From Gimesia sp. (GTDB taxonomy: Bacteria; Planctomycetota; Planctomycetia; Planctomycetales; Planctomycetaceae), in assembly GCF_040219335.1 (NCBI RefSeq), contig NZ_JAVJSQ010000007.1, positions 1-64,000 of the forward strand: DNA of 64,000 bases, written 5' to 3'. Both the position numbers and the translations under genes were made by a program. This document shows, in pieces, positions 1 to 64,000 of this stretch; positions within the stretch are counted from its first letter, which is position 1; every line of letters begins with the position of its first letter. Below the pieces are notes generated by a model, which saw nothing but the letters and a program-made list of their open reading frames with translations, was not told the DNA's origin and searched no databases.

Positions 1-62
1 TGGACCTCCGCTTCCCGGAGTTTTGAAATGATCTGTTCGGATGAATGACGTTTGGTGGGCAT
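1..62 (-). CDS. IS3-family transposase OrfA, N-terminal fragment (cut by window edge)
   Basis: Reading down from an ATG at 62 gives MPTKRHSSEQIISKLREAEV and continues off the window. This is the typical N-terminus of the small helix-turn-helix transposase subunit (HTH_Tnp_1) of IS3-family elements, which often begin M-x-K-R-x-x-x-E-Q-I-I-x-K-L-R-E-A-E. A GAGGAGGC ribosome binding site lies just upstream. OrfA binds the element's ends; the catalytic DDE part (OrfB) would lie outside the window. Only about 20 codons are visible, but the match is distinctive. Confidence 0.8.
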   Translation of the reverse strand, partial: MPTKRHSSEQIISKLREAEV

Positions 63-137
63 GTTGCCTCCTCCTCAATTGGGCCAGAATCCTGATTAGT
101 ATATCAAGTTCTGGACGCGGTTAAGGGGGCCAGGTCA
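1..137 (-). mobile_element. left end of an IS3-family insertion sequence (partial)
   Basis: The element runs off the window start. Its inner part encodes the start of an orfA-type transposase on the minus strand. Its outer tip, read on the minus strand, is TGACCTGGCCCCC (137 down to 125), which resembles the TG-starting, C-rich terminal repeats of the IS3 family (IS2-like). The other end, the rest of the transposase and any target duplication are outside the window. The boundary at 137 is inferred from the end-like sequence and from the coding frame that begins right after it. Confidence 0.6.
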
Positions 138-163
138 GCATCTCGTCTGCTTCAGCCGCACGT

Positions 164-1375
164 ATGAATGGATGGACGCCCCCGGAGACAGGTCCAACGA
201 CCGTGACCATCGGGGTAGGTGCGTTGGGGGCACAAGTTCTTCTAAACGCCAAACGAATGGGCATAACAATCGATACCCTCATCGATGATGATCGCCTGCT
301 TCCTCATAATCTTGCTAGACATGCTCTGCCCGGTTACGCGTTGGGTTTTCCGAAATCGGAGAGCATGCGAGTACTTCTGAATGACATTCTCGACTCGGAT
401 GAAACCAGCAAGGCAATTGTTGCAAATGTTCTTCGACCGGGTGAACATCATGACGCTGTTGAGAAGGCTTTGGGTGAAGCGGATATGATTCTCGACATGT
501 CGGCATCAGTGGCTGTCGCCCGTGCACTGGCGTCCGATGCACAATCCAATGCCAGACGGGTGTCCATGTTTTTGAATCCCACCGGGACAGACCTCGTCGT
601 TCTGGCGGAAGATGCTGATCGTACCTGTCCTCTCGACATGCTTGAATTGCAGTTCTATCGCGATTTGGTGAATCGCGATGACCTGGCCGGACACTTTGCC
701 CCGAACGATGGTCGCCAGCGGTACGGCCAGTCATGCCGAGATGTCACTTCGCGAATTCCTCAAGACTCAATGGCAGTACACGGTGGCATCGGCACGCGTA
801 TGTTGCGCCGACTACTTTCCGATACTTCAGCGACAGCCGCCGTATGGCGTTTGGATGATGACCTTGAGATAAAGCGGATCGAGTTGAAGCCTGCGCCAGT
901 GATCCAACGGCAGATTTCAGACTGGACGATCAAATTGGACACGACAGTTGTGGAGCGCCTGCAGGCATTGCGGCGATCAAAACTACCGAATGAAACTGGC
1001 GGCGTACTCATCGGGTCTTTTGATGTTCATCGACGTATTGCCTACATCGTTAACACGATTCCATCGCCTCCTGACAGCGATGAGTGGCCAACGCTTTACA
1101 TTCGAGGCTCCAAAGGATTGCGCCGAAAGGTTGAGAGTATCGTTACAAAAACCGATGGAGCATTGCACTACGTTGGCGAGTGGCACTCGCATCCCGACGG
1201 CTGTTCGACTATGCCCAGTTCGGATGACATGAAAGTGTTCACTTGGCTAACGGATAGGATGCGTCAGGATGGATTTCCAGGACTTATGATGATTGTCGGA
1301 GATAATGACCAAGTGAATTGTTTTATTGGCGAAATCATGGCAATCGAAAATCTTATTCCCCCACTGCACATATGA
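164..1375 (+). CDS. ThiF/E1-like adenylyltransferase fused to a JAB/JAMM isopeptidase, probably 5'-truncated
   Basis: Residues about 15-60 form the ThiF/MoeB/E1 nucleotide-binding start: GVGALG, then a DDD pair and NLARH, the usual Asp and N-x-x-R positions. The C-terminal third is a Mov34/MPN/JAB domain: TGGVLIG near residue 277, then HSHP near 341 followed by ten residues and Asp, the exact zinc-binding JAMM spacing (H-x-H-x10-D). Such proteins activate a ubiquitin-like C-terminus and trim ubiquitin-like conjugates; related enzymes occur in CBASS type II, Bil and other bacterial Ub-like conflict systems. The frame stays open upstream of ATG 164 back to about 125, where the IS end lies, and there is almost no sequence before the Gly-rich loop. 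I infer an N-terminal part (extra E1 residues or an E2 domain) was removed by the IS. No clear ribosome binding site precedes 164. The stop overlaps the next ATG (ATGA). Confidence 0.8.
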   Translation: MNGWTPPETGPTTVTIGVGALGAQVLLNAKRMGITIDTLIDDDRLLPHNLARHALPGYALGFPKSESMRVLLNDILDSDETSKAIVANVLRPGEHHDAVEKALGEADMILDMSASVAVARALASDAQSNARRVSMFLNPTGTDLVVLAEDADRTCPLDMLELQFYRDLVNRDDLAGHFAPNDGRQRYGQSCRDVTSRIPQDSMAVHGGIGTRMLRRLLSDTSATAAVWRLDDDLEIKRIELKPAPVIQRQISDWTIKLDTTVVERLQALRRSKLPNETGGVLIGSFDVHRRIAYIVNTIPSPPDSDEWPTLYIRGSKGLRRKVESIVTKTDGALHYVGEWHSHPDGCSTMPSSDDMKVFTWLTDRMRQDGFPGLMMIVGDNDQVNCFIGEIMAIENLIPPLHI

Positions 1376-2139
1376 CAGAAGACAAATCCAAACCTAATCC
1401 GGTACTGAACTTCTTCAGTCTCAGCGATGATTACGAGCGAAGGGCGCGATTCCTACCGGCCGTCTTGACCGTCTTGGTTGCCTTGCCGGTCGCGATGGCG
1501 TTCGGAATTGAGATGATGCAATTTGTCACGCTCCTCACGACGGGTGTCGGAATCGGTGCCGTACTTGCGGTAGGGATTTCCCACTTGGCTTCGGCTTTGG
1601 GAAACCGCCTTCAGAAAAAATTGTGGCCTGACTGGCCTTATGATGCACCGACAAATCAATGGTTAAAACCCGACAATGCAGCAAGGTCTCAACAACAGAA
1701 GAAACAGTGGTACGGGACAATCAAAGCTGTCACCGGACTGGACATCGCGAAACTGGCGAAATCGGATGACGGAGAGGAAGCTCGACGCGTCATCAATGAC
1801 GCCGTCTCAAAAGTTCGGTCACGATTGTGGAAGCAAGACGGCCCGGCAACAGACTTGGTGCGATTGAGGAACATCGATTACGGATACGCGCGAAACTTGA
1901 CGGGACTGAGGGTAATCTGGATTCCAGCTGCCCTTTTGAGTTGTGCAGGATGCTGGGTCGCCTGGTGGAAACTCGATGGTCACATACTGTGGGCGGTTCT
2001 GTCGACCGTGTTGCTCTGCATCCTTCCGCTGGTTGGTGTCTTTGTCCTTCCGGGCTATGTTCGGCAGAAGGCGGATTATTATGCCGAAGCCTTCTTTGCG
2101 GCGATGGAACGATTGAATGCAGATGAAAATGCTGCGTAA
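1372..2139 (+). CDS. four-helix membrane protein coupled to the E1-JAB gene
   Basis: The 255-residue protein starts at an ATG that overlaps the stop of the E1-JAB gene (ATGA), so the two are translationally coupled. It has a charged N-terminus with the pattern DDYERRARFLPA, two hydrophobic segments at about 27-45 and 50-72, a soluble middle of about 100 residues, then two more hydrophobic segments at about 178-198 and 204-226. I do not recognise a named domain. Small multi-helix membrane proteins next to Ub-like or nucleotide-signalling enzymes are often membrane-damaging effectors, and the tight coupling suggests that role, but this is inference. A membrane anchor or target of the E1-JAB enzyme would fit as well. 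Confidence 0.75.
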   Translation: MTEDKSKPNPVLNFFSLSDDYERRARFLPAVLTVLVALPVAMAFGIEMMQFVTLLTTGVGIGAVLAVGISHLASALGNRLQKKLWPDWPYDAPTNQWLKPDNAARSQQQKKQWYGTIKAVTGLDIAKLAKSDDGEEARRVINDAVSKVRSRLWKQDGPATDLVRLRNIDYGYARNLTGLRVIWIPAALLSCAGCWVAWWKLDGHILWAVLSTVLLCILPLVGVFVLPGYVRQKADYYAEAFFAAMERLNADENAA

Positions 2140-2162
2140 TCAAACTTAATTCGAATACTAAA

Positions 2163-2191
2163 AAGCCCTGCATCATCCTGACGCAGGGCTT
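2163..2191 (+). terminator. hairpin terminator after the E1-JAB/membrane pair
   Basis: AAGCCCTGC (2163-2171) pairs perfectly with GCAGGGCTT (2183-2191) around an 11-base loop, 24 bases after the stop codon at 2139. There is no long T-tract on either side, so termination strength is uncertain. Confidence 0.6.
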
Positions 2192-2655
2192 GCCTGACGC
2201 TCAGGAACAAATTGACTAGTGGCGGCTGGACTATAACGAAAACCGCTCACACAGCTCACTGGGAAATCAGACCCCGGTGGAGTTCGCGAAAAATTCATCC
2301 CTGGCGTTAGGAATGAATTTACCTTGGTTCTCTAACATTCTAACTGGTACAAGGTTGGGGGCAGGTCAAGATAAGAAGTACCCCCCAGGGTTCGAACCTG
2401 CAACCTTCAGTTTCCTGAAACGAGGGTTTTGAATCTCCCAAATAAGATTGAATCAAACCTGCTGGAAGACACCAACAGCGACAATTCAATCAACAGGAGT
2501 GCATTCTTAAGTATCTATGAATAAGCAGTTTACGCATTTCGTTGTTTTATGTGTCCATTCTTGAACCACTCAAAACGGTGATTAATTACTTGTTAGATTT
2601 TTTATAGATGAAAAATTCAGCTTTTGCTTACATCTATCCTTGGTCAAGTCTCCTA
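2192..2655. other. gene-free accessory stretch with a tRNA 3'-end-like relic
   Basis: No credible coding frame is visible. On the minus strand around 2376-2410 there is a T-arm-like sequence (GGTTCGAACC flanked by near-complementary bases) followed by GGGGGGTACTT. The same tail ends the tRNA-Arg-like sequence near 11069. The rest is AT-rich with no recognised signal. The stretch lies between the E1-JAB module and the toxin cassettes and may be a recombination scar. Confidence 0.4.
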
Positions 2656-2931
2656 TTATGAGAGACTGTCGGCCCGGACGAAGGCTTCCCGGTCGACGCT
2701 CCAGATGGGGTGATTTGGCGTGGTGCCGATGGGCTTGGATTCCCCTTCCACACCGATGTCCAGCGTCTTGGCGGCTTGATGATGGAAGGTGCCGGTGACG
2801 ATCTGGAAGCCGGGGCCCGGGCTCTTAGCGATCGGCGGACAGGCTTCAATCTTTAACAGAGTGGCATCGCCCTGAATGCCACATTCGGGAACGGAAATAT
2901 AAATAGTTCCGCCAACGGTGGCGGATTGTAG
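2656..2931 (-). pseudogene. Hint-domain fragment of a polymorphic toxin (copy A)
   Basis: Minus-strand translation gives the middle of a Hint (intein/hedgehog-like) domain: TVGGTIYISVPEC, then a stretch ending TTPNHPIWSVD (the T-x-x-H of Hint block B) and RADSL, then a stop. The N-terminal cysteine block and the C-terminal HN block are both missing, and no toxin domain follows. It begins right after the end of the 168-residue ORF. At DNA level it is a near-identical direct repeat of 4431-4697. It cannot be functional and is best read as a leftover of cassette recombination. Confidence 0.8.
2664..2930 (-). repeat. direct repeat R1, copy 1 (Hint-coding)
   Basis: About 267 bases with roughly 90% or better identity by eye to 4431-4697, same orientation. 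The repeat encodes the middle of the Hint domain and could serve as a homologous recombination site for exchanging toxin tips. Confidence 0.8.
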
Positions 2932-2934
2932 TGT

Positions 2935-3441
2935 TCAACCTCTTATTTGGCGTTCCATCTGAATTCGATACCGTCTTGCTTTATGACGCAATTGTTGAGT
3001 GAATGTCTTGTTTTCCTCTATAGCTAATAATGCATGGATGACGGTTGCCGTTTGGTCTACATCTAAATCGACATCTGCAAGCCAGCAAAAAGCCTGCTCT
3101 GCCCAATATCCCCCCCTCGATACCGCATAAACAACAAGCCGATCAAATGGAAAATGAGGAACTGTCGTCTTGTGAACCCCAGACTCGTTAATGAATCGTT
3201 CAAGTCGTTCACACAATTCTTCGATTGTTGAGTTGAGAAGCGGAAGAATGAATACCAAGGACCTCGTCTCATCTAAGTGGGCAAGGCCATCGGCAGTATC
3301 TACGACCCAAGTGCCATCCCTCAAGACACCAATTGTGATTTCTGAGGAACCTAAAGTCCCTAGGCTAAACCATTCCACGGTCGGTCTTTCAGGTCTTCGA
3401 ATCACTCGATTGACCCAAACGGGTTCTTTACCAGATAACAT
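2935..3441 (-). CDS. probable immunity-type protein, start unclear
   Basis: The 168-residue frame (from ATG 3441) is a soluble, mixed alpha/beta protein rich in Trp, Glu and Asp, with no signal peptide. I do not recognise the family. Position supports an immunity role: it follows the toxin-tip/partner pair at 3554-4731 and is abutted by Hint fragment A. The same frame stays open for about 47 codons upstream of 3441, back into the end of the 3554-3895 gene, with protein-like composition (for example GGLRSENYVWVSRCHAKQF) but no standard start codon. The gene may therefore be 5'-truncated or use an unusual start. Confidence 0.55.
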   Translation of the reverse strand: MLSGKEPVWVNRVIRRPERPTVEWFSLGTLGSSEITIGVLRDGTWVVDTADGLAHLDETRSLVFILPLLNSTIEELCERLERFINESGVHKTTVPHFPFDRLVVYAVSRGGYWAEQAFCWLADVDLDVDQTATVIHALLAIEENKTFTQQLRHKARRYRIQMERQIRG

Positions 3442-3553
3442 GGTATCAGCCTTTAACCCTCGTTTTTCTAGGAACTGCTTAGCGTGGCACCGTGAAACCC
3501 ATACGTAGTTCTCGGATCGTAACCCTCCAGCCTTGAAATTTACTCGTGTGAAG

Positions 3554-3895
3554 TCAGGTTTCGAATGGCAAAGTTGTTTTAGTTATTTTTGAATCAATTA
3601 TACGCATACTCCAGTTATTTTCATCCTCTTCATCTACACATTCAAAATACCCGTCAACTTGAAAATGAGATGAGACGATACGGTTCACAACGTCCTCTAC
3701 CATAATGTCCGCATACTTTGCAGTCGCCCCAAAAAAGACATAATCTGAATAACCAAATGCCTTGGTTAGAGTCCAGTTCATTACGAGCCCTTTATATATC
3801 AGATCAGTCGAAAATTCTTCAATGATCTTCATCAAGGATTCGCCAGTGTCTTCATAGGGTTCGAGCCAACCCTTTACGTTGTAAAGTCGTCCCAT
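3554..3895 (-). CDS. probable immunity protein for the nuclease toxin tip
   Basis: A 113-residue acidic, soluble protein whose ATG lies two bases after the stop of the toxin-tip frame 3898-4731, the usual toxin-immunity arrangement. It contains no membrane segment or signal peptide and has an acidic run (CVDEEDENN) near residue 87. The family is not recognised. From position alone I infer that it binds and neutralises the PD-(D/E)xK-like nuclease encoded just upstream. Confidence 0.65.
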   Translation of the reverse strand: MGRLYNVKGWLEPYEDTGESLMKIIEEFSTDLIYKGLVMNWTLTKAFGYSDYVFFGATAKYADIMVEDVVNRIVSSHFQVDGYFECVDEEDENNWSMRIIDSKITKTTLPFET

Positions 3896-3897
3896 TT

Positions 3898-4731
3898 TTA
3901 ATCTCCCAATCCAATCCGCACGATAACATCTTTAGATTCAAGATAACCTTTGACATTTGGATGGACGCCATATTTGAACCAATATTCAACTTTTTTCCCT
4001 TCTTTGCGGGCATGTGCCAAAGTTGCTCTGAGTTGATTCTTAAATGCCTTTCCCGAATAGTATTTAGCCCTATCAACAGCACCAAGAGATCGCTTCACCT
4101 GGATTAAGCGATTATTGGTTAAGACATCTATTTCAAATGTTTTCCCTGCATGCATGAATTCCTGGCCAGTTTTACCTTTGACCACACCTGCAACAAGATC
4201 TTCATAGTGAGCATCCAATGCCTGAGAAGACTTGCCTTGGTCATTAAATTTTTTTGCTCGTGGAGATAGACAAAGCCCCCCATTATGCACCAGCACACCC
4301 GAGTCGGCAACGTAGTAGGTGTGTTTGACTTGGACTTCGAGGTTGTAGACCGCTTCGGGCGGGCCGCGGGGACTGATACTCTTGACGGTGGTGATGCCGT
4401 TTAGGTTTTGTAAACGCTCACCCACCGTCAGGCTGTCTGCTCTGACGAAGGCTTGTCTGTCGACGCTCCAGAAGGGGTGGTTTGGCGTAGTGCCGATGGG
4501 CTTGGATTCCCCTTCCACACCGATGTCCAGCGTCTTGGCGGCTTGATGATGGAAGGTGCCGGTGACGATCTGGAAGCCGGGTCCCGGGCTCTTAGCGATC
4601 GACGGACAGGCTTCAATCTGCAACAGTGTGGCATCGCCCTGAATGCCACATTCGGGAACAGAGATATAGAGCGTCTCACCAACTGTGGCCCGTTGTAAGG
4701 ATAACCAGAGTGTAGGCCGAAGCAGTTGCAC
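3898..4731 (-). CDS. orphan polymorphic-toxin tip: Hint domain plus PD-(D/E)xK-like nuclease
   Basis: The first about 140 residues are a Hint self-splicing-type domain: TTPNHPFWSVD (block B T-x-x-H), later VLVHNG, the conserved junction before the toxin. The last about 125 residues form a small domain containing FEIDVLTNNRLIQVKRS, matching the D-x(n)-(E/Q)-x-K signature of restriction-endonuclease-fold toxins; basic residues are plentiful. GTG 4731 is the first plausible start, but the frame is open to 4896 and the upstream residues (KPIQDIQTGQWVKAD) are clearly Hint too, so the true gene has lost its N-terminus, including the Hint cysteine and any secretion domain. It is probably a silent cassette that gains a delivery domain by recombination. 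The immunity-like gene 3554-3895 follows at once. Confidence 0.75.
   Translation of the reverse strand: MQLLRPTLWLSLQRATVGETLYISVPECGIQGDATLLQIEACPSIAKSPGPGFQIVTGTFHHQAAKTLDIGVEGESKPIGTTPNHPFWSVDRQAFVRADSLTVGERLQNLNGITTVKSISPRGPPEAVYNLEVQVKHTYYVADSGVLVHNGGLCLSPRAKKFNDQGKSSQALDAHYEDLVAGVVKGKTGQEFMHAGKTFEIDVLTNNRLIQVKRSLGAVDRAKYYSGKAFKNQLRATLAHARKEGKKVEYWFKYGVHPNVKGYLESKDVIVRIGLGD
4280..4505 (-). repeat. direct repeat R2, copy 1 (Hint C-terminal half)
   Basis: About 226 bases closely matching 6182-6407 in the same orientation. It encodes the end of the Hint domain through the VLVHNG junction. Sequence similarity stops exactly where the toxin-specific part begins, as expected for exchangeable tips. 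Confidence 0.8.
4431..4697 (-). repeat. direct repeat R1, copy 2 (Hint-coding)
   Basis: Second copy of the 267-base repeat seen at 2664-2930, inside the Hint part of the nuclease-toxin cassette. The left part also overlaps repeat R2, so this cassette carries the most complete Hint region in the window. Confidence 0.8.
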
Positions 4732-4918
4732 GCGCGCCGTCGTCCCATCCAGTTTGGGAGCATCGAGTGACAGCAGCTTCCAGGTCGCCGGGTCAACGTC
4801 TTTCCCGAACTCGGTATCATCCTCTTCAGCAGGATTGTCGGCTTTGACCCACTGACCGGTTTGGATATCCTGAATCGGTTTCGAAGTTAGCGGTATTTAA
4901 ATTAAGGATTAATAATAA

Positions 4919-5758
4919 TTACATTTTAAACGCGACTAATCGAGCCCATTCAGGATGCTTATCGTTCAGATTGATTATTGAATCGTTTATTCCCCCTTTT
5001 ACAACAACATTCGACGTTCTGTCTAAAGTAACGACTTCTTTTGCAAAAGCTGTTATGAGAACTTCCGAGTGTATCGAAAGAGGGCCTTGTTCAGGAAATC
5101 TAATTAGATTCGTAAAGTAATCATTGATAGTCAGATCAGATTGAATTTTAAACCAATCTGTATTGCTTGCAATAATCCACCAATCATCGACCTTGAAGGA
5201 AATTGCCATGTGACCGGAGATTAAAATATCTTCAACAAGTAATGCAGTAAGAGAACTCTCATTCCATTTTTCTTGTGGTAAGTATATGTCAGAATTTGAA
5301 TGGATATGTGAAATTGCATCAAATCCCAACTCATTGTTAAAGTTACAATACCTCTGGGATTCCTTATCATAGATTAGCTGAAATAGAATTCGCGAAATTA
5401 GTTGCTCTACCAAAAAGACTGATTGCTTTAGAGTACAGTTCGCCCACACACCGGTCTTAACCCAATACCCGTGTTCCTTACGCATGCTCCAGTTTGATTT
5501 CATAGGACTGTAACCGATAATAAACTGATTTAAGTCGGAGTCAAATTCAATCAAAAGAATCTCTGTGTTTCTTCGTGGCGTAAATTGAGAATCCCATTTT
5601 TCTGAAACAGTTTCTATGCAAAAAGTTTGGTGTGACCAAACGCCAAATAACTGGCTGGAAAACCACTGTTGGCTAAGGTTGACAAGTAATTGCTCAAATA
5701 GCTCAGGTATATTTGGATAATCAGTTACATGAGAATTACTACTAAGAGGTGACCACAT
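4919..5758 (-). CDS. probable immunity protein for the second toxin tip
   Basis: A 279-residue AT-rich gene with no signal peptide or membrane segment; rich in Trp, Asn, Ser and Ile. It starts 33 bases after the toxin-tip frame ending at 5791 and reads in the same direction, so it is the natural partner of that toxin. I do not recognise its family. Its length is larger than most single-domain immunity proteins, so it could be a two-domain protein. The low GC content contrasts with the GC-rich Hint repeats on both sides. Confidence 0.6.
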   Translation of the reverse strand: MWSPLSSNSHVTDYPNIPELFEQLLVNLSQQWFSSQLFGVWSHQTFCIETVSEKWDSQFTPRRNTEILLIEFDSDLNQFIIGYSPMKSNWSMRKEHGYWVKTGVWANCTLKQSVFLVEQLISRILFQLIYDKESQRYCNFNNELGFDAISHIHSNSDIYLPQEKWNESSLTALLVEDILISGHMAISFKVDDWWIIASNTDWFKIQSDLTINDYFTNLIRFPEQGPLSIHSEVLITAFAKEVVTLDRTSNVVVKGGINDSIINLNDKHPEWARLVAFKM

Positions 5759-5790
5759 TTCATGCCTTGTAGATATAATTATAAAATAGT

Positions 5791-6495
5791 TTAAAGGCTA
5801 GGAATTAGCCTCCCTTTTAAAATATCTTTTCCATCAAACCAAGCTTTACCATCAAGGTAGAAAGTAGTTTTCTTTAATAATTCAGAGTTTTCCCAAATAC
5901 TTCGAAATTCCATATTTGTGAAATTAAAACGATGCCAATCTTTTGAATCTTTTACAGCAGCTAAGACTTTAAATCGATCTAAATTAAAATGAATATGCTT
6001 TGCATTTTTTGAAGCCTCATCAAATGCAAGATCAAAGACTCCATTATTCTCTGCATTAAATTGAGTTAACTTATTCTCCTTCCACTTCCAAAATGGTAAT
6101 CCACCTGTTTCGTCAGCAAAATTTTGATAATTTTTTTTGGGACCAAGCCCAAGTGCTATTTCATCAGATTTACAAGGTGCTCCATTATGCACCAGCACAC
6201 CCGTGTCGGCAACGTAGTAAGTGTGTTTGACTTGGACTTCGAGGTTGTAGACCGGTTCGGGTGGGCCGCGGGGACTGATACTCTTGACGGTTGTGATGCC
6301 GTTTAGGTTTTGTAGCCGTTCACCGACGGTCAGGCTGTCTGCCCGGACGAAGGCTTGGCGGTCGACGCTCCAGATGGGGTGATTTGGCGTGGTGTCGATG
6401 GGTTTGGGGGCCAGGAAAGGTGTCAGGAACCTTTGATTGACGCAGCGCAACTTCAGTCGCTCCAGTAAATCGAGTTGTGGTCTGGTTAGTTCCAT
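5791..6495 (-). CDS. orphan polymorphic-toxin tip: Hint C-terminal half plus unknown toxin domain
   Basis: The frame starts with about 28 unrelated residues, then jumps into the Hint domain at TTPNHPIWSVD and runs through VLVHNG. The tip of about 130 residues contains ALGLGPKKNYQNFADETGG, KHIHFNLDRF and NFTNMEFRSIWEN. This pattern reminds me of the 'polymorphic toxin type 27' family, but I hold that only weakly. The Hint domain lacks its first half, so self-cleavage is not possible as it stands. A GTG at 6522 would give nine more residues; neither start has a convincing ribosome binding site. The candidate immunity gene is 4919-5758. Confidence 0.6.
   Translation of the reverse strand: MELTRPQLDLLERLKLRCVNQRFLTPFLAPKPIDTTPNHPIWSVDRQAFVRADSLTVGERLQNLNGITTVKSISPRGPPEPVYNLEVQVKHTYYVADTGVLVHNGAPCKSDEIALGLGPKKNYQNFADETGGLPFWKWKENKLTQFNAENNGVFDLAFDEASKNAKHIHFNLDRFKVLAAVKDSKDWHRFNFTNMEFRSIWENSELLKKTTFYLDGKAWFDGKDILKGRLIPSL
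6182..6407 (-). repeat. direct repeat R2, copy 2 (Hint C-terminal half)
   Basis: Matches 4280-4505 closely in the same orientation. The join at about 6407, where Hint homology stops abruptly within a reading frame, marks a past recombination point. Confidence 0.8.
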
Positions 6496-6524
6496 AGGAT
6501 AACTTGAATCAGGGAGACACACAG

Positions 6525-7070
6525 CTAGTCTCCAGAGTTTCCATTCTGGATTCCCACTTCACTTCTCCATTGAATCAGTGCCTGATTCTCAGATAACTCC
6601 GGAAAGACTTCCAGTGAAATCTCAACAAACATCTGTGCAATCTCCTGCAACATCGATTCAAAATGTGAAAATTCGATGTCATAACCTTCATGTACTGAAT
6701 GATCGCAGTCTCTCATATCAAACGACACGCGATAGAGACCATTCTTTTTTTGCACTAACACGTCAAAGTTGAAACCTTGCTCAAAAAAGTGGATTAAAAA
6801 GCTACGGACGTGTTCATTCTTTGATGTAGAGATAACCTCGGGCAACTGCTCCAGGAATATTGAAAGTTCACAATCAACGGGCAGCAGTATTTCCTCTCCG
6901 TCACCAAAACAAAGCTTAAAGTCAAAAGCTCCACTTTCATAAAGCGCTCGACAAACTGCTGAGATCACGGCGGGGGCATAATCCACAGGGTCATACAACT
7001 CCAGCCGAGCCTTATTCTTCAGGGATTGATAGGCATCAGATTTGACAGTAAATGAAAACATGGCGTTCAT
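6525..7070 (-). CDS. probable orphan immunity-type protein
   Basis: A 181-residue acidic soluble protein (from MNAMFSFTVKSD). A TTG at 7097 would add nine residues but is a poor start. The sequence is rich in Phe, Glu and Ser and has no signal peptide. The gene ends just before the second toxin-tip frame, as in a stack of immunity genes whose toxins have been lost. I do not recognise the family. Confidence 0.55.
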   Translation of the reverse strand: MNAMFSFTVKSDAYQSLKNKARLELYDPVDYAPAVISAVCRALYESGAFDFKLCFGDGEEILLPVDCELSIFLEQLPEVISTSKNEHVRSFLIHFFEQGFNFDVLVQKKNGLYRVSFDMRDCDHSVHEGYDIEFSHFESMLQEIAQMFVEISLEVFPELSENQALIQWRSEVGIQNGNSGD

Positions 7071-7139
7071 TATCCAGAACCGAATGAATCTGGCCAAAGT
7101 AGTGACACACGAGAAACACTCCTAATGACTCACTAAGCT

Positions 7140-7174
7140 GATCAGACTTCGATCAACTCGACCGCAGCGACAAT
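7140..7174 (-). pseudogene. relic of the 3' end of a second TROVE gene
   Basis: About 35 bases match the last codons of the TROVE gene (8415-8449) at about 29-30 positions. The minus-strand reading is IVAAVELIEV-stop, against [14 protein letters not shown] in the intact gene. An in-frame stop lies immediately upstream, so only the tail survives. Confidence 0.5.
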
Positions 7175-7323
7175 CTAAATAAGTGGACTAGATCTCTTAT
7201 ACTTCTTCACTTCCTTGCTGTCTCGTTACACCCCGCTCTGGTACACCACTTCGTCTGTGACTTTACGAGTTTTGGCGTCCCATCACTCATTACGGAGCTT
7301 GACGATTCCAGAAATTTTTCTGC

Positions 7324-7764
7324 TCAAGTTCCTTTTAACTTTTCTCCATCTTCTTCACTAAGATGAACTAGGAAATAAGATTCATCCAGACTTGGATTAG
7401 TATAATGTTCACACCAAACCAAGTGAGGAAATGTAATATCAGCCGATATATCTTCTCCCGTTTTGGAATGACAAAGTGGACATTCCCAATATAGATGGAT
7501 AGGCATATCATTTGCGAAGCTCCCGTAGACTTTTCCTTCGATATGTTGGATTTCAACCTCTCTCGGTACTATACGCCATCCTTCAGTCTCATCATCTATT
7601 GCCCAATGTGCGCCTAATCTATACTCATAACCTTCTTCAGGCTTCCCGTAAGCATGACATCGCTTCACTGCCTTCACTGCTTTTTCTTCAGAACTGGAAA
7701 ATACAAATATTTTATCTCCCCAGTATCCTTCATAAACAAAGATGAGTTCAGATTTCGGGATCAT
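7324..7764 (-). CDS. probable orphan immunity-type protein
   Basis: A 146-residue acidic protein with no signal peptide. It contains HLYWECPLCHSKTGEDI, a single C-x-x-C pair that might bind metal or simply be structural, followed by another Cys/His-containing stretch. The family is not recognised. Size, acidity, AT-rich coding and location among toxin cassettes suggest an immunity protein. About 250 bases separate it from the next gene, and no toxin frame is visible there. Confidence 0.55.
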   Translation of the reverse strand: MIPKSELIFVYEGYWGDKIFVFSSSEEKAVKAVKRCHAYGKPEEGYEYRLGAHWAIDDETEGWRIVPREVEIQHIEGKVYGSFANDMPIHLYWECPLCHSKTGEDISADITFPHLVWCEHYTNPSLDESYFLVHLSEEDGEKLKGT

Positions 7765-7926
7765 AATTCTCTACCATAGATATCTCATAAAATGAACCAG
7801 GGCGTTTTTATTGACTGCCGTTGAAGATTATTGTTTTCGCCAGGCATGGAGTCTTCCACTGAGAGAAATCAGTTCAATATTCAAGTATTAACGTTACTGC
7901 GTTTATCATTCACAATTAGTCGCATG

Positions 7927-8283
7927 TTACTTAAATTCAGGAAGCTGGTCTTCGAAGTTTGCGCAAAGAAAAATGTCGACCTTCAGTTGTTGAAGGTTCT
8001 GACAGATCGTTCTAGTCGTGTTTATTTGCCGTGACAATGTGATTTCCTTACTCAGAGGCGTTACCTCCAGACGATAGCGATAAAACAGAAAACCATCTTC
8101 GGTTTCTGTCTGAGATTCGTCGTAATCATCATTTTGATACATCTCGATCCAATTACCTTCGAAGTCAATTGAGTTAACTTTGCGCCCTCGTGCTCCCCTT
8201 AAGCCTGCTGACATTTGCCTAATAATTGAGGAAATAGTTAAGTCTGTATTCAGCATAATGATAAATTGTAATGCGCTATCCAT
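7927..8283 (-). CDS. probable orphan immunity-type protein
   Basis: A 118-residue acidic soluble protein with a strongly acidic middle (YQNDDYDESQTETEDG, around residue 50). No signal peptide or membrane segment. I do not recognise the family. It is the first gene of the minus-strand immunity stack, downstream of the TROVE terminator, so it probably has its own promoter or is silent. Confidence 0.55.
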   Translation of the reverse strand: MDSALQFIIMLNTDLTISSIIRQMSAGLRGARGRKVNSIDFEGNWIEMYQNDDYDESQTETEDGFLFYRYRLEVTPLSKEITLSRQINTTRTICQNLQQLKVDIFLCANFEDQLPEFK

Positions 8284-8362
8284 CTTTTCTTACTCTTTTG
8301 ATGAGAGGAAAATACAGTTGTGCTATTTTCATCTCTCATGATAACTCATCACATGAATAAAC

Positions 8363-8392
8363 ACCCCTGGTCCGATTTCTCAGACCAGGGGT
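8363..8392 (-). terminator. terminator after the TROVE gene
   Basis: ACCCCTGGTC (8363-8372) pairs perfectly with GACCAGGGGT (8383-8392) around a 10-base loop, about 25 bases past the TROVE stop. The minus-strand side continues GTTTATTC, a weak T-rich tail. Confidence 0.75.
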
Positions 8393-8416
8393 ATCCCAGA
8401 TAACCAACCGAGCCGA

Positions 8417-10027
<1,611 letters not shown>

Positions 10028-10141
10028 CATAGCCTCCTTTAAAAAACGGGTCCGGCGAAAGACGCATCAGTCCCCACTGACGGCAGCCGGATCCTGTGCA
10101 AAGTTTGCATTTAAGGGGTCTGGTCTCTTAAATGCAGCTTC

Positions 10142-10293
10142 AATAAAAGCACTCGACGAGGTATTCGAGCAGAGTCCCACCCTGCCTCTCCGCGCGCACG
10201 CGGAGTTCAGGGTCCGGCCCCGATTTAAATATTCAGTGGGCCGGGCAGGAGTTGAACCAGCGAAACCATGTACTCCACTCCAGCAGTCGAGTG
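10142..10293 (-). ncRNA. Y-RNA-like unit 3 (divergent module)
   Basis: Ends are joined by an 8-bp helix: CACTCGAC (10293 down to 10286) with GTCGAGTG (10157 down to 10150), followed by a T-rich tail. The 5' strand has the array's conserved GACTGC and GGAGTACATGG, and the 3' strand has CTCGTCGAG. Inside are a T-arm-like hairpin near GGTTCAACTCC, a GC-rich hairpin (CCGGCCC with GGGCCGG around an AT-rich loop) in place of the acceptor, and a long perfect hairpin (CTCCGCG/CGCGGAG) where the tRNA mimics have a D-arm. Probably bound by the TROVE protein. It is the unit closest to that gene. Confidence 0.7.
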
Positions 10294-10302
10294 AGTCGCT
10301 TA

Positions 10303-10451
10303 AGAAAAACCGACGAAGTTGTGTAAAGAGAGTTTTCTTCTGATGCTTCTACCATTAAAGCTACAACGTGTTGTGCGGTTGCACGCGGCGCTGGTGGGAT
10401 TCGAACCCACAACTAACAGATCACGATGTACTCCCCTTCGGCAGTCGGTCC
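10303..10451 (-). ncRNA. Y-RNA-like unit 2 (permuted tRNA mimic)
   Basis: Terminal helix ACCGAC (10449 down to 10444) with GTCGGT (10314 down to 10309), followed by TTTTTC, a terminator-like end. The conserved 5' strand ACCGACTGCCGA and GGAGTACAT, and the 3' strand ACTTCGTCGGT, match the other units. The interior has a perfect T-arm (GTGGG TTCGAAT CCCAC, 10410-10394) placed before a D-arm (GCTT/AAGC with loop TAATGGTAG, 10361-10345), with a capped GC-rich hairpin between them. This is the permuted tRNA-elbow order known for YrlA-type bacterial Y RNAs. Confidence 0.8.
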
Positions 10452-10554
10452 TGTTTGCATGTGACGCTATTTGCGTCTCGGTTTGTCGACGATCAAAGTT
10501 TCGGTCTCCTTGAATGCATGCGATCCGTCTGCCGACAGATCGTCTTTCGACAGT
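10452..10554 (-). other. structured spacer between Y-RNA units 1 and 2
   Basis: Read on the minus strand it contains GACGATC and, about 45 bases later, GATCGTC, flanked by GTCG/CGAC, so a hairpin-like closed structure is possible. It also carries a GTCGGCAGACGG segment reminiscent of the unit helix. It may be a decayed Y-RNA unit or hold a promoter for unit 2; I see no clear -10/-35. Confidence 0.35.
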
Positions 10555-10703
10555 AAATACAACCGACGAAGTGGTGAACCAGAGTTTCTACGGTGCTCTA
10601 CCATTGAGCTACGGCGCGACTCGCTTTGCGAATGAGCGCCGGTGGGACTCGAACCCACAACCCCCGGGTCCTGAACCATGTACTCCAGATCGGCAGTCGG
10701 TCA
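10555..10703 (-). ncRNA. Y-RNA-like unit 1 (clear permuted tRNA mimic)
   Basis: Terminal helix ACCGAC (10701-10696) with GTCGGT (10567-10562). The interior is a clean circularly permuted tRNA: T-arm GTGGG TTCGAGT CCCAC (10658-10642), then a closed acceptor-like hairpin (CGGCGC/GCGCCG capped by a TTCGC-AAA-GCGAG stem), then TA and a D-arm GCTC AATGGTA GAGC (10609-10595). The GG of the D-loop and TTCGA of the T-loop are both present, so the tRNA elbow should form. This matches the architecture described for bacterial YrlA Y RNAs. No T-tract follows, so it may be processed from a longer transcript. Confidence 0.85.
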
Positions 10704-10711
10704 TGTCTTTT

Positions 10712-10897
10712 TTAAAACCCAACGAAGGGGCATCGAGATTCTTGCCTCTTCGGCCGTCCTGATCGGTCGCATGTGAAACCGTCAGTCGACACGCGCCAGA
10801 CCATCTCACAGAGATGCCGTTGCGCTCACCTTCCCTGGATCACTCCAGGTTAGCTACCTTAGGACCGTCATAATGTAATCCCGACAGTCAGTTGGAT
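10712..10897 (-). ncRNA. Y-RNA-like unit with a 23S rRNA-like module
   Basis: Terminal helix CCAAC (10895 down) with GTTGG (ending 10719), then a T-rich tail (GGGTTTT...). The 3' strand CCTTCGTTGG matches the other units, and the 5' strand has the related CCAACTGACTGTCGGGATTACAT. The interior has no tRNA arms. Instead it holds ACGGTCCTAAGGTAGC (10868 down to 10853), identical to the core of the I-CeuI site in 23S rRNA; 20 of 22 bases match when extended by three each side. Short hairpins (CCTGGAGTGATCCAGG and a CATCTC/GAGATG stem) follow. Confidence 0.7.
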
Positions 10898-10904
10898 TTT
10901 CAAC

Positions 10905-10983
10905 AAACCGGCCAACGAAGAAATGATACAGACATCGGTTCTTAATCAGAGAATGATGTAGTCCGCATCGGCAGTTGGCTGGT
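10905..10983 (-). ncRNA. minimal Y-RNA-like unit
   Basis: GCCAAC (10979 down to 10974) pairs with GTTGGC (10916 down to 10911). The 5' strand carries CAACTGCCGATGCGGACTACATC and the 3' strand TTTCTTCGTTGGCC, the same signature as in the larger units. Only about 30 bases lie between the two conserved strands, so there is no tRNA-like or rRNA-like module. It begins four bases after the tRNA-Cys, suggesting it is released by tRNA 3'-end processing. Confidence 0.65.
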
Positions 10984-10986
10984 TTA

Positions 10987-11058
10987 AGACGCCGGTGGGA
11001 GTCGAACCCACTTAGAACTGCTTTGCAGGCAGTCGCCTGGCCATCTGGCTCCAGCGTC
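10987..11058 (-). tRNA. tRNA-Cys (GCA)
   Basis: A complete 72-base cloverleaf: acceptor GACGCTG/CGGCGTC, D-stem GCC/GGC with a GG-containing loop, anticodon stem ACTGC/GCAGT with loop CTGCAAA (anticodon GCA), T-arm GTGGG TTCGACT CCCAC, discriminator U as usual for Cys. Odd point: the two bases joining acceptor and D-stem are GA instead of the near-universal UA. CCA is not encoded. It leads directly into the Y-RNA array. Confidence 0.85.
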
Positions 11059-11068
11059 AGTTTTACTC

Positions 11069-11141
11069 AAGTACCCCGCCAGGGAATCGAACCCCGTCTA
11101 ATGGTTCCGAAGACCATCGTGCATCAATCACACCCGCAAGG
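11069..11141 (-). pseudogene. tRNA-Arg (UCG)-like sequence with broken acceptor stem
   Basis: Anticodon arm ATGGT CTTCGGA ACCAT (anticodon TCG) and T-arm CGGGG TTCGATT CCCTG are well formed, and the 3' acceptor strand would be GCGGGGT-A. The expected 5' strand ACCCCGC is absent: the bases at that place (TGCCTTG) do not pair. The D-arm is weak (GTG/CAC, no GG in the loop). It is either a degraded or recombined tRNA gene or another tRNA-like RNA of the array. Confidence 0.55.
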
Positions 11142-11280
11142 CAGATCAATTCGTTCACAGACAAAACACCGCTCGTCTGTTGCCGATAAAAGACAGTGAA
11201 CGTTCAGCAGGGGTTCGCTGTTTTCTGCAGGAAATTAATTTCATTGGAAAACAGTCACTCTGATTTCTCACAAGTCCTGC

Positions 11281-11309
11281 TTGACCCGCCTGCGCGTCTC
11301 GCTGATACT
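11281..11309 (+). promoter_or_regulatory. strong sigma-70-type promoter (shared family)
   Basis: TTGACC (11281-11286), 17-base spacer, GATACT (11304-11309), 38 bases before the SGNH hydrolase start at 11348. The same GCTTGACC-N17-GATACTG arrangement occurs at 21293 and 26248. Confidence 0.75.
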
Positions 11310-11347
11310 GGATGACTTCGCACACCATTCCCTCAGGAGATCCTCAG

Positions 11348-12064
11348 ATGCCTCGACTGACCGACCACTGCCGAATTCTCACAGCGTTGTTGACGGTTCT
11401 ATGTCTGACTTCGCTCGCAACAGCAGAACAGAAACAGGAACCCACAGCAGATTCCAACCTGCCCCGCGTGCTGATCATCGGCGACTCGATTTCCATCGGT
11501 TACACCAAACCCACCATCGAACTGCTCAAAAGGGTCGCGAACGTCGAACGCGTCAAAGCCAACTGCGGCGATACAAACCGGGGTCTCAAAAACCTCCAGC
11601 GCTGGCTCGGCAAAACCGACTGGGACGTGATTCATTTCAACTGGGGACTGCACGATCTCTGCTATCGGCACCCCGACTCAAAAACTCAGGGACACCGCGA
11701 CAAAGTCAACGGCACCATCTCGGTCCCCCTCGCGCAGTACGAGAAAAATCTGGAAACACTGGTCAAGCAACTGGAGCAGACGAACGCCACACTCATCTGG
11801 GCCACGACCACTCCGGTTCCGGAAGGCGAAGCAGGCCGCGTTGTCGGCGACGATTTGAAATACAACGAGGTCGCGAAAAAGATCATGCAGAAACACAACA
11901 TCAAAATCAACGACCTGCACCAGCTCGCGACAGGCTTCGAAGCGCCCCTCTGGGCCGGTCCGGGCAACGTCCACTTCAAACCCGCCGGCTCCCAAAAACT
12001 GGCACAACAGGTCGCCCGCGAAATCAAAGCCGCGTTAAAAGCGAAGTCGCAAGACAGGAACTGA
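11348..12064 (+). CDS. secreted SGNH/GDSL-type hydrolase
   Basis: A 238-residue protein with a signal peptide (hydrophobic run ILTALLTVLCLTSLATA) and an SGNH fold. Block I is GDSISIGY with the catalytic Ser, NWGLHD sits where G-x-N-D normally is, and NVHFKPAG near the end supplies the block V His. Such enzymes remove acetyl or other acyl groups from polysaccharides outside the cytoplasm. The start at 11348 is chosen because AGGAG lies about eight bases upstream and the signal peptide begins right after it. It has its own strong promoter at 11281. An alpha/beta hydrolase follows on the same strand after 81 bases, fitting a glycan-degradation locus. Confidence 0.85.
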   Translation: MPRLTDHCRILTALLTVLCLTSLATAEQKQEPTADSNLPRVLIIGDSISIGYTKPTIELLKRVANVERVKANCGDTNRGLKNLQRWLGKTDWDVIHFNWGLHDLCYRHPDSKTQGHRDKVNGTISVPLAQYEKNLETLVKQLEQTNATLIWATTTPVPEGEAGRVVGDDLKYNEVAKKIMQKHNIKINDLHQLATGFEAPLWAGPGNVHFKPAGSQKLAQQVAREIKAALKAKSQDRN

Positions 12065-12145
12065 ACCTGCCTGTCAGCTTTGTGCGAGAGTAAGTGAATC
12101 GATCTTCGTCTAAATGACTTTTAACTTCCAAGGCGGGTCTTCCAC

Positions 12146-14038
12146 ATGAAACACGGCACATTTCTCTGGATTCTGATTCTATTCTCATCCTCTGTTGTTT
12201 TCGGGCAGAAGCCCGAGACGCTGCCCCCTTTGCAGGACGGCGCCGCGCCTCAAAATTTCGAAGCGATGTGGGCCGGTTTTGATCCGCGTAAAGAACCGCT
12301 TGAAACCGAAGTTCTCAAAGAATGGGAAGAAGAGGGCGTGATGCTCAGTGTGGTGCGATTTCGCATCGGCGTCTTCAAAGGACAGACCGCGAGACTCGCA
12401 GCAATTTTTGGTTTCCCCAAAAGCGTCAGCGCAAGCAGGAAAACACTTCCGGGACTTGTTCAGATTCATGGCGGCGGACAATACGCCGATCACCAGGCGT
12501 GCCTCATGAATGGCAAACGCGGGTATGCCACCGTCTCCATTGCCTGGGCAGGACGAATCAGTGCCCCGGACTACCGGGTGACTCCGGCTGAAGTGAAGCT
12601 GTTCTGGGAGGGTAAGACCGACGATCCGAACTACAAAGTAACCACCGACTGGGGCGCACTCGACGGTTATCATGCACCGGGAAAGCATCCTGGCAATGTC
12701 TTTCCCAGTGCCATGCCCGCCGCCTGGACTCTCGATGAAGTTGAGTCGCCGCGCAACAGCGGCTGGTTTCTCGCCGCGCTCGCGGCACGTCGTGCACTCA
12801 CATTTCTGGAAGCGCAGCCGATGGTCGACCCCGATCGACTGGGCGTCTATGGACATTCCATGGGTGGCAAGCTCACCGTCTTGACTGCTCCCGACGCGCG
12901 TGTCAAAGCGGCTGCCCCTTCCTGTGGCGGTATCAGCGATCGATATAATCGGAGCCCGCTGTTTTGCGCGACCCTGGGTGATGATGTCAGCCTGAAGCAG
13001 ATTGCCTGTCCCATCATCTTCCTCAGCCCTGCCAACGATTTTCACGGGCGTCTGGGCAACCTGCCTGATGCGATCAACGAAATCCGCAGCCAGGAATGGC
13101 GCGTGACCTGCTCGCCACACCACAATCATCAGGACACGCCCGATTTTGAAGCCGCGACGATGCTGTGGATGGACCAGCATTTAAAATCAGCATTCACATT
13201 TCCTGAGACACCGAAAACGAAGCTGGTTCTCAAGACCAGCGATCACATCCCCCGTTTCCAGGTGCAACCAGATCATACCCGACCCATTCTTTCGGTCGAT
13301 ATCTTTTATACCCAGCAGGGTAAACCAGACGAGCGTCCCGAAGATCGACTGCAGACGATGCACCGCTTCTGGCATCATGCATCGGCGACCGAAACCGACG
13401 GCACCTGGACGGCACCGCTGCCTTTGGGAAGTGTTGATCAGCCACTCTGGGTTTACGCGAATGTACGGTATTCTCTCGACGAACCCGTTTCCGGAGCAGG
13501 CTATTACTACCGGCCTTATACGACTAAGTCATTTAATCTCTCGTCATTGCTGACTCAGGTTACTCCCACACAACTTCAACATGCAGGCACGCGTACTACA
13601 CTTGAACCGACATTACTGATCGAAGACTTTCAAGGTGACTGGCAAAAGGAATGGTTTAATTATCGATCGGATGAATGGACGCTGATCACGCATAAACTCA
13701 ACGACACAACATGGAAAGCACCACAGCAGGCGGAGCTCGCGCTGAAAGTTCGCGCAGCAGAATCCAATCGGCTGGTGCTCGTGATTGACGACTTCGCTGC
13801 AGAGGTTGAGCTCACAGGGGGCAGCGACTGGCAGAACATCCAGCTGAAAGCAGAAGATTTTCAGAACTGGAACGGTGATCCATTACCAGGCTGGGATGGG
13901 ATCCGTCAGCTGAAGATTACCCCTGCCGAAAGACTTCAGCCCGCGCGCAGAGGTAAAGGAAAATCACGAATCGTCGGCAAAAACTGGCGCGGCCCAGCAC
14001 CGGAGTTCCGCGAACTACGCTGGAAAACAACACCCTGA
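12146..14038 (+). CDS. secreted alpha/beta-hydrolase (acetylxylan-esterase-like)
   Basis: A 630-residue protein with an N-terminal signal peptide (LWILILFSSSVVFG) and an alpha/beta-hydrolase core. IHGGGQ near residue 109 forms the oxyanion region, GVYGHSMGGK near 236 is the nucleophile elbow, and HHNHQDTPD near 327 is the likely catalytic His region. The C-terminal half (about 370-630) is an all-beta extension with no domain I recognise; it may bind carbohydrate. It resembles the acetylxylan esterase / dienelactone hydrolase-like enzymes that are abundant in planctomycetes. It lies 81 bases after the SGNH hydrolase and may share its transcript. Confidence 0.75.
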   Translation: MKHGTFLWILILFSSSVVFGQKPETLPPLQDGAAPQNFEAMWAGFDPRKEPLETEVLKEWEEEGVMLSVVRFRIGVFKGQTARLAAIFGFPKSVSASRKTLPGLVQIHGGGQYADHQACLMNGKRGYATVSIAWAGRISAPDYRVTPAEVKLFWEGKTDDPNYKVTTDWGALDGYHAPGKHPGNVFPSAMPAAWTLDEVESPRNSGWFLAALAARRALTFLEAQPMVDPDRLGVYGHSMGGKLTVLTAPDARVKAAAPSCGGISDRYNRSPLFCATLGDDVSLKQIACPIIFLSPANDFHGRLGNLPDAINEIRSQEWRVTCSPHHNHQDTPDFEAATMLWMDQHLKSAFTFPETPKTKLVLKTSDHIPRFQVQPDHTRPILSVDIFYTQQGKPDERPEDRLQTMHRFWHHASATETDGTWTAPLPLGSVDQPLWVYANVRYSLDEPVSGAGYYYRPYTTKSFNLSSLLTQVTPTQLQHAGTRTTLEPTLLIEDFQGDWQKEWFNYRSDEWTLITHKLNDTTWKAPQQAELALKVRAAESNRLVLVIDDFAAEVELTGGSDWQNIQLKAEDFQNWNGDPLPGWDGIRQLKITPAERLQPARRGKGKSRIVGKNWRGPAPEFRELRWKTTP

Positions 14039-14054
14039 TTTTATGATGTTTTAC

Positions 14055-14116
14055 GCACCTCTGTTATAAATCTGAATTCGATATCAATCTACGCAGAGAG
14101 AATAAAACAGAGGTGC
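14055..14116. terminator. bidirectional hairpin between convergent genes
   Basis: GCACCTCTGTT (14055-14065) and AACAGAGGTGC (14106-14116) form an 11-bp perfect stem around a 40-base loop. It lies between two converging genes, so it can end transcripts from both sides. The loop is long, so it may act by base pairing of 3' ends, not as a classic intrinsic terminator. Confidence 0.55.
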
Positions 14117-14124
14117 GGTCATCG

Positions 14125-17100
14125 TCATTTCTTCTCTTTCTCCTCAGGCGACTGAATCGCTTTGAGGGTCGCTTTGACCTGCCGCAGTTCATAGTTCCGG
14201 GACTCCTGCTCCAGTTCCTTCAAGCGGGGGACCGCGGATTCTGCCAGTGGTCCGAACTGCTTGAGCCCTTCCAGTGCTGCACGCCGCTCTTGTGGATCAT
14301 CCAGCATTTTGATCAGGCGGGGAATGGCTTCCTGCGCCGGTGCGCCGATGCGGCCTAAAGCACCCGCGGCGGCCACGCGAATGGATTTGTCATCCAAGGC
14401 TTTGAGTAAAGCGGGCACTGCAGGTGCAGCGTCGGCACCAAACTTACCCAGGGCCTGCACCGCGGCATATTGCACCCGTTCATTCGAGTCCTGCAGCGAT
14501 TTCAGCAAAGCCGGTACCGCCAGGTCCGCTTCAATGGCCAGTTTTCCCAGCGACAGGGCAGCCAGGTCAGACAGATCCCGGTCCTTTTCTTCCAGCACTT
14601 TGATCAGCATCGTGACCACCGCTTTAGACTTCAAAGAGCCGGCGGCACGCAGCGCCATCTCACGGTCATACTGATTTTCACCGCTGGCCACATTCAATAA
14701 CAGAGGCTCGATCCGCTCGGGAGCATCCGCGGCAAAGACTCCCAGGCTGTAGGCAGCATCCCCACGCAGGTTCGGTTGATCGAGGTTCTTTGCCAGAATA
14801 TCGATCGTCGGCTGATGGTCTTCTTCAATCTTCTCCAGCGCCTGAGCAGCCGCATACATGGTTCGCTCATTCGTCAGCATCTTCCGCAGCGCCGGAATCG
14901 CTTCCGCAGCAGTCGATCCCAGTTCTCCCAGGGCAGCAGCGGCCTCCTCGTAATAACTGACTGTCCCCAGCAGATCAATCAAAGCCGGCACTGCTGATTT
15001 CGCGGCAGCTCCCATCTCTCCCAACTGTTCAATCGACGCCTGCCGGTAATCCCGGTTTTGCATTAACTTCATCAGGACCGGCGTCCACTGTTCATTTAAG
15101 GTACCTGCCATCGGTAGATCGTAGGCCGCCTGCTCACTCAGTTCTTCATCATCCGAGTCCAGTGCGTTACGCACAATCGTCAGCAGAGCATCATCCTCAG
15201 ACCCCGCTTTCAACAGGCACAGCGCTGCCAGCAACCGGGTCTTCGGCGGCGCGTTTTTCAATAACGCTTCCAGTTTCGGCAGGACGGCTTTGGGAACGCC
15301 GTCTGCATTATTCCCCAGGGTGCGTAATGTCTGCTGCACGATCTCCTGATCCTGCTCGGCAAGCAGTTTGTTGATCGCGGTGCCCTCCCTGTCGCCGCGG
15401 ACCAGGTAGCTGATCGCCGCCCTCAGCTGATAGGCATCCGTTTCCTGATCCATACCTTGAACCTGGGAGAGCAGTTGCGAACTGAATTGATCTCGCAGTC
15501 GCTCGTCCTGGCAGAGTAGAACCAGCACTGTAGACTGCTGCTTCGGTTCCAGCTCTTTTAATTTTGACTGCACCAGTTTAAGCGCTTCCGGTGAATCTGC
15601 TGCGATATTCGACAATGCCTCACCGGCGAACTGTTTGATCTGCCAGTTTTCACTTTGCACACCAGTCAGTAATAGAGGCACCAGGGACTGCTTGTCCTCG
15701 ACCTGACCTGCGAGAGCAATCGCAGCCGCCACCTGTAATGGTTCAGGCTGTTTCTCCTTGAGCAATGCTTGAAGATTTTTCACGACCTCAGGTTCGTCAG
15801 CCGTGACCTCGCTGAGTGCCAGAATCACTTTGGCGCGGCGTTCCGGATCCACCTCAGTATTCGAGACCACTGCTTCCAGACTTTTCAGGGCCGGCTTGCC
15901 TCCGTGACTAAGAACAGCAGTCAGTTGATTCACCAGCTCTTCATCAATTTCATCGCTGACTAATTTCGCGGTCAGTAAGGGAACGACTGCGCCCGGCAGT
16001 GTTTTCTGCCTGTTGAGAATACTCATCACAGAGTACTGCAAGTCCGGATTCTCGAGGGATCCGACCACCGTTTTCAACTCATCCTCATTCAACTCAAAAT
16101 TAGCAAGGGCAGACCCGGCGGCTTCACTGACGCGGGAATCCGAACCCTTCAACAGCTTCAGTAATGCTGCTTTCGCCTGCTCCTGCTGTGGTTTCGAGAG
16201 GGACTTCCGACGGCTGCCCAATGCCCGGGCTGCGTGCAGGCGCACACCCTCGTTGTCTGACTTGACTGCTTCCAGCAGCAGGGAATTGATCTGAGACTGC
16301 TGAGATTCGGAGGACGACAGCATGATCGCGGCACACTGTTTTGTCAGCAGATCTTTCTGGCCTAAAGCCTGTTCCAGCGAAGCCTGTTCTTCCGGACTGG
16401 GTCGATGATGAAAATCCCTGAGCACCGACATCGCATTCTCTCTGGCCTGGGTAGTACTCTGAGGATCGCAGATGATTTTGGTCAATGCGGGATACGAGTA
16501 TCTCCAGGCGGTCCGCAGCGCGGAACGGATTTCCCAGTCCACTTCCCCTTCATCCAGTTGTTTGACGAGTGCGGATACAATCTTCTGGTCCGCCCCGCCG
16601 ATTTTCTCCAGCAGTTTCGCCGCTTTGAGACTCACTTCAGGATCGGGATCGTTCAACAGTTTCTGCAGGGAACTGCTGGCTGTGCGGATATACTCGGCCT
16701 GATCCAGCAGCGAGACCGCCAGGGATCTGGCCTCTGCGTCATCTTCCGCGAGCACTTTGATCAACGCCTCCGTAGCCGCTTTGGAATCAGGACAGATCTC
16801 CTCGAGCGCTTCGGAAATGGCATCGCTCTCATCAGGATAGTTCGAATAGGCGGTCAGCAGTGCAGGCACCGCGGAATCCGCTGCGGCACCAAATTCTCCC
16901 AACGCGGAGATATACGCGGTGCGCACATCTTCGGGCGCCTGATCCAGGTGCTTCACCTTATCAATCAGTACCGGCAATCCCTGCTTGATTTTTCGGTTAC
17001 CAATTGCTTCTGCCACCTCTGCCTGCAACGCTTCGGGACGGGATGCCTTTAACAGATCCACCAGTTTTTCATCGAGCGCACCGCTGCGTGTGGGATCGTG

Positions 17101-18111
17101 GCGGGAGAGGAAGATCACAGCCATGCCCCGCAGTTCCTCCGACTGTTTCGGATCGTTCATGATCTCCGTCAGCACCTTGACGATCTGCGTCGCCTGATCT
17201 TCTGACTTCATGAACGATTCGAGGACCTGCATTACCGATTCGCGAAAGACGGTCCGCTGCCCCGGATCCTGCAGGATCTCAATCAGCGTCGGCAAGGATG
17301 CCTGCTTTAACTGCTGCTTCGCCTCATATCGATACCAGGCGTTCTCCGACTGCATCGTCACCAGGGCGCCATACACCTTCAGCTTCGGATCGGTCACATA
17401 CGCCTTCTCCCGATCCTGCTTATCCGGTTTGGGAATCTCTTTCAGCAGTTTCAGTAATTCTGATTTATCAACCACGCCGATCCTGCGCTGCCGCATCGAT
17501 CCGTCGACAATCAGCGCGAAGGTCGGAATACTGGTGATATAAAAGTGCGAACTCAAATCCGGATTCTCATCGACGTCTACCTGAATGACCGGGTAGCCTT
17601 CGTCCTCAAGTTCCTTCACCACCGGCTTCATCATCCGACAGGGGCCACACCAGTCTGCGTAGAAATCGACCAGCTGACCTTTGGATTCAAACGTGTGTGA
17701 CTGGATGTATTTCCGCGACATATTTGCCACCTGTTCATCCTTGTCATCCACAACATTCAACAGACCGGCGACAACACGGTTGGGGTCGATCTTGGACGTG
17801 ACCATCATGGCGACGGCCATGACGCGCTGATCGCGATCCTTCGATTTCAGTTCGCTTAATGACCTCTGGAACGTTTTCTCCTGATGCTCGGCAACAACTC
17901 TTTTGACATAGTCATCACCGGTAGATTCCTTTTTGGGGGCCGCCTTTTTCCCTTTTTGAGTGACAGGTTCCTGCGCCGGTGCTGGCTCAGGCTTTGACTG
18001 ACTCGCAGGTACCTGGCTGGGGGTGGTTTGTGTCTGTTCAACGGGTTTCGGCTGTTCGCCACACCCGACCAGGAGAATGAGGCCGATGAGCCATCCGGTT
18101 TTCTGATACAT
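14125..18111 (-). CDS. giant lipoprotein: thioredoxin domain plus about 1100 residues of HEAT repeats
   Basis: The 1328-residue product starts at MYQKTG; the signal ends in a lipobox (LILLVGC), so it is a lipoprotein exposed beyond the inner membrane. After a Pro/Gln/Lys-rich linker comes a short alpha-helical section, then a thioredoxin fold with VDFYADWCGPCRMM near residue 150 (both active cysteines kept) and the cis-Pro in SIPTF. From about residue 260 to the end it is made of HEAT/PBS-lyase-like repeats (recurring A-V-P-A-L-L, L-G and D-x-x-V patterns), forming a long solenoid. I infer a periplasmic thiol reductase on a protein-binding scaffold; the substrate is unknown. An alternative start at 18228 would bury the signal peptide and is rejected. 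Confidence 0.85.
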   Translation of the reverse strand: MYQKTGWLIGLILLVGCGEQPKPVEQTQTTPSQVPASQSKPEPAPAQEPVTQKGKKAAPKKESTGDDYVKRVVAEHQEKTFQRSLSELKSKDRDQRVMAVAMMVTSKIDPNRVVAGLLNVVDDKDEQVANMSRKYIQSHTFESKGQLVDFYADWCGPCRMMKPVVKELEDEGYPVIQVDVDENPDLSSHFYITSIPTFALIVDGSMRQRRIGVVDKSELLKLLKEIPKPDKQDREKAYVTDPKLKVYGALVTMQSENAWYRYEAKQQLKQASLPTLIEILQDPGQRTVFRESVMQVLESFMKSEDQATQIVKVLTEIMNDPKQSEELRGMAVIFLSRHDPTRSGALDEKLVDLLKASRPEALQAEVAEAIGNRKIKQGLPVLIDKVKHLDQAPEDVRTAYISALGEFGAAADSAVPALLTAYSNYPDESDAISEALEEICPDSKAATEALIKVLAEDDAEARSLAVSLLDQAEYIRTASSSLQKLLNDPDPEVSLKAAKLLEKIGGADQKIVSALVKQLDEGEVDWEIRSALRTAWRYSYPALTKIICDPQSTTQARENAMSVLRDFHHRPSPEEQASLEQALGQKDLLTKQCAAIMLSSSESQQSQINSLLLEAVKSDNEGVRLHAARALGSRRKSLSKPQQEQAKAALLKLLKGSDSRVSEAAGSALANFELNEDELKTVVGSLENPDLQYSVMSILNRQKTLPGAVVPLLTAKLVSDEIDEELVNQLTAVLSHGGKPALKSLEAVVSNTEVDPERRAKVILALSEVTADEPEVVKNLQALLKEKQPEPLQVAAAIALAGQVEDKQSLVPLLLTGVQSENWQIKQFAGEALSNIAADSPEALKLVQSKLKELEPKQQSTVLVLLCQDERLRDQFSSQLLSQVQGMDQETDAYQLRAAISYLVRGDREGTAINKLLAEQDQEIVQQTLRTLGNNADGVPKAVLPKLEALLKNAPPKTRLLAALCLLKAGSEDDALLTIVRNALDSDDEELSEQAAYDLPMAGTLNEQWTPVLMKLMQNRDYRQASIEQLGEMGAAAKSAVPALIDLLGTVSYYEEAAAALGELGSTAAEAIPALRKMLTNERTMYAAAQALEKIEEDHQPTIDILAKNLDQPNLRGDAAYSLGVFAADAPERIEPLLLNVASGENQYDREMALRAAGSLKSKAVVTMLIKVLEEKDRDLSDLAALSLGKLAIEADLAVPALLKSLQDSNERVQYAAVQALGKFGADAAPAVPALLKALDDKSIRVAAAGALGRIGAPAQEAIPRLIKMLDDPQERRAALEGLKQFGPLAESAVPRLKELEQESRNYELRQVKATLKAIQSPEEKEKK

Positions 18112-18441
18112 GATCCATCTCGTTATGCGTTGCCTGGTGAGACAGTAATAATCCTGTCTCTCCAGTAAGTCCGTGCCCGCGGTGACTGTCAGGATTGGGT
18201 GCGCTGCATCCTGAGGATTTCTGCCCAACCGGATGCCTTAGCCACATCTGCACATTTCTAACCATCCGGGAGCAGCATTGATCTATTTCATTATGAAAAC
18301 TCATCCCGGGTTCGTCCAGCGTGAACTGAACAAATAGCGAGTATCTGTCTCAAAGCCGTAGAATTGAGCATCTAATGATGACTCGATACAATTTCTGTCA
18401 GTCTGGATCAACCAATTCTTCAGCGAGGGGGGTGTGGTACA
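18112..18441. other. intergenic region between divergent genes
   Basis: It holds the leaders of the HEAT lipoprotein (minus) and the heparinase-like gene (plus). A weak promoter candidate for the plus gene is TTGAGC-N15-GATACA around 18364-18390, with a short spacer. A GAGGGGGG ribosome binding site lies at 18425-18432. Nothing else is visible. Confidence 0.4.
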
Positions 18442-21246
18442 GTGAAAGCGTTTTGTGGCTTAGTGACTGTTGTCATATTTTCCCTGATGCTTCACTGCAG
18501 GCATGAGAGCGCAGCAGAATCGTCCGGTAAATCTGTGACGAAACTCACGACTCAGGCAGGGACACCCACGCGACAGCAAAGCCTGATCCTCGACAGCAGA
18601 CAACCGGATTTCGAAACGTTTCTGATTGAAGCGCACATTGATCCCACACAACACGCCGCCGGTGATCTCCAGGCGATTGCCGGTTTGACGTTTGGCCTCA
18701 AAACCCCTGAAGAGGACCCCTTCTCGAATACGAAACAGATTCGTTTCGAGTTACGCGAAGGGGCGCACCGCGGTTTCTGGGACATCTGGATCGACGGAAT
18801 AAACGAACCACGCCGCGAACCGTCTCCTAAACCACAGGGCTGGATTGATCATCGAGAATACCAGCGCCCGTGGGAGTTCACCCCCCACCCGGGAAGCTAC
18901 CAACTCCGCATTCTCTGTTCGCCCGTCAAAGAGGGAACCAGACTGCGCTTTTACTTCGAGCACATGGATCGTCCCGTTTTTGAGTTCACGAAGAAAGGCA
19001 AAGTAGTTCCCGGTTATATCGGCTTCTATGCCGTGACGGGGGGCACGACCCCGCGTCAGAACACAGCAACTTTCAGCAAATTGAATGTCAGGGAGATCCA
19101 GGATCTTGAGCCACTCATTCACCCCGCCCCGCGGGACATTGTTCTCGATGCACTCGATCTGACACACCCATCGTTGACGAAAGTCGCTGCAGCGATCGAG
19201 CAACAGGATCGAGCTCGCGCCGGCCAATTGCTGCTGGAACATCTGCGGACCCGGACCACACCGAAGGGCCCCGGGTTCCAGCCGGTATACTGTGGTACGA
19301 ATTACCGTGAAGTTGCCGATGCCGTTCTGGAAGATCGTTATGGTACCCGCGGTCCCTTCCTCAGTTTCTCAAAGACCTATGTCGACGGAGCGGGGAACAC
19401 ACAGCACTTTGTCGATCAGAACGGCACAATCCGCTGGGATTTATGCAACGGTCACCTGACGCGACATTTCCACTGGGTCTCGCTGGCAAAAACATACGCG
19501 GAAACCGGAGACAAACGCTACGTCGTCCGCTTCGCACGCGAAGTCCAGGACTGGGTGGCACGGGAACCCTTTTTACATCCCCGGAATCCGGATATCGGCA
19601 AGTTAAACTGGATGGATGGGACTACGTTTGAGCCGGGATATCTCAACACCAGTAACATCGGTCGACGCTGTGAGATGACCTGGTGGCCCGCCTACGATGA
19701 ATTTCGCAAATCAGCAGATTTCTCAGACGCAGCCCACTTCCACATGCTGCTGGGTTTCATCCGACAGGCGCGGCTGATCATGAACCCCAGCAGCTTCGCC
19801 GCCCATGATGACGGCGGAGCGCACATCTGCGTCGCACTCCTGCAAACTGCATTAATGCTCCCGGAACTGGCTGAGTCGCAACGCTGGGAACAGGAGGCCG
19901 TTCGACGCTGGGAGGAAGTCCTTCGGGTACAGTTCCATGCTGACGGAAGTCACGTCAGCTTGAGTACCGGCTATAACTGGGCTTCGCTGATGGCGCTCGA
20001 AAACATGATCGCACTTTATCGCAGAGTCGGGCGAGACGTCCCGCAGCAGTTTCTGGATACGCTCGAACTGGCGTATCAGCATCCCATCGCTCTCTCCCGC
20101 CCCGACCAGGGACAGATTGACATGAACGATGGGGGCTGGGGCATGATCGACGACCACATGCAACGCGCCCACAAGCTCTTCCCTCACCGCGACGATTTTC
20201 TCTGGATGGCGACCAGAGGCACACAGGGGCAACCGCCGGCGTATCGGTCGATCTACTTCCCCAATGCCGGACACTTTGTAATGCGGACCGGCTGGGGACC
20301 GCAACACCGCTACCTGTTCATGGATGCCGGGCCGGTCGGCGCCAGTCACGGTAAAGAAGATAAGCTCAACATCTATGTGGATTACGGCGGTCATCAGTTA
20401 CTGGCCAGCGGCGGTCGGGGCTCATACTCCGGTGGCCCTTTTGCGGCTTACACAGGATCAACACGCGGTTACAACACGCTGCTGGTCGATGGCGGTGTCC
20501 AGGCCAGAACGTATCCCAGATACGAAATCGAGGGACACCTCCCCGAAAAAAGACGCTGGCAGACCACCGAGCACTTTGACTACGCAGAAGGCTTTCATTC
20601 TCATGGATGGTTCGCCCCGGAGAAACGGATCGAAGGAAAGCAGACGCGGCAGATCATCTTCATCAAAGGTGATAACCCTCCCACGACATCGTACTGGGTT
20701 GTGATCGATACCGTAGAACCAGCCGACCAGGGACTGCATGCATACGAGGCTCTGTTCCATTCACGTCGAAACCACGCGGGCGTTGTCGACGATCAATCTA
20801 AAATGGTTCACTGCTGGGACGCTGGTGCTGCACTCCGCATCATCCCCGTGGTCACCGAGGGGCTGGACGTCTCACTGATTCACGGCCAGACCGAACCACA
20901 CATCCAGGGCTGGCATGTCGTCGGAGATGCGCATGCCCCCATGTGGACTCCGGTCTTCAAATGGAAAGCGTCCGGAACAACGACACGCGCATGGATCCTC
21001 GTCCCGGCAGGCCCTGACCAGAAATGGTGTCTTGATCGTGTCGAACTGAAACAGGCTGACGAAGCCGCATTGATTTTTCGCTGTATCCGACCGGATGGCA
21101 GTAGCGAAATCGTCTATCGCCGCCAGGGGAATGAACCAGAGACATTCTCTGCAGAGGAAATTCAGGTTCGGGGCGATATTGGTGTTGTCTCCCTGGATTC
21201 TGCCGGCGAGATCAAACAGCGATTCACCATAGTGCCTCAGCCGTGA
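18442..21246 (+). CDS. secreted heparinase II/III-family polysaccharide lyase-like protein
   Basis: The 934-residue protein begins at a GTG nine bases after a strong GAGGGGGG site and has a signal peptide. Residues about 40-215 form a beta-sandwich-like module. About 230-600 look like the alpha-helical toroid of heparinase II/III proteins (WMDGTTFEPGYLNTSN, SLSTGYNWASLMALENM), and about 610-930 the C-terminal beta domain containing SHGKEDKLNIYVDYGGHQLL, the conserved His region of the family. Such enzymes cleave uronic-acid-containing polysaccharides by beta-elimination in the periplasm. The actual substrate cannot be told; marine sulfated glycans are plausible given the nearby sulfatase. Confidence 0.8.
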   Translation: MKAFCGLVTVVIFSLMLHCRHESAAESSGKSVTKLTTQAGTPTRQQSLILDSRQPDFETFLIEAHIDPTQHAAGDLQAIAGLTFGLKTPEEDPFSNTKQIRFELREGAHRGFWDIWIDGINEPRREPSPKPQGWIDHREYQRPWEFTPHPGSYQLRILCSPVKEGTRLRFYFEHMDRPVFEFTKKGKVVPGYIGFYAVTGGTTPRQNTATFSKLNVREIQDLEPLIHPAPRDIVLDALDLTHPSLTKVAAAIEQQDRARAGQLLLEHLRTRTTPKGPGFQPVYCGTNYREVADAVLEDRYGTRGPFLSFSKTYVDGAGNTQHFVDQNGTIRWDLCNGHLTRHFHWVSLAKTYAETGDKRYVVRFAREVQDWVAREPFLHPRNPDIGKLNWMDGTTFEPGYLNTSNIGRRCEMTWWPAYDEFRKSADFSDAAHFHMLLGFIRQARLIMNPSSFAAHDDGGAHICVALLQTALMLPELAESQRWEQEAVRRWEEVLRVQFHADGSHVSLSTGYNWASLMALENMIALYRRVGRDVPQQFLDTLELAYQHPIALSRPDQGQIDMNDGGWGMIDDHMQRAHKLFPHRDDFLWMATRGTQGQPPAYRSIYFPNAGHFVMRTGWGPQHRYLFMDAGPVGASHGKEDKLNIYVDYGGHQLLASGGRGSYSGGPFAAYTGSTRGYNTLLVDGGVQARTYPRYEIEGHLPEKRRWQTTEHFDYAEGFHSHGWFAPEKRIEGKQTRQIIFIKGDNPPTTSYWVVIDTVEPADQGLHAYEALFHSRRNHAGVVDDQSKMVHCWDAGAALRIIPVVTEGLDVSLIHGQTEPHIQGWHVVGDAHAPMWTPVFKWKASGTTTRAWILVPAGPDQKWCLDRVELKQADEAALIFRCIRPDGSSEIVYRRQGNEPETFSAEEIQVRGDIGVVSLDSAGEIKQRFTIVPQP

Positions 21247-21292
21247 TATCAGCTGCCAGAATACACGAACAGAGCTTCCCTGCAGGAATTGC

Positions 21293-21321
21293 TTGACCCG
21301 GAGGTCCGGTTGCCTGATACT
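21293..21321 (+). promoter_or_regulatory. strong sigma-70-type promoter (shared family)
   Basis: TTGACC (21293-21298), 17-base spacer, GATACT (21316-21321), about 104 bases before the oxidoreductase start. Nearly the same core as the promoters at 11281 and 26248. Confidence 0.75.
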
Positions 21322-21424
21322 GAAAGCATTCATATCGAAGTTGATTGATATTCAGCATCGCCCCCGTTTTCATCCATGGTCAGCAACAGCGGACTGGCTC
21401 AACCGTAGTTTGGAGAAACGAGTA

Positions 21425-22909
21425 ATGACGCAACCAACGGAATCAAACGTATCACGACGCGACTTCATCAAGACCAGCGCGACAACCGGTGCCGCCGCGA
21501 GCCTGCTGGCCGCAGCCACAAAGACACGCGCAGCCGATGCGAACAGTCGCTTACGGATCGGCGTGATCGGCGCAGGGAATCGCGGCTTCAATACACTCAC
21601 CAAGAAACTCGTCAAACTCCGTGAGCTGGGTCACAACATCGACCTCGTTTCCGTCGCCGATGTCTACTCGGTGCATCGCCAGCGGTTTGTCGATTACATC
21701 AAGGAACAGACCGGCGTCACGCCAACCACGCACGTCGATCATCGCGAGTTGCTGGGCGATAAAGACATCGACGCCGTCGTGATTGGCACCCCCGATCACT
21801 GGCACGCCAAAATCACGCTGGATGCCCTGGCCGCGGGCAAGCACGTTTATTGCGAAAAACCGATGACGCACACGGTCGAAGAGGCCGCCGAAGTCGTAGC
21901 CGCCTGGAAAGCCAGCGATCGCGTGATGCAGGTCGGCGTGCAGTCGACCAGTGCGCCTGTCTGGGACATGGCCCGCGAGAAAATCGACGCCGGCCTGCTG
22001 GGCAAAGTCGTCCAGTTCCAGACTGAATGTGCCCGTAACGGCAAGTTCGGCATGTCGCGGCACAACCTGATCACGAAAGAAATGACGCCACAAACGGTCG
22101 ACTTCCGTCGCTTCCTCGGCGTGGAGGAAGGCTTTCATCCCGACGTGCCCTTCGACCGTGAGATCTTCGGACAATGGCGCTGCTACTGGGCCTTCGGATA
22201 CGGCATGTTCTCCGACCTGTTCGTGCATCGTGTGACCGGCATGCTGAAAGCCACGGGACTCCGCAAGCCCGGTCGCGTGGTCGGTGGCGGCGGGATCTTT
22301 TTTGAATACGATGATCGTGAAGTCACCGACGTGGCATCGATCATCGCCGACTTCCACGAAGGGGTGCAGGGGCTGGTCAGCAGCACCATGGTCAGCGAAG
22401 AACGCAAGCTGGATCACATCATTCGCGGCCACAACGGACTGCTGCTGTTCGACAAGAGCTGTTCGGGCAACAGTGGCAAGTGTTCGTTCGAATTTGTCCC
22501 CGAACGACCACAGGTCACGCTCAACAGCAATCTCAAACCCGAGACATTCCACGTGCAAACGGAACTCGACTTCGTGTCGACGCACTGTGCGAACTGGCTC
22601 GACGCCATCCGCTCGGGCAAACCCACATCCGTCAATAACGATCCGGAACTGGGCGCCGCTGCCGTCATGCTCGTCAACCTGGCCGTACGCAGCTACCGCG
22701 AAGGCAAGGTGTTCCATGTCGACCGCGACGGTCAGGTCAGCGATGGTAACAGCAGCTGGGCGGACGGCTGGGAGAAACTCTCTAAGGCCAAAGCCAAACC
22801 CCGCCACGTGCCCGGCTGGCATGCGGGTGACACAGGCAGCGTCATGTACCCGCCCGAATACCAGAAGCTCGCCGGCCCCTGGATCGATGGCAAGCCGCCA
22901 CAAACATAA
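21425..22909 (+). CDS. Tat-exported Gfo/Idh/MocA-family oxidoreductase
   Basis: The 494-residue protein opens with a twin-arginine signal (VSRRDFIKTSATTG) followed by an Ala-rich hydrophobic stretch. The Rossmann fold follows at about residue 40 (IGVIGAGNRG), and the family's E-K-P motif is in HVYCEKPMTH near 140, which positions the substrate. These NAD(P)-dependent enzymes oxidise or epimerise sugars and inositols; exported members with bound cofactor are common in planctomycetes. The start at 21425 puts the Tat signal at the N-terminus and has GAGAAACGAG ahead. A DUF1080 gene follows, a frequent partnership in glycoside oxidation/elimination pathways. Confidence 0.9.
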   Translation: MTQPTESNVSRRDFIKTSATTGAAASLLAAATKTRAADANSRLRIGVIGAGNRGFNTLTKKLVKLRELGHNIDLVSVADVYSVHRQRFVDYIKEQTGVTPTTHVDHRELLGDKDIDAVVIGTPDHWHAKITLDALAAGKHVYCEKPMTHTVEEAAEVVAAWKASDRVMQVGVQSTSAPVWDMAREKIDAGLLGKVVQFQTECARNGKFGMSRHNLITKEMTPQTVDFRRFLGVEEGFHPDVPFDREIFGQWRCYWAFGYGMFSDLFVHRVTGMLKATGLRKPGRVVGGGGIFFEYDDREVTDVASIIADFHEGVQGLVSSTMVSEERKLDHIIRGHNGLLLFDKSCSGNSGKCSFEFVPERPQVTLNSNLKPETFHVQTELDFVSTHCANWLDAIRSGKPTSVNNDPELGAAAVMLVNLAVRSYREGKVFHVDRDGQVSDGNSSWADGWEKLSKAKAKPRHVPGWHAGDTGSVMYPPEYQKLAGPWIDGKPPQT

Positions 22910-22987
22910 TGACACTTGCCATTTAGCCAATCGCTGACCGTTGCTGACACCCACCAGGCTTGAGTGAGAATAAAGGACAAGGAACGC

Positions 22988-24322
22988 ATGCAGTGCAACG
23001 TAGGTATTAACGCCGGAGTGAAGCTGCTGGCCCTGTGCTTCGTCTCGCTTTGTATCCTCCAAGCCTCGTTACCGGCTGCAGCAGCGGAACTGTTCAACGG
23101 TCGGGATCTCACCAGCTGGGTCAACGTCAACGGGGCGCCCGACACCTGGCAGGTGCGGGATAGTGCGATTGTCTGCACGGGCGAGCCCAGTTGTTTCCTG
23201 CGCACCGATCGGATGTATGAAAACTATGTGCTGGAACTGGAGTGCCTGCACGTGAAAACGGGCGGCAATTCCGGTCTGTTCTTCCACGCCGATGCACTAC
23301 CGCAGATCGGGGCCCCCTATCCACGTGCCATCGAAGCTCAGTTGCTCGTCGAAGATCATGGCAGTCTGTTTGGAATCCGCGGCGCCTCGCTTGTGCCACT
23401 GACCGACCCCGACAAAAAGGGGACCACCGCACGGGCGCGTCCCCTCGAAAAACGCTGTCGACCAGCGGGATACTGGAACAAATATGTGCTCACAACCAAA
23501 GACGGCAACGTAGAACTGGCCGTCAACGGGAAGGTGGTCACACGTGCGAAACAAACGAGCCTCGTCAAAGGCTATATCGGCCTGCAGGCAGAACACACCG
23601 AAGTGCATTTCCGCAACATCCGCATTCGCGAATTGCCGTCGAGTAATCCGTCGGCGGAAAAAGTCGCCCAGCCTGACGCAGGCTTTAAGTCGCTGTTCGA
23701 TGGACTCACCTTTTCCGGCTGGAACCATCGGCCCGGACACAAGGGGCACTGGGTCGCCCACGACGGTGAGATCCACTACGACGGTAAGGCCGAGTCCAAA
23801 AAACGGGCCGACCGTGACCTCTGGATGAAGGACGAATTCGAAGACTTTGTCCTGATCGTCGACTGGCGTCTGTCTGCCGAACCGGAAATGAAGCCGCACC
23901 CCATCGTGCTGTTTAACGGCGATTTCCTGATGGAGGCAGACAATCCCCGCCAACGCGTCACCCGCCCGCACCTCGATGCCGGCGATAGCGGCATTTATCT
24001 CCGCGGCAGTTCCAAAGCCCAGCTCAACGTCTGGAGCCAGGTCCTCGGTTCCGGCGAAATCAACGGCTACCGCACCGACAAGACGATGCCACCGGAAGTC
24101 CGCCGCGCCTGCATCCCTATCAAAAACGCGGACCGTCCCCTCGGCCAGTGGAACCGCTTCGAGATCACCATGCGCGGCGATCGCGTATCAGTGGTTCTCA
24201 ATGGAACAACCGTCATCGAAAACGCACAGCTCCCGGGAATTCCTCCCAAAGGCCCCATCGCCCTGCAACACCACAACGATCCCGTGGAGTTTCGCAATCT
24301 GTTTATCAAACCGTTGAAGTAA
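22988..24322 (+). CDS. secreted protein with two DUF1080 (3-keto-disaccharide hydrolase-like) domains
   Basis: The 444-residue product has a signal peptide (LLALCFVSLCILQASLPAAAA) and two concanavalin-like beta-sandwich domains of the DUF1080 family. The first (about 30-210) begins AAELFNGRDLTSW; the second (about 235-444) begins FKSLFDGLTFSGWNH and ends in the typical PIALQHH and FRNLFIKPL strings. Family members hydrolyse 3-keto-glycosides or act as sugar-binding modules. Together with the upstream Gfo/Idh/MocA enzyme, which could form the 3-keto sugar, a two-step glycoside cleavage is plausible. The ATG at 22988 follows AAGGACAAGGA. Confidence 0.85.
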   Translation: MQCNVGINAGVKLLALCFVSLCILQASLPAAAAELFNGRDLTSWVNVNGAPDTWQVRDSAIVCTGEPSCFLRTDRMYENYVLELECLHVKTGGNSGLFFHADALPQIGAPYPRAIEAQLLVEDHGSLFGIRGASLVPLTDPDKKGTTARARPLEKRCRPAGYWNKYVLTTKDGNVELAVNGKVVTRAKQTSLVKGYIGLQAEHTEVHFRNIRIRELPSSNPSAEKVAQPDAGFKSLFDGLTFSGWNHRPGHKGHWVAHDGEIHYDGKAESKKRADRDLWMKDEFEDFVLIVDWRLSAEPEMKPHPIVLFNGDFLMEADNPRQRVTRPHLDAGDSGIYLRGSSKAQLNVWSQVLGSGEINGYRTDKTMPPEVRRACIPIKNADRPLGQWNRFEITMRGDRVSVVLNGTTVIENAQLPGIPPKGPIALQHHNDPVEFRNLFIKPLK

Positions 24323-24363
24323 CAGCCCCCGCATACAGTCTGTTCACAGACAGGATATCTGCT

Positions 24364-26199
24364 ATGAGTGATAATCTTTCCTGGCACCTCAGGTTCGCGC
24401 TGCTATTTAGTCTCCTCTCGACATCAGCAACATACCTGGCTGCTGCGGAACCGACGTCTGCTCAACAACAGCTGCCGCGGCCCCACTCTGAGCAGTGGCA
24501 GAACTTCAAGCAGGCAGAACGCATCACAGACCTGACGCGCTGCCTCCCGGCCGACGCACTTTCAAATCGTCGTCAGCATGACAAATGGAAAGTGTTTGAA
24601 TATGAAACAGCAGAGTTCTCGGGAAAATGTATCTCGGTCGGACGTGAGTCCTCGGCACCGGACCTGACCTTAAAACTCAACAAACAAGGCTGGCACGCCG
24701 TCTATATCGGGCTGAGTTCGATCACCGATCTCGTGCGCCCCGCGAAGAATAATGTGGAGGTCAAGTTCACCAGCGACCCGGCTTACACCCGGCTGAGTAA
24801 TCGACTCGACCTGGGTTCCCAACGCCGGGATGTGCTGGAAGAAGTATTTCTGGGCACCGCAGACCTGACCAATAACGACTTACAGTTCTCTACCGTGTAT
24901 CACATGCCGGCGCGGATTCATTACGTCAAAACCATTCCACTGACCGAGGAGGAAGTCGCTCGGTTAAATGCTGATCGGACTCAACAGAAAACCAAAACCG
25001 CGGTCGCCACGTTTGATGGCTACACCTGGATTCACCCGTTCCGTCCTCAGAATCGCGCCGATCTCGCGGCGACATTTTCCGCTTACCGCGACAGTGATTT
25101 CAAGACCTGGTGGTTTCAGGTGGGAGGCGCGGATCTCGTCCATCACCCGAGCCAGGTGGGAAACCTGATGGGGGGACACCTTGATACGTTCCCGCGGGAA
25201 GTCGATCGCGAGTATGTCGAATCGGTTCGCCATCTGCATCAGCAGGGAATTGACCCGCTGAAAGTGGCTGTTGAAGAAGCACACAAACAACAGGCGGAAA
25301 TCCTTATCTGCTTGCGTGCTGCCGGCTGGAAGGCGGCACCGCCGTGGGAGGAGTTCTTCATGAGTGAATTTTACGAAGCCCATCCCGAGTGGCGCTGCAT
25401 CGATTACGACGGAACACCCACCATGCATCTCAGCTACGCCGCAGAGGAAGTTCAGGATCATCTGATCAAAGTCTACCGCGAAGCACTGCAGCGAGGCGCA
25501 GACGGAGCCGGCTTTCTCTTTCATCGCGGCATGCCCATGATTTTATGGGAAGAACCATTCTGTCAGCGATTCATCAAAGAATACGGGGAAGATCCCCGCA
25601 AGCTGGCCGAAGACGACCCACGCGTGCTCCAGTTACGGGCGACGATTGTCACGGAGTTCATGCGTAAAATTCGCAAGCTGCTGGATGAGGTTGCGACTCA
25701 GCGCGGAACACCCAGTCGCCGACTTAAACTGGCCGTTTCCACTTTTTCCACCCCCGCAGATAATCGGAAGTTCGGACTGGATGTGGAACGCTGGATTGAT
25801 GAAAAACTGATCGACCAGATCGGCATCGCCTGGTTCGCGTATTATACCAGCGGGCTGAAATCCAGATCAGGAGACACGGCTTACTACGCCCGCATCACCG
25901 AGGGAACCGATGTAAGAATCTTCCCTTTCTATATCGGCTGGAAAATGGAAAGTGCGGACAGCCTGCTGAAGTCAGTCACGCGGGACTATGAACAAGGGGC
26001 TGACGGAATCGCCGTCTGGGATCCGAATCAGTTCGTCACCTGGCAAAAAGGGCGCAATCCCTACTGGCCGCTGGTCTCAAAGCTCGGTCATTGCCAGCAC
26101 ATCAGCGCCGGCTCATTCATCTTCAAACCCACCACCATCCCCCTGACCAGACTGGGCGACAATCACTACAGTCGCTGGTACCCGAATACCGGGTTTTAA
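24364..26199 (+). CDS. secreted TIM-barrel hydrolase-like protein
   Basis: The 611-residue product has a signal peptide, an N-terminal beta-rich domain (to about 215), and a C-terminal (beta/alpha)8-like region that resembles bacterial glycosyl-hydrolase-like families (GHL10/DUF187 type). Examples are CLRAAGWKAAPPW, HPEWRCIDYDG, GADGAGFLFHRG and GADGIAVWDPNQF, the last being strand-end positions where catalytic acids usually sit. Precise activity is not assignable. The gene starts 41 bases after the DUF1080 gene and is probably cotranscribed with it from the 21293 promoter. The ATG at 24364 is preferred because the signal peptide begins there. Confidence 0.65.
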   Translation: MSDNLSWHLRFALLFSLLSTSATYLAAAEPTSAQQQLPRPHSEQWQNFKQAERITDLTRCLPADALSNRRQHDKWKVFEYETAEFSGKCISVGRESSAPDLTLKLNKQGWHAVYIGLSSITDLVRPAKNNVEVKFTSDPAYTRLSNRLDLGSQRRDVLEEVFLGTADLTNNDLQFSTVYHMPARIHYVKTIPLTEEEVARLNADRTQQKTKTAVATFDGYTWIHPFRPQNRADLAATFSAYRDSDFKTWWFQVGGADLVHHPSQVGNLMGGHLDTFPREVDREYVESVRHLHQQGIDPLKVAVEEAHKQQAEILICLRAAGWKAAPPWEEFFMSEFYEAHPEWRCIDYDGTPTMHLSYAAEEVQDHLIKVYREALQRGADGAGFLFHRGMPMILWEEPFCQRFIKEYGEDPRKLAEDDPRVLQLRATIVTEFMRKIRKLLDEVATQRGTPSRRLKLAVSTFSTPADNRKFGLDVERWIDEKLIDQIGIAWFAYYTSGLKSRSGDTAYYARITEGTDVRIFPFYIGWKMESADSLLKSVTRDYEQGADGIAVWDPNQFVTWQKGRNPYWPLVSKLGHCQHISAGSFIFKPTTIPLTRLGDNHYSRWYPNTGF

Positions 26200-26247
26200 A
26201 GACTTGCTCTGTTCCCAGCATCAAAGCCGATTCACAGCGCGATTTGC

Positions 26248-26276
26248 TTGACCCTGCGGTGCCGTTGGTTGATACT
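26248..26276 (+). promoter_or_regulatory. strong sigma-70-type promoter (shared family)
   Basis: TTGACC (26248-26253), 17-base spacer, GATACT (26271-26276), 41 bases before the sulfatase start. Third copy of the GCTTGACC-N17-GATACTG core. Confidence 0.75.
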
Positions 26277-26317
26277 GAAGTAAACATACCACACCAAAAA
26301 TTCTCAGAGGATGAACC

Positions 26318-27979
26318 ATGCCGTCAGCCAACGTTGCGCTCGCTTTCGCTGCCAGAACCCGCACCTCACGTTTTCTGTTTCTCTCTGCTCTGCTCGCATT
26401 TGTCTGCGGATTGACCACGCTCTGCTGCACTGCGTCCGCCGTAGCAGCAGAAAAAGCAAACGATCCCAACATCATCTACATCCTGGCCGATGACATGGGC
26501 TACGGCGATATCAAGGCACTCAACCCGGAATGTAAAATTGACACGCCACACCTGGACCAACTCGCACACGGCGGCATGATTTTTACCGACGCCCATTCCA
26601 GTTCCTCCGTCTGCACGCCCACCCGTTATGGAGTGCTCACCGGTCGCTACAACTGGCGTTCCCGCCTGAAGAGCGGCGTGCTCTGGGGACTCTCGCGGCG
26701 GCTGATTGAACAGGACCGCATGACGGTTCCCTCCATGCTCAAGCAGCATGGCTACTATACCGCCGCGGTCGGGAAGTGGCACCTGGGCATGGACTGGACA
26801 CTCAAGGATGGCGGCTTCGCGACCGAGAAGTCGTATAACAAAAAAACCAATCCCGGCTGGGAAGTCGATTACTCGAAACCGATTCAGAACGGCCCCAACA
26901 GTGTCGGCTTCGATTATTTCTATGGCATCAGTGCTTCACTCGACATGCCCCCCTATGTCTATATTGAAAACAACAAGAGCCAGGGCATCCCCACCGTCAC
27001 CAAGGCCTTCTTCCGGGATGGCCCTGCCCACAAAGATTTTGAAGCCATCGACGTGCTCCCCCGCATTACCGAAAAAACGGTCCAGATCATCGATGAGCAC
27101 GCGGCTGCTTCCAAACAAGGCAAGCCGTTCTTCATTTACTTCCCCCTCAACGCACCGCACACTCCGATCCTGCCGACTCCCGAATGGCAGGGCAAAAGCG
27201 GCATCAATGCCTACTGCGATTTCGTGATGCAGGTCGACGACACCGTCGGACAGGTGATGCAGGCGCTCAAAAAACAGGGCATCCACGAAAACACGCTAGT
27301 CATCTTCACCGCTGACAACGGCTGTTCGCCCGCGGCCAACTTCAAAGAGATGGCCGACAAAGACCATCAGCCCAGCTACCACTTCCGCGGGCACAAAGCC
27401 GACATCTACGAAGGCGGCCATCGCGTCCCCTTCATCGCCAACTGGCCGGCCCGCGTCAAAGCCGGCACGCACTCCGATCAGCTGACCTGCCTGACCGACC
27501 TGATGGCCACCGCCGCGGATATCGTCGGGGCGAAGCTGCCCGATAACGCGGGCGAAGACAGCGTCAGCATCCTGCCGGCACTCGAAGGCAAAGACACACA
27601 GCCCCTCCGCGAAGCCGCCGTCCATCATTCAATTCGGGGGGCCTTCTCCATTCGCAAAGGGCACTGGAAACTGGAACTCTGTCCGGGATCGGGAGGCTGG
27701 AGTTTCCCCAAGCCGGGCAAAGACGATCTCAGCCAGCTCCCGGCCATTCAGCTCTATGACCTGAATGCCGACCTGAATGAACAGAAAAACGTGCAGTCCG
27801 AATATCCCGAAGTCGTGAAAGAATTGACCGACCTTCTGCAGAGCTACGTGGACCGGGGTCGCTCGACTCCGGGAGCCCCCCAGGAAAACAACGGGGACGT
27901 CGATATCTTCGAAGCAGGCAAGTCCGCTCAGAAAATGAAACGACCGCAGAAAAAGAAACCGGCGAAAGCCAAATCGTAA
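26318..27979 (+). CDS. secreted arylsulfatase-type sulfatase
   Basis: The 553-residue protein has a signal peptide, then NIIYILADDMGYGD (first metal-binding Asp pair), and CTPTR near residue 99, the formylglycine signature C-x-P-x-R; HLGM and FTADNGC supply further metal and sulfate ligands. It removes sulfate esters from carbohydrates and needs a formylglycine-generating enzyme or anaerobic maturase, neither of which lies in the window. The C-terminus is Lys-rich (KMKRPQKKKPAKAKS). An AGAGGA site lies six bases before the start. Planctomycetes carry very many sulfatases for marine polysaccharides. Confidence 0.92.
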   Translation: MPSANVALAFAARTRTSRFLFLSALLAFVCGLTTLCCTASAVAAEKANDPNIIYILADDMGYGDIKALNPECKIDTPHLDQLAHGGMIFTDAHSSSSVCTPTRYGVLTGRYNWRSRLKSGVLWGLSRRLIEQDRMTVPSMLKQHGYYTAAVGKWHLGMDWTLKDGGFATEKSYNKKTNPGWEVDYSKPIQNGPNSVGFDYFYGISASLDMPPYVYIENNKSQGIPTVTKAFFRDGPAHKDFEAIDVLPRITEKTVQIIDEHAAASKQGKPFFIYFPLNAPHTPILPTPEWQGKSGINAYCDFVMQVDDTVGQVMQALKKQGIHENTLVIFTADNGCSPAANFKEMADKDHQPSYHFRGHKADIYEGGHRVPFIANWPARVKAGTHSDQLTCLTDLMATAADIVGAKLPDNAGEDSVSILPALEGKDTQPLREAAVHHSIRGAFSIRKGHWKLELCPGSGGWSFPKPGKDDLSQLPAIQLYDLNADLNEQKNVQSEYPEVVKELTDLLQSYVDRGRSTPGAPQENNGDVDIFEAGKSAQKMKRPQKKKPAKAKS

Positions 27980-28036
27980 TGGGCAGGTGCGATCCGGTGG
28001 CGCTGTTGGCTCGCATTCCCCCAGAAGAAAGGGTAA

Positions 28037-28055
28037 GCCCGAATGCAATTCGGGC
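28037..28055 (+). terminator. hairpin after the sulfatase gene
   Basis: GCCCGAAT (28037-28044) pairs with ATTCGGGC (28048-28055) around a 3-base loop, 57 bases after the stop. No T-tract follows. Confidence 0.55.
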
Positions 28056-28306
28056 CGAGCGCAGCGAGCAGGAGGTCACAGCGCACTCATACAATTCACG
28101 ACAGACGATCCGATAAGATCAGGCATATTATTGAACCTGTCTCAGTCTCCCCTGCGACCTCCTGTTGCCTCTGGCAATATCGGATTACATCCGATACCAC
28201 CCAGAGTTGATTGAGTGAGCCACAAACCGAGTATTTATCTACTTTTAAAACCATAACTTAGGGCCAGGCACCCCGGTTTCAAACTAATTCCCATCCGGGA
28301 AAAAAC

Positions 28307-28335
28307 TTGAATTCCAGCCCCGGTCGGGTTATCTT
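28307..28335 (+). promoter_or_regulatory. candidate promoter for the PSCyt1-DUF1501 pair
   Basis: TTGAAT (28307-28312), 17-base spacer, TATCTT (28330-28335). The remaining sequence from 28056 to 28534 shows no gene. The leader to the start at 28535 would be about 190 bases, long enough for regulation, but I see no known riboswitch. Confidence 0.45.
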
Positions 28336-28534
28336 AATAGCTTGATTCTCTCTCCGGGAAACAACAACACATTCCCCTGATAACACATTCAGCCCGTCAG
28401 GCAGTGGTGTCTGACTACCGTCCCTCCGATATCGGCGGTTCTGACGGACCGGCATTACTTTCAATCTTCTCATCAGGTCACTTTCCAGGTCGCCAACAGC
28501 CTTGGAATTACCGCCTGTCAGGAATTGAACGCGT

Positions 28535-31144
<2,610 letters not shown>

Positions 31145-31146
31145 TC

Positions 31147-32571
31147 ATGAACGAGCACATGCAACAACTGTTGAATTATACCCGTCGTGAATTCTTTCAA
31201 CGGGCCGGTATGGGTGTCGGAGGAGCGGCATTAACCACTCTGCTCGCCAATGACCTGCTGGGAAACATCCCCAGTGCCGTGAATCCGATGGCAGCCCGCG
31301 AATCGCATTTCACGCCCAAAGCGAAAAATGTGATCTTCCTGCACATGGTGGGTGCCCCTTCGCATCTCGATTTATACGACGCGAAACCGAAACTGCAGGA
31401 ACTGGACGGCGAACTCGTTCCCGACAAACTCTGGGAAGGCCTGCGACTGGCGTTCATCCGCGAACAACCCAAACTGATGGGCAGCCCGTTTGCCTATCAG
31501 CGACAGGGAGAAGCAGGGATCCCCATCTCCGAACTGATGCCCCACCTCGGATCGGTCTCAGATGAACTCTGCATGATCCACTCGCTCAAGACCGATCACT
31601 TCAATCACGCCCCCGCACAGCTCTTCTTCCAGACCGGCTTCTCCCGCTTCGGACGGCCTTCGCTGGGTTCCTGGGTCAACTACGGCCTCGGTTCGGAAAA
31701 CAGTAACCTCCCCGGCTTTGTCGTGCTGATCACCGGGAATGTCGCCGGGGGCGGCAACAGTCTCTGGGGCAGCGGCTTTCTGCCCAGCGTTTACCAGGGC
31801 GTCGAATTCCGTTCCCAGGGAGATCCGGTGCTGTTCCTCTCGAACCCCAAAGGGATGACCGGCGAGGACCGCAAACGGATCATCGACAGTGTGAATCATT
31901 TGAACAAAGTCCAGCTGGCGGATGTCGGCGATCCCGAAATCGCAACCCGCATCAACCAGTACGAAATGGCGTACCGCATGCAGACCGCGGTGCCCGAGCT
32001 GATGGATATTTCCAACGAACCCAAACACATCCACGAACAGTATGGCACCCAGCCGGGCAAAGCGAGCTTCGCCAATAACTGTCTGCTGGCGAGAAGACTC
32101 GTGGAACGGGGCGTGCGATTCGTGCAGCTGTTCGACCAGGGCTGGGACCATCATGGTAACCTGGTCAACGGGCTCAAGAAAAAATGTAAGCAGGTCGATC
32201 AGCCAATCGCGGCCCTGATAAAAGACCTCAAGCAGCGGGGCCTCCTTGATGACACGCTGGTCGTCTGGGGTGCCGAGTTCGGCCGTACTCCCATGGTACA
32301 GGGAGACCGCAAGTCACCCGGTCGCGACCATCACAAGGATGCCTACACCGTCTGGATGGCAGGCGGCGGCGTCAAACCTGGATTCGCTTACGGCAAGACC
32401 GACGACATCGGGTTCAATGTGGCTGAAAAGCCGATGCACGTGAATGATTTCCACGCAACCCTGCTGCATCTGCTGGGTATGGATCACGAGCGGCTGACGT
32501 TCAAATTCCAGGGGCTCGACATGCGGATCACCGGCGTGGCCGGCAACGTGGTTCCCGAAATCATCGCTTAG
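31147..32571 (+). CDS. Tat-exported DUF1501 protein
   Basis: The 474-residue product has a Tat-like signal ([19 protein letters not shown]) followed by a sulfatase/alkaline-phosphatase-like fold: [32 protein letters not shown] and [11 protein letters not shown] are family hallmarks, with Asp and His at metal-binding positions. Function is not established for the family. It lies two bases after its PSCyt1 partner, and the pair surely forms one operon. Confidence 0.9.
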
Positions 32572-32591
32572 GCACCTGGTCGGGAGCGAGC

Positions 32592-33047
32592 CTAATCGTC
32601 GGCTCGCAGCATGGGCTGGATTTCGGTCACGAAATCGTTGGCGTCGGTAAAGTTCCGATAGACGGAAGCAAAACGGACGAAAGCCACCTGGTCGACGTTC
32701 TTCAATTCCGTGGAGACCCGCTCGCCGATGAACCGCGAGGGGACTTCGCGATCGAAGTTCTCATAGATTTCGGCTTCGATCTGGGCCACAATCGATTCTA
32801 TCTGATCGGGGCTGACCGGGCGTTTGTAGCAGGCCGTCTCAATCCCCTTGACCATTTTCATCCGATCGAAGGGGACACGGGCCCCATCTTTCTTGACAAC
32901 TTTGAGGGGGGATTCTTCAATCTTTTCATAGGTCGTGAAGCGTTTGCCGCAGGCCAGACATTCACGCCTGCGGCGTACACTGAAAGGTTGACTCAAGCGC
33001 GAATCAATGACTTTCGTCTCACCATCACGACAAAAAGGGCACATCAT
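32592..33047 (-). CDS. nrdR: transcriptional repressor NrdR
   Basis: A 151-residue protein with the N-terminal zinc ribbon CPFC...CLAC followed by GKRFTTYE, then the ATP-cone domain ([24 protein letters not shown]) and the C-terminal [13 protein letters not shown]. NrdR senses dATP/ATP and represses ribonucleotide reductase genes by binding paired NrdR boxes. Length is typical (about 150). It stands alone, convergent with the DUF1501 gene, and no nrd gene is in the window. An adjacent second ATG at 33044 is possible, but M-x-C-P-F-C is the usual start. Confidence 0.95.
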
Positions 33048-33228
33048 GAGCGACGCGACTCCCAGCAGGAAACAGCAACAGCCCGTCTATTCAGCCATAA
33101 AAGCTCTACGGGTCTAGTTTAAAAAATAGCAGGATCGTAACTGATTCACCAGTCAATTGTTCAGAAAACCCGAATTTTTAGCCGTTTATAAACCGTGTCG
33201 TGGAAGTGGTTTCGCAGCGAATATGGTC

Positions 33229-33411
33229 TCATTCAATCGGACGATCGAGAATTTCTTCGTGCGCCTGCGATTCATTCACGTCGGCCCGCAGGTCATCGAG
33301 TGTCGCTTTCAGTTCCGCTTTGACGCCACTCACGACGTAAACCAGTACGACCAGAAACGCGAGCCCACTGGTCAAGAGCAAGGCAGTCCAGATACTCATC
33401 CACAGGTACAT
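33229..33411 (-). CDS. small single-helix membrane protein, partner of the symporter
   Basis: A 60-residue protein with one transmembrane helix (about residues 7-30) and an acidic, helical C-terminal tail (LKATLDDLRADVNESQAHEE). It begins 18 bases after the stop of the sodium/solute symporter gene, same strand. Small membrane subunits accompany many SSS-family transporters, and its position suggests a similar accessory or stabilising role. No family name can be given. Confidence 0.65.
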   Translation of the reverse strand: MYLWMSIWTALLLTSGLAFLVVLVYVVSGVKAELKATLDDLRADVNESQAHEEILDRPIE

Positions 33412-33429
33412 AATCGTTTCTCTCTCAGT

Positions 33430-34983
33430 TTAAGCCGGATTGACGGAGACATTCGGACTGGTTTCAGCATGTCGATCGGGAATCAACAGTGAAAACACGA
33501 TGTATGCCACGCTCGAAAACACAAACGTCAGCAGCGTCAGGTGTGTGCCATTTAAGCTGGTCGCAAACACGTTGTTGATCAGATCTACGCAGGGACCCAT
33601 CGCCAACAATCCTGACAGACCTCCCAGGATCGCCGCCAGTGCACCGGCCCGGCTGCCCCGTTTCCAGTACAGACCACCAACCACCGTGGGAATCGCCCCG
33701 GATAGATACACGGCTCCCGTGACGGCCAGGTAACCCCAGAGGTCGCTGCTGACTTCGTACCAGAGTCCCCAGGTCAGAAGCATTGCCCCGATCACGAAGA
33801 TCGCAATCCGTGTTGTCAGAATCCGGGAACGCTGGCTCATCGGCCCGGCGACAGGTGCGATAATATCCTGGGTGATCACGCCACTCCAGCAGAGCAGATA
33901 GCTGTCGTGGGTCGACATGAAGGCGGCAATCATGCCTGCCGTCACCAGCCCTAATAAGCCGGTCGGCACCACTTTCGCCAGAAACAGGGGCATCGCAGAC
34001 AGCGATGTAACCGAGGCGTTAGTTTCAACGGCCTGGTGAAATTCCTGGAACAGTTCCGGCTGGGAAGCGAAAAAGGCAAACGTCCCGATCCCCCAGAACA
34101 CAGGCAGGGCACGACGTGCCAGAAAGGAGATGGAGCTCAGCGAATAGAGTTTTTGAGCGACTTCCGCACTCTGACAGGAGAGCGTACGGGCCGCGCTGGT
34201 CGGCCAGAGCAGTGCGGCCGAACCGATGACAATCGCCATCTGCACGATCTGCATCCAACCGATGGGGTTCCCATTCCCCGAGTTATTTTCAGGATGGAAG
34301 GGATCATAATAACCGTTCTGCTCGGTAACAATCGCCGACAAGCCGTCCCAGCCGATCGACCAGAAGACCACACCAGTGACAATTACCATGCCGGTCCCCA
34401 GGATCAGAAACTGGATCAGGTCGGTGATCACCACCGAAACCATTCCCCCCAGCACCGTATAGAACAGCACCAGCAGCAACAGCCCCGTCATGATCAGTTT
34501 GAGGTACATCTCGTCCTGCAGTCCGGAAACCGCGGTCAGAAACTGCGAGCCCGCTTTAAGGAACAGCCCCATGTTCAACACGCCCGAGACGACCATCACC
34601 GACGCCCCGACCACCCGCACCGACTGCGAGTAACGTTGTTCATAATATTCGGGGATCGTCATGATCGAGGATTGCCGGAGCCGATAGACAACAAAGCCGG
34701 TCAGACCGATCAACAGCACCGCCCCCGCCTCCAGAAAAGCGAGGTACAGGGAGGCGTACTGCTGGGTGAAGCCGAGTTCGGCCATGTACATCACGGTCAC
34801 GAGCCCCAGTTCGGTCCCCGTCATCGTGGCCAGGGCCAGTCGGAGCCGCAATTTGCGGCCGGCGACGAGATAATCGGAGAGATTTCCGACGTAACGATTG
34901 GCCCACAAACCAATTACGATTGATGAGAGCAGGTAACAGACGACGATGGACCAGTCCAACAGGGTGAAATTTGTATCGTACAA
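33430..34983 (-). CDS. sodium/solute symporter (SSS family)
   Basis: A 517-residue inner-membrane protein with about 13 hydrophobic helices. The start (LLDWSIVVCYLLSSIVIGLW), the long helical repeats and AGMIAAFMSTHDSYLLCWSG, with small residues and Ser/Thr near the expected sodium site, fit the SSS/LeuT-fold transporters. It would import a small organic solute with Na+; the substrate cannot be read from sequence. It is followed by a tiny membrane protein gene and seems to form a two-gene unit with it. Confidence 0.88.
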   Translation of the reverse strand: MYDTNFTLLDWSIVVCYLLSSIVIGLWANRYVGNLSDYLVAGRKLRLRLALATMTGTELGLVTVMYMAELGFTQQYASLYLAFLEAGAVLLIGLTGFVVYRLRQSSIMTIPEYYEQRYSQSVRVVGASVMVVSGVLNMGLFLKAGSQFLTAVSGLQDEMYLKLIMTGLLLLVLFYTVLGGMVSVVITDLIQFLILGTGMVIVTGVVFWSIGWDGLSAIVTEQNGYYDPFHPENNSGNGNPIGWMQIVQMAIVIGSAALLWPTSAARTLSCQSAEVAQKLYSLSSISFLARRALPVFWGIGTFAFFASQPELFQEFHQAVETNASVTSLSAMPLFLAKVVPTGLLGLVTAGMIAAFMSTHDSYLLCWSGVITQDIIAPVAGPMSQRSRILTTRIAIFVIGAMLLTWGLWYEVSSDLWGYLAVTGAVYLSGAIPTVVGGLYWKRGSRAGALAAILGGLSGLLAMGPCVDLINNVFATSLNGTHLTLLTFVFSSVAYIVFSLLIPDRHAETSPNVSVNPA

Positions 34984-35258
34984 AGAAATGGTCTGGTCTC
35001 CCTCGATCCCGGTTTCAGGGCGAAATTTCAGAATTTCGCGAAAAACAGCTGAAAGGTTTCATTTAGCAGCGGTTGCAATCGTTGACATTTCCTTTTACCA
35101 TATGTCGCTTCGCAAATCGTCGCGGGCAAATGTCCGTTTGACCAGCATGCTGTTAGAGCGCTTCTTGCGAATAAGACACCACTATGCCAGTTTTGACGGT
35201 CAATTTCCATAGTAAATGACCGTCTTCGATATAACATCTATTCAGAGGGGATGACACC
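34984..35258. other. divergent intergenic region
   Basis: Contains leaders for the symporter (minus) and the small basic protein (plus). TTGAC-like and AT-rich boxes occur around 35190-35235 (for example TTGACG followed by TATAAC-like sequence), but no spacing is clean. AGAGGGGATG before 35259 is a good ribosome binding site. Confidence 0.35.
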
Positions 35259-35462
35259 GTGTCACTCGACAAAAGTTTGAAGAGCAAAAGCTCGCTGACT
35301 CGTGCCCGTAACGTTTTGAAGCGTGCTGAACGTATTGAGAAATTGAAGTTCGAAGACCGCTGGGTCGAAGGCCAGGGCGCCCTGGGTCTGCCCAAAGTCC
35401 GCGTCGAGAAAATCTCGATCGGCAAGAAGAAGAAAAAGAAGAAAGACGACGACGAAGATTAA
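35259..35462 (+). CDS. PVC-group small basic protein
   Basis: A 67-residue protein starting with GTG after AGAGGGGATG. The start MSLDKSLKSKSSLTRARNVL, the ERIEKL and GLPKVR segments, and a Lys-rich then Asp-rich tail match the 'small basic protein' family seen in Verrucomicrobia, Chlamydiae and Planctomycetes (the TIGR04137 type). A ribosome- or RNA-associated role has been suggested for the family from its basic nature; that is not proven. The strong start site suggests high expression. Confidence 0.85.
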   Translation: MSLDKSLKSKSSLTRARNVLKRAERIEKLKFEDRWVEGQGALGLPKVRVEKISIGKKKKKKKDDDED

Positions 35463-35565
35463 TCGTCCGGTTCCATCTGGCAGGAGGAGAGTTCTCTCTT
35501 CAGGCAGACTCTCCTCCACGTGGACCTTTTTCTGAGCGCAGAACATTTCGTCCGGGGAGCAAGGA

Positions 35566-37254
35566 ATGCATGCCCTGTATGTGCTACGGGCTTTCGGGGG
35601 AACCTTCGTGCGACGACGCTATCGTCGTGCCGCTCATGAATTCCTTGCCTGCACCTCTGACTGTCGCTCGGTTCAACAGGCAACACTGCAGCGCATTCTA
35701 CAGTTAAACGCTGCCAGCGATTTGAGCCGCCAGTACAACCTGGACGGTTCCTGCACGATTGAAGAGTTTCAATCCCGCTTCCCGGTTTCGGAATACGAAT
35801 TCTTTCGCCCCTACATCGAACGCGTCAAACAGGGGGAAACCACTGCACTGCTGGGCCCCGAGAATCGCCTGCTGATGTTTACGCTCAGCAGCGGCACCAC
35901 CACCGATTCCAAGTTCATCCCGATCACCGCCCCGTTCCTCAAAGACTATCGCCAGGGCTGGCAGAACTGGGGCATTCTGACCTATGACGATTTCGCGCCG
36001 CTGAAGTATCAGAACATCGTGCAGCTCACCAGCAACTTCGACAAGTTCCGCACACCTGGTGGCACCCCCTGCGGCAATATCAGCGGCCTGGTCGCAGCGA
36101 TGCAGAGTCCCGTCGTGCAGTCGATGTATACCGTTCCCGGAGACGTCTCACGCATCGATGACCCGCAACTGAAATATTACACCGCCCTGCGACTCGCACT
36201 CGCCGACCGGCATGTGGGCATGCTCACCACCGCCAACCCCAGCACCCTGCTCCACCTGGCCCAGTTTGCCGACCAGGAAAAAGAATCGCTGGTACGCGAC
36301 ATTGCCGAGGGACGCCTGACGGGAGCCGCTCAGATGGACCTGCAGATCCTGGGCAAACTCAAACGACGGCTGCAGCGAAAGAACCGAGGCCGTGCGCGGG
36401 AACTGGAACAGATCATCGAACGCACCGGACACCTCTATCCCCGCGATTACTGGCCCGGACTCTCCGTGCTCGCTGTCTGGACGGGGGGCAGCGCCGGCGC
36501 TTACCTGTCACAACTCAAACCCTACTATGGCGATCTGCCGGTCCGCGATCATGGTCTCTCGGCCAGCGAAGGACGGATGACGATCCCCCTCGACTCAGGC
36601 ACGTCGAGCGGTGTTCTGGATATCACGTCGCACTTCTTCGAGTTCATCCCCGAAGCGGAAGACCCGTTGAACACCTCGCACATCCTGACGGCGGATCAAC
36701 TGGAAGAGGGGCAGAACTACTATATCCTGCTGACCACCCCCTCGGGTCTCTATCGTTACCATATCTGTGACGTCGTGCGTTGCACCGGCTTTTATCAGTC
36801 CACTCCCCTGCTGGCGTTCCTTCACAAAGGCGCACATATCTCGAATCTGACCGGCGAGAAGATCACCGAGTCGCAGGTCGTCGATGCCGTCCGTAGCGCA
36901 ACTCAGCAGCATACGCTGGAACTGGGACAATTCGCGGTGATTCCGCAATGGGGAGAGCCCCCCTGTTATCAGCTGTTATTCGAAGCATCGCCGCTGCTCA
37001 CGGATGAAACACTCACGAGACTGCTCGCCGACTTCGATCAACGTCTGCAGGAATCCAATTGTGAATACGCCGAGAAGCGCCAGTCCGGGCGACTGGCACC
37101 GCCGGTCCCCTGCCCGCTTAAGCCGGGCACCTGGCAGCGTTTCGCGACTGAACGTCAACAGAAACCGGGAGGCAGCTTCGAACAGTACAAGCATCCCTGC
37201 CTGATTCCCCAGCTCGATTACGCGAGTGAACTCATCACGAGGTTCTCTCCCTGA
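35566..37254 (+). CDS. GH3 auxin-responsive-promoter family acyl-adenylating protein
   Basis: A 562-residue protein of the GH3 fold (ANL superfamily). LLMFTLSSGTTTDSKFIPIT near residue 107 is the phosphate-binding loop, and HDHGLSASEGRM-like and LYRYHICDVV segments are the later conserved motifs. Plant GH3 enzymes join amino acids to jasmonate or auxin by adenylation; bacterial members have unknown substrates, probably acyl-amino acid ligation. It has no signal peptide. The small basic protein gene is about 100 bases upstream. The ATG at 35566 is preceded by GGGGAGCAAGGA. Confidence 0.85.
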   Translation: MHALYVLRAFGGTFVRRRYRRAAHEFLACTSDCRSVQQATLQRILQLNAASDLSRQYNLDGSCTIEEFQSRFPVSEYEFFRPYIERVKQGETTALLGPENRLLMFTLSSGTTTDSKFIPITAPFLKDYRQGWQNWGILTYDDFAPLKYQNIVQLTSNFDKFRTPGGTPCGNISGLVAAMQSPVVQSMYTVPGDVSRIDDPQLKYYTALRLALADRHVGMLTTANPSTLLHLAQFADQEKESLVRDIAEGRLTGAAQMDLQILGKLKRRLQRKNRGRARELEQIIERTGHLYPRDYWPGLSVLAVWTGGSAGAYLSQLKPYYGDLPVRDHGLSASEGRMTIPLDSGTSSGVLDITSHFFEFIPEAEDPLNTSHILTADQLEEGQNYYILLTTPSGLYRYHICDVVRCTGFYQSTPLLAFLHKGAHISNLTGEKITESQVVDAVRSATQQHTLELGQFAVIPQWGEPPCYQLLFEASPLLTDETLTRLLADFDQRLQESNCEYAEKRQSGRLAPPVPCPLKPGTWQRFATERQQKPGGSFEQYKHPCLIPQLDYASELITRFSP

Positions 37255-37278
37255 GGACTTCGGATTCGGACAGCTCGC

Positions 37279-40200
37279 TTATTTAAAGACCGGCTGACTG
37301 CTCCGCAGGAATCCGAACAGGTCCCGCAGTTCCTGGTCACTGAGTTTATCGAGCAGGCCTTCGGGCATCAGAGACTTGGGCTGCTTGATCATCTCATCGA
37401 TGTTCTCCCGCTTGATCGTCACGTTCTGACCATCGGCCCCGCGGATCACGACAATCTGTTTGTCCTGATCGTAGAGGAAGCCGGATACCACCAGGCCATC
37501 GTCGGTGATCACCAGGTACGTTTCAAAACCCTCGCGAATTTCCGAACTCGGGTTCACCACGTGCATCAGCATCCGCAGGGAATCGTCGCGTTTGTACTGC
37601 GTCAACTCCGGTCCCACGCGTTTGCCTTCCCCGAATAGTATGTGACACTTGGCACAGTTCTGCTGATACAGTTCCTTGCCGCGATAAACGTCACTGCTGC
37701 CCTGCTCCAGCACGCCTGAGATACGGGCAATGCTGGCCTGCATCTGCTGATTCGAAGCGCCCTGGATCTCTTTCCAGTGCCGACCCACGAGTTCTGTGAT
37801 CTGCGGATCCTGGTGAATCGTCATCTTGCGAACCAGGTCTTCCGGTATCGCCTGGGCGTCCAGCTGTCCCGCTTCCACCGCAGCCAGCAAGTCGCGGGTC
37901 CATTCCTTTCGACTGACGAGCGTACTCAACGCGACTTCGCGGACGGATTCAGAAAAGTCCGGATAGCGTTTGAGAATCACTGCCGCGATTTCCGGCTGCT
38001 GATATTTCTGTAACGCGACCAGCAATCCGGTCTGCAAATCGCTGTTTTTAGTACTGCTCAGCAAAGACTGCATCACAGTCCGGGCCTGCGGTTCCTGCAG
38101 TTCGCCCAGCACCTGAATATAGTCCAACAGCTGAGCCTGATTCTTGCCGGGTGATTTCAACGCGTTCAACGCCGTCTGAATTGCGGTCTGGTTTCCCAGT
38201 CGCATCTGCAGGGTCGTCGATCCGCCCCCCGCATCCGCCAGGGCTTTAACCAGTGCCTCGGGCAGCCCGGCCAGCGAACGTCCCTTGAACGAATTCTCGA
38301 AGCCCGTCATCAGCAGTTGGCGCGACTTCGCATCAGGGGCCAGTTCGAACAGTTTCGCACAGGTGACCAGATCCGTTCGGCTGCCTGCGGTCGCGTAACG
38401 ACGAATCAGTCGTTCCAGCAGTGCCGACTGCACCAGGGGACGCTCCCAGAACTGTTTGTCTTTAAACAAGGCGAGTACCTGTTCCCGATCGGAAACCGAC
38501 CTGGATTCCAACGCCCACCAGAGCATCAGCGGCTGATGCGGATCGTCCACGTCTGCCTCATAACGGCTCAAGGCTTCGACCAGGGGCAGGCAGAGATCCG
38601 CAGGCAGACGTCGAGCGGTTGCCGCCAGTTGACCGCGGACTTCCGCATTCGGTTCGTTCCGCGCGGCCTCGATCAGCTGCTCACCGATATGACTGGAGAC
38701 CACTTTGTCGTCCCCCAGCAGACGCACCGTCCAGAAGCGGACCATGGGATGAGGATGTTTCAATGTCTCTTCCGCGACGGCATCGTCAAAGCCCTGCGAG
38801 AGATTCAACGCCCAGAATGCTTCCAGGGCAAGATGTCCGTCGTTCTCTTTGATCCATTGTTTCAGTGTGGGAATCACGGACGCATCTTTACGGTCGCCCA
38901 GCAGTCGCAGCGCGGTGCGGCGGTGCCATTCGTTGGGATGTTTGAGCAGGTCCAGCAGTTCCCGCGAACTCTTTTGACTCAAGTCCTCAATCTTACGGGG
39001 CGCCGCATCCTTACCGCGGAGGCGATAGACGCGACCCGAATTAGGATCGATCTGTCCCTGGTAGTGCTGACCGTGCGCGATGAATTCTTCGTAAAAGTCA
39101 GCGATGTAAACACCCCCGTCAGGTCCCGTGTAAATCGCTACCGGACGAAAACCGAGGTCAGTACTCTTCAAGGGAAAGCCGACGTCTTCGGTCTGAAAGG
39201 AAGACCCCAGTTGATTCACCTGAGTGAGGACCAGGTACTGGTGCAGCGGGTCGACGGAAATCAGCTTCCCTTTAAATCGCTCGGGCAGCGTGTCCCCCTC
39301 GTATTTCACCAGCGCGTGACTGAAGCGGGGCGTAGCGGCATGCTTCATGAAAGGCAGCAGACCAAAGGCATACGGGTTACTCACATCGCCGTACTTCCGC
39401 TCGGTCCCCTTTTCGTAATAGCCTCCCTGTACATAGTAGAAGCCGCGAGTACCACCGCCGTTATGGCCGGAATAAACACGGCCGTCGGCATCAACTTCCA
39501 GCCCGAAGGCATTACCGCCCCCTTCAGCAAACAATTCATAGCGCCCTGTTTCCGGATGATAGCGCCAGACCCCGGGCCCTTCACAGTAAATCGATTTCGC
39601 ATCCGGCTTGTCGGTGTTCTTCAGATGCGAAACGAGGTTACTCCCCTGCACCATGTAGAGCCAGCCGTCCGGTCCCCACTGCAGACTGTTGGGAGCCGAG
39701 TGTGTGTCGGACAGACCAAAGCCCCACAGGTGAACTTCCGGATCACCGTCGGGAATGTCGTCGTTGTCTTTGTCAGGATAAAACAGGAGGTAAGGTGGAT
39801 TGAGTACCCAGATCCCACCCCGCCCTTTGACAACCGACGTCGCGATATTGAGATCGCCGGCAAAGACCTTGTGCGCATCGTACTTGCCGTCACCGTTGGT
39901 ATCTTCATGAATTGTAATCCGATCGTTACCCGGAAAGTGGTTGGGAGGCGGCGGGGAGACCCGGTCGAATTCCATCCGGTAATATTTATTCCGGCTCAAC
40001 ACCTTGAGCCCCGCGGGATACGGATACTGGCGATACTGCACGACCCACATCCGCCCCCGTTCATCGAAACTCATAAACAGTGGCTGCCCCACCAGTGGTT
40101 CGGTGAGTAACTGATCCACGGCCACATCATCATCGGTTTCAAAGAGTGTCATCGACTTCTCGGGGGAGAGGCGTCGCCCCGGAGAAAGTTTGGCGGAGCG

Positions 40201-40806
40201 TTTGAGTGTCGAGGTGGCCGGGGTGAACTCATCGAAAGCGGCCTGGGCCGGCTTCTGCTCGCGGGCGGTCAGCGCCCATTTCACATCATCGCCCGGCAGG
40301 AATTCCCATTCTCCTTTAAGCACGCATTCCAGAAAGTAACCGGCCAGAATCGGAGGTACGCCCCGGAAACCTCCCGGGCCTGCTTCATTATAAACGCGGA
40401 CCGCGATCGTATTGTACTTCCCCAGCTTGAGCGTTCCCGGCGGAACCTTGTAGCGCTGATAACTGTCGAAGCCACTTTCGAAGTTCGGGGGGAACTTTCC
40501 AATCTGACCGATGCGCGTCCCGTTGATATAGACTTCGTGGGCATCCGCCAGTTTTTCAATCGAGAGCGTCACCGAATCCCGCCAGAGGGGGCGGGCATTC
40601 ATGTCGGCCCAGTTATTGGGGACTTTGACGTAGCAGCGATACCAGGCGAACCCGTCCAGGTCTGCATATTTCCCTGCCTGCTGATCTTCCCAGGCTCCGG
40701 GGACCTGAATCAGCGAAGTTTCTGCATTAGATTCTGCCGCCGGAAGACAATTAGTACTGTAGAGGGTTAAAGTTACGAAGACTGCCCCAAAAACAGACAT
40801 TTTCAT
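37279..40806 (-). CDS. PVC-type membrane-bound dehydrogenase with HEAT repeats and cytochrome c domain
   Basis: A 1175-residue exported protein starting at MKMSVFGAVF (signal peptide ends near CLPAAES). Order: jelly-roll-like sugar-binding domain (about 30-160); beta-propeller dehydrogenase of the PVC type (about 210-600; for example FMSFDERGRMWVVQYRQYP and VYSGHNGGGTRG); HEAT-like helical repeats (about 620-1000); and a C-terminal heme domain with NCAKCHILFGEGKRVGPELT near 1060. These proteins are thought to oxidise sugars or alcohols in the periplasm and pass electrons to the cytochrome. Starts upstream (40920) would hide the signal peptide. It is monocistronic as far as visible. Confidence 0.88.
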   Translation of the reverse strand: MKMSVFGAVFVTLTLYSTNCLPAAESNAETSLIQVPGAWEDQQAGKYADLDGFAWYRCYVKVPNNWADMNARPLWRDSVTLSIEKLADAHEVYINGTRIGQIGKFPPNFESGFDSYQRYKVPPGTLKLGKYNTIAVRVYNEAGPGGFRGVPPILAGYFLECVLKGEWEFLPGDDVKWALTAREQKPAQAAFDEFTPATSTLKRSAKLSPGRRLSPEKSMTLFETDDDVAVDQLLTEPLVGQPLFMSFDERGRMWVVQYRQYPYPAGLKVLSRNKYYRMEFDRVSPPPPNHFPGNDRITIHEDTNGDGKYDAHKVFAGDLNIATSVVKGRGGIWVLNPPYLLFYPDKDNDDIPDGDPEVHLWGFGLSDTHSAPNSLQWGPDGWLYMVQGSNLVSHLKNTDKPDAKSIYCEGPGVWRYHPETGRYELFAEGGGNAFGLEVDADGRVYSGHNGGGTRGFYYVQGGYYEKGTERKYGDVSNPYAFGLLPFMKHAATPRFSHALVKYEGDTLPERFKGKLISVDPLHQYLVLTQVNQLGSSFQTEDVGFPLKSTDLGFRPVAIYTGPDGGVYIADFYEEFIAHGQHYQGQIDPNSGRVYRLRGKDAAPRKIEDLSQKSSRELLDLLKHPNEWHRRTALRLLGDRKDASVIPTLKQWIKENDGHLALEAFWALNLSQGFDDAVAEETLKHPHPMVRFWTVRLLGDDKVVSSHIGEQLIEAARNEPNAEVRGQLAATARRLPADLCLPLVEALSRYEADVDDPHQPLMLWWALESRSVSDREQVLALFKDKQFWERPLVQSALLERLIRRYATAGSRTDLVTCAKLFELAPDAKSRQLLMTGFENSFKGRSLAGLPEALVKALADAGGGSTTLQMRLGNQTAIQTALNALKSPGKNQAQLLDYIQVLGELQEPQARTVMQSLLSSTKNSDLQTGLLVALQKYQQPEIAAVILKRYPDFSESVREVALSTLVSRKEWTRDLLAAVEAGQLDAQAIPEDLVRKMTIHQDPQITELVGRHWKEIQGASNQQMQASIARISGVLEQGSSDVYRGKELYQQNCAKCHILFGEGKRVGPELTQYKRDDSLRMLMHVVNPSSEIREGFETYLVITDDGLVVSGFLYDQDKQIVVIRGADGQNVTIKRENIDEMIKQPKSLMPEGLLDKLSDQELRDLFGFLRSSQPVFK

Positions 40807-41036
40807 CTCTATGTACTCCAAGCAGAATATGCGCCCTTGAGAGAGCATGGTGATATTTAAATGATATTTATTTATTTGAACAGAAGGACGAGCGACTTTC
40901 AATATCGATAAAAAACGCACCCCGTTTTTGAAATAAAAGGGAATTGCCGGAAATTTCTCCGTTACAAACCGGGTGTCTGCGTAGAGAGGGTACTACAAGA
41001 CTGAAACAACTTGATGAACTTGCAGGAACCAGAACA

Positions 41037-41582
41037 GTGGAAACGACTCGGCTGATATTACGACGGTGGTGTGAGGGTGATGTCACACCTTTCGTCGAGC
41101 TCAATAAAGACCCACGCGTCATGCAGTATTATCCGTCCACGCTGACTTCCGAGCAGAGCGTGCAGATGGTGGAAGAAATCCGAAAGCACTTCGAAGAATA
41201 TGGCTTCGGCTTATGGGCCGTCGAAATTAAAGACCAGACTCCTTTCGCCGGATTCATCGGCCTGGCGGTTCCCCAGTTCACTGCGTTTTTTACTCCCTGC
41301 ATCGAGATCCTCTGGCGACTGGCAACCCCCTACTGGAACCAGGGATACGCTACGGAAGGCGCACACGCCGTGCTCGACTTCGGCTTTGATGAATGCAACC
41401 TGAAACAGATCGTTTCATTCACGGTCCCCGCCAATATCGCTTCGCGTCGCGTGATGGAAAAAATCGGCATGTCGTATATCGACAACTTCGATCATCCCGG
41501 ATTGCCCGAGAACGATCCGCTGCAGCGACATGTGCTCTACAGTATCACCCATTCGGAACGGGATGGACTCCTGCCGAACTAG
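41037..41582 (+). CDS. GNAT-family N-acetyltransferase (RimJ/RimL type)
   Basis: The 181-residue enzyme starts best at GTG 41037 (VETTRLILRRW, the classic RimJ/RimL opening), with GCAGGAACC just upstream. Motif A for acetyl-CoA is present in WRLATPYWNQGYATEGAHAV, and SRRVMEKIGM is the typical later motif. It transfers acetyl from acetyl-CoA to an amine, for example a protein N-terminus or small molecule; the substrate is unknown. The gene ends three bases before the convergent gene, with no room for a separate terminator. Confidence 0.85.
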   Translation: METTRLILRRWCEGDVTPFVELNKDPRVMQYYPSTLTSEQSVQMVEEIRKHFEEYGFGLWAVEIKDQTPFAGFIGLAVPQFTAFFTPCIEILWRLATPYWNQGYATEGAHAVLDFGFDECNLKQIVSFTVPANIASRRVMEKIGMSYIDNFDHPGLPENDPLQRHVLYSITHSERDGLLPN

Positions 41583-41585
41583 TCA

Positions 41586-43013
41586 TCACTTTGACAACCG
41601 GTCGAGGACGTTTCTGGTGATCTGCTGGACGATCGGATCTTTCCCGCGCAGCCCGTGTGCCCAGTCGGTGCTCCCCACCGTCAGCACGGTTCCGCCGTTG
41701 GTATACATCCCCAGGACCGCGGCGCCGACCCGATCTTTTTCGAAGCGATCGTACCACAGGCTGTCACCGGGAGCCCATTTCGCCGGACAGGTCGCCAGGA
41801 TCTGAAAGGACTTTGGAGTGCCATCTTTATGGGTCGGCACAGGCAGACCGTCCTGCATCACAAACTGACAGCCGTCGCATTCGTAACCGACAATCGTGTC
41901 TTTCCCCCCAAATTCGTCGCCCTGCTTAATCCCCGTTTTCGCAAAGATCCAGTGCTCGGGACGATGCACACGATACGCAGCGGAACCATCCATGAACTGA
42001 CCGTGGCTCTTATGATAGCCGCCGTACAGAAAGCCCACGCCCGTCAGTTGATTTTCCGGTCGATTGACCAGGTGATGACTCCAGAGCGTGGTCAAGGTGC
42101 TGTGATCGTCCGTCGGAAAAACAGGATCCTGGTTGTACCACTGCTTCCAGCAGGTCAGGGCGCGTCCGTCGTCTTCACTCCGCACCTGCCAGCAGACTGA
42201 ATTTCCACTAAAGAAGGCAACATTGCCTCCCTGCTTAATGTACTGCTCCAGGTGATCTCGCATCGGCGCAGACCAGTATTCATCATGGCCCACACTGAGA
42301 ACCAGTTTGTACTGCTGCAAAATTTCGGGATGAAATTCCAGATCACTGTTGGCGGCGTAGTCCAGCTGGTAACCGTTCTGTTCGGCCCAGGCGATGAACG
42401 GGTATTCCCAGTTCGAAAACTGACCAGCCAGTGGACGGTCAAACGAAACGCGGTGCCCCTGCAGATGATCGCGACCATGGTAACTGTACAGGCTCGAACC
42501 ACCCCAGTTGTTATAGGCATTGTAAGTGTTGGTCGAGAGTTGAATCAGGATTTTGGTTTCGGAACCGGGATTTTTGGGACGGATAATGAAAAACAGGCTC
42601 GACTCAGCCGAACGGGAATTCCGCTGAATAAATTTACCACCCCCGTCGCGTACCGCCAGACGGACGCTGTAATAACCGCTGGCCCAGGATTCGGGAACCG
42701 TCAACTCAAACGCCGCCGGCCAGCGACAGCCGTTTGACGAAGCATCTTCAGGCACGGGATAAGCGGCTCCGTTCTGACGCGTCTCTTTATAAACGGTTTT
42801 GTTCTCGGCTCCCAGGCGGGTAATCTCAATCGAGTACTGCGGTTCGGAACTGTTGAGGTGGAAATGAATCTTCTCGCCGGACTGATAGCTCAACTGATTC
42901 GTATAGCCCTCGATAAAAATCGAACCGGCATCATCTTCCGCAGCAGTTACAGGCACCGCAAACATTGTGGTCAAAACCAGCAGCAGCCACACACGAGAGA
43001 ACGTTGAAATCAT
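41586..43013 (-). CDS. secreted N,N-dimethylformamidase large-subunit-like protein
   Basis: A 475-residue protein with a signal peptide, an Ig-like beta domain (about 30-150), then a long domain resembling the C-terminal part of the dimethylformamidase beta subunit: NTYNAYNNWGGSSLYSYHG, EYPFIAWAEQNGYQLDYA, VLSVGHDEYWS, NVAFFSGNSVCWQVR. True DMFase is a cytoplasmic amidohydrolase; this exported relative probably acts on some other amide or is a glycan-related enzyme. It lies 134 bases after the AraC regulator on the same strand and could be cotranscribed with it. Confidence 0.75.
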   Translation of the reverse strand: MISTFSRVWLLLVLTTMFAVPVTAAEDDAGSIFIEGYTNQLSYQSGEKIHFHLNSSEPQYSIEITRLGAENKTVYKETRQNGAAYPVPEDASSNGCRWPAAFELTVPESWASGYYSVRLAVRDGGGKFIQRNSRSAESSLFFIIRPKNPGSETKILIQLSTNTYNAYNNWGGSSLYSYHGRDHLQGHRVSFDRPLAGQFSNWEYPFIAWAEQNGYQLDYAANSDLEFHPEILQQYKLVLSVGHDEYWSAPMRDHLEQYIKQGGNVAFFSGNSVCWQVRSEDDGRALTCWKQWYNQDPVFPTDDHSTLTTLWSHHLVNRPENQLTGVGFLYGGYHKSHGQFMDGSAAYRVHRPEHWIFAKTGIKQGDEFGGKDTIVGYECDGCQFVMQDGLPVPTHKDGTPKSFQILATCPAKWAPGDSLWYDRFEKDRVGAAVLGMYTNGGTVLTVGSTDWAHGLRGKDPIVQQITRNVLDRLSK

Positions 43014-43147
43014 GGTGATCTTCCTCAGACAGAACGGCGGGTATCAAATAAAGTTGTTGCTCTACTTTGATCGTACCATCGGCGGTTCCCCATCGCCATC
43101 AAACCAGCGGTCCGATTCGCAAGGAATTGTCTACCGTCCGGAAACAT

Positions 43148-44314
43148 TCAGCGGAGCGTATGACTCGATTGACGATATTCCCGGGGCGACATGCCCATCT
43201 CACGACCGAACATGCGAATCATCGCTTCCTGATGCTGAAAGCCACAGCGTTCTGCGATCTGTGAAATCGTCAGGTTGGTCTCCCTCAGCAGACGGGTGAT
43301 CCGGTTCAACTTTGCCTGGCGAATTTCACTGGCCGGCGAGCGATGCAGGGCCTTCTGAAAACGATGTTCCAGAATGCGCCGCGAGACGTTCAGCTGCTGC
43401 GTGAGATCGGTGACCTGCAGGGGGAGATGTGCCTGCTGACGAATCAGCTGGATCGCCTCGCGAACCAGGTCGTCATCGGCAAACAGCGTATCCGTAGAAG
43501 CCCGCTCTTCGATGGACAGGGGAGGAATCAGCACCGGCGTCTTCGGCGCGGGCTGCCCCTGAATCATCTGATCCAGCAACTGTGCCGCGGCATGACCGAC
43601 GACATGCGGTCCCTGGTTGATACAGGATAATGGCACCGGCGACAGCGCCGACATCAGCGGGTCGTGCTCGATGCTGAGGATCGCCACCTGGTCAGGGATT
43701 TCCAGATGATGATTCACGCAGACCGTCGCTACTTCGCGTCCCACCTTGCTCGACCAGACCAGTAACGCGACCGGCTTAGGCAGTTCCCGCAACCATTCTT
43801 TGAGTCGATGCTGCTGCTGTTCGTAGTCCGCTTCCTTCGTCAGTTCGTAATAAGGGAAGTCATAACAGACGCCCCCCGCCTCGCTGACCGCCGATTCAAA
43901 ATCGTGCTGAATGGTGGGAGGGTATTTCAAATTAGGGTCGGCACCAATATAGCCAAACGAACGAAAGCCCTTGTTAAGGAAGAAGTCCGCCGCCATGCGG
44001 GCACAGGCCCGTTCGTCTGAAACGACTTTCGGAATGCGGGTCGAATGCGTTCCCAGCCAGGAGACATTCACCGCGGGCAGGCGCCGCCCGATAATCGACT
44101 GACGAATGCGTGCGTCCGTCAAGCGACAGATGGTGCCGTGCCCGTGCCAGGAGGCGGGAATCTGCAGCTGTTCTTTGAGTCCCCGGAATTCAATCCAGAA
44201 GTCCCAGCCCCCCTGCTCGAAAGCATAGTCGGCAATCCCCTGAATGATCTGGCGGCTCCAGTCGCTGGAGGTCTGGATCAGGAGTGCGATTTTTCGACGT
44301 TCAGGAAATCTCAT
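43148..44314 (-). CDS. XylR-type transcription regulator: sugar-binding domain plus AraC helix-turn-helix
   Basis: A 388-residue protein from MRFPERRKIALL (44314). Residues about 8-270 form a LacI/periplasmic-binding-like sensor (FGYIGADP, VAILSIEHDPLMS, CINQGPHVVG), and about 290-385 the AraC/XylS double helix-turn-helix (LNVSRRILEHRFQKAL, ISQIAERCGFQHQEAMIRMF, GMSPREYRQ). XylR-type regulators respond to sugars. Targets are likely the downstream dimethylformamidase-like gene and perhaps the divergent phosphonate operon, whose start is about 300 bases away. Upstream in-frame ATG 44407 is rejected because the family begins near the sensor. Confidence 0.88.
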   Translation of the reverse strand: MRFPERRKIALLIQTSSDWSRQIIQGIADYAFEQGGWDFWIEFRGLKEQLQIPASWHGHGTICRLTDARIRQSIIGRRLPAVNVSWLGTHSTRIPKVVSDERACARMAADFFLNKGFRSFGYIGADPNLKYPPTIQHDFESAVSEAGGVCYDFPYYELTKEADYEQQQHRLKEWLRELPKPVALLVWSSKVGREVATVCVNHHLEIPDQVAILSIEHDPLMSALSPVPLSCINQGPHVVGHAAAQLLDQMIQGQPAPKTPVLIPPLSIEERASTDTLFADDDLVREAIQLIRQQAHLPLQVTDLTQQLNVSRRILEHRFQKALHRSPASEIRQAKLNRITRLLRETNLTISQIAERCGFQHQEAMIRMFGREMGMSPREYRQSSHTLR

Positions 44315-44441
44315 CGTAATACTTCTACAGCAAACAGGGATTGGCGTTACCAGAGTTCTATGAACCGATACACTGTCAGAGAATGTTAAAGAACCCGTGA
44401 AGCCCATGTAAATATTATCAATTTAACTGCGTATATTATCA

Positions 44442-44469
44442 TTGTATTCTGCACGCTGATCCCGATACT
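44442..44469 (+). promoter_or_regulatory. candidate promoter of the phosphonate operon
   Basis: TTGTAT (44442-44447), 16-base spacer, GATACT (44464-44469), about 150 bases before the first gene. The -35 is imperfect, so this is a modest call. Confidence 0.35.
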
Positions 44470-44513
44470 AGGCAATACTTAACTTTAAGTTTGGCACACT
44501 GAAGTTTGACAGT

Positions 44514-44548
44514 GCCTGGTGGGTAGAGTTCCTGTCTGCCCACCAGGC
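44514..44548 (+). promoter_or_regulatory. strong hairpin in the leader of the phosphonate operon
   Basis: GCCTGGTGGG (44514-44523) pairs perfectly with CCCACCAGGC (44539-44548) around a 15-base loop. It lies between the candidate promoter and the first start codon at 44622. It could be an attenuator, an RNA-stability element or a binding site; it has no T-tract. Confidence 0.5.
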
Positions 44549-44621
44549 CGCGAACTTCCTGACCTTCATCCGATGGGAAACTCAAGCGACTCTCTCGTTC
44601 GGGTCTCACCGATAGCAAACC

Positions 44622-45779
44622 ATGTCGACTCAGACTTACCAGCGAAAATATGATGTCATCGTCATCGGCGGTGGCGTACTTGGTGCGTTTCATGCATACT
44701 TTGCCATGCAACGGGGCTGGAAAACGCTCCTCATAGAACGGGATATCTTTCCCCAGCAGGCATCCGTCCGCAATTTTGGCCTCATCATCCCCAGTGCCAT
44801 GCCCCCCGGAATCTGGCGCGATCGTGCCCTGGCCTCCTCGGAAATTTACGAAGAGCTGACCCGTCAGCTGGGGATCCCCCTGCGACAGGCGGGCACTCAG
44901 TACCTGGCACACACGGAAGCGGAAGCCGATTTCCTGAAACAACTCGCAGACACGCAACAGGACGCTCTCTGTCCCGCGAAGTTCCTCAACGCCGAAGAGA
45001 CCATCCGTTCGAGCTGCTGTCTGAATCCGGAATTCTGCACGGGCAGTCTCTTCTTCCCCCAGGATCTGCAACTCGATCCTGGCCAGTTTTTTCGCGAACT
45101 CATCAACTGGATTGCCTGCACCTCGGACTGCGATTACCTGCCGAAAACCACAGCGGTCTCGGTACGGGAACGCAGCAGCCACTGCCAGGTCAAAATTGCG
45201 GACGGCAGATCCTTTCACGCACAACAGGTGATTGTCTGCTCCGGCGCTGATCTGCAGACCCTGTTTCCCGAAGCGTATATCGAACGCAACGTGCAGTACT
45301 GCAAGCTGCAGATGCTCAAGATTTCCAATCCGGAAAACCGCACACTGGGCACCAGTATCGCCTCGCCGATCGCGCTGACCAGGTATCCCGCATTCCTGAA
45401 CGCTCAGTTTCTGCAGGGCATCAATCTTGAGGGCCCCGAACCCACGCTGCAGGAACATGGCATTCAGATCTGGATGACGCAGAACCAGGACAACGAATTC
45501 ATCCTCGGCGATTCGCACGCGTATTCAGTCGATCCCCCTCCCGAACGCATGTCGGCTGAGGTGGAAGAACTCATCATAAATTATGCACGAAAGATGTTCG
45601 TGAAACTGGATTTTCAGGTCACAGACCGCTGGTGCGGCATTTATACTGAGGAGAAGTCTGCAGGCCTGTTCCACAAACAGCAGGGCGAGCGCATTCAGCT
45701 TCTCACCGGCATCGGCGGCAAAGGAATGACGACGGGACCAGGTCTGGCAAAAGAAAATATCGGTCAACTCTCTCTTTGA
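44622..45779 (+). CDS. FAD-dependent oxidoreductase of the phosphonate cluster (TIGR03364 type)
   Basis: A 385-residue D-amino-acid-oxidase-like flavoprotein. VIVIGGGVLGAFHAYFAMQR (residues about 12-31) is the FAD-binding Rossmann loop, RNFGLIIPS is the DAO-family second motif, and LTGIGGKGMTTGPGLA closes the FAD site near the C-terminus. The gene heads a run with MFS, HD-domain, phnX and phnW genes. That is the setting of the TIGR03364 oxidoreductases, which are thought to deaminate an aminophosphonate such as 2-aminoethylphosphonate or a methylated form. The MFS gene starts 13 bases after the stop. Confidence 0.88.
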   Translation: MSTQTYQRKYDVIVIGGGVLGAFHAYFAMQRGWKTLLIERDIFPQQASVRNFGLIIPSAMPPGIWRDRALASSEIYEELTRQLGIPLRQAGTQYLAHTEAEADFLKQLADTQQDALCPAKFLNAEETIRSSCCLNPEFCTGSLFFPQDLQLDPGQFFRELINWIACTSDCDYLPKTTAVSVRERSSHCQVKIADGRSFHAQQVIVCSGADLQTLFPEAYIERNVQYCKLQMLKISNPENRTLGTSIASPIALTRYPAFLNAQFLQGINLEGPEPTLQEHGIQIWMTQNQDNEFILGDSHAYSVDPPPERMSAEVEELIINYARKMFVKLDFQVTDRWCGIYTEEKSAGLFHKQQGERIQLLTGIGGKGMTTGPGLAKENIGQLSL

Positions 45780-45792
45780 AAAGCAGCACCTG

Positions 45793-47151
45793 ATGTCCAA
45801 GAACCCCAATCGTAACTGGCAGCTCATGACGCTGACGAGCCTGTTTCTCGGCTACGTCGGATACTACATCTGCCGCTCTAATCTGGCCGTCGCCACGCCA
45901 CTGCTGCTGGGAGAAGAAGCCGGCCTGGGTATCACGAAAATCCAGATTGGTACCGTCGCCTCGGTCGGAGTCATGCTGTATGCCTTTGGAAAAATCATTA
46001 ACGGCTACCTGGCCGACTTCCTCGGCGGTCGCCAGATGTTTCTGACCGGCATGCTCTGTTCGATTCTGTTTTCCGTTTTTTTCGGACTGGCGGGCGGGCT
46101 GACCCTGTTCATTGTCATCTGGGCCGGCAACCGCTTTGTGCAGTCCATGGGCTGGGTGGCTCTGGTCAAAACCGCATCGCGCTGGTATCCCGTCCAGTGG
46201 CATGCGACCGTGATGGCCATTCTTTCGCTCTCGTTTCTGTTTGGTGATGCCTTCGCTCGCGTCTACCTCGGCAGCCTGATCATGCTCGGAGAGAAATATA
46301 GTTCACTCAGTTTTATGGCCAACTGGCGCACCGTCTTCTTTGTCGCCGCAGGGACATTAACGGCGATCGCGGTCTTCGTTTACTTCACCCTGAAGTCGAG
46401 CCCCATCGATGTCGGCCTGGAAGAACCGGAAGCCAATCCGCTCAACGTCTTTGGGGCAGAAGGTAACCACGCGCAGCGGATTTCGATCAAAGAGGTACTC
46501 AAGCCCCTGGTCGCCAGTCCGCTGTTCTGGCTGATCTGCGTCATGAACTTCAGCCTGACACTGGTTCGTGAAACGTTTAATTTCTGGACACCGACCTTTT
46601 TAAATGAAGTGGCGCAATTCGATATCGGATCGGCGGCGGTGGGCAGTATGCTGTTTCCGCTGGTAGGCGGTTGTTCGGCCCTGCTGGCCGGAGTGATCTC
46701 CGACCGACTCCGCGGCCGCCACGGCCGAGTCGTGCTACCCAGCCTGATTCTGCTCGTACTCTCGCTGACCCTGTTGAGCACTGTCGATGTGACCGGCAAG
46801 CCTTACCTGGCTTTAACGCTCCTGTCGCTCGTCGCATTTTTCCTGATGGCCCCCTACTCCTTCCTGTCCGGCGTGATGGCTATCGACCTGGGAGGCAAAC
46901 GGGGCTGTTCGACCGTCGCAGGACTCGTCGATTCCGCCGGCTACCTGGGTGCCATCCTGTCCGGACATACGGTCGGCATGATTGCCCAGTACTACGGCTG
47001 GAAGATGGCCTTCGGCGGACTGGCCGGCATCTGCTGTACCGCCATCATTGCCGGCGTCATTTACTGGATGATCCAGGAACGTGAAATGAACCTGGCGCAA
47101 ACCCTGTCCGAAATCAATCCCCCGGAGGCAAACGATGTCACCCCTGGTTGA
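45793..47151 (+). CDS. MFS transporter, organophosphate/phosphonate type
   Basis: A 452-residue, 12-helix major-facilitator protein resembling the organophosphate:phosphate antiporter group (GlpT/UhpT-like): YVGYYICRSNLAVATPLLL near the start and a conserved region GRQMF after helix 2. By context it imports an aminophosphonate or related compound for the enzymes encoded around it. Its last codons overlap the next gene by 17 bases, so translation is coupled. It lies in the inner membrane. Confidence 0.85.
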   Translation: MSKNPNRNWQLMTLTSLFLGYVGYYICRSNLAVATPLLLGEEAGLGITKIQIGTVASVGVMLYAFGKIINGYLADFLGGRQMFLTGMLCSILFSVFFGLAGGLTLFIVIWAGNRFVQSMGWVALVKTASRWYPVQWHATVMAILSLSFLFGDAFARVYLGSLIMLGEKYSSLSFMANWRTVFFVAAGTLTAIAVFVYFTLKSSPIDVGLEEPEANPLNVFGAEGNHAQRISIKEVLKPLVASPLFWLICVMNFSLTLVRETFNFWTPTFLNEVAQFDIGSAAVGSMLFPLVGGCSALLAGVISDRLRGRHGRVVLPSLILLVLSLTLLSTVDVTGKPYLALTLLSLVAFFLMAPYSFLSGVMAIDLGGKRGCSTVAGLVDSAGYLGAILSGHTVGMIAQYYGWKMAFGGLAGICCTAIIAGVIYWMIQEREMNLAQTLSEINPPEANDVTPG

Positions 47152-47716
47152 GACGCGTGAAATTCTGGATGAGATCCGTACGCTCTTCGCGGAAAAGGGC
47201 AACGACATGTATGCCGGCGAAGCCGTTTCACAAACGGAACACGCTCTGCAGGCGGCCTCCACTGCCGAGCAGGAACAGGCGTCACCGGAACTGATCACCG
47301 CAGCCCTGCTGCACGATGTGGGTCATCTGCTGCACAAGCACTCCGAAGACTGTGCCATTCAGGGCATTGATGATCTGCACGAACGCATTGGCGCCGCCTG
47401 GCTGAAGCAACACTTTCTCGAAGCGGTCACCGAACCCATCCGCCTGCACGTGGATGCCAAACGATACCGCTGTGCCACCGACGAAGAATACCTGTCCCGC
47501 CTGTCCCCCGCATCCGTATTGAGCCTGGAACTGCAGGGCGGTCCCTTCGATGCACGCGAACAGAGACAGTTTGAAAACAATCCCTGGTACGAGGAAGCGC
47601 TCCGCCTGCGGACCTGGGATGAAGCGGCCAAAATTCCCGGCTTAGCAACGCCGGATCTGGAATATTTTTTAACCTTTGTCCAACGGGTGCTGGAGCATCC
47701 CGTGGACCTCAACTGA
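47135..47716 (+). CDS. phosphonate-degradation-associated HD-domain protein
   Basis: A 193-residue HD-superfamily protein with LLHDVGHLLHKHSED near residue 57, where the H-D pair binds metal, and an upstream His. This size and place match the HDIG-type oxidase-like family linked to phosphonate clusters (TIGR03276); its best-studied relatives, PhnZ-type enzymes, oxidatively cleave 2-amino-1-hydroxyethylphosphonate with a di-iron site. Whether this one does so is not proven, as PhnX/PhnW already form a full pathway here. The start lies inside the MFS gene. Confidence 0.85.
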   Translation: MSPLVETREILDEIRTLFAEKGNDMYAGEAVSQTEHALQAASTAEQEQASPELITAALLHDVGHLLHKHSEDCAIQGIDDLHERIGAAWLKQHFLEAVTEPIRLHVDAKRYRCATDEEYLSRLSPASVLSLELQGGPFDAREQRQFENNPWYEEALRLRTWDEAAKIPGLATPDLEYFLTFVQRVLEHPVDLN

Positions 47717-47728
47717 TTGAAAGTCAGC

Positions 47729-48535
47729 ATGCAACCGACACAGATTAAACTCGCAATTTTTGACTGGGCCGGCACAACCATCGACCATGGCTGTTTCGCT
47801 CCGATCTCCGCCTTCATCAAAGCCTTCAAGGCCTGTGGTGTCGAGGTCACCCCGCAACAGGCACGCGGACCGATGGGCCTGCATAAACAGGATCATATCC
47901 GCAGTCTGTTTCAGCTCGACGAAATCGCCAGCCAGTGGGAAGCACTACACCAGCGTCCCTGGTCTGAAGACGATGTGAAACAGATTTACGAAACGTTCAT
48001 GCCGCTGCAGATCGAGGAAGCGAAACTCTATACCGAGCTGGTCCCCGGCCTGTGTGCGTCACTCGCGCCACTCAAGGAACGGGGAATTAAAATCGGTTCC
48101 ACCACTGGCTACCCGCGCGTGGTGGCCGACCCGATTCTCGTGTCCGCACGCGAACAGGGTTACTCTCCCGACTTTTCCATGTGTGCCGACGAGGTCCCCG
48201 CCGGACGCCCTGCTCCCTGGATGATCTACCGCAATATGGAAACGCTCGGCGTCTATCCCCCGCGTGCAGTGATCAAAGTCGGCGACACCGTACCTGATAT
48301 TGAAGCGGGCCTGAATGCAGGCACCTGGACAGTCGGTCTGACCCAGACCGGCAGTGAAGTGGGACTGAGTGTCTCCGAACTGGAGGCCCTCACTCCGGAA
48401 GAAAAACAGCAGCGCTTACAGGCTGCCGAAACCAAACTCAAAAACGCAGGCGCTCACTTTGTCATCCCGACACTCGAGGGGCTGTCCGCCATCATTGACC
48501 AGATTGAAGCAGGTAGTGTGCCCTATGGATGCTGA
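47729..48535 (+). CDS. phnX: phosphonoacetaldehyde hydrolase
   Basis: A 268-residue HAD-family enzyme. [13 protein letters not shown] (nucleophile Asp in D-W-A-G-T) is diagnostic of phosphonatase, and the cap region has [12 protein letters not shown] with the Schiff-base lysine. It splits phosphonoacetaldehyde into acetaldehyde and phosphate, the step after PhnW. An upstream TTG at 47717 would add four residues, but the ATG at 47729 is standard. The phnW start overlaps its end by 11 bases. Confidence 0.95.
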
Positions 48536-49655
48536 TATTCCTTACTTACTGTTGACTCCCGGTCCCCTGACGACAACCAGAACCGTCCGTGAAGCGATGC
48601 TGGCCGACTACTCAACGTGGGATGTGGACTACAATCAGCGCGTGGTGGAAATCCGCGAACGACTCGTGCAACTGGCGACAACCGGCCCCGGATATACGTC
48701 GGTTCTGATGCAGGGGAGCGGAACGTTTGCCGTCGAAGCGACCATCGGCTCGGTTATTCCCCCCGATGGGAAACTGCTGCTGATTTCCAACGGTGCCTAC
48801 GGCGATCGCATTGGCCAGATCGCCGACTGCCTGAAGATCCCACGCGTCACACTTTCCTGCCCGGAAACCGAGAGCCCCGATCTGGATCAGATCCGCCAGA
48901 CCCTGGCCAACGACGCCTCAATCACGCATGTGGCTCTGGTGCACTGTGAAACGACTACCGGCATGCTGAACCCGGCCCGGGAAGTGGGTCAGATCGTCGC
49001 GGACGCAGGTCGCGATTATATCCTGGATGCGATGTCCTCCTTCGGCGGCATCCCGCTGACGATGGAAGAGTTTCACATCGACTACCTGATTTCGTCCGCC
49101 AATAAATGTATTCAGGGAGTCCCCGGATTCGGATTCGTGATTGCCCGTCAGCAGAAGCTGGAACAGACGAAAGGCTATGCCCGCTCGCTGAGCCTGGATC
49201 TGTATGATCAATGGAACGAAATGGAACAGAAGGGGGGCAAATGGCGCTATACTTCCCCGACGCATGTGGTGAATGCGTTTCTGCAGGCATTGAACGAGCT
49301 GGACGCTGAGGGGGGCGTCACCGCCCGGCATGTCCGCTTCGTCGAAAACCAGACGAGGCTCGTCCGGGAAATGGAACAGCGGGGACTGCGCACCCTGCTG
49401 CCCCGGGAGTTGCAGTCACCCATCATCACTTCTTTCTACTATCCTGAATTCGACGGCTTCTCCTTTAACCACTTCTATGATGAACTCAAACGCCGCCGGT
49501 ATGTAATTTATCCCGGTAAAATCAGTCAGGCTGAGACGTTCCGCATCGGTAACATCGGCCATGTTTTCCCCGAGGACATGGAGCAACTGGTCGCTCAGAT
49601 CGAACTGGTCCTGGCTGAAATGCAGGTTACATCTGGACAGATCACATCAGGTTAA
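48525..49655 (+). CDS. phnW: 2-aminoethylphosphonate-pyruvate transaminase
   Basis: A 376-residue class V aminotransferase. It begins [20 protein letters not shown], the usual PhnW opening; DAMSSFGG carries the Asp that contacts PLP, and [16 protein letters not shown] near residue 190 holds the PLP lysine. It converts 2-aminoethylphosphonate and pyruvate to phosphonoacetaldehyde and alanine. The start at 48525 overlaps phnX by 11 bases; earlier in-frame starts would lie deep in phnX. It is the last gene of the tight part of the cluster. Confidence 0.95.
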
Positions 49656-49823
49656 GATCAGTTGAAAAGAAAATCGGTACACTTTCCGATTTCATGCGGG
49701 CCGTTTATAAAAAAATAACTTTTCTAATTAAGAGAGTTCTTCTCGTACCCGGATAAATTTCAGAGCCCGTCCGAAACTACGACCGATTCTGACGGCTTTT
49801 AGATAAACGTAATTGACAGCATT

Positions 49824-50924
49824 ATGAGCGATCCCTGCGTCTCGATCATCCTGACAGGTGACACACCTGCCTTGCAGCGTACTGAAGTCAAACAACCCCG
49901 GCTCCAGCCTGGCGAAGTCCTGGTTGAGATCTTGTGCTGTACGATCTGCGGCAGTGATCTGCATACCTACGAAGGTACGCGTTCCACTCCCTGCCCGACG
50001 ATCCTGGGACATGAAATGGTCGGACGCGTTGTCGATCTGCATCCGGAACATCATACCGTCGATTTTCTCAATCGGCCGGTCAACATAGGAGATCGCATCA
50101 CCTGGTCGGTGGCGGTCGCTTGTCAGAAATGTGAGTACTGCCGCCGGGGATTGACCCAGAAATGCACGAGCCTGTTCAAGTACGGTCACCAGAAACTGAC
50201 TGACGAGAACTACCTCAGTGGCGGCCTGGCCAGTCATTGTCACCTGGTCAAAGGGACCACGATCTTCAAAGTCCCCGCGTCACTCCCCGATCAGATTGCG
50301 AGCCCCGCCAACTGTGCCACTGCGACCGTCATGGCCGCCTTTCGGCTGGCGGGTGAGATCAAAAATCGGAGCGTTCTGATTCTGGGAGCGGGTATGCTGG
50401 GTATTACGGCAACCGCCGTGGCGAAGTCCAGAGGTGCTGCTTCTGTCATCGTCAGCGACATCAACCCGCAACGGGTGCAGCGCGGACTGGAATTCGGTGC
50501 CAGCCATTCGATCCTGGTCAAAAAAGATCAACCGCTGCACTCAGAAGTTCATCATCTGACCCAGGGGCGGGGCGTGGACTTCGTCTTCGACATGACCGGT
50601 GTTCCCGATGTGATCGAAAGCGGTCTGGAAGCACTGGACATCGGCGGAACGATGATTCTGGTCGGCTCGGTCTATCCGGCCCGTCCGCTGCAAGTCTCCG
50701 CGGAACAGGTTGTCCGCAGGCTGCTGAAGATCGAAGGCATTCATAATTATATCGATCTCGATCTGGCGAATGCCCTGAATTTCCTCGAACGTTACCAGCA
50801 CACATATCCGTTTCAGAAACTCTGCGATCAGAGCTATTCGCTGGAAGAAGTCACACAGGCGTTCGAAGCTACCGGCGAGCATCACTCTTACCGGGTTGCG
50901 GTTCTGCCACAAAAAAAATCCTGA
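49824..50924 (+). CDS. zinc-binding alcohol dehydrogenase associated with phosphonate catabolism
   Basis: A 366-residue medium-chain dehydrogenase. CTICGSDLHTYEG near residue 38 gives the catalytic Cys, GHEMVGRV the catalytic His-Glu, and CQKCEYCRRGLTQKC the four-cysteine structural zinc loop; VLILGAGMLGITA near 190 is the NAD(P) site. It matches the phosphonate-linked alcohol dehydrogenases (TIGR03366 type), proposed to oxidise a phosphonate-derived alcohol or hydroxyphosphonate. It follows phnW after 168 bases and probably has its own promoter; a terminator hairpin follows. Confidence 0.88.
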   Translation: MSDPCVSIILTGDTPALQRTEVKQPRLQPGEVLVEILCCTICGSDLHTYEGTRSTPCPTILGHEMVGRVVDLHPEHHTVDFLNRPVNIGDRITWSVAVACQKCEYCRRGLTQKCTSLFKYGHQKLTDENYLSGGLASHCHLVKGTTIFKVPASLPDQIASPANCATATVMAAFRLAGEIKNRSVLILGAGMLGITATAVAKSRGAASVIVSDINPQRVQRGLEFGASHSILVKKDQPLHSEVHHLTQGRGVDFVFDMTGVPDVIESGLEALDIGGTMILVGSVYPARPLQVSAEQVVRRLLKIEGIHNYIDLDLANALNFLERYQHTYPFQKLCDQSYSLEEVTQAFEATGEHHSYRVAVLPQKKS

Positions 50925-50960
50925 ACGAATCGCTTGCTTTGAGCGACACCGTTCAGGATT
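50917..50960. terminator. bidirectional terminator between convergent genes
   Basis: AATCCTGAACG (50917-50927) pairs perfectly with CGTTCAGGATT (50950-50960), with a smaller inner stem TCGCT/AGCGA. The A-run before the stem supplies a T-tract for the minus-strand transcript. It includes the stop codon of the dehydrogenase gene. Confidence 0.8.
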
Positions 50961-50979
50961 GATTCAAACCGGTCGGTTA

Positions 50980-52191
50980 TCAGAAGTCGATTTCGGCGGA
51001 CTGACCGAGATCGATTCCGCGTCCCGGGCTCTGTTCACGCTGATAACGGGGGTTTGCTGCTGGACGCTGAGGTCGGCTGTTGTTCGCAGCCCGCTGCGGT
51101 TGAGCAGAGTAACGTGCTGGCTGCTGCTGTGATTCCTGGTGCAACGAGGTCCGGGGACGACGCTGGTTTTCCTGAACCAGGGCGATGTCCTCCGCAGGCT
51201 GACTGCCGGCTGCAGGACGGCCACTGAAGGGAACCCGGGAATCGATGGGCAGCGGCCGCGATCTACGGGAATTCTCTTCGGAAGTCATCTGGTCCAGAGG
51301 CAGTGTATTGTTCTGATCTGCGGCAGCAAAATCAGCTTCGTTCTGGAGTGGTCCTTCCTGGTCAGGACTTTGCGACCGGATGACCAGGTCTTTGTTTTCG
51401 GTAGCGGGCTCAGGCTGATTGCTGGCCAGCTGCTGACCGGCGGGCTGATTCAGATCCGGGCTGCCGGCGATGATCCAGCTGCCCCAGTTCTGTTCCAGCT
51501 CATCCACGTTTTTGAACTGATACATTTTGGCAACGGCTTCATCCCAGCCGTTCTTGTGGGCATCCTGCAGGAACATCAGGTAGCGTTTGCGACCACCACG
51601 CTGCAGCAGGAAGTCTGCCAGGGAGTAACCTTCGGCATACAGCGTCAGGACCTGCTGCATCTCTTCGGGGTATTCGGTCATGGAGAGCAGACGACGCAGC
51701 GGGATGCGTTTGTTGGTCCCCATCACCTGGCGATTCAGCAGTCGCTGTCGACGTTTTTCAGATTCGTGTTCCACAATCGTCGCAGCCCCTTCATCGGCCC
51801 AGCGTGGAAGCGGACGACGGAAGTGACAGGCGAAGATGGTGTGATTGACTTCGTGAGGCAGTACGGAATCGAGGATGCGTTCCAGTGAGCCCTGGATCTG
51901 CATGTCCCAGCCAAACACGTGACCACGATCGAACGAGAAGGTGGTTGCACCGCCGGCACCATAGTTACCAACTTTGACTTTAATGGGACAGGGAGCATAC
52001 CACTTGGGGAGTTCGTGTCCCAGCCAGGCAATCGCCAGTTCTTTGCGATACACCTCGGCGGCATCACCCACCTGTTTGGCAATTTCGGGAGTTGGTGCGT
52101 GGGTCACAAAATTAGGGGATTTGTATGAAGCACCCAGCGAGAAAAAAGCAGCCAGCAATAGTACGCAACAGCGATAGAGTTGAGCTTCCAT
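50980..52191 (-). CDS. secreted gluzincin-like metallopeptidase-type protein
   Basis: A 403-residue exported protein with a signal peptide (CCVLLLAAFFSLGA). Residues about 30-240 form a peptidase-like domain with VLPHEVNHTIF near residue 113 (zinc motif H-E-x-x-H) and WADEGAATIVEHES about 20 residues later, the third ligand Glu in W-x-x-E-G. The last 160 residues are low-complexity, rich in Gln, Asn, Pro and Arg, probably disordered. It resembles the DUF1570 class, of which a second member lies at 58660. Substrate unknown. Confidence 0.75.
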   Translation of the reverse strand: MEAQLYRCCVLLLAAFFSLGASYKSPNFVTHAPTPEIAKQVGDAAEVYRKELAIAWLGHELPKWYAPCPIKVKVGNYGAGGATTFSFDRGHVFGWDMQIQGSLERILDSVLPHEVNHTIFACHFRRPLPRWADEGAATIVEHESEKRRQRLLNRQVMGTNKRIPLRRLLSMTEYPEEMQQVLTLYAEGYSLADFLLQRGGRKRYLMFLQDAHKNGWDEAVAKMYQFKNVDELEQNWGSWIIAGSPDLNQPAGQQLASNQPEPATENKDLVIRSQSPDQEGPLQNEADFAAADQNNTLPLDQMTSEENSRRSRPLPIDSRVPFSGRPAAGSQPAEDIALVQENQRRPRTSLHQESQQQPARYSAQPQRAANNSRPQRPAANPRYQREQSPGRGIDLGQSAEIDF

Positions 52192-52611
52192 GCCCTCTAG
52201 TTCCTTTTGGTTGCAGTCGTCGGCGGGATGACGACTGACAAACTCTCGGTAGTTGGTTACGGGATAGTTTTGGGTCGATCACTCGAATTGGGGATTGAGA
52301 TTTGATCGGGGGTCCTGTAACGGATATCGGTGAATTCCATTCAGACCGATGCGGGTCGTGACAGGCAGAGGATCTTATTGCAAAGAAAAGACCAATGGCA
52401 AGCTGAGTTTAGAAACCCACCGGGATGTGCTAGATTCCGTTCTCGCTAAGACGCTGTCAGAATACAGCTTACGCAATTCCAAAAAAATTCGAAACACGCT
52501 GGCGCCGGTCGGCGATGTTCACCAGAAATGCTTGTAGATATTGCAAATCCGTCTGACGCGCTGCGGGAAATGCAAAAATTACAATCGCCTCAGCAGGGGC
52601 AAAAATGCGGT
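52192..52611. other. gene-free stretch with a leader hairpin
   Basis: CAGTCGTC (52214-52221) and GACGACTG (52230-52237) form a short hairpin about 23 bases upstream of the peptidase start. The rest holds no credible gene; short plus-strand frames here have no ribosome binding site. A promoter for the minus-strand peptidase gene should lie here, but I cannot point to a clear one. Confidence 0.4.
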
Positions 52612-52884
52612 TTAAAAGCGAAGCCGGGCAAAGACCCAGCCCGCGATAAAACCGGCCAGCATGATCAGCCCCAACTCGGTAATCCGCTGCGTTTCACTGC
52701 CCGTCACATGAAAAAATGCCTGGAACATAAAGCAGAGCACCATCATCACTCCCGCCCCGTACAGGCCGAACCGGACACGGACTTCGCCCGGTGTGGGCAG
52801 ATCCTCTTTCGACAGGGGAGTCCCGGTTTCCGGTTTCGATGTTTCGGGCTCGGGGGTTTCGGACGGGGGCTGTTCGGCAGTCAC
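52612..52884 (-). CDS. small two-helix membrane protein downstream of obg
   Basis: A 90-residue protein with a Pro/Glu/Thr-rich cytoplasmic-looking start and two hydrophobic helices at about 37-58 and 68-86, ending in Arg. It begins five bases after the obg stop, same strand, so it is cotranscribed with obg. No family is recognised; it may be a hypothetical protein particular to planctomycetes. Confidence 0.7.
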   Translation of the reverse strand: MTAEQPPSETPEPETSKPETGTPLSKEDLPTPGEVRVRFGLYGAGVMMVLCFMFQAFFHVTGSETQRITELGLIMLAGFIAGWVFARLRF

Positions 52885-52889
52885 GTCTG

Positions 52890-53891
52890 CTAAACCTCGT
52901 CTTCCAGGTCCTGAAGTGTATTGACGATCTTTCTGACCAGCTGATCCAGGCTCTCTCCTGTGGCAGAGGAGATCTGCATCACCGGCTGCCCCAGTTCTTC
53001 AGACAGCAGCTCGGTGACCGCTTCCGCATCGGGGAGTTCACATTTGGTGACGACCACGATTTCCGGACGATCCATCAGCGTCGCATCATAGAGCCGCATT
53101 TCTTCCCGAATCTGTCGGTAATTCTCGATCGGATCGGTCTGATCCATGGGAGCCGGTTCGACCAGGTGCACCAGCACCCGGGTCCGCTCCACGTGTCGCA
53201 GGAATTCGTGTCCCAGCCCGATCCCCGCGTGGGCACCTTCGATCAGCCCGGGAATGTCGGCCATCACGAACTGATGATCGAAGCCGACCCGCACCAGACC
53301 CAGATTCGGGTATTTGGTCGTAAACGGATAGTCGGCGATTTCCGGATGCGCCTTGGAAAGTCGGCTGAGCAGCGTCGATTTCCCGGCATTCGGTTTCCCG
53401 ACCAGCCCGACATCGGCGATCAGCTTTAATTCGAGGGAAATATCGCGTTGTTCTCCCAGTCCCCCCTTCTCGAATTCACGGGGTGTCTGATGTGTGGCGG
53501 TGGCAAAATGCCGATTACCACGCCCACCTTTGCCACCTTTAGCGACAACCACCCGGTCGCCGGTCTCTTTCATATCTCGCAGCAGGTGCCCGCGTTTGGT
53601 GTCGAGCACCAGTGTCCCGGGGGGAACCATGATCACAATGTCTTCCCCGTTGCGTCCGGTTTTCAGACTCCCCTGACCATGACCGCCCCGCTGGGCGTTC
53701 CAGTGCTTGTGACCAATGATATTCGCCAGGCTGTTGACGTTTTCATCCGCCAGCACGACGACATCGCCCCCCTTGCCACCATCGCCACCATTCGGGCCGC
53801 CCCGCGGAACGTGGGCCTCTCTCCGGAAACTGGCACAACCATCTCCGCCGTCTCCGGCTTTACAATAAATGTCAACGCGATCAACAAACAT
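52890..53891 (-). CDS. obg: GTPase Obg (CgtA)
   Basis: A 333-residue protein. The N-terminal Obg fold is Gly-rich (CKAGDGGDGCASFRREA, GPNGGDGGKGGDV); the GTPase domain has GKPNAGKSTLL near residue 166 (Walker A), DIPGLIEGA (switch II) and TKCE (base specificity). The short C-terminus, lacking the third domain seen in some members, fits many bacteria. Obg binds the large ribosomal subunit and helps its assembly and the stress response. The usual rplU-rpmA neighbours are absent. A small membrane-protein gene follows. Confidence 0.95.
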   Translation of the reverse strand: MFVDRVDIYCKAGDGGDGCASFRREAHVPRGGPNGGDGGKGGDVVVLADENVNSLANIIGHKHWNAQRGGHGQGSLKTGRNGEDIVIMVPPGTLVLDTKRGHLLRDMKETGDRVVVAKGGKGGRGNRHFATATHQTPREFEKGGLGEQRDISLELKLIADVGLVGKPNAGKSTLLSRLSKAHPEIADYPFTTKYPNLGLVRVGFDHQFVMADIPGLIEGAHAGIGLGHEFLRHVERTRVLVHLVEPAPMDQTDPIENYRQIREEMRLYDATLMDRPEIVVVTKCELPDAEAVTELLSEELGQPVMQISSATGESLDQLVRKIVNTLQDLEDEV

Positions 53892-54277
53892 GGGTTTCGT
53901 CTACTACTATCAGTCAGCTAACAGGTGATGAAATCAAGGGTTACAACGCATCCGCGGCAGCCCCGTTAAGCGATCCGCCGCTTCTATCTTCGCCAGTTCG
54001 GCGTAAAAATCAATGCTGTCTCAGCTCAGGGAGCCCTGTATCTAAACACCCGAACTGGATAAGAAGAACCCGGGAAATGCGTGCGGCATCGAACCTTACA
54101 TTGTAAATGTTCAAGCGGAAAATACGAGGTCCTCTGATATCAATCTGCAACAAAGCCCGTTGATCGAAGCACTTCGCCAGGGATTTTGAAATTAGCGAGC
54201 GGAGTCCCGCGGAATCTTTTCATCATAAACCGCTGCAGGCTGGTCACTTACAGCCCCACCACCCGAATAAAAACGGA

Positions 54278-54306
54278 TTGACCCGTTTTTCGCAGCGCCT
54301 TATACT
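54278..54306 (+). promoter_or_regulatory. strong sigma-70 promoter of kdsD
   Basis: TTGACC (54278-54283), 17-base spacer, TATACT (54301-54306), about 49 bases before the kdsD start. The rest of 53892-54277 has no gene or clear signal. Confidence 0.8.
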
Positions 54307-54354
54307 CCCGCTCCCCCACACATGCCCGCAAGGATGCGATAAAGGAATGGCGTG

Positions 54355-55392
54355 ATGAGTTCCCTGCCTGCAAGGTCGGTGATTGAGTTTTCCCAGTTTG
54401 ATCAGTTACGAGATGCGCGCGAAATTATTTTCAGCGAAGCTGCGGCATTGCGCCAGATGGGCAGCGCGCTGGGTACCGAACTCTGTGATGCCGTCGATCT
54501 GATCCTCTCCCGACCGGGAGCAGTCATCATGACCGGCATGGGCAAAGCAGGACTGATCGCACAGAAAATCTGTGCCACCCTCTCTTCGACGGGAACCCGT
54601 TCCCACTTTCTACATCCCGCGGAAGCGATTCACGGCGACCTCGGTTGCCTGCACCAGGACGACACCGTACTGGCGTTGTCCAACAGTGGAGAGACGGAAG
54701 AACTCCGTCGCCTCCTGCCGATCATTCAGAAAATGGATCTCCCCATCATTGGAATTACTGCCCGCGAGACCAGCACCCTCGGTCGTGCTTCCCGGGTCGT
54801 GCTCTGCCTGGGCGATCTCAAAGAGGCGGGCCCGCATCAGCTGGCGCCCTCCACCACCACCACCGCGATGCTGGCGATGGGCGATGCCCTCTCACTGGTC
54901 ATCAGCAAGGCCCGCGGTTTTACGCCGCTACAGTTTGCCACCTTTCATCCCGGCGGCAGCCTGGGCAGACAACTGACACAAATCAACGAAGTGATGCGTC
55001 CCCGCGCCGAAGTGCGGGTGACACAGGAATCAACGTCCATTCGCGATGCCTTCGTCCGACTGAGTTCTCCCGGCCGCCGGAGCGGCGCCGTGATCATCGT
55101 CGATGAATCCGATCGCGTTACCGGCATCTTCACAGACAGTGACCTGGCCCGTCTGCTGGAAGAGCGACGCGATGCTCAGCTCGACCGTCCCATCCGCGAA
55201 GTGATGACGCTTAAGCCCACAACCATTCAGGCCGATGCTTCACTGCAGGCCGCCGTCGATCTCCTCAAGGCACGCAAGCTGAGCGAGCTGCCTGTGGTCG
55301 ATCGTCAGAACCAGCTGGCCGGTCTGATTGACATTACCGATGTCATCGGCTGGCAACCCGAAGCCGCCTCGGTTGATCGCCAGGCGGGATAA
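54355..55392 (+). CDS. kdsD: arabinose-5-phosphate isomerase (KpsF/GutQ family)
   Basis: A 345-residue protein. The SIS domain (about 35-185; VIMTGMGKAGLIAQKI, LHPAEAIHGDLG, ALSNSGETEE, TTTTAMLAMGDAL) is followed by two CBS domains (about 210-340). It isomerises ribulose 5-phosphate to arabinose 5-phosphate, the first step to Kdo in lipopolysaccharide. The ATG at 54355 is preferred, with AAAGGAA upstream; GTG 54352 is possible. The following OstA-like gene fits an outer-membrane/LPS locus. Confidence 0.93.
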   Translation: MSSLPARSVIEFSQFDQLRDAREIIFSEAAALRQMGSALGTELCDAVDLILSRPGAVIMTGMGKAGLIAQKICATLSSTGTRSHFLHPAEAIHGDLGCLHQDDTVLALSNSGETEELRRLLPIIQKMDLPIIGITARETSTLGRASRVVLCLGDLKEAGPHQLAPSTTTTAMLAMGDALSLVISKARGFTPLQFATFHPGGSLGRQLTQINEVMRPRAEVRVTQESTSIRDAFVRLSSPGRRSGAVIIVDESDRVTGIFTDSDLARLLEERRDAQLDRPIREVMTLKPTTIQADASLQAAVDLLKARKLSELPVVDRQNQLAGLIDITDVIGWQPEAASVDRQAG

Positions 55393-55460
55393 CACCTTAT
55401 CAGTTCATTTCCCTTTCGACTGTTCATCTCACTTAAGTAAGAAACGATTTCCTTTCATAC

Positions 55461-58400
55461 ATGACCGCAACCATTCGATATAACAGGAATGGATTGTTCG
55501 ATCGCCTGATCGCCAACCGGACGCTGCTGACCTGGGTGACTATGCTGTCACTGACGGGGGCGTACCTGGTCTACGCGCAGGTCCTGCGGCGGGTCATTAA
55601 TAGCACGGTCGTGCGGCAGGAGTTTCCCGAAGAGGTCTTTCAGTCTCCCGAATACGCGTCTGCCAATAACGAGCACGCCAAAACGTATCTGCCGGAAATT
55701 CCCTGGGCAGCCGACGCCCGCTACCAGTTCAAGGATGAAAACGTCTTCATCTACACTGAACGCTGGCAGCAGGAAGAGGAGAAACGGGCCGCCCGTCTGA
55801 AACCGTTCGCAATGCTGATGTTCGATCCCAAGAAAAAGGATTCGGAAAAGCCCTTCGCGCTGATGAGTGAAGAAGCACTGATCCGCTTCGAGCAGCCGTT
55901 CGGTATCAAACAGACCGACCCGGGCCATATGATCGCGGGCTCGCTGGAGGGCTTTGTAAAAATTACAGGACCCAACGGCCTGATCATTTACGGACGTAAC
56001 TTCTTCTACGATGAATCGTCCATGAACATCTGGAGTGACAGTGAAGTTCGCTTCGCCTACGAGGAACACCGCGGTCGCGCGCGGGGCATTGAGATGAAGC
56101 TCATCCCCGCAGCCGTGAAACCGAAAGAACTCAAACCTGCGGCTGACGGGATTCGCGAAATCGTACTGCGACGCGATGTCTACATGGAGCTGGCGCTGAA
56201 GCAGGACAAAGAGCACGCATCAAAAAACCGCAGCCGGTTCGCCAAAGTGAAAAGCGCGGGAAGCTTTACTTTCAACCTGGAAACCAACCAGGGGACATTC
56301 CATAAAGATGTCCGCGTCTACCATCCCACTGGTCCTCAGCATGCGGATACGCTGGACTGTGATCAGCTGCAACTCCAGTTTGTCAGAAAAGAAGACCCCG
56401 ACAATCCGACACCGGAGGCAGATAAGAAACCGGGCCACGCTTCCGGGAAGCTGCAGTTCCAGGAGCTCGTCGCTACAGGGGAAAATGTTGCGTTGGTCTC
56501 GCAGGAAAACCAGTTCTCAGGCCGCATGACGCGTCTCTCGTATAACGAAGCAACAAAAACGATCGTGCTTACCGATGAACGGTCGGTCGAAATTTATCAA
56601 CAGGCGTCGAAACTCGAGTGTCCCAAGATCACCATCCATCAGGATGAAGAGGGCCGCGTGGAGACCGTGCTGTGTGAAGGTGCCGGCAAGGTGGACTACG
56701 TGGATCCGAGTACGGGTCAGTTGAGCGTTGCTGCCCAGTGGGCAAAGCTGATGAAGAAGTCGCGCGATCCCGAGACACAACTCGACATGGTGGAACTGGA
56801 ACAGCAGTGTATCATCCGGCAGCCGGCTGAGGAATTCGCGCTGGCCGCACAGCAGATTCGTCTCTGGCTCAAAGGGGATCTGGGGGCATTGAAACAGAAA
56901 GACATGCTGCAGGAGGATCGTCAAGAGAATGCGAAAAAGACCGCGCAGAAAGTCGATCCGCACAAGATGATCGCCACCCAGGACGTCGCCATCTACAGTC
57001 CCCAGCTCCGCGGGAAAACGAAGCGGCTGGAAGTCTGGTTCGATGAAGCCACCGTGCCGACATCTGCTCCGAATGCCCCTGTCAGCAAATCCGTCGCGCC
57101 ACAGAAATCTGCGATCCAACCGGCGGCGTTTGCCGTCGATGACACACCGGCTGGCCAGCAGGGCGGCAGGACTCCGCTGGGCCCGGAAAAGAAAGAACCT
57201 GAGCCGGTAATGGTCGTCTCCGATTTAATCAAACTACGCATGCAGAAAGACGAAGCAGGCAAAGCCGAAGTCTCCGAAGTCTGGACTGAAGGCAACGTCT
57301 CCGTCAAACAGCTGAATGAAACGCAGAAGCAGCCGATGCACATCACCGGCAACCAGATGCACATCCAGAACAAAGGCGAAAACGACCAGGTGCTGCACGT
57401 GATGGGCACTCCGGCGAAAATCAATGGCGGTGACTCCCAGATCGAAGGGGATGACATCTTCCTGTATCGACTGGCCAACCGGGCGGAAGTTCAGGGAAAA
57501 GGACTGCTGCTGCTTCCGGTCAAAGGGGGCAAGAAGTCGGCGGCCGGACTGCTCTCGGGCGCAGATGGAATCACCCAGGAACGTGGTCTGACCGGTGAGG
57601 TCCAGGAACAGGGTAATGACCAGGAGAACCTGCTCGAAATTCACTGGGATCAGGAAATGGTCTTTGATGGCATCACCGCGAACTTCTTCGGTAAGGTTCG
57701 TACCAACATGGGCGACAATCGCCTGCGGTGCCAGGAAATGGAAGTCATCCTCTCCGACCGGGTCTCGTTCACCGAGAAACAACCGGAAGGTCAGAAACCG
57801 ACGGTGCACTTCATTACCTGTCGGGACGGCGTGGAAGTGGAAAGTAACGAGTACCAGGACAACCGGCTGATCGGTATCCGCCGCGCCAGCTTCTGGCAGA
57901 TGAACGTGGATCAGAAAACCGGTAACGCAGAAGCCCGCGGTCCTGGCTGGCTGATTCTCTGGCGACGTGAAAATTCCAAGGAATCCAATCCCGAATCCCG
58001 GGTCTCGCAGGCCAACCTGCCACAGAAAACCGATACCGACAGCTGGAATTACACCCGCATCGACTTCAACGGCAAGATGTCCGGCAATGTCTCGCAGCGG
58101 AGCACCACCTTCGACGATCGCGTGCAGATCACCTACGGGGGCGTCAAACGTCCGCTGGATACGATCAACCCCGATCAGCTGCCTCCCAATGCAGGCTGGA
58201 TGCGAAGTAACAGTCTGAAACTGATTCAACATGACATTGAAGGACAGAAGAAGAAATTCATCTCGATGCTGGCCAAGGGGAACGCCGAACTCGAAGGCAA
58301 CGCCCTGGTCAAAAACAAGAAGACACCGACCAACCAGTCGTTCATTGCCCGCGCGGATACGATCAGCTATGACGAATCCAAAGACCTGTATATGATGCGT

Positions 58401-58550
58401 TCGTTCGGAAACCGGAAAGCCACGATCCGCCGCTATTCGCGTACCGGCAAAACTCCCAGCGCCCCTAACCAGGCCCAGCAGATTGAATTCGCCCCCTCTT
58501 ACGATCGCGTCACATTACACGGCGTAACCGGGTTACAGGGACTTCCCTGA
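55461..58550 (+). CDS. giant OstA/LptA-C-like outer-membrane biogenesis protein
   Basis: A 1029-residue protein with one N-terminal membrane helix (LLTWVTMLSLTGAYLVYAQV) and a long periplasmic part built of beta-rich segments resembling OstA/LptA and LptC: many short strands with patterns such as KITGPNGLIIYGRNFFYDES, ATQDVAIYSPQLRGKTKRLE and NQMHIQNKGEN. Such folds form the slot that carries LPS across the periplasm. At over 1000 residues it is far longer than LptA (about 180) or LptC (about 190), so it may build a multi-unit bridge by itself. It follows kdsD by 68 bases. The fold call is by pattern only. Confidence 0.65.
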   Translation: MTATIRYNRNGLFDRLIANRTLLTWVTMLSLTGAYLVYAQVLRRVINSTVVRQEFPEEVFQSPEYASANNEHAKTYLPEIPWAADARYQFKDENVFIYTERWQQEEEKRAARLKPFAMLMFDPKKKDSEKPFALMSEEALIRFEQPFGIKQTDPGHMIAGSLEGFVKITGPNGLIIYGRNFFYDESSMNIWSDSEVRFAYEEHRGRARGIEMKLIPAAVKPKELKPAADGIREIVLRRDVYMELALKQDKEHASKNRSRFAKVKSAGSFTFNLETNQGTFHKDVRVYHPTGPQHADTLDCDQLQLQFVRKEDPDNPTPEADKKPGHASGKLQFQELVATGENVALVSQENQFSGRMTRLSYNEATKTIVLTDERSVEIYQQASKLECPKITIHQDEEGRVETVLCEGAGKVDYVDPSTGQLSVAAQWAKLMKKSRDPETQLDMVELEQQCIIRQPAEEFALAAQQIRLWLKGDLGALKQKDMLQEDRQENAKKTAQKVDPHKMIATQDVAIYSPQLRGKTKRLEVWFDEATVPTSAPNAPVSKSVAPQKSAIQPAAFAVDDTPAGQQGGRTPLGPEKKEPEPVMVVSDLIKLRMQKDEAGKAEVSEVWTEGNVSVKQLNETQKQPMHITGNQMHIQNKGENDQVLHVMGTPAKINGGDSQIEGDDIFLYRLANRAEVQGKGLLLLPVKGGKKSAAGLLSGADGITQERGLTGEVQEQGNDQENLLEIHWDQEMVFDGITANFFGKVRTNMGDNRLRCQEMEVILSDRVSFTEKQPEGQKPTVHFITCRDGVEVESNEYQDNRLIGIRRASFWQMNVDQKTGNAEARGPGWLILWRRENSKESNPESRVSQANLPQKTDTDSWNYTRIDFNGKMSGNVSQRSTTFDDRVQITYGGVKRPLDTINPDQLPPNAGWMRSNSLKLIQHDIEGQKKKFISMLAKGNAELEGNALVKNKKTPTNQSFIARADTISYDESKDLYMMRSFGNRKATIRRYSRTGKTPSAPNQAQQIEFAPSYDRVTLHGVTGLQGLP

Positions 58551-58659
58551 TCGGTTCCCACCTCAAATTGCCGATAAATTCCTTTTTTCCTCTGCCTGAC
58601 TCGCCTAAAATCGTATTAAGAGAGCCTGTTAAACTGTCCCCTAAGGAACACCGAAGACC

Positions 58660-60273
58660 ATGCCTGATGTGAATCGACAATCTGCTGCAATCCCTTCAGG
58701 GGAGGTCCCCCGTCAGTGCCGGCAGACTGTCTTTTCCCTGCGAACTGCGGCCAAGGGGCTACTGTTATGTTGCGCTCTGCTTGTACTGGCCCCCGGGGCC
58801 GGGTGGGCACAGAATGCACGAGCCCTGGAAGTCTATCACAAGCAGTACAATGCACTGCGGGATCAGTTTCAGGATCAACTCAAACAACTGGCAACCAGTT
58901 GTCGGCAAAATCAGCAGCCCGAAGGCACCGAGGCCATTGCGACGCTCATCCAGGAGTGGAGTGAATTTGATCCCGACTCCTACACGCTGCCCCGCGAAGT
59001 TCAGCCAGACCTGCCGGCCAGTCTGCCTGCAGGGGAACGTATGTGGCGACTCAAATTAAAGAACCTGCAGGAAGATCAGGCCAACGACCTGTTCGTCTTC
59101 TCCCGCAAAGTGCTGTATGCCGGCTTCCCCAGTTTTGCCTACGACCTGATTCGGGAAACCGCTTACCACAATCCGGATCACCGTTCGGTCAGACAGATTC
59201 TGGGATACGTGCGGAACGGCGATGAATGGATGACGCCTTTTGAAAAAGAGATGCAGGATCACAGACAGAAATGGCATCCTCAGTTCGGCTGGCTCCCCAC
59301 GACGCATATCGCCCGTTATGAACGCGGGGAACGCTATGTCAACGGACGCTGGATGTCAGCCGCCCAGGAAGCCGAGATCCGCCGCGATTTCCGTAACGCC
59401 TGGGAAATCAAAACCGAACACTTTCTGATCAAAACGAATCACAGCCTGGAAATGGGTGTGAAGCTCGCAACGGAAATGGAAGAATTCTATCGCTACTTCC
59501 ATCAGACCTTCGCCGGGTTCTTCAACACTCCCGAACAGCTGAGAAGAATGTTTCAGGGCTCCCGCAATCCGTTTCGTCGCCAGAATCAACAACAGCACGT
59601 GATGCACTATTACAGCACCCGTCAGGAATACCTGCAGCGACTGCAGAAAGAAATTCCCCAGATCGCTCTCACCCACGGCATCTACCTGTTCGGCGATCGC
59701 ATCTCCCACTTCTATTATAACCCGGAAGCGGAAGGAGACCTGGGAACGCTGTATCACGAAGCCACCCATCAGCTGTTCTATGAAACCGGCAACAGTCGAG
59801 GCAGCCGACAGGTCGGTGAGAAGAATCATTTCTGGGCCATCGAAGGCATCGCCTGCTACATGGAATCATTCGAGAAAAAAGGCAAGAAGTTAAAAGCCGG
59901 AAATCCAAATCATATCCGCTTCAATGCTGCCCGCTATCGTCTGCTGGAAGACCAGTATTACGTCCCCCTGGAAAAATTCGCCGCCATGGGACGCACCGCC
60001 TTTCAGGGCAGTCCCAATATCAGCCCCAACTACAGCCAGGCGTCGGGACTCTCGCATTTCTTCATGCACGCCAATCAGGGAGAATATCGGGACGCGTTCA
60101 TTCAACAGATGACGCAGCTCTACAGCGAAAACCCGCGGCTTCGTAACAACGCGCAGAGCCTTCCGGAACTGACGGGGCTCTCCTACGAGGAGCTGGATCG
60201 CAAGTACCTGGCCTACTCGATGACGCTGCAGAAAGCGCTCGACGAACAGGCGCTCAACCTGCAATCCCGGTAA
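58660..60273 (+). CDS. secreted DUF1570 protein, gluzincin-like
   Basis: A 537-residue protein with an N-terminal hydrophobic segment (GLLLCCALLVLAPGAGWA) that acts as signal or anchor. The C-terminal DUF1570-type domain contains LYHEATHQLFYETG near residue 366 (H-E-x-x-H zinc motif), then FWAIEGIACYMESFE (E-G third ligand), the same logic as the peptidase at 50980. The central region (about 90-280) is helical and charged. A protease role is plausible; substrate unknown. The ATG at 58660 is about 25 bases before the start of the segment rich in Pro/Arg; a later start is possible. Confidence 0.75.
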   Translation: MPDVNRQSAAIPSGEVPRQCRQTVFSLRTAAKGLLLCCALLVLAPGAGWAQNARALEVYHKQYNALRDQFQDQLKQLATSCRQNQQPEGTEAIATLIQEWSEFDPDSYTLPREVQPDLPASLPAGERMWRLKLKNLQEDQANDLFVFSRKVLYAGFPSFAYDLIRETAYHNPDHRSVRQILGYVRNGDEWMTPFEKEMQDHRQKWHPQFGWLPTTHIARYERGERYVNGRWMSAAQEAEIRRDFRNAWEIKTEHFLIKTNHSLEMGVKLATEMEEFYRYFHQTFAGFFNTPEQLRRMFQGSRNPFRRQNQQQHVMHYYSTRQEYLQRLQKEIPQIALTHGIYLFGDRISHFYYNPEAEGDLGTLYHEATHQLFYETGNSRGSRQVGEKNHFWAIEGIACYMESFEKKGKKLKAGNPNHIRFNAARYRLLEDQYYVPLEKFAAMGRTAFQGSPNISPNYSQASGLSHFFMHANQGEYRDAFIQQMTQLYSENPRLRNNAQSLPELTGLSYEELDRKYLAYSMTLQKALDEQALNLQSR

Positions 60274-60556
60274 CGCTCCGCTTCCGCAGCCTTGAGTGAT
60301 ACCCCTCCTCTCGCCGAATCTTTCTCTGGTAACTACTGGAGAACGAGGCGTTTACCTCATTTCTCTTGGAAGCCCCCGTTTGGTTTTTCCTTTCTCCTGG
60401 CTTCGCTTCAAATAAGAAATCCCTTATCCATATTGGATTTACGGCAGAATGTTCTTGCCATGATGACTGAGTGCTGCTTAGAATAATTAATGCGCTTAAA
60501 TTATAGTTTAATTTGTTACTAATCATTTCTTAATTTCAATAAGGAAATTCTGGACC

Positions 60557-61483
60557 ATGGCACTTGAGTTCAAGAAATATTCAAAACGAGGTTTTACCCT
60601 CATCGAGTTACTGGTGGTGATCGCGATCATCGCGATTCTGATCGCCCTGCTATTACCTGCAGTTCAACAGGCACGCGAAGCCGCCCGTCGGTCAACCTGC
60701 AAAAATAATCTCAAGCAATTGGGCCTGGCGTTGCATAACTATCACGATACACACCGAATCTTTCCTCCAGGTGATATCAATGCAGGTGGCTACGATGCAG
60801 GCTGGCTACCCGCGGGTTCCATGAGAAACCATACCGCATATATGTTTTTGCTGCCTTTCATTGATCAGGCTGCAATCTACAATGAAATCAACTTTTCTTT
60901 GCCGACAGGAAATTCAGACGGATCTGGAATCGGCGGTGGTGGTTACCAGACTGCAACCGAACGAAAAGTGATTGTCTTCCTCTGCCCCAGCGATGGCTAT
61001 TCTGCAGGGCCTTATACATCCACTTCAGGCGCTTATGCGGTCCGTAACGCTTACCGTACCAGCTACAGTGTGCTTTACCCCTGGTATAATACGGGCACCT
61101 CTTACGATAATTATAACGATATGACTCGCAAATCTGTCTTTGGTCATAATGGGGCAGCACGTCTGCGTGATATTCAGGATGGAGCAAGTAACACGATGTG
61201 TATGATGGAGACTCCGTTAGAAAAGCAAAGCGCATTAAGAGGCCCATTCTGGTCTGGCTATGTTGCTACTGGTGCTGTCGCTGCTGGATACAGAAAAATC
61301 AATGCTCCCTACAGTGCAACCGATGATCGAGTCGACTGGTATACCCCTGGAAGTGAACACGTTGGTGGGTGTCATATTTTGCTGACAGACGGTGCCGTCA
61401 GATTTATCAGTGAAAACATTGATTTCGAGACCCAGAAAGCCCTCGGGTCGATTCGAGGCGGTGAAGTAATTGGAGAATTCTAA
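60557..61483 (+). CDS. DUF1559 pseudopilin-like protein
   Basis: A 308-residue protein with a type II/IV prepilin N-terminus: KRGFTLIELLVVIAIIAILI, with cleavage after Gly and the Glu at +5, then a long hydrophobic helix. The DUF1559 body starts REAARRSTCKNNLKQLGLAL and ends GGCHILLTDGAVRFISENID. Planctomycetes encode dozens of these; they probably form surface filaments or associate with secretion. An AAGGAAATTC site lies ahead of the ATG. A lipoprotein gene follows after 16 bases, a standard pairing. Confidence 0.92.
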   Translation: MALEFKKYSKRGFTLIELLVVIAIIAILIALLLPAVQQAREAARRSTCKNNLKQLGLALHNYHDTHRIFPPGDINAGGYDAGWLPAGSMRNHTAYMFLLPFIDQAAIYNEINFSLPTGNSDGSGIGGGGYQTATERKVIVFLCPSDGYSAGPYTSTSGAYAVRNAYRTSYSVLYPWYNTGTSYDNYNDMTRKSVFGHNGAARLRDIQDGASNTMCMMETPLEKQSALRGPFWSGYVATGAVAAGYRKINAPYSATDDRVDWYTPGSEHVGGCHILLTDGAVRFISENIDFETQKALGSIRGGEVIGEF

Positions 61484-61499
61484 ACCCCTCTAAATTTAG

Positions 61500-61922
61500 A
61501 TGAGCATTTTCATGTATTTAAAAAAGACGCGTTATATTTTTGCTAACCTGATGACAGTTACCTTCCTGCTTACAGGTTGTTCGGGTGAATCGGGGGATAC
61601 TCCACCTTTAGGTGAAGTCACTGGTAAAATTACTCTCGATGGTAAACCTCTAACCGATGCCAGCGTCACTTTTGAACCAAAATCGGGGGCCCCTTCGTTG
61701 GGTAAAACCGATGAGACGGGCTCTTATGTGCTGGCATACAGTCAGGATCATCTGGGAGCCATTCCCGGTCAACACACGGTTCGCATTTCCAAGTTTGGTG
61801 AACCCGGTTCACCCAATGACACAGAAGATCAGGTGCCTGACAAATTTAATAAAAGTTCCCAACTCACCGCTGAAGTCAAAGAGGGAAATAATACTGTGAA
61901 CTTCGATCTGGAATCCAAGTAG
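61500..61922 (+). CDS. small lipoprotein with carboxypeptidase-regulatory-like fold
   Basis: A 140-residue protein. The signal ends in TFLLTGC, a lipobox, so it is lipidated and outer-surface facing. The body is an Ig-like beta domain: GEVTGKITLDGKPLTDASVT and SKFGEPGSPNDTEDQVPDKF are typical of the small lipoproteins that follow DUF1559 genes. Role unknown; probably supports the filament or adhesin. A strong terminator follows. Confidence 0.85.
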   Translation: MSIFMYLKKTRYIFANLMTVTFLLTGCSGESGDTPPLGEVTGKITLDGKPLTDASVTFEPKSGAPSLGKTDETGSYVLAYSQDHLGAIPGQHTVRISKFGEPGSPNDTEDQVPDKFNKSSQLTAEVKEGNNTVNFDLESK

Positions 61923-61963
61923 CGTCAAACCGGTTCCCGAAGTCGTTTCACTGCATCACACAG

Positions 61964-61993
61964 GCGATGCTCCCCCGGGGGCATCGCTTTTTT
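61964..61993 (+). terminator. intrinsic terminator after the DUF1559/lipoprotein pair
   Basis: GCGATGC (61964-61970) pairs with GCATCGC (61981-61987) around TCCCCCGGGG, followed by TTTTTT. A classic Rho-independent terminator, 42 bases after the stop. Confidence 0.92.
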
Positions 61994-62115
61994 GTGCGCC
62001 GGAAAGGATTCCCCTGCCGACATTCGTTCTGGACCCACGGTTTGTCGTCGGGTACGATGAGGGAACTCTCTGCTTTTCTGCGTCCCTGCATCATCAGCCG
62101 CTCAAGAACACTCCG

Positions 62116-63633
62116 ATGAACCAGACAGGCGATCCACAACCCGAACCGCGCCCCGCGCAGCCAAAGACACGGCACCCTGTGCTGTTTCGCACGCTGGCAG
62201 TGCTATTGGGGCTCATCTTCATTGGTCTGCTGGAAGGGGGGCTCCGCCTGGGTGGCGTTCAGCCACTGCCGCACAGCCAGGATCCTTTCATTTCTTTCAG
62301 CGAAGACTCCACCCTGTTTGTCAAAAATGCTGACGGGACGACATACCAGATCTCTGCCGACCGCAGCGATTTCTTCCGTCCGCAGCAGTTCCCGGTCAAC
62401 AAAGGGAAAGACACGTTCCGCGTGTTCGTCCTCGGCGGATCAACCGTGCAGGGACGTCCGTATGCCGTCGAAACCTCATTTACCAACTGGCTGAAAATCA
62501 ACCTGCAGGCCGCTGACCCTGCGCGGAAATTTGAAGTCGTCAACTGTGGCGGCGTCTCCTATGCCAGCTATCGCCTGGTACCAATCCTGCGGGAAGCGTT
62601 GCGCTACGAACCCGATCTGTTCATCGTCTACAGCGGACACAATGAATTTCTGGAAGACCGTTCCTACTCCCGTCTGAAACATCAACCCGAACTGCTGCTG
62701 CAGACCGAGAGTGCCCTGCTGGACCTGCGCCTGGCATCAGTGATTCAAAGCCTGCTTCCCGACTCACAACAGAGACCGCAGGCAACGGAAAAATCAGAAA
62801 ACGTGCTCGAAACCGATGTCAACGCGCTGCTCGACTTTCGACAGGGACTGGAACAGTACCACCGCGATCCGGAACATCGCCGGGCCATTATGGTCCACTA
62901 TGAATTCAACATGCGTCAGATGATTCTGCTGGCGCAGCAGGCCGGCGTTCCCCTGCTGCTGGTCAATCCGGTCAGCAATCTGAAAAACTGCATTCCCTTT
63001 AAAAGCGAATTCGCTTCGCGCCTCACCGCAGCAGAACGCGACGAGGTGAATGCACTCTGGAAGTCCGCCGACGAATGCAGCTGGGACGAGGCAGAGCAGA
63101 AAATGAACTACTGGCAACAGGCCCTGCGTATAGACGACACACACGCCAGCCTGGTGTATAGCGTGGGAAAAACCTGTGAATACCTGAAACGCACTGACGA
63201 CGCGCGTCACTGGTTCATCAAGGCCAAAGAAGAAGACATCTGCCCGCTTCGCATGCTCGAACCGATGCACGACACCCTTTTCCAAGTGGCGAAACAGTAC
63301 GATGTCCCCGTCATCGATGCCCGCCGGTTGTTCGAACAGAAAACACCGGACGGCATTCCCGGCAGCGAACTGCTCGTCGATCATGTGCATCCCAGTATCG
63401 AAGGCCACCAGTTGATCGCCGATGCGATCTATGAAACCATGTGCGATCTGCAGTTCATCTCTTCCCCTCCCGACTGGAAGACCACCCGCAATCGTTTGCG
63501 ACAGGAACAGCTGGAGTCACTCAACCAGGAATATTTTCTGCGTGGCGCGAAGCGTCTCAGTCGTCTAAAGGGTTGGGCCCGCGGTCAAAGCACGCTCGCT
63601 CCGCCCGGCACGACGCAAACCCATACAAAATGA
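62116..63633 (+). CDS. membrane-anchored SGNH/GDSL hydrolase-like protein
   Basis: A 505-residue protein with one N-terminal helix (RTLAVLLGLIFIGLLEGGL) and an SGNH fold: FVLGGSTVQGRPY near residue 107 (catalytic Ser in G-G-S-T), VYSGHNEFLEDR near 172 (block III G-x-N), and LVDHVHPSIEGH near 420 (Asp-His dyad). An insert around 310-380 looks like short TPR-type helices. Such proteins often act as acyl-transferring or deacetylating enzymes on polysaccharides. It lies downstream of a terminator, so it has its own promoter. Confidence 0.8.
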   Translation: MNQTGDPQPEPRPAQPKTRHPVLFRTLAVLLGLIFIGLLEGGLRLGGVQPLPHSQDPFISFSEDSTLFVKNADGTTYQISADRSDFFRPQQFPVNKGKDTFRVFVLGGSTVQGRPYAVETSFTNWLKINLQAADPARKFEVVNCGGVSYASYRLVPILREALRYEPDLFIVYSGHNEFLEDRSYSRLKHQPELLLQTESALLDLRLASVIQSLLPDSQQRPQATEKSENVLETDVNALLDFRQGLEQYHRDPEHRRAIMVHYEFNMRQMILLAQQAGVPLLLVNPVSNLKNCIPFKSEFASRLTAAERDEVNALWKSADECSWDEAEQKMNYWQQALRIDDTHASLVYSVGKTCEYLKRTDDARHWFIKAKEEDICPLRMLEPMHDTLFQVAKQYDVPVIDARRLFEQKTPDGIPGSELLVDHVHPSIEGHQLIADAIYETMCDLQFISSPPDWKTTRNRLRQEQLESLNQEYFLRGAKRLSRLKGWARGQSTLAPPGTTQTHTK

Positions 63634-63763
63634 ACGCGTTCTCTGATTGCTTCCGGTCTACCGCTGCTTTATGATCGAACTACCTGCCTGAATTACAGTT
63701 GCGATTCGCGCATCCCATTGAGAACCGGCCCCGACTGCAGCCCACAGAGAAAGAGACCGTTCA

Positions 63764-64000
63764 ATGAATCAACGAAGGACCTGCCTGGTGACAGGACTTT
63801 TGTGCCTGATCATGGGCCATTCCCTGCTTGCCGCTCCTGATGCGGCCCCCTTTGTTTCCGGTTACGACCGCTTCGGACGTCATGCAGAACTTCCGAAAGG
63901 GACCGCAGGCCGACTGTTGATCAGTGAACTGAGCTGCGCCGCCTGTCATCCCACATCACAGTCTACCCTGCAGCCCAAGGGTGGTCCTCGACTCGATGGC
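63764..64000 (+). CDS. exported cytochrome c-like protein (cut by window end)
   Basis: Only 79 residues are visible: a signal peptide (LVTGLLCLIMGHSLLAAPD) then SELSCAACHPTSQ, a C-x-x-C-H heme motif, followed by GGPRLDG. It is probably the start of a PSCyt1-type or other multiheme planctomycete protein. No internal stop is seen. The ATG at 63764 begins the signal peptide. Confidence 0.7.
   Translation, partial: MNQRRTCLVTGLLCLIMGHSLLAAPDAAPFVSGYDRFGRHAELPKGTAGRLLISELSCAACHPTSQSTLQPKGGPRLDG

What the first reader, a model, noticed from the sequence alone, without database searches (positions are those of the whole stretch)
10142..10983. Tandem array of at least five Y-RNA-like genes with interchangeable modules, upstream of a TROVE gene
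Five same-strand units share one end signature: a 5' strand related to CCGACTGCCGA...GGAGTACAT and a 3' strand CTTCGTCGG or CTTCGTTGG that pairs with it. Covarying pairs are visible (ACCGAC/GTCGGT, CCAAC/GTTGG, CACTCGAC/GTCGAGTG), which is strong evidence for structured RNA. The insides differ: two tRNA mimics, one rRNA-like, one hairpin-rich, one nearly empty. Bacterial Y RNAs bound by Rsr/Ro60 are known, usually one or two per locus (YrlA, YrlB). An array that keeps the protein-binding handle and swaps the module suggests the TROVE ring is given a set of different adaptors.
Basis: partly seen in the sequence, partly recalled or inferred. Interest (0 to 1): 0.93.

Follow-up and report, generated by a model that had tools for sequence, protein, structure and literature searches.

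The report
Ring-protein RNAs mimicking tRNA and rRNA
Beside the gene for a Ro60-like ring protein, this planctomycete carries five predicted small-RNA genes that share one pair of ends; four of them enclose look-alikes of translation RNAs (three tRNA-like, one a rearranged junction of 23S ribosomal RNA), so each kind would likely equip the ring for a different class of RNA.

Summary
Confirmed and extended. Exactly five handle-closed units lie on the minus strand at 10150-10979, between tRNA-Cys and a TROVE/Ro60 gene; the scan found none elsewhere in the window or in 40 shuffles. Relatives keep such arrays: 65 of 90 distinct planctomycete loci with enough upstream DNA have 2-10 units. The rRNA-like unit is a circularly permuted mimic of the 23S H67-H68-H69-H70/71 junction: its structure covaries (25 of 44 pairs with two-sided changes, 0 of 500 shuffles), and un-permuting it gives a match running through the joint to E. 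coli 23S 1895-1975. Most copies are opened at the H69 tip, where the handle sits, as YrlA is opened at the anticodon stem. The 'nearly empty' kind is in many relatives an anticodon stem-loop mimic; the window's copy fits imperfectly. The 'hairpin-rich' unit carries a T-arm and an acceptor-like hairpin. A sixth handle precedes the TROVE ribosome-binding site, and tRNA genes often precede the array. Best reading: a multi-adaptor Ro60 RNP for stable-RNA surveillance. Expression, TROVE binding and function are untested.

The parts
8417..10030 (-). TROVE/Ro60-type ring protein gene (Rsr-like), 537 aa
   Evidence: Pfam TROVE 46.3 bits and vWA_Ro60 48.6 bits, both over cut-off; profile of 15 relatives matches Rsr 2nvo E 7e-28 and Ro60 9nen/1yvp
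10051..10091 (-). Sixth element: handle-only hairpin in the TROVE mRNA leader (TCCGGC/GCCGGA, CTGCC and CTTTC kept), followed by a T-run and the Shine-Dalgarno sequence
   Evidence: a handle closed by 6 bp or more ends 14-52 bases before the start codon in 48 of 102 loci; 0 or 1 in each of 20 shuffled sets; fold z -2.0
10150..10293 (-). Unit 5: handle CACTCGAC/GTCGAGTG around a T-arm-like hairpin, an acceptor-like stem GGCCC/GGGCC and a further hairpin ('hairpin-rich')
   Evidence: Rfam YrlA 24.2 bits E 0.02; fold z -3.4
10306..10452 (-). Unit 4: YrlA-like (T-arm, acceptor-like hairpin, degenerate D-arm)
   Evidence: Rfam YrlA 29.1 bits E 7e-4; fold z -1.2, MFE lacks the D-arm
10559..10704 (-). 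Unit 3: YrlA-like (T-arm, acceptor-like hairpin, D-arm); tRNA-like in circularly permuted order without anticodon arm
   Evidence: Rfam YrlA 46.6 bits E 7e-9; MFE shows T-arm, acceptor-like stem and D-arm, z -1.3
10714..10900 (-). Unit 2: circularly permuted mimic of the 23S rRNA H67/H68/H69/H70-71 junction on the common handle
   Evidence: own unit can form 5 of 6 H69 pairs, H71, H67, cap and the H68 base and distal stem; fold z -3.4 but MFE lacks H69
10853..10868 (-). 16 bases identical to 23S rRNA (E. coli 1919-1934): H69 3' strand and the following H70 strand
10911..10979 (-). Unit 1: shortest unit; hairpin TTCT-CTGATTA-AGAA, anticodon-loop form except for U at position 37
   Evidence: sister genomes carry TCTTT-CTGTCAA-AAAGA at the same place; fold z -2.5 on 10907-10983, where the MFE shows a 3-bp stem with a 5-base loop instead
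10987..11058 (-). tRNA-Cys(GCA), the last tRNA before the array also in 19 of 42 relatives examined
   Evidence: ARAGORN
11071..11142 (-). tRNA-Arg(TCG)
   Evidence: ARAGORN

Best explanation
The locus encodes a Ro60-type ring protein and five predicted Y RNAs that share one handle but carry different look-alikes of translation RNAs (tRNA elbow, T-arm/acceptor hairpin, a possible anticodon loop, and a circularly permuted 23S rRNA junction), which likely bind the ring by the handle and would each recruit the enzymes that recognise the RNA element they copy. Shown by sequence: the handle (outer helix, asymmetric internal loop, inner helix), its conservation and covariation, the identity of the modules, and the permuted topology. 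The main form of the rRNA unit and YrlA follow one building rule: the element is opened at its tip (H69 loop; anticodon stem), the handle is put there, and the natural ends are closed by a hairpin. Inferred from studied Y RNAs: TROVE binds the handle and the module faces outward as a tether. Inferred here: the set lets one ring be programmed for tRNA and 23S rRNA maturation, repair or decay; the leader handle lets free TROVE repress its own translation; and U-tracts after handles end the transcripts. Anatomy about 0.95; the adaptor mechanism about 0.5.
For: Five units in the window, 0 in 40 shuffles. rRNA unit: on 15 sequences 93.3% of cells pair, 25 of 44 pairs change on both sides, 0 of 500 shuffles reach any of five measures, slid controls pair 28-46%. 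The un-permuted profile matches E. coli 23S 1895-1975 through the joint at 22.4 bits against 16.3 as encoded; of 38 cut points, those at columns 82-138 (cap, H67 strand, start of H68) score 21.9-22.3 bits and the cut at column 38 loses the match; an un-permuted covariance model hits 23S 1833-1955 at E 2.4e-4, next best 1.1. Anticodon loops: full pattern in 36 of 89 short units against a shuffled mean of 2.45, maximum 8 of 200; 17 of 52 units under 74 nt (the size of window unit 1) against 1.5, maximum 6, and 19 of 37 of 74-99 nt against 0.95, maximum 3. In 19 hand-picked units 10 distinct stems pair at 96% against 58% shuffled, U33 in 18 of 19. Conserved arrays: 65 of 90 loci with 2 or more units; anticodon-loop, rRNA, T+D and T-arm-only classes in 33, 26, 47 and 49 of 65. 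Order: anticodon-loop before rRNA in 12 of 13, rRNA before T+D in 19 of 22, T+D before T-only in 28 of 40. Of 30 genomes with any match to the rRNA-unit model, 27 have a TROVE match, against 54 of 150 overall. A genome of another family, whose unit is not in the model, has rRNA, tRNA-like and (by eye) anticodon-loop units beside a TROVE gene of 73% identity. tRNA genes precede the array on the same strand in 34 of 42 loci. Tethering precedent: D. radiodurans Rsr-Y RNA-PNPase (passages of PMC7790460, PMC4726728, PMC8394870).
Against: No expression or binding data. Thermodynamic folding alone does not give the H69 stem in the window's rRNA unit, nor the anticodon-form hairpin in unit 1, and units 3 and 4 fold little better than shuffles (z -1.3 and -1.2). 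The window's unit 1 lacks a purine at position 37. All YrlA scores are under Rfam's gathering score. Some arrays or rRNA units have no TROVE gene in the fetched 5-10 kb, and 3 of 30 genomes with a model match have no TROVE match. The parser found no rRNA unit in 39 of 65 arrays. In the H69 stem the outermost pair is broken in 6 of 15, and one H67 pair in 8 of 15. Nothing identifies a recruited enzyme; the units lack the 23S segment AAUUCCU, so enzymes needing it cannot be the partner.
Confidence: 0.52

Rival explanations
1. Decoys: the mimics are sacrificial targets or competitive inhibitors for nucleases and other toxins that attack tRNA anticodon loops, tRNA elbows or 23S rRNA; the ring only stabilises them.
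For: Anticodon letters vary between units while the loop frame is kept, as expected under changing attackers; PMC7790460 raises competitive inhibition of an anticodon nuclease for YrlA (passage); toxin-like modules lie downstream of TROVE.
Against: The rRNA units lack the AAUUCCU segment of 23S, and most lack the H69 loop (AACTAT kept in 6 of 25 rows), so these 23S sites are missing; the YrlA-type units lack an anticodon arm. The same paper detected no YrlA fragments (passage).
Confidence: 0.18
2. The mimic modules occupy the ring or its partner nuclease like substrates and act as gates: they set which misfolded tRNAs or rRNAs gain access, without recruiting further enzymes.
For: Gating by Y RNA is described for Ro60/Rsr (passages of PMC4726728); modules resemble the presumed substrates.
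Against: Unpaired rRNA-like letters are kept (12 of the 13 letters of CCTAAGGTAGCGA are invariant in 15 units), which suggests recognition by something that reads them; that gating would not need such a faithful mimic is my inference.
Confidence: 0.17
3. Ribosomal-protein or rRNA-enzyme titration: the rRNA unit is a binding site for a ribosomal protein or assembly factor, tying ring levels to ribosome assembly, and the tRNA-like units are inherited YrlA relatives.
For: rRNA mimicry is a known regulatory device (recalled; a review title on it appears in a reference list); the junction is kept as a fold.
Against: Does not explain the anticodon-loop and T-arm/acceptor units in the same arrays.
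Confidence: 0.08
4. Remnants: tRNA and rRNA gene fragments trapped in a tRNA operon and kept by chance.
For: The array sits at the end of tRNA clusters in many loci.
Against: Compensatory changes, common handle, order kept across loci and the circular permutation.
Confidence: 0.01

Closest known systems
Bacterial Y RNA YrlA (Rfam RF02553; Salmonella YrlA, PDB 6CU1)
   Same: Encoded beside a Ro60 gene; paired ends with an internal loop; T-arm, acceptor-like stem and D-arm in circularly permuted order (permutation stated in passages of PMC11472068)
   Different: Five units in tandem plus a leader handle; Rfam scores below gathering; extra module classes (23S junction, anticodon loop, T-arm/acceptor) on the same handle
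RYPER (Rsr-Y RNA-PNPase of Deinococcus radiodurans)
   Same: Ring protein with Y RNA as a tether (passages)
   Different: No PNPase tether tested here; several different candidate tethers per ring gene
rsr-yrlBA-rtcBA RNA repair operon
   Same: Ro60 and Y RNA genes together (passages)
   Different: Here a Y array follows tRNA genes; rtc genes were not looked for. A second TROVE clade in the same family (42-44% identity, 14 loci) has no unit of this type upstream
rRNA-mimicking regulatory RNAs (mRNA leaders that copy ribosomal-protein sites; recalled)
   Same: A non-ribosomal RNA copies an rRNA element
   Different: A predicted Y-type RNA, circularly permuted, copying a multi-helix junction of 23S domain IV

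Membership tests
Bacterial Y RNA / YrlA | Encoded next to a Ro60/TROVE gene | tested here: met
Bacterial Y RNA / YrlA | 5' and 3' ends form a stem with an internal loop (Ro-binding type handle) | tested here: met
   helices 1 and 2 (15 rRNA units of relatives): 99.0% and 95.6% of cells paired, 10 of 13 pairs with two-sided changes; window units close with 6-10 bp
Bacterial Y RNA / YrlA | At least one RNA with T-arm, acceptor-like stem and D-arm | tested here: met
   unit 3, Rfam E 7e-9, MFE arms
Bacterial Y RNA / YrlA | Rfam gathering score (69 bits) | tested here: not met
   46.6, 29.1, 24.2 bits
Bacterial Y RNA / YrlA | Bound by the Ro60 orthologue | not testable with these tools
   no binding data
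Ro60/Rsr protein | TROVE ring plus vWA domain over Pfam cut-offs | tested here: met
   profile match to 2nvo
Ro60/Rsr protein | NCBIfam equivalog RNA-bind_Rsr cut-off (900 bits) | tested here: not met
   86 bits; a relative, not that equivalog
23S rRNA junction mimic | Helices H67, H68 base, H69 and H71 present and covarying | tested here: met
   H67, H69 and H71 each have pairs with two-sided changes; the three H68 base pairs hardly vary, the distal H68 pairs do; window copy 5 of 6 H69 pairs
23S rRNA junction mimic | Sequence homology to 23S in un-permuted order | tested here: met
   against E. coli 23S only (own 23S is masked); profiles built from relatives' units, window not among the 15
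Anticodon stem-loop mimic (window unit 1) | 5-bp stem, 7-nt loop, Y32 U33 R37 | tested here: inconclusive
   window: 4 bp, CUGAUUA, U at 37, not the MFE; 17 of 52 units of this size class fit
RYPER | Y RNA tethers PNPase | not testable with these tools
   no interaction data

The most novel reading that the evidence does not exclude
The Ro60 ring of planctomycetes is a programmable RNA-handling machine whose Y RNAs are a dissected set of translation-RNA mimics (anticodon loop, tRNA elbow, T-arm/acceptor hairpin, 23S H67-H71 junction). The rRNA and tRNA-elbow mimics are made by one rule: open the element at its tip, graft the ring handle there, close the natural ends. Together they bring tRNA- and rRNA-specific enzymes to one ring, made alongside the tRNA supply and self-limited through a handle in the ring's own mRNA.
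Probability: 0.45. Interest if true: 0.95.

Novelty: new variant of a known kind. Interest (0 to 1): 0.87.

Why it matters
Bacterial Y RNAs are known as tRNA mimics. A conserved, circularly permuted mimic of the 23S intersubunit junction and anticodon-loop mimics on the same handle would show that Ro60 RNPs use a set of interchangeable structural lures. What Y RNA modules are for then becomes testable: each unit predicts a different bound partner and a different RNA substrate. The rRNA unit might also serve as a natural, small piece of 23S domain IV for structural work.

Tried and rejected
Rejected: (1) rRNA or tRNA pseudogene fragments (covariation, order). (2) Rfam for the rRNA unit: no match at E up to 5 listed over unit 2. 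(3) The hairpin-rich stretch 10460-10556 as a sixth unit: it folds (z -3.2) but has no handle, and sister genome G136 has no such gap between its units, so it is left out. (4) Viral contigs: one exact 35-base pattern of the rRNA unit, 0 matches. (5) The unknown module GGGAAGCGGGAGCTTCCC in relatives: no Rfam match at E up to 2 listed over that unit in L091. (6) Papers: the listings (titles and abstract starts seen) showed none describing an rRNA-like or anticodon-loop-like Y RNA; three key bacterial Y RNA papers (2014 tRNA-mimic paper, 2018 review, 2018 structure) are not held, so absence from print is not established.

Full report
What is there. On the minus strand run tRNA-Arg (11142-11071), tRNA-Cys (11058-10987), five handle-closed units, and a TROVE gene (10030-8417). 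The handle scan found exactly these five units on both strands of 64 kb and none in 40 dinucleotide-preserving shuffles. The protein has TROVE (46.3 bits) and vWA_Ro60 (48.6 bits) domains over their cut-offs; a profile of 15 relatives matches Deinococcus Rsr (2nvo, E 7e-28) and Ro60 (9nen, 1yvp). It scores only 86 bits against NCBI's Rsr equivalog, cut-off 900.

The handle. In 15 aligned rRNA units the handle is a 7-bp outer helix, an asymmetric internal loop (TGCC.. on the 5' side, a stretch ending CTTC or CCTC on the 3' side) and a 6-bp inner helix (..GGGA/TCTC..). Of the 13 pairs of both helices, 10 show changes on both sides. The other units were found by a parser that asks for ACTG or GCTG, a GGAnTAC-like box and C[TC]TCG with a helix of 5 bp or more, so they share these by construction; that five such units sit together in one kilobase is what the control addresses. 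By eye the layout is that of Rfam's YrlA, but scores are 46.6, 29.1 and 24.2 bits, under the gathering score of 69.

Conservation. TROVE matches were found in 54 of 150 genomes sampled from the family. A scan of named genomes gave 293 relatives, of which the best 80 loci were kept. I parsed 42 loci of the first set and 74 of the second; 310 distinct units turned up in 98 of these 116 loci, some of which are one genome seen in both collections. After removing identical promoter-proximal sequences there are 102 distinct loci, 90 with at least 1,500 bases upstream: 14 have no unit, 11 one, 65 two to ten. Thirteen of the 14 empty ones belong to a second TROVE clade (42-44% identity); all 14 loci of that clade that I parsed are empty. 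In the 65, the anticodon-loop class is in 33, the rRNA class in 26, T-arm plus D-arm in 47, T-arm only in 49; 12 have all four, and units outside these classes occur in 48. Where two classes meet, anticodon-loop comes before rRNA in 12 of 13, rRNA before T+D in 19 of 22, and T+D before T-only in 28 of 40. The window reads: unclassified, rRNA, T+D, T+D, T.

The rRNA unit. Letters ACGGTCCTAAGGTAGC equal E. coli 23S 1919-1934. In 15 units of the main form the 3' part carries ACGGACGGCCGTAA or a variant, which in 23S (ACGGCGGCCGTAA, 1901-1913) comes before, not after, the first stretch. A structure written for the 23S helices in permuted order (H69 strand, H71, H67 strand, cap hairpin, H67 strand, H68, H69 strand) pairs in 93.3% of 660 cells; 25 of 44 pairs change on both sides; 0 of 500 shuffles reach any of five measures; slid controls pair 28-46%. 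The structure was written from these sequences, which by itself favours it over slid versions. The H69 stem alone has three pairs with two-sided changes (for example ACGGTC/GGCCGT to AGGAGC/GCTCCT), but its outermost pair is broken in 6 of 15; one H67 pair is broken in 8 of 15. RNAalifold on 25 units did not choose the H69 stem. Put back in 23S order, the profile aligns through the joint to E. coli 23S 1895-1975 with two insertions (22.4 bits, E 9.5e-8 for a search of this one rRNA) against 16.3 bits as encoded. Over 38 cut points the score is 21.9-22.3 bits for cuts at columns 82-138 and falls to 0.1, off target, at column 38. A covariance model of the un-permuted form hits 1833-1955 at E 2.4e-4, next best E 1.1 in 5,070 bases; there its H71 part is not placed on the native H71. 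Helix names and their role in the intersubunit bridge are recalled. Six of 25 aligned units keep the H69 loop AACTAT in normal order; the others, the window included, do not, so the rule 'opened at the H69 tip' holds for the main form. The 23S stretch AAUUCCU is missing. The window copy, which was not among the 15, can form 5 of 6 H69 pairs, H71, H67, the cap and the H68 stems, although its minimum-energy fold does not form H69.

How widespread. The rRNA-unit model finds matches in 30 of 150 family genomes at E 1e-3 or better; weak ones are mostly other units sharing the handle. Twenty-two places in 21 genomes are below 1e-20, partly model members; the window's genome has one. In a phylum sample, 6 of 294 genomes match at 1e-6, two of them outside the family. 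One of these (E 7.8e-41, unit not in the model) has a short anticodon-loop-like unit (by eye), an rRNA unit and tRNA-like units beside a TROVE gene of 73% identity. The other is weak, with a TROVE of 44% and no clear array. Against the simple picture: arrays or rRNA units without TROVE in the fetched 5-10 kb exist (some lie near contig ends), and 3 of 30 genomes with a match show no TROVE match.

The anticodon-loop class. Among 88 short units, best hairpins with a stem of 4 or more have 7-base loops in 35 of 70; the rest spread over 4-10. The full pattern (4 bp or more, Y32 U33, R37) is in 36 of 89 short units against a shuffled mean of 2.45, maximum 8 of 200. By size it is 17 of 52 units under 74 nt (1.5, maximum 6) and 19 of 37 of 74-99 nt (0.95, maximum 3). 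Window unit 1 belongs to the smaller size class, in which two thirds do not fit. In 19 units picked by eye from the larger class, U33 is in 18, A37 in 17; anticodon letters vary (GUU 5, GGU 3, CUU 2, GCG 2 and seven singles); 10 distinct stems pair at 96% against 58% in 2,000 shuffles, none as high; of the 20 aligned, L028 (6-base loop) was left out. Window unit 1 has U33 but U at 37, and its minimum-energy fold prefers another small hairpin; genomes with an identical or near-identical TROVE protein have TCTTT-CTGTCAA-AAAGA there. I treat the window copy as a likely degenerate member.

tRNA-like units. Units 3 and 4 carry T-arm, acceptor-like hairpin and D-arm in the YrlA order. That order is a circular permutation of tRNA, as stated for the solved YrlA (PMC11472068, passages). 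Unit 4's D-arm is poor and absent from its minimum-energy fold. Unit 5 has a T-arm-like hairpin (4 of 5 pairs) and an acceptor-like stem but no D-arm.

Setting. tRNA genes lie upstream on the same strand in 34 of 42 loci given to ARAGORN (42 of the 80 fetched; some contigs end early; two calls have odd anticodons or lengths). tRNA-Cys is the last one in 19; 14 loci have ten or more, one has 26. A handle closed by 6 bp or more ends 14-52 bases before the TROVE start in 48 of 102 loci, against 0 or 1 in each of 20 sets of shuffled upstream sequences; in the window it is a bare handle at 10051-10091. TTTT follows the handle within 9 bases in 140 of 310 units against 2.6% of random positions nearby, so handle plus T-run looks like a terminator; this is inference.

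Mechanism. Studied Rsr binds the lower stem of Y RNA, and in Deinococcus the Y RNA tethers PNPase (PMC7790460, PMC4726728, PMC8394870, passages). YrlA is a substrate of TruB and DusA (PMC8394870, passage). The simplest extension is that each unit docks one ring by the handle and offers a different lure. I put this at about one half; decoy and gating readings share most of the rest. No partner is identified.

Novelty. Known kind: bacterial Y RNAs. New here, as far as the searches show: a permuted 23S junction mimic, an anticodon-loop mimic class, many units per locus with a preferred order, and a leader handle. The literature tools hold only open-licence papers and not the key Y RNA papers, so priority cannot be settled here.

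Noticed in passing
window 3898-6522: Downstream of TROVE on the same strand lie ORFs with pretoxin-HINT domains and one with a Tox-REase-3 domain, typical of polymorphic toxin cassettes, with ORFs without Pfam match between them and TROVE.
   Followed up: no
window 10460-10556: Stable hairpin region between units 3 and 4 (z -3.2) without a handle; gaps of similar size exist in some sister genomes (G097, G119) but not in G136.
   Followed up: partly
L080, L082, L091, L141, L152: Very large tRNA gene clusters (16-26 tRNAs) upstream of and co-oriented with Y arrays and TROVE.
   Followed up: partly
L087, L091, L080, L014, L029, L172: A further recurring module, GGGAAGCGGGAGCTTCCC-like hairpin followed by a short hairpin and GGC, often in the unit nearest TROVE, whose model RNA I could not identify.
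   Followed up: partly
L168, L171, L172: Y-type arrays or an rRNA-unit match with no TROVE gene in the fetched stretch.
   Followed up: partly
L054-L067 (second TROVE clade): TROVE genes of 42-44% identity without this array; the upstream region looks different and may be an RNA-repair-type operon (not tested).
   Followed up: no
L104 and L105, units at -1055 and -389 from the TROVE start: Handles enclosing long inverted repeats of GTTCGAAGT/GAACTTC-like sequence, as if a repeat element had landed inside a unit.
   Followed up: no
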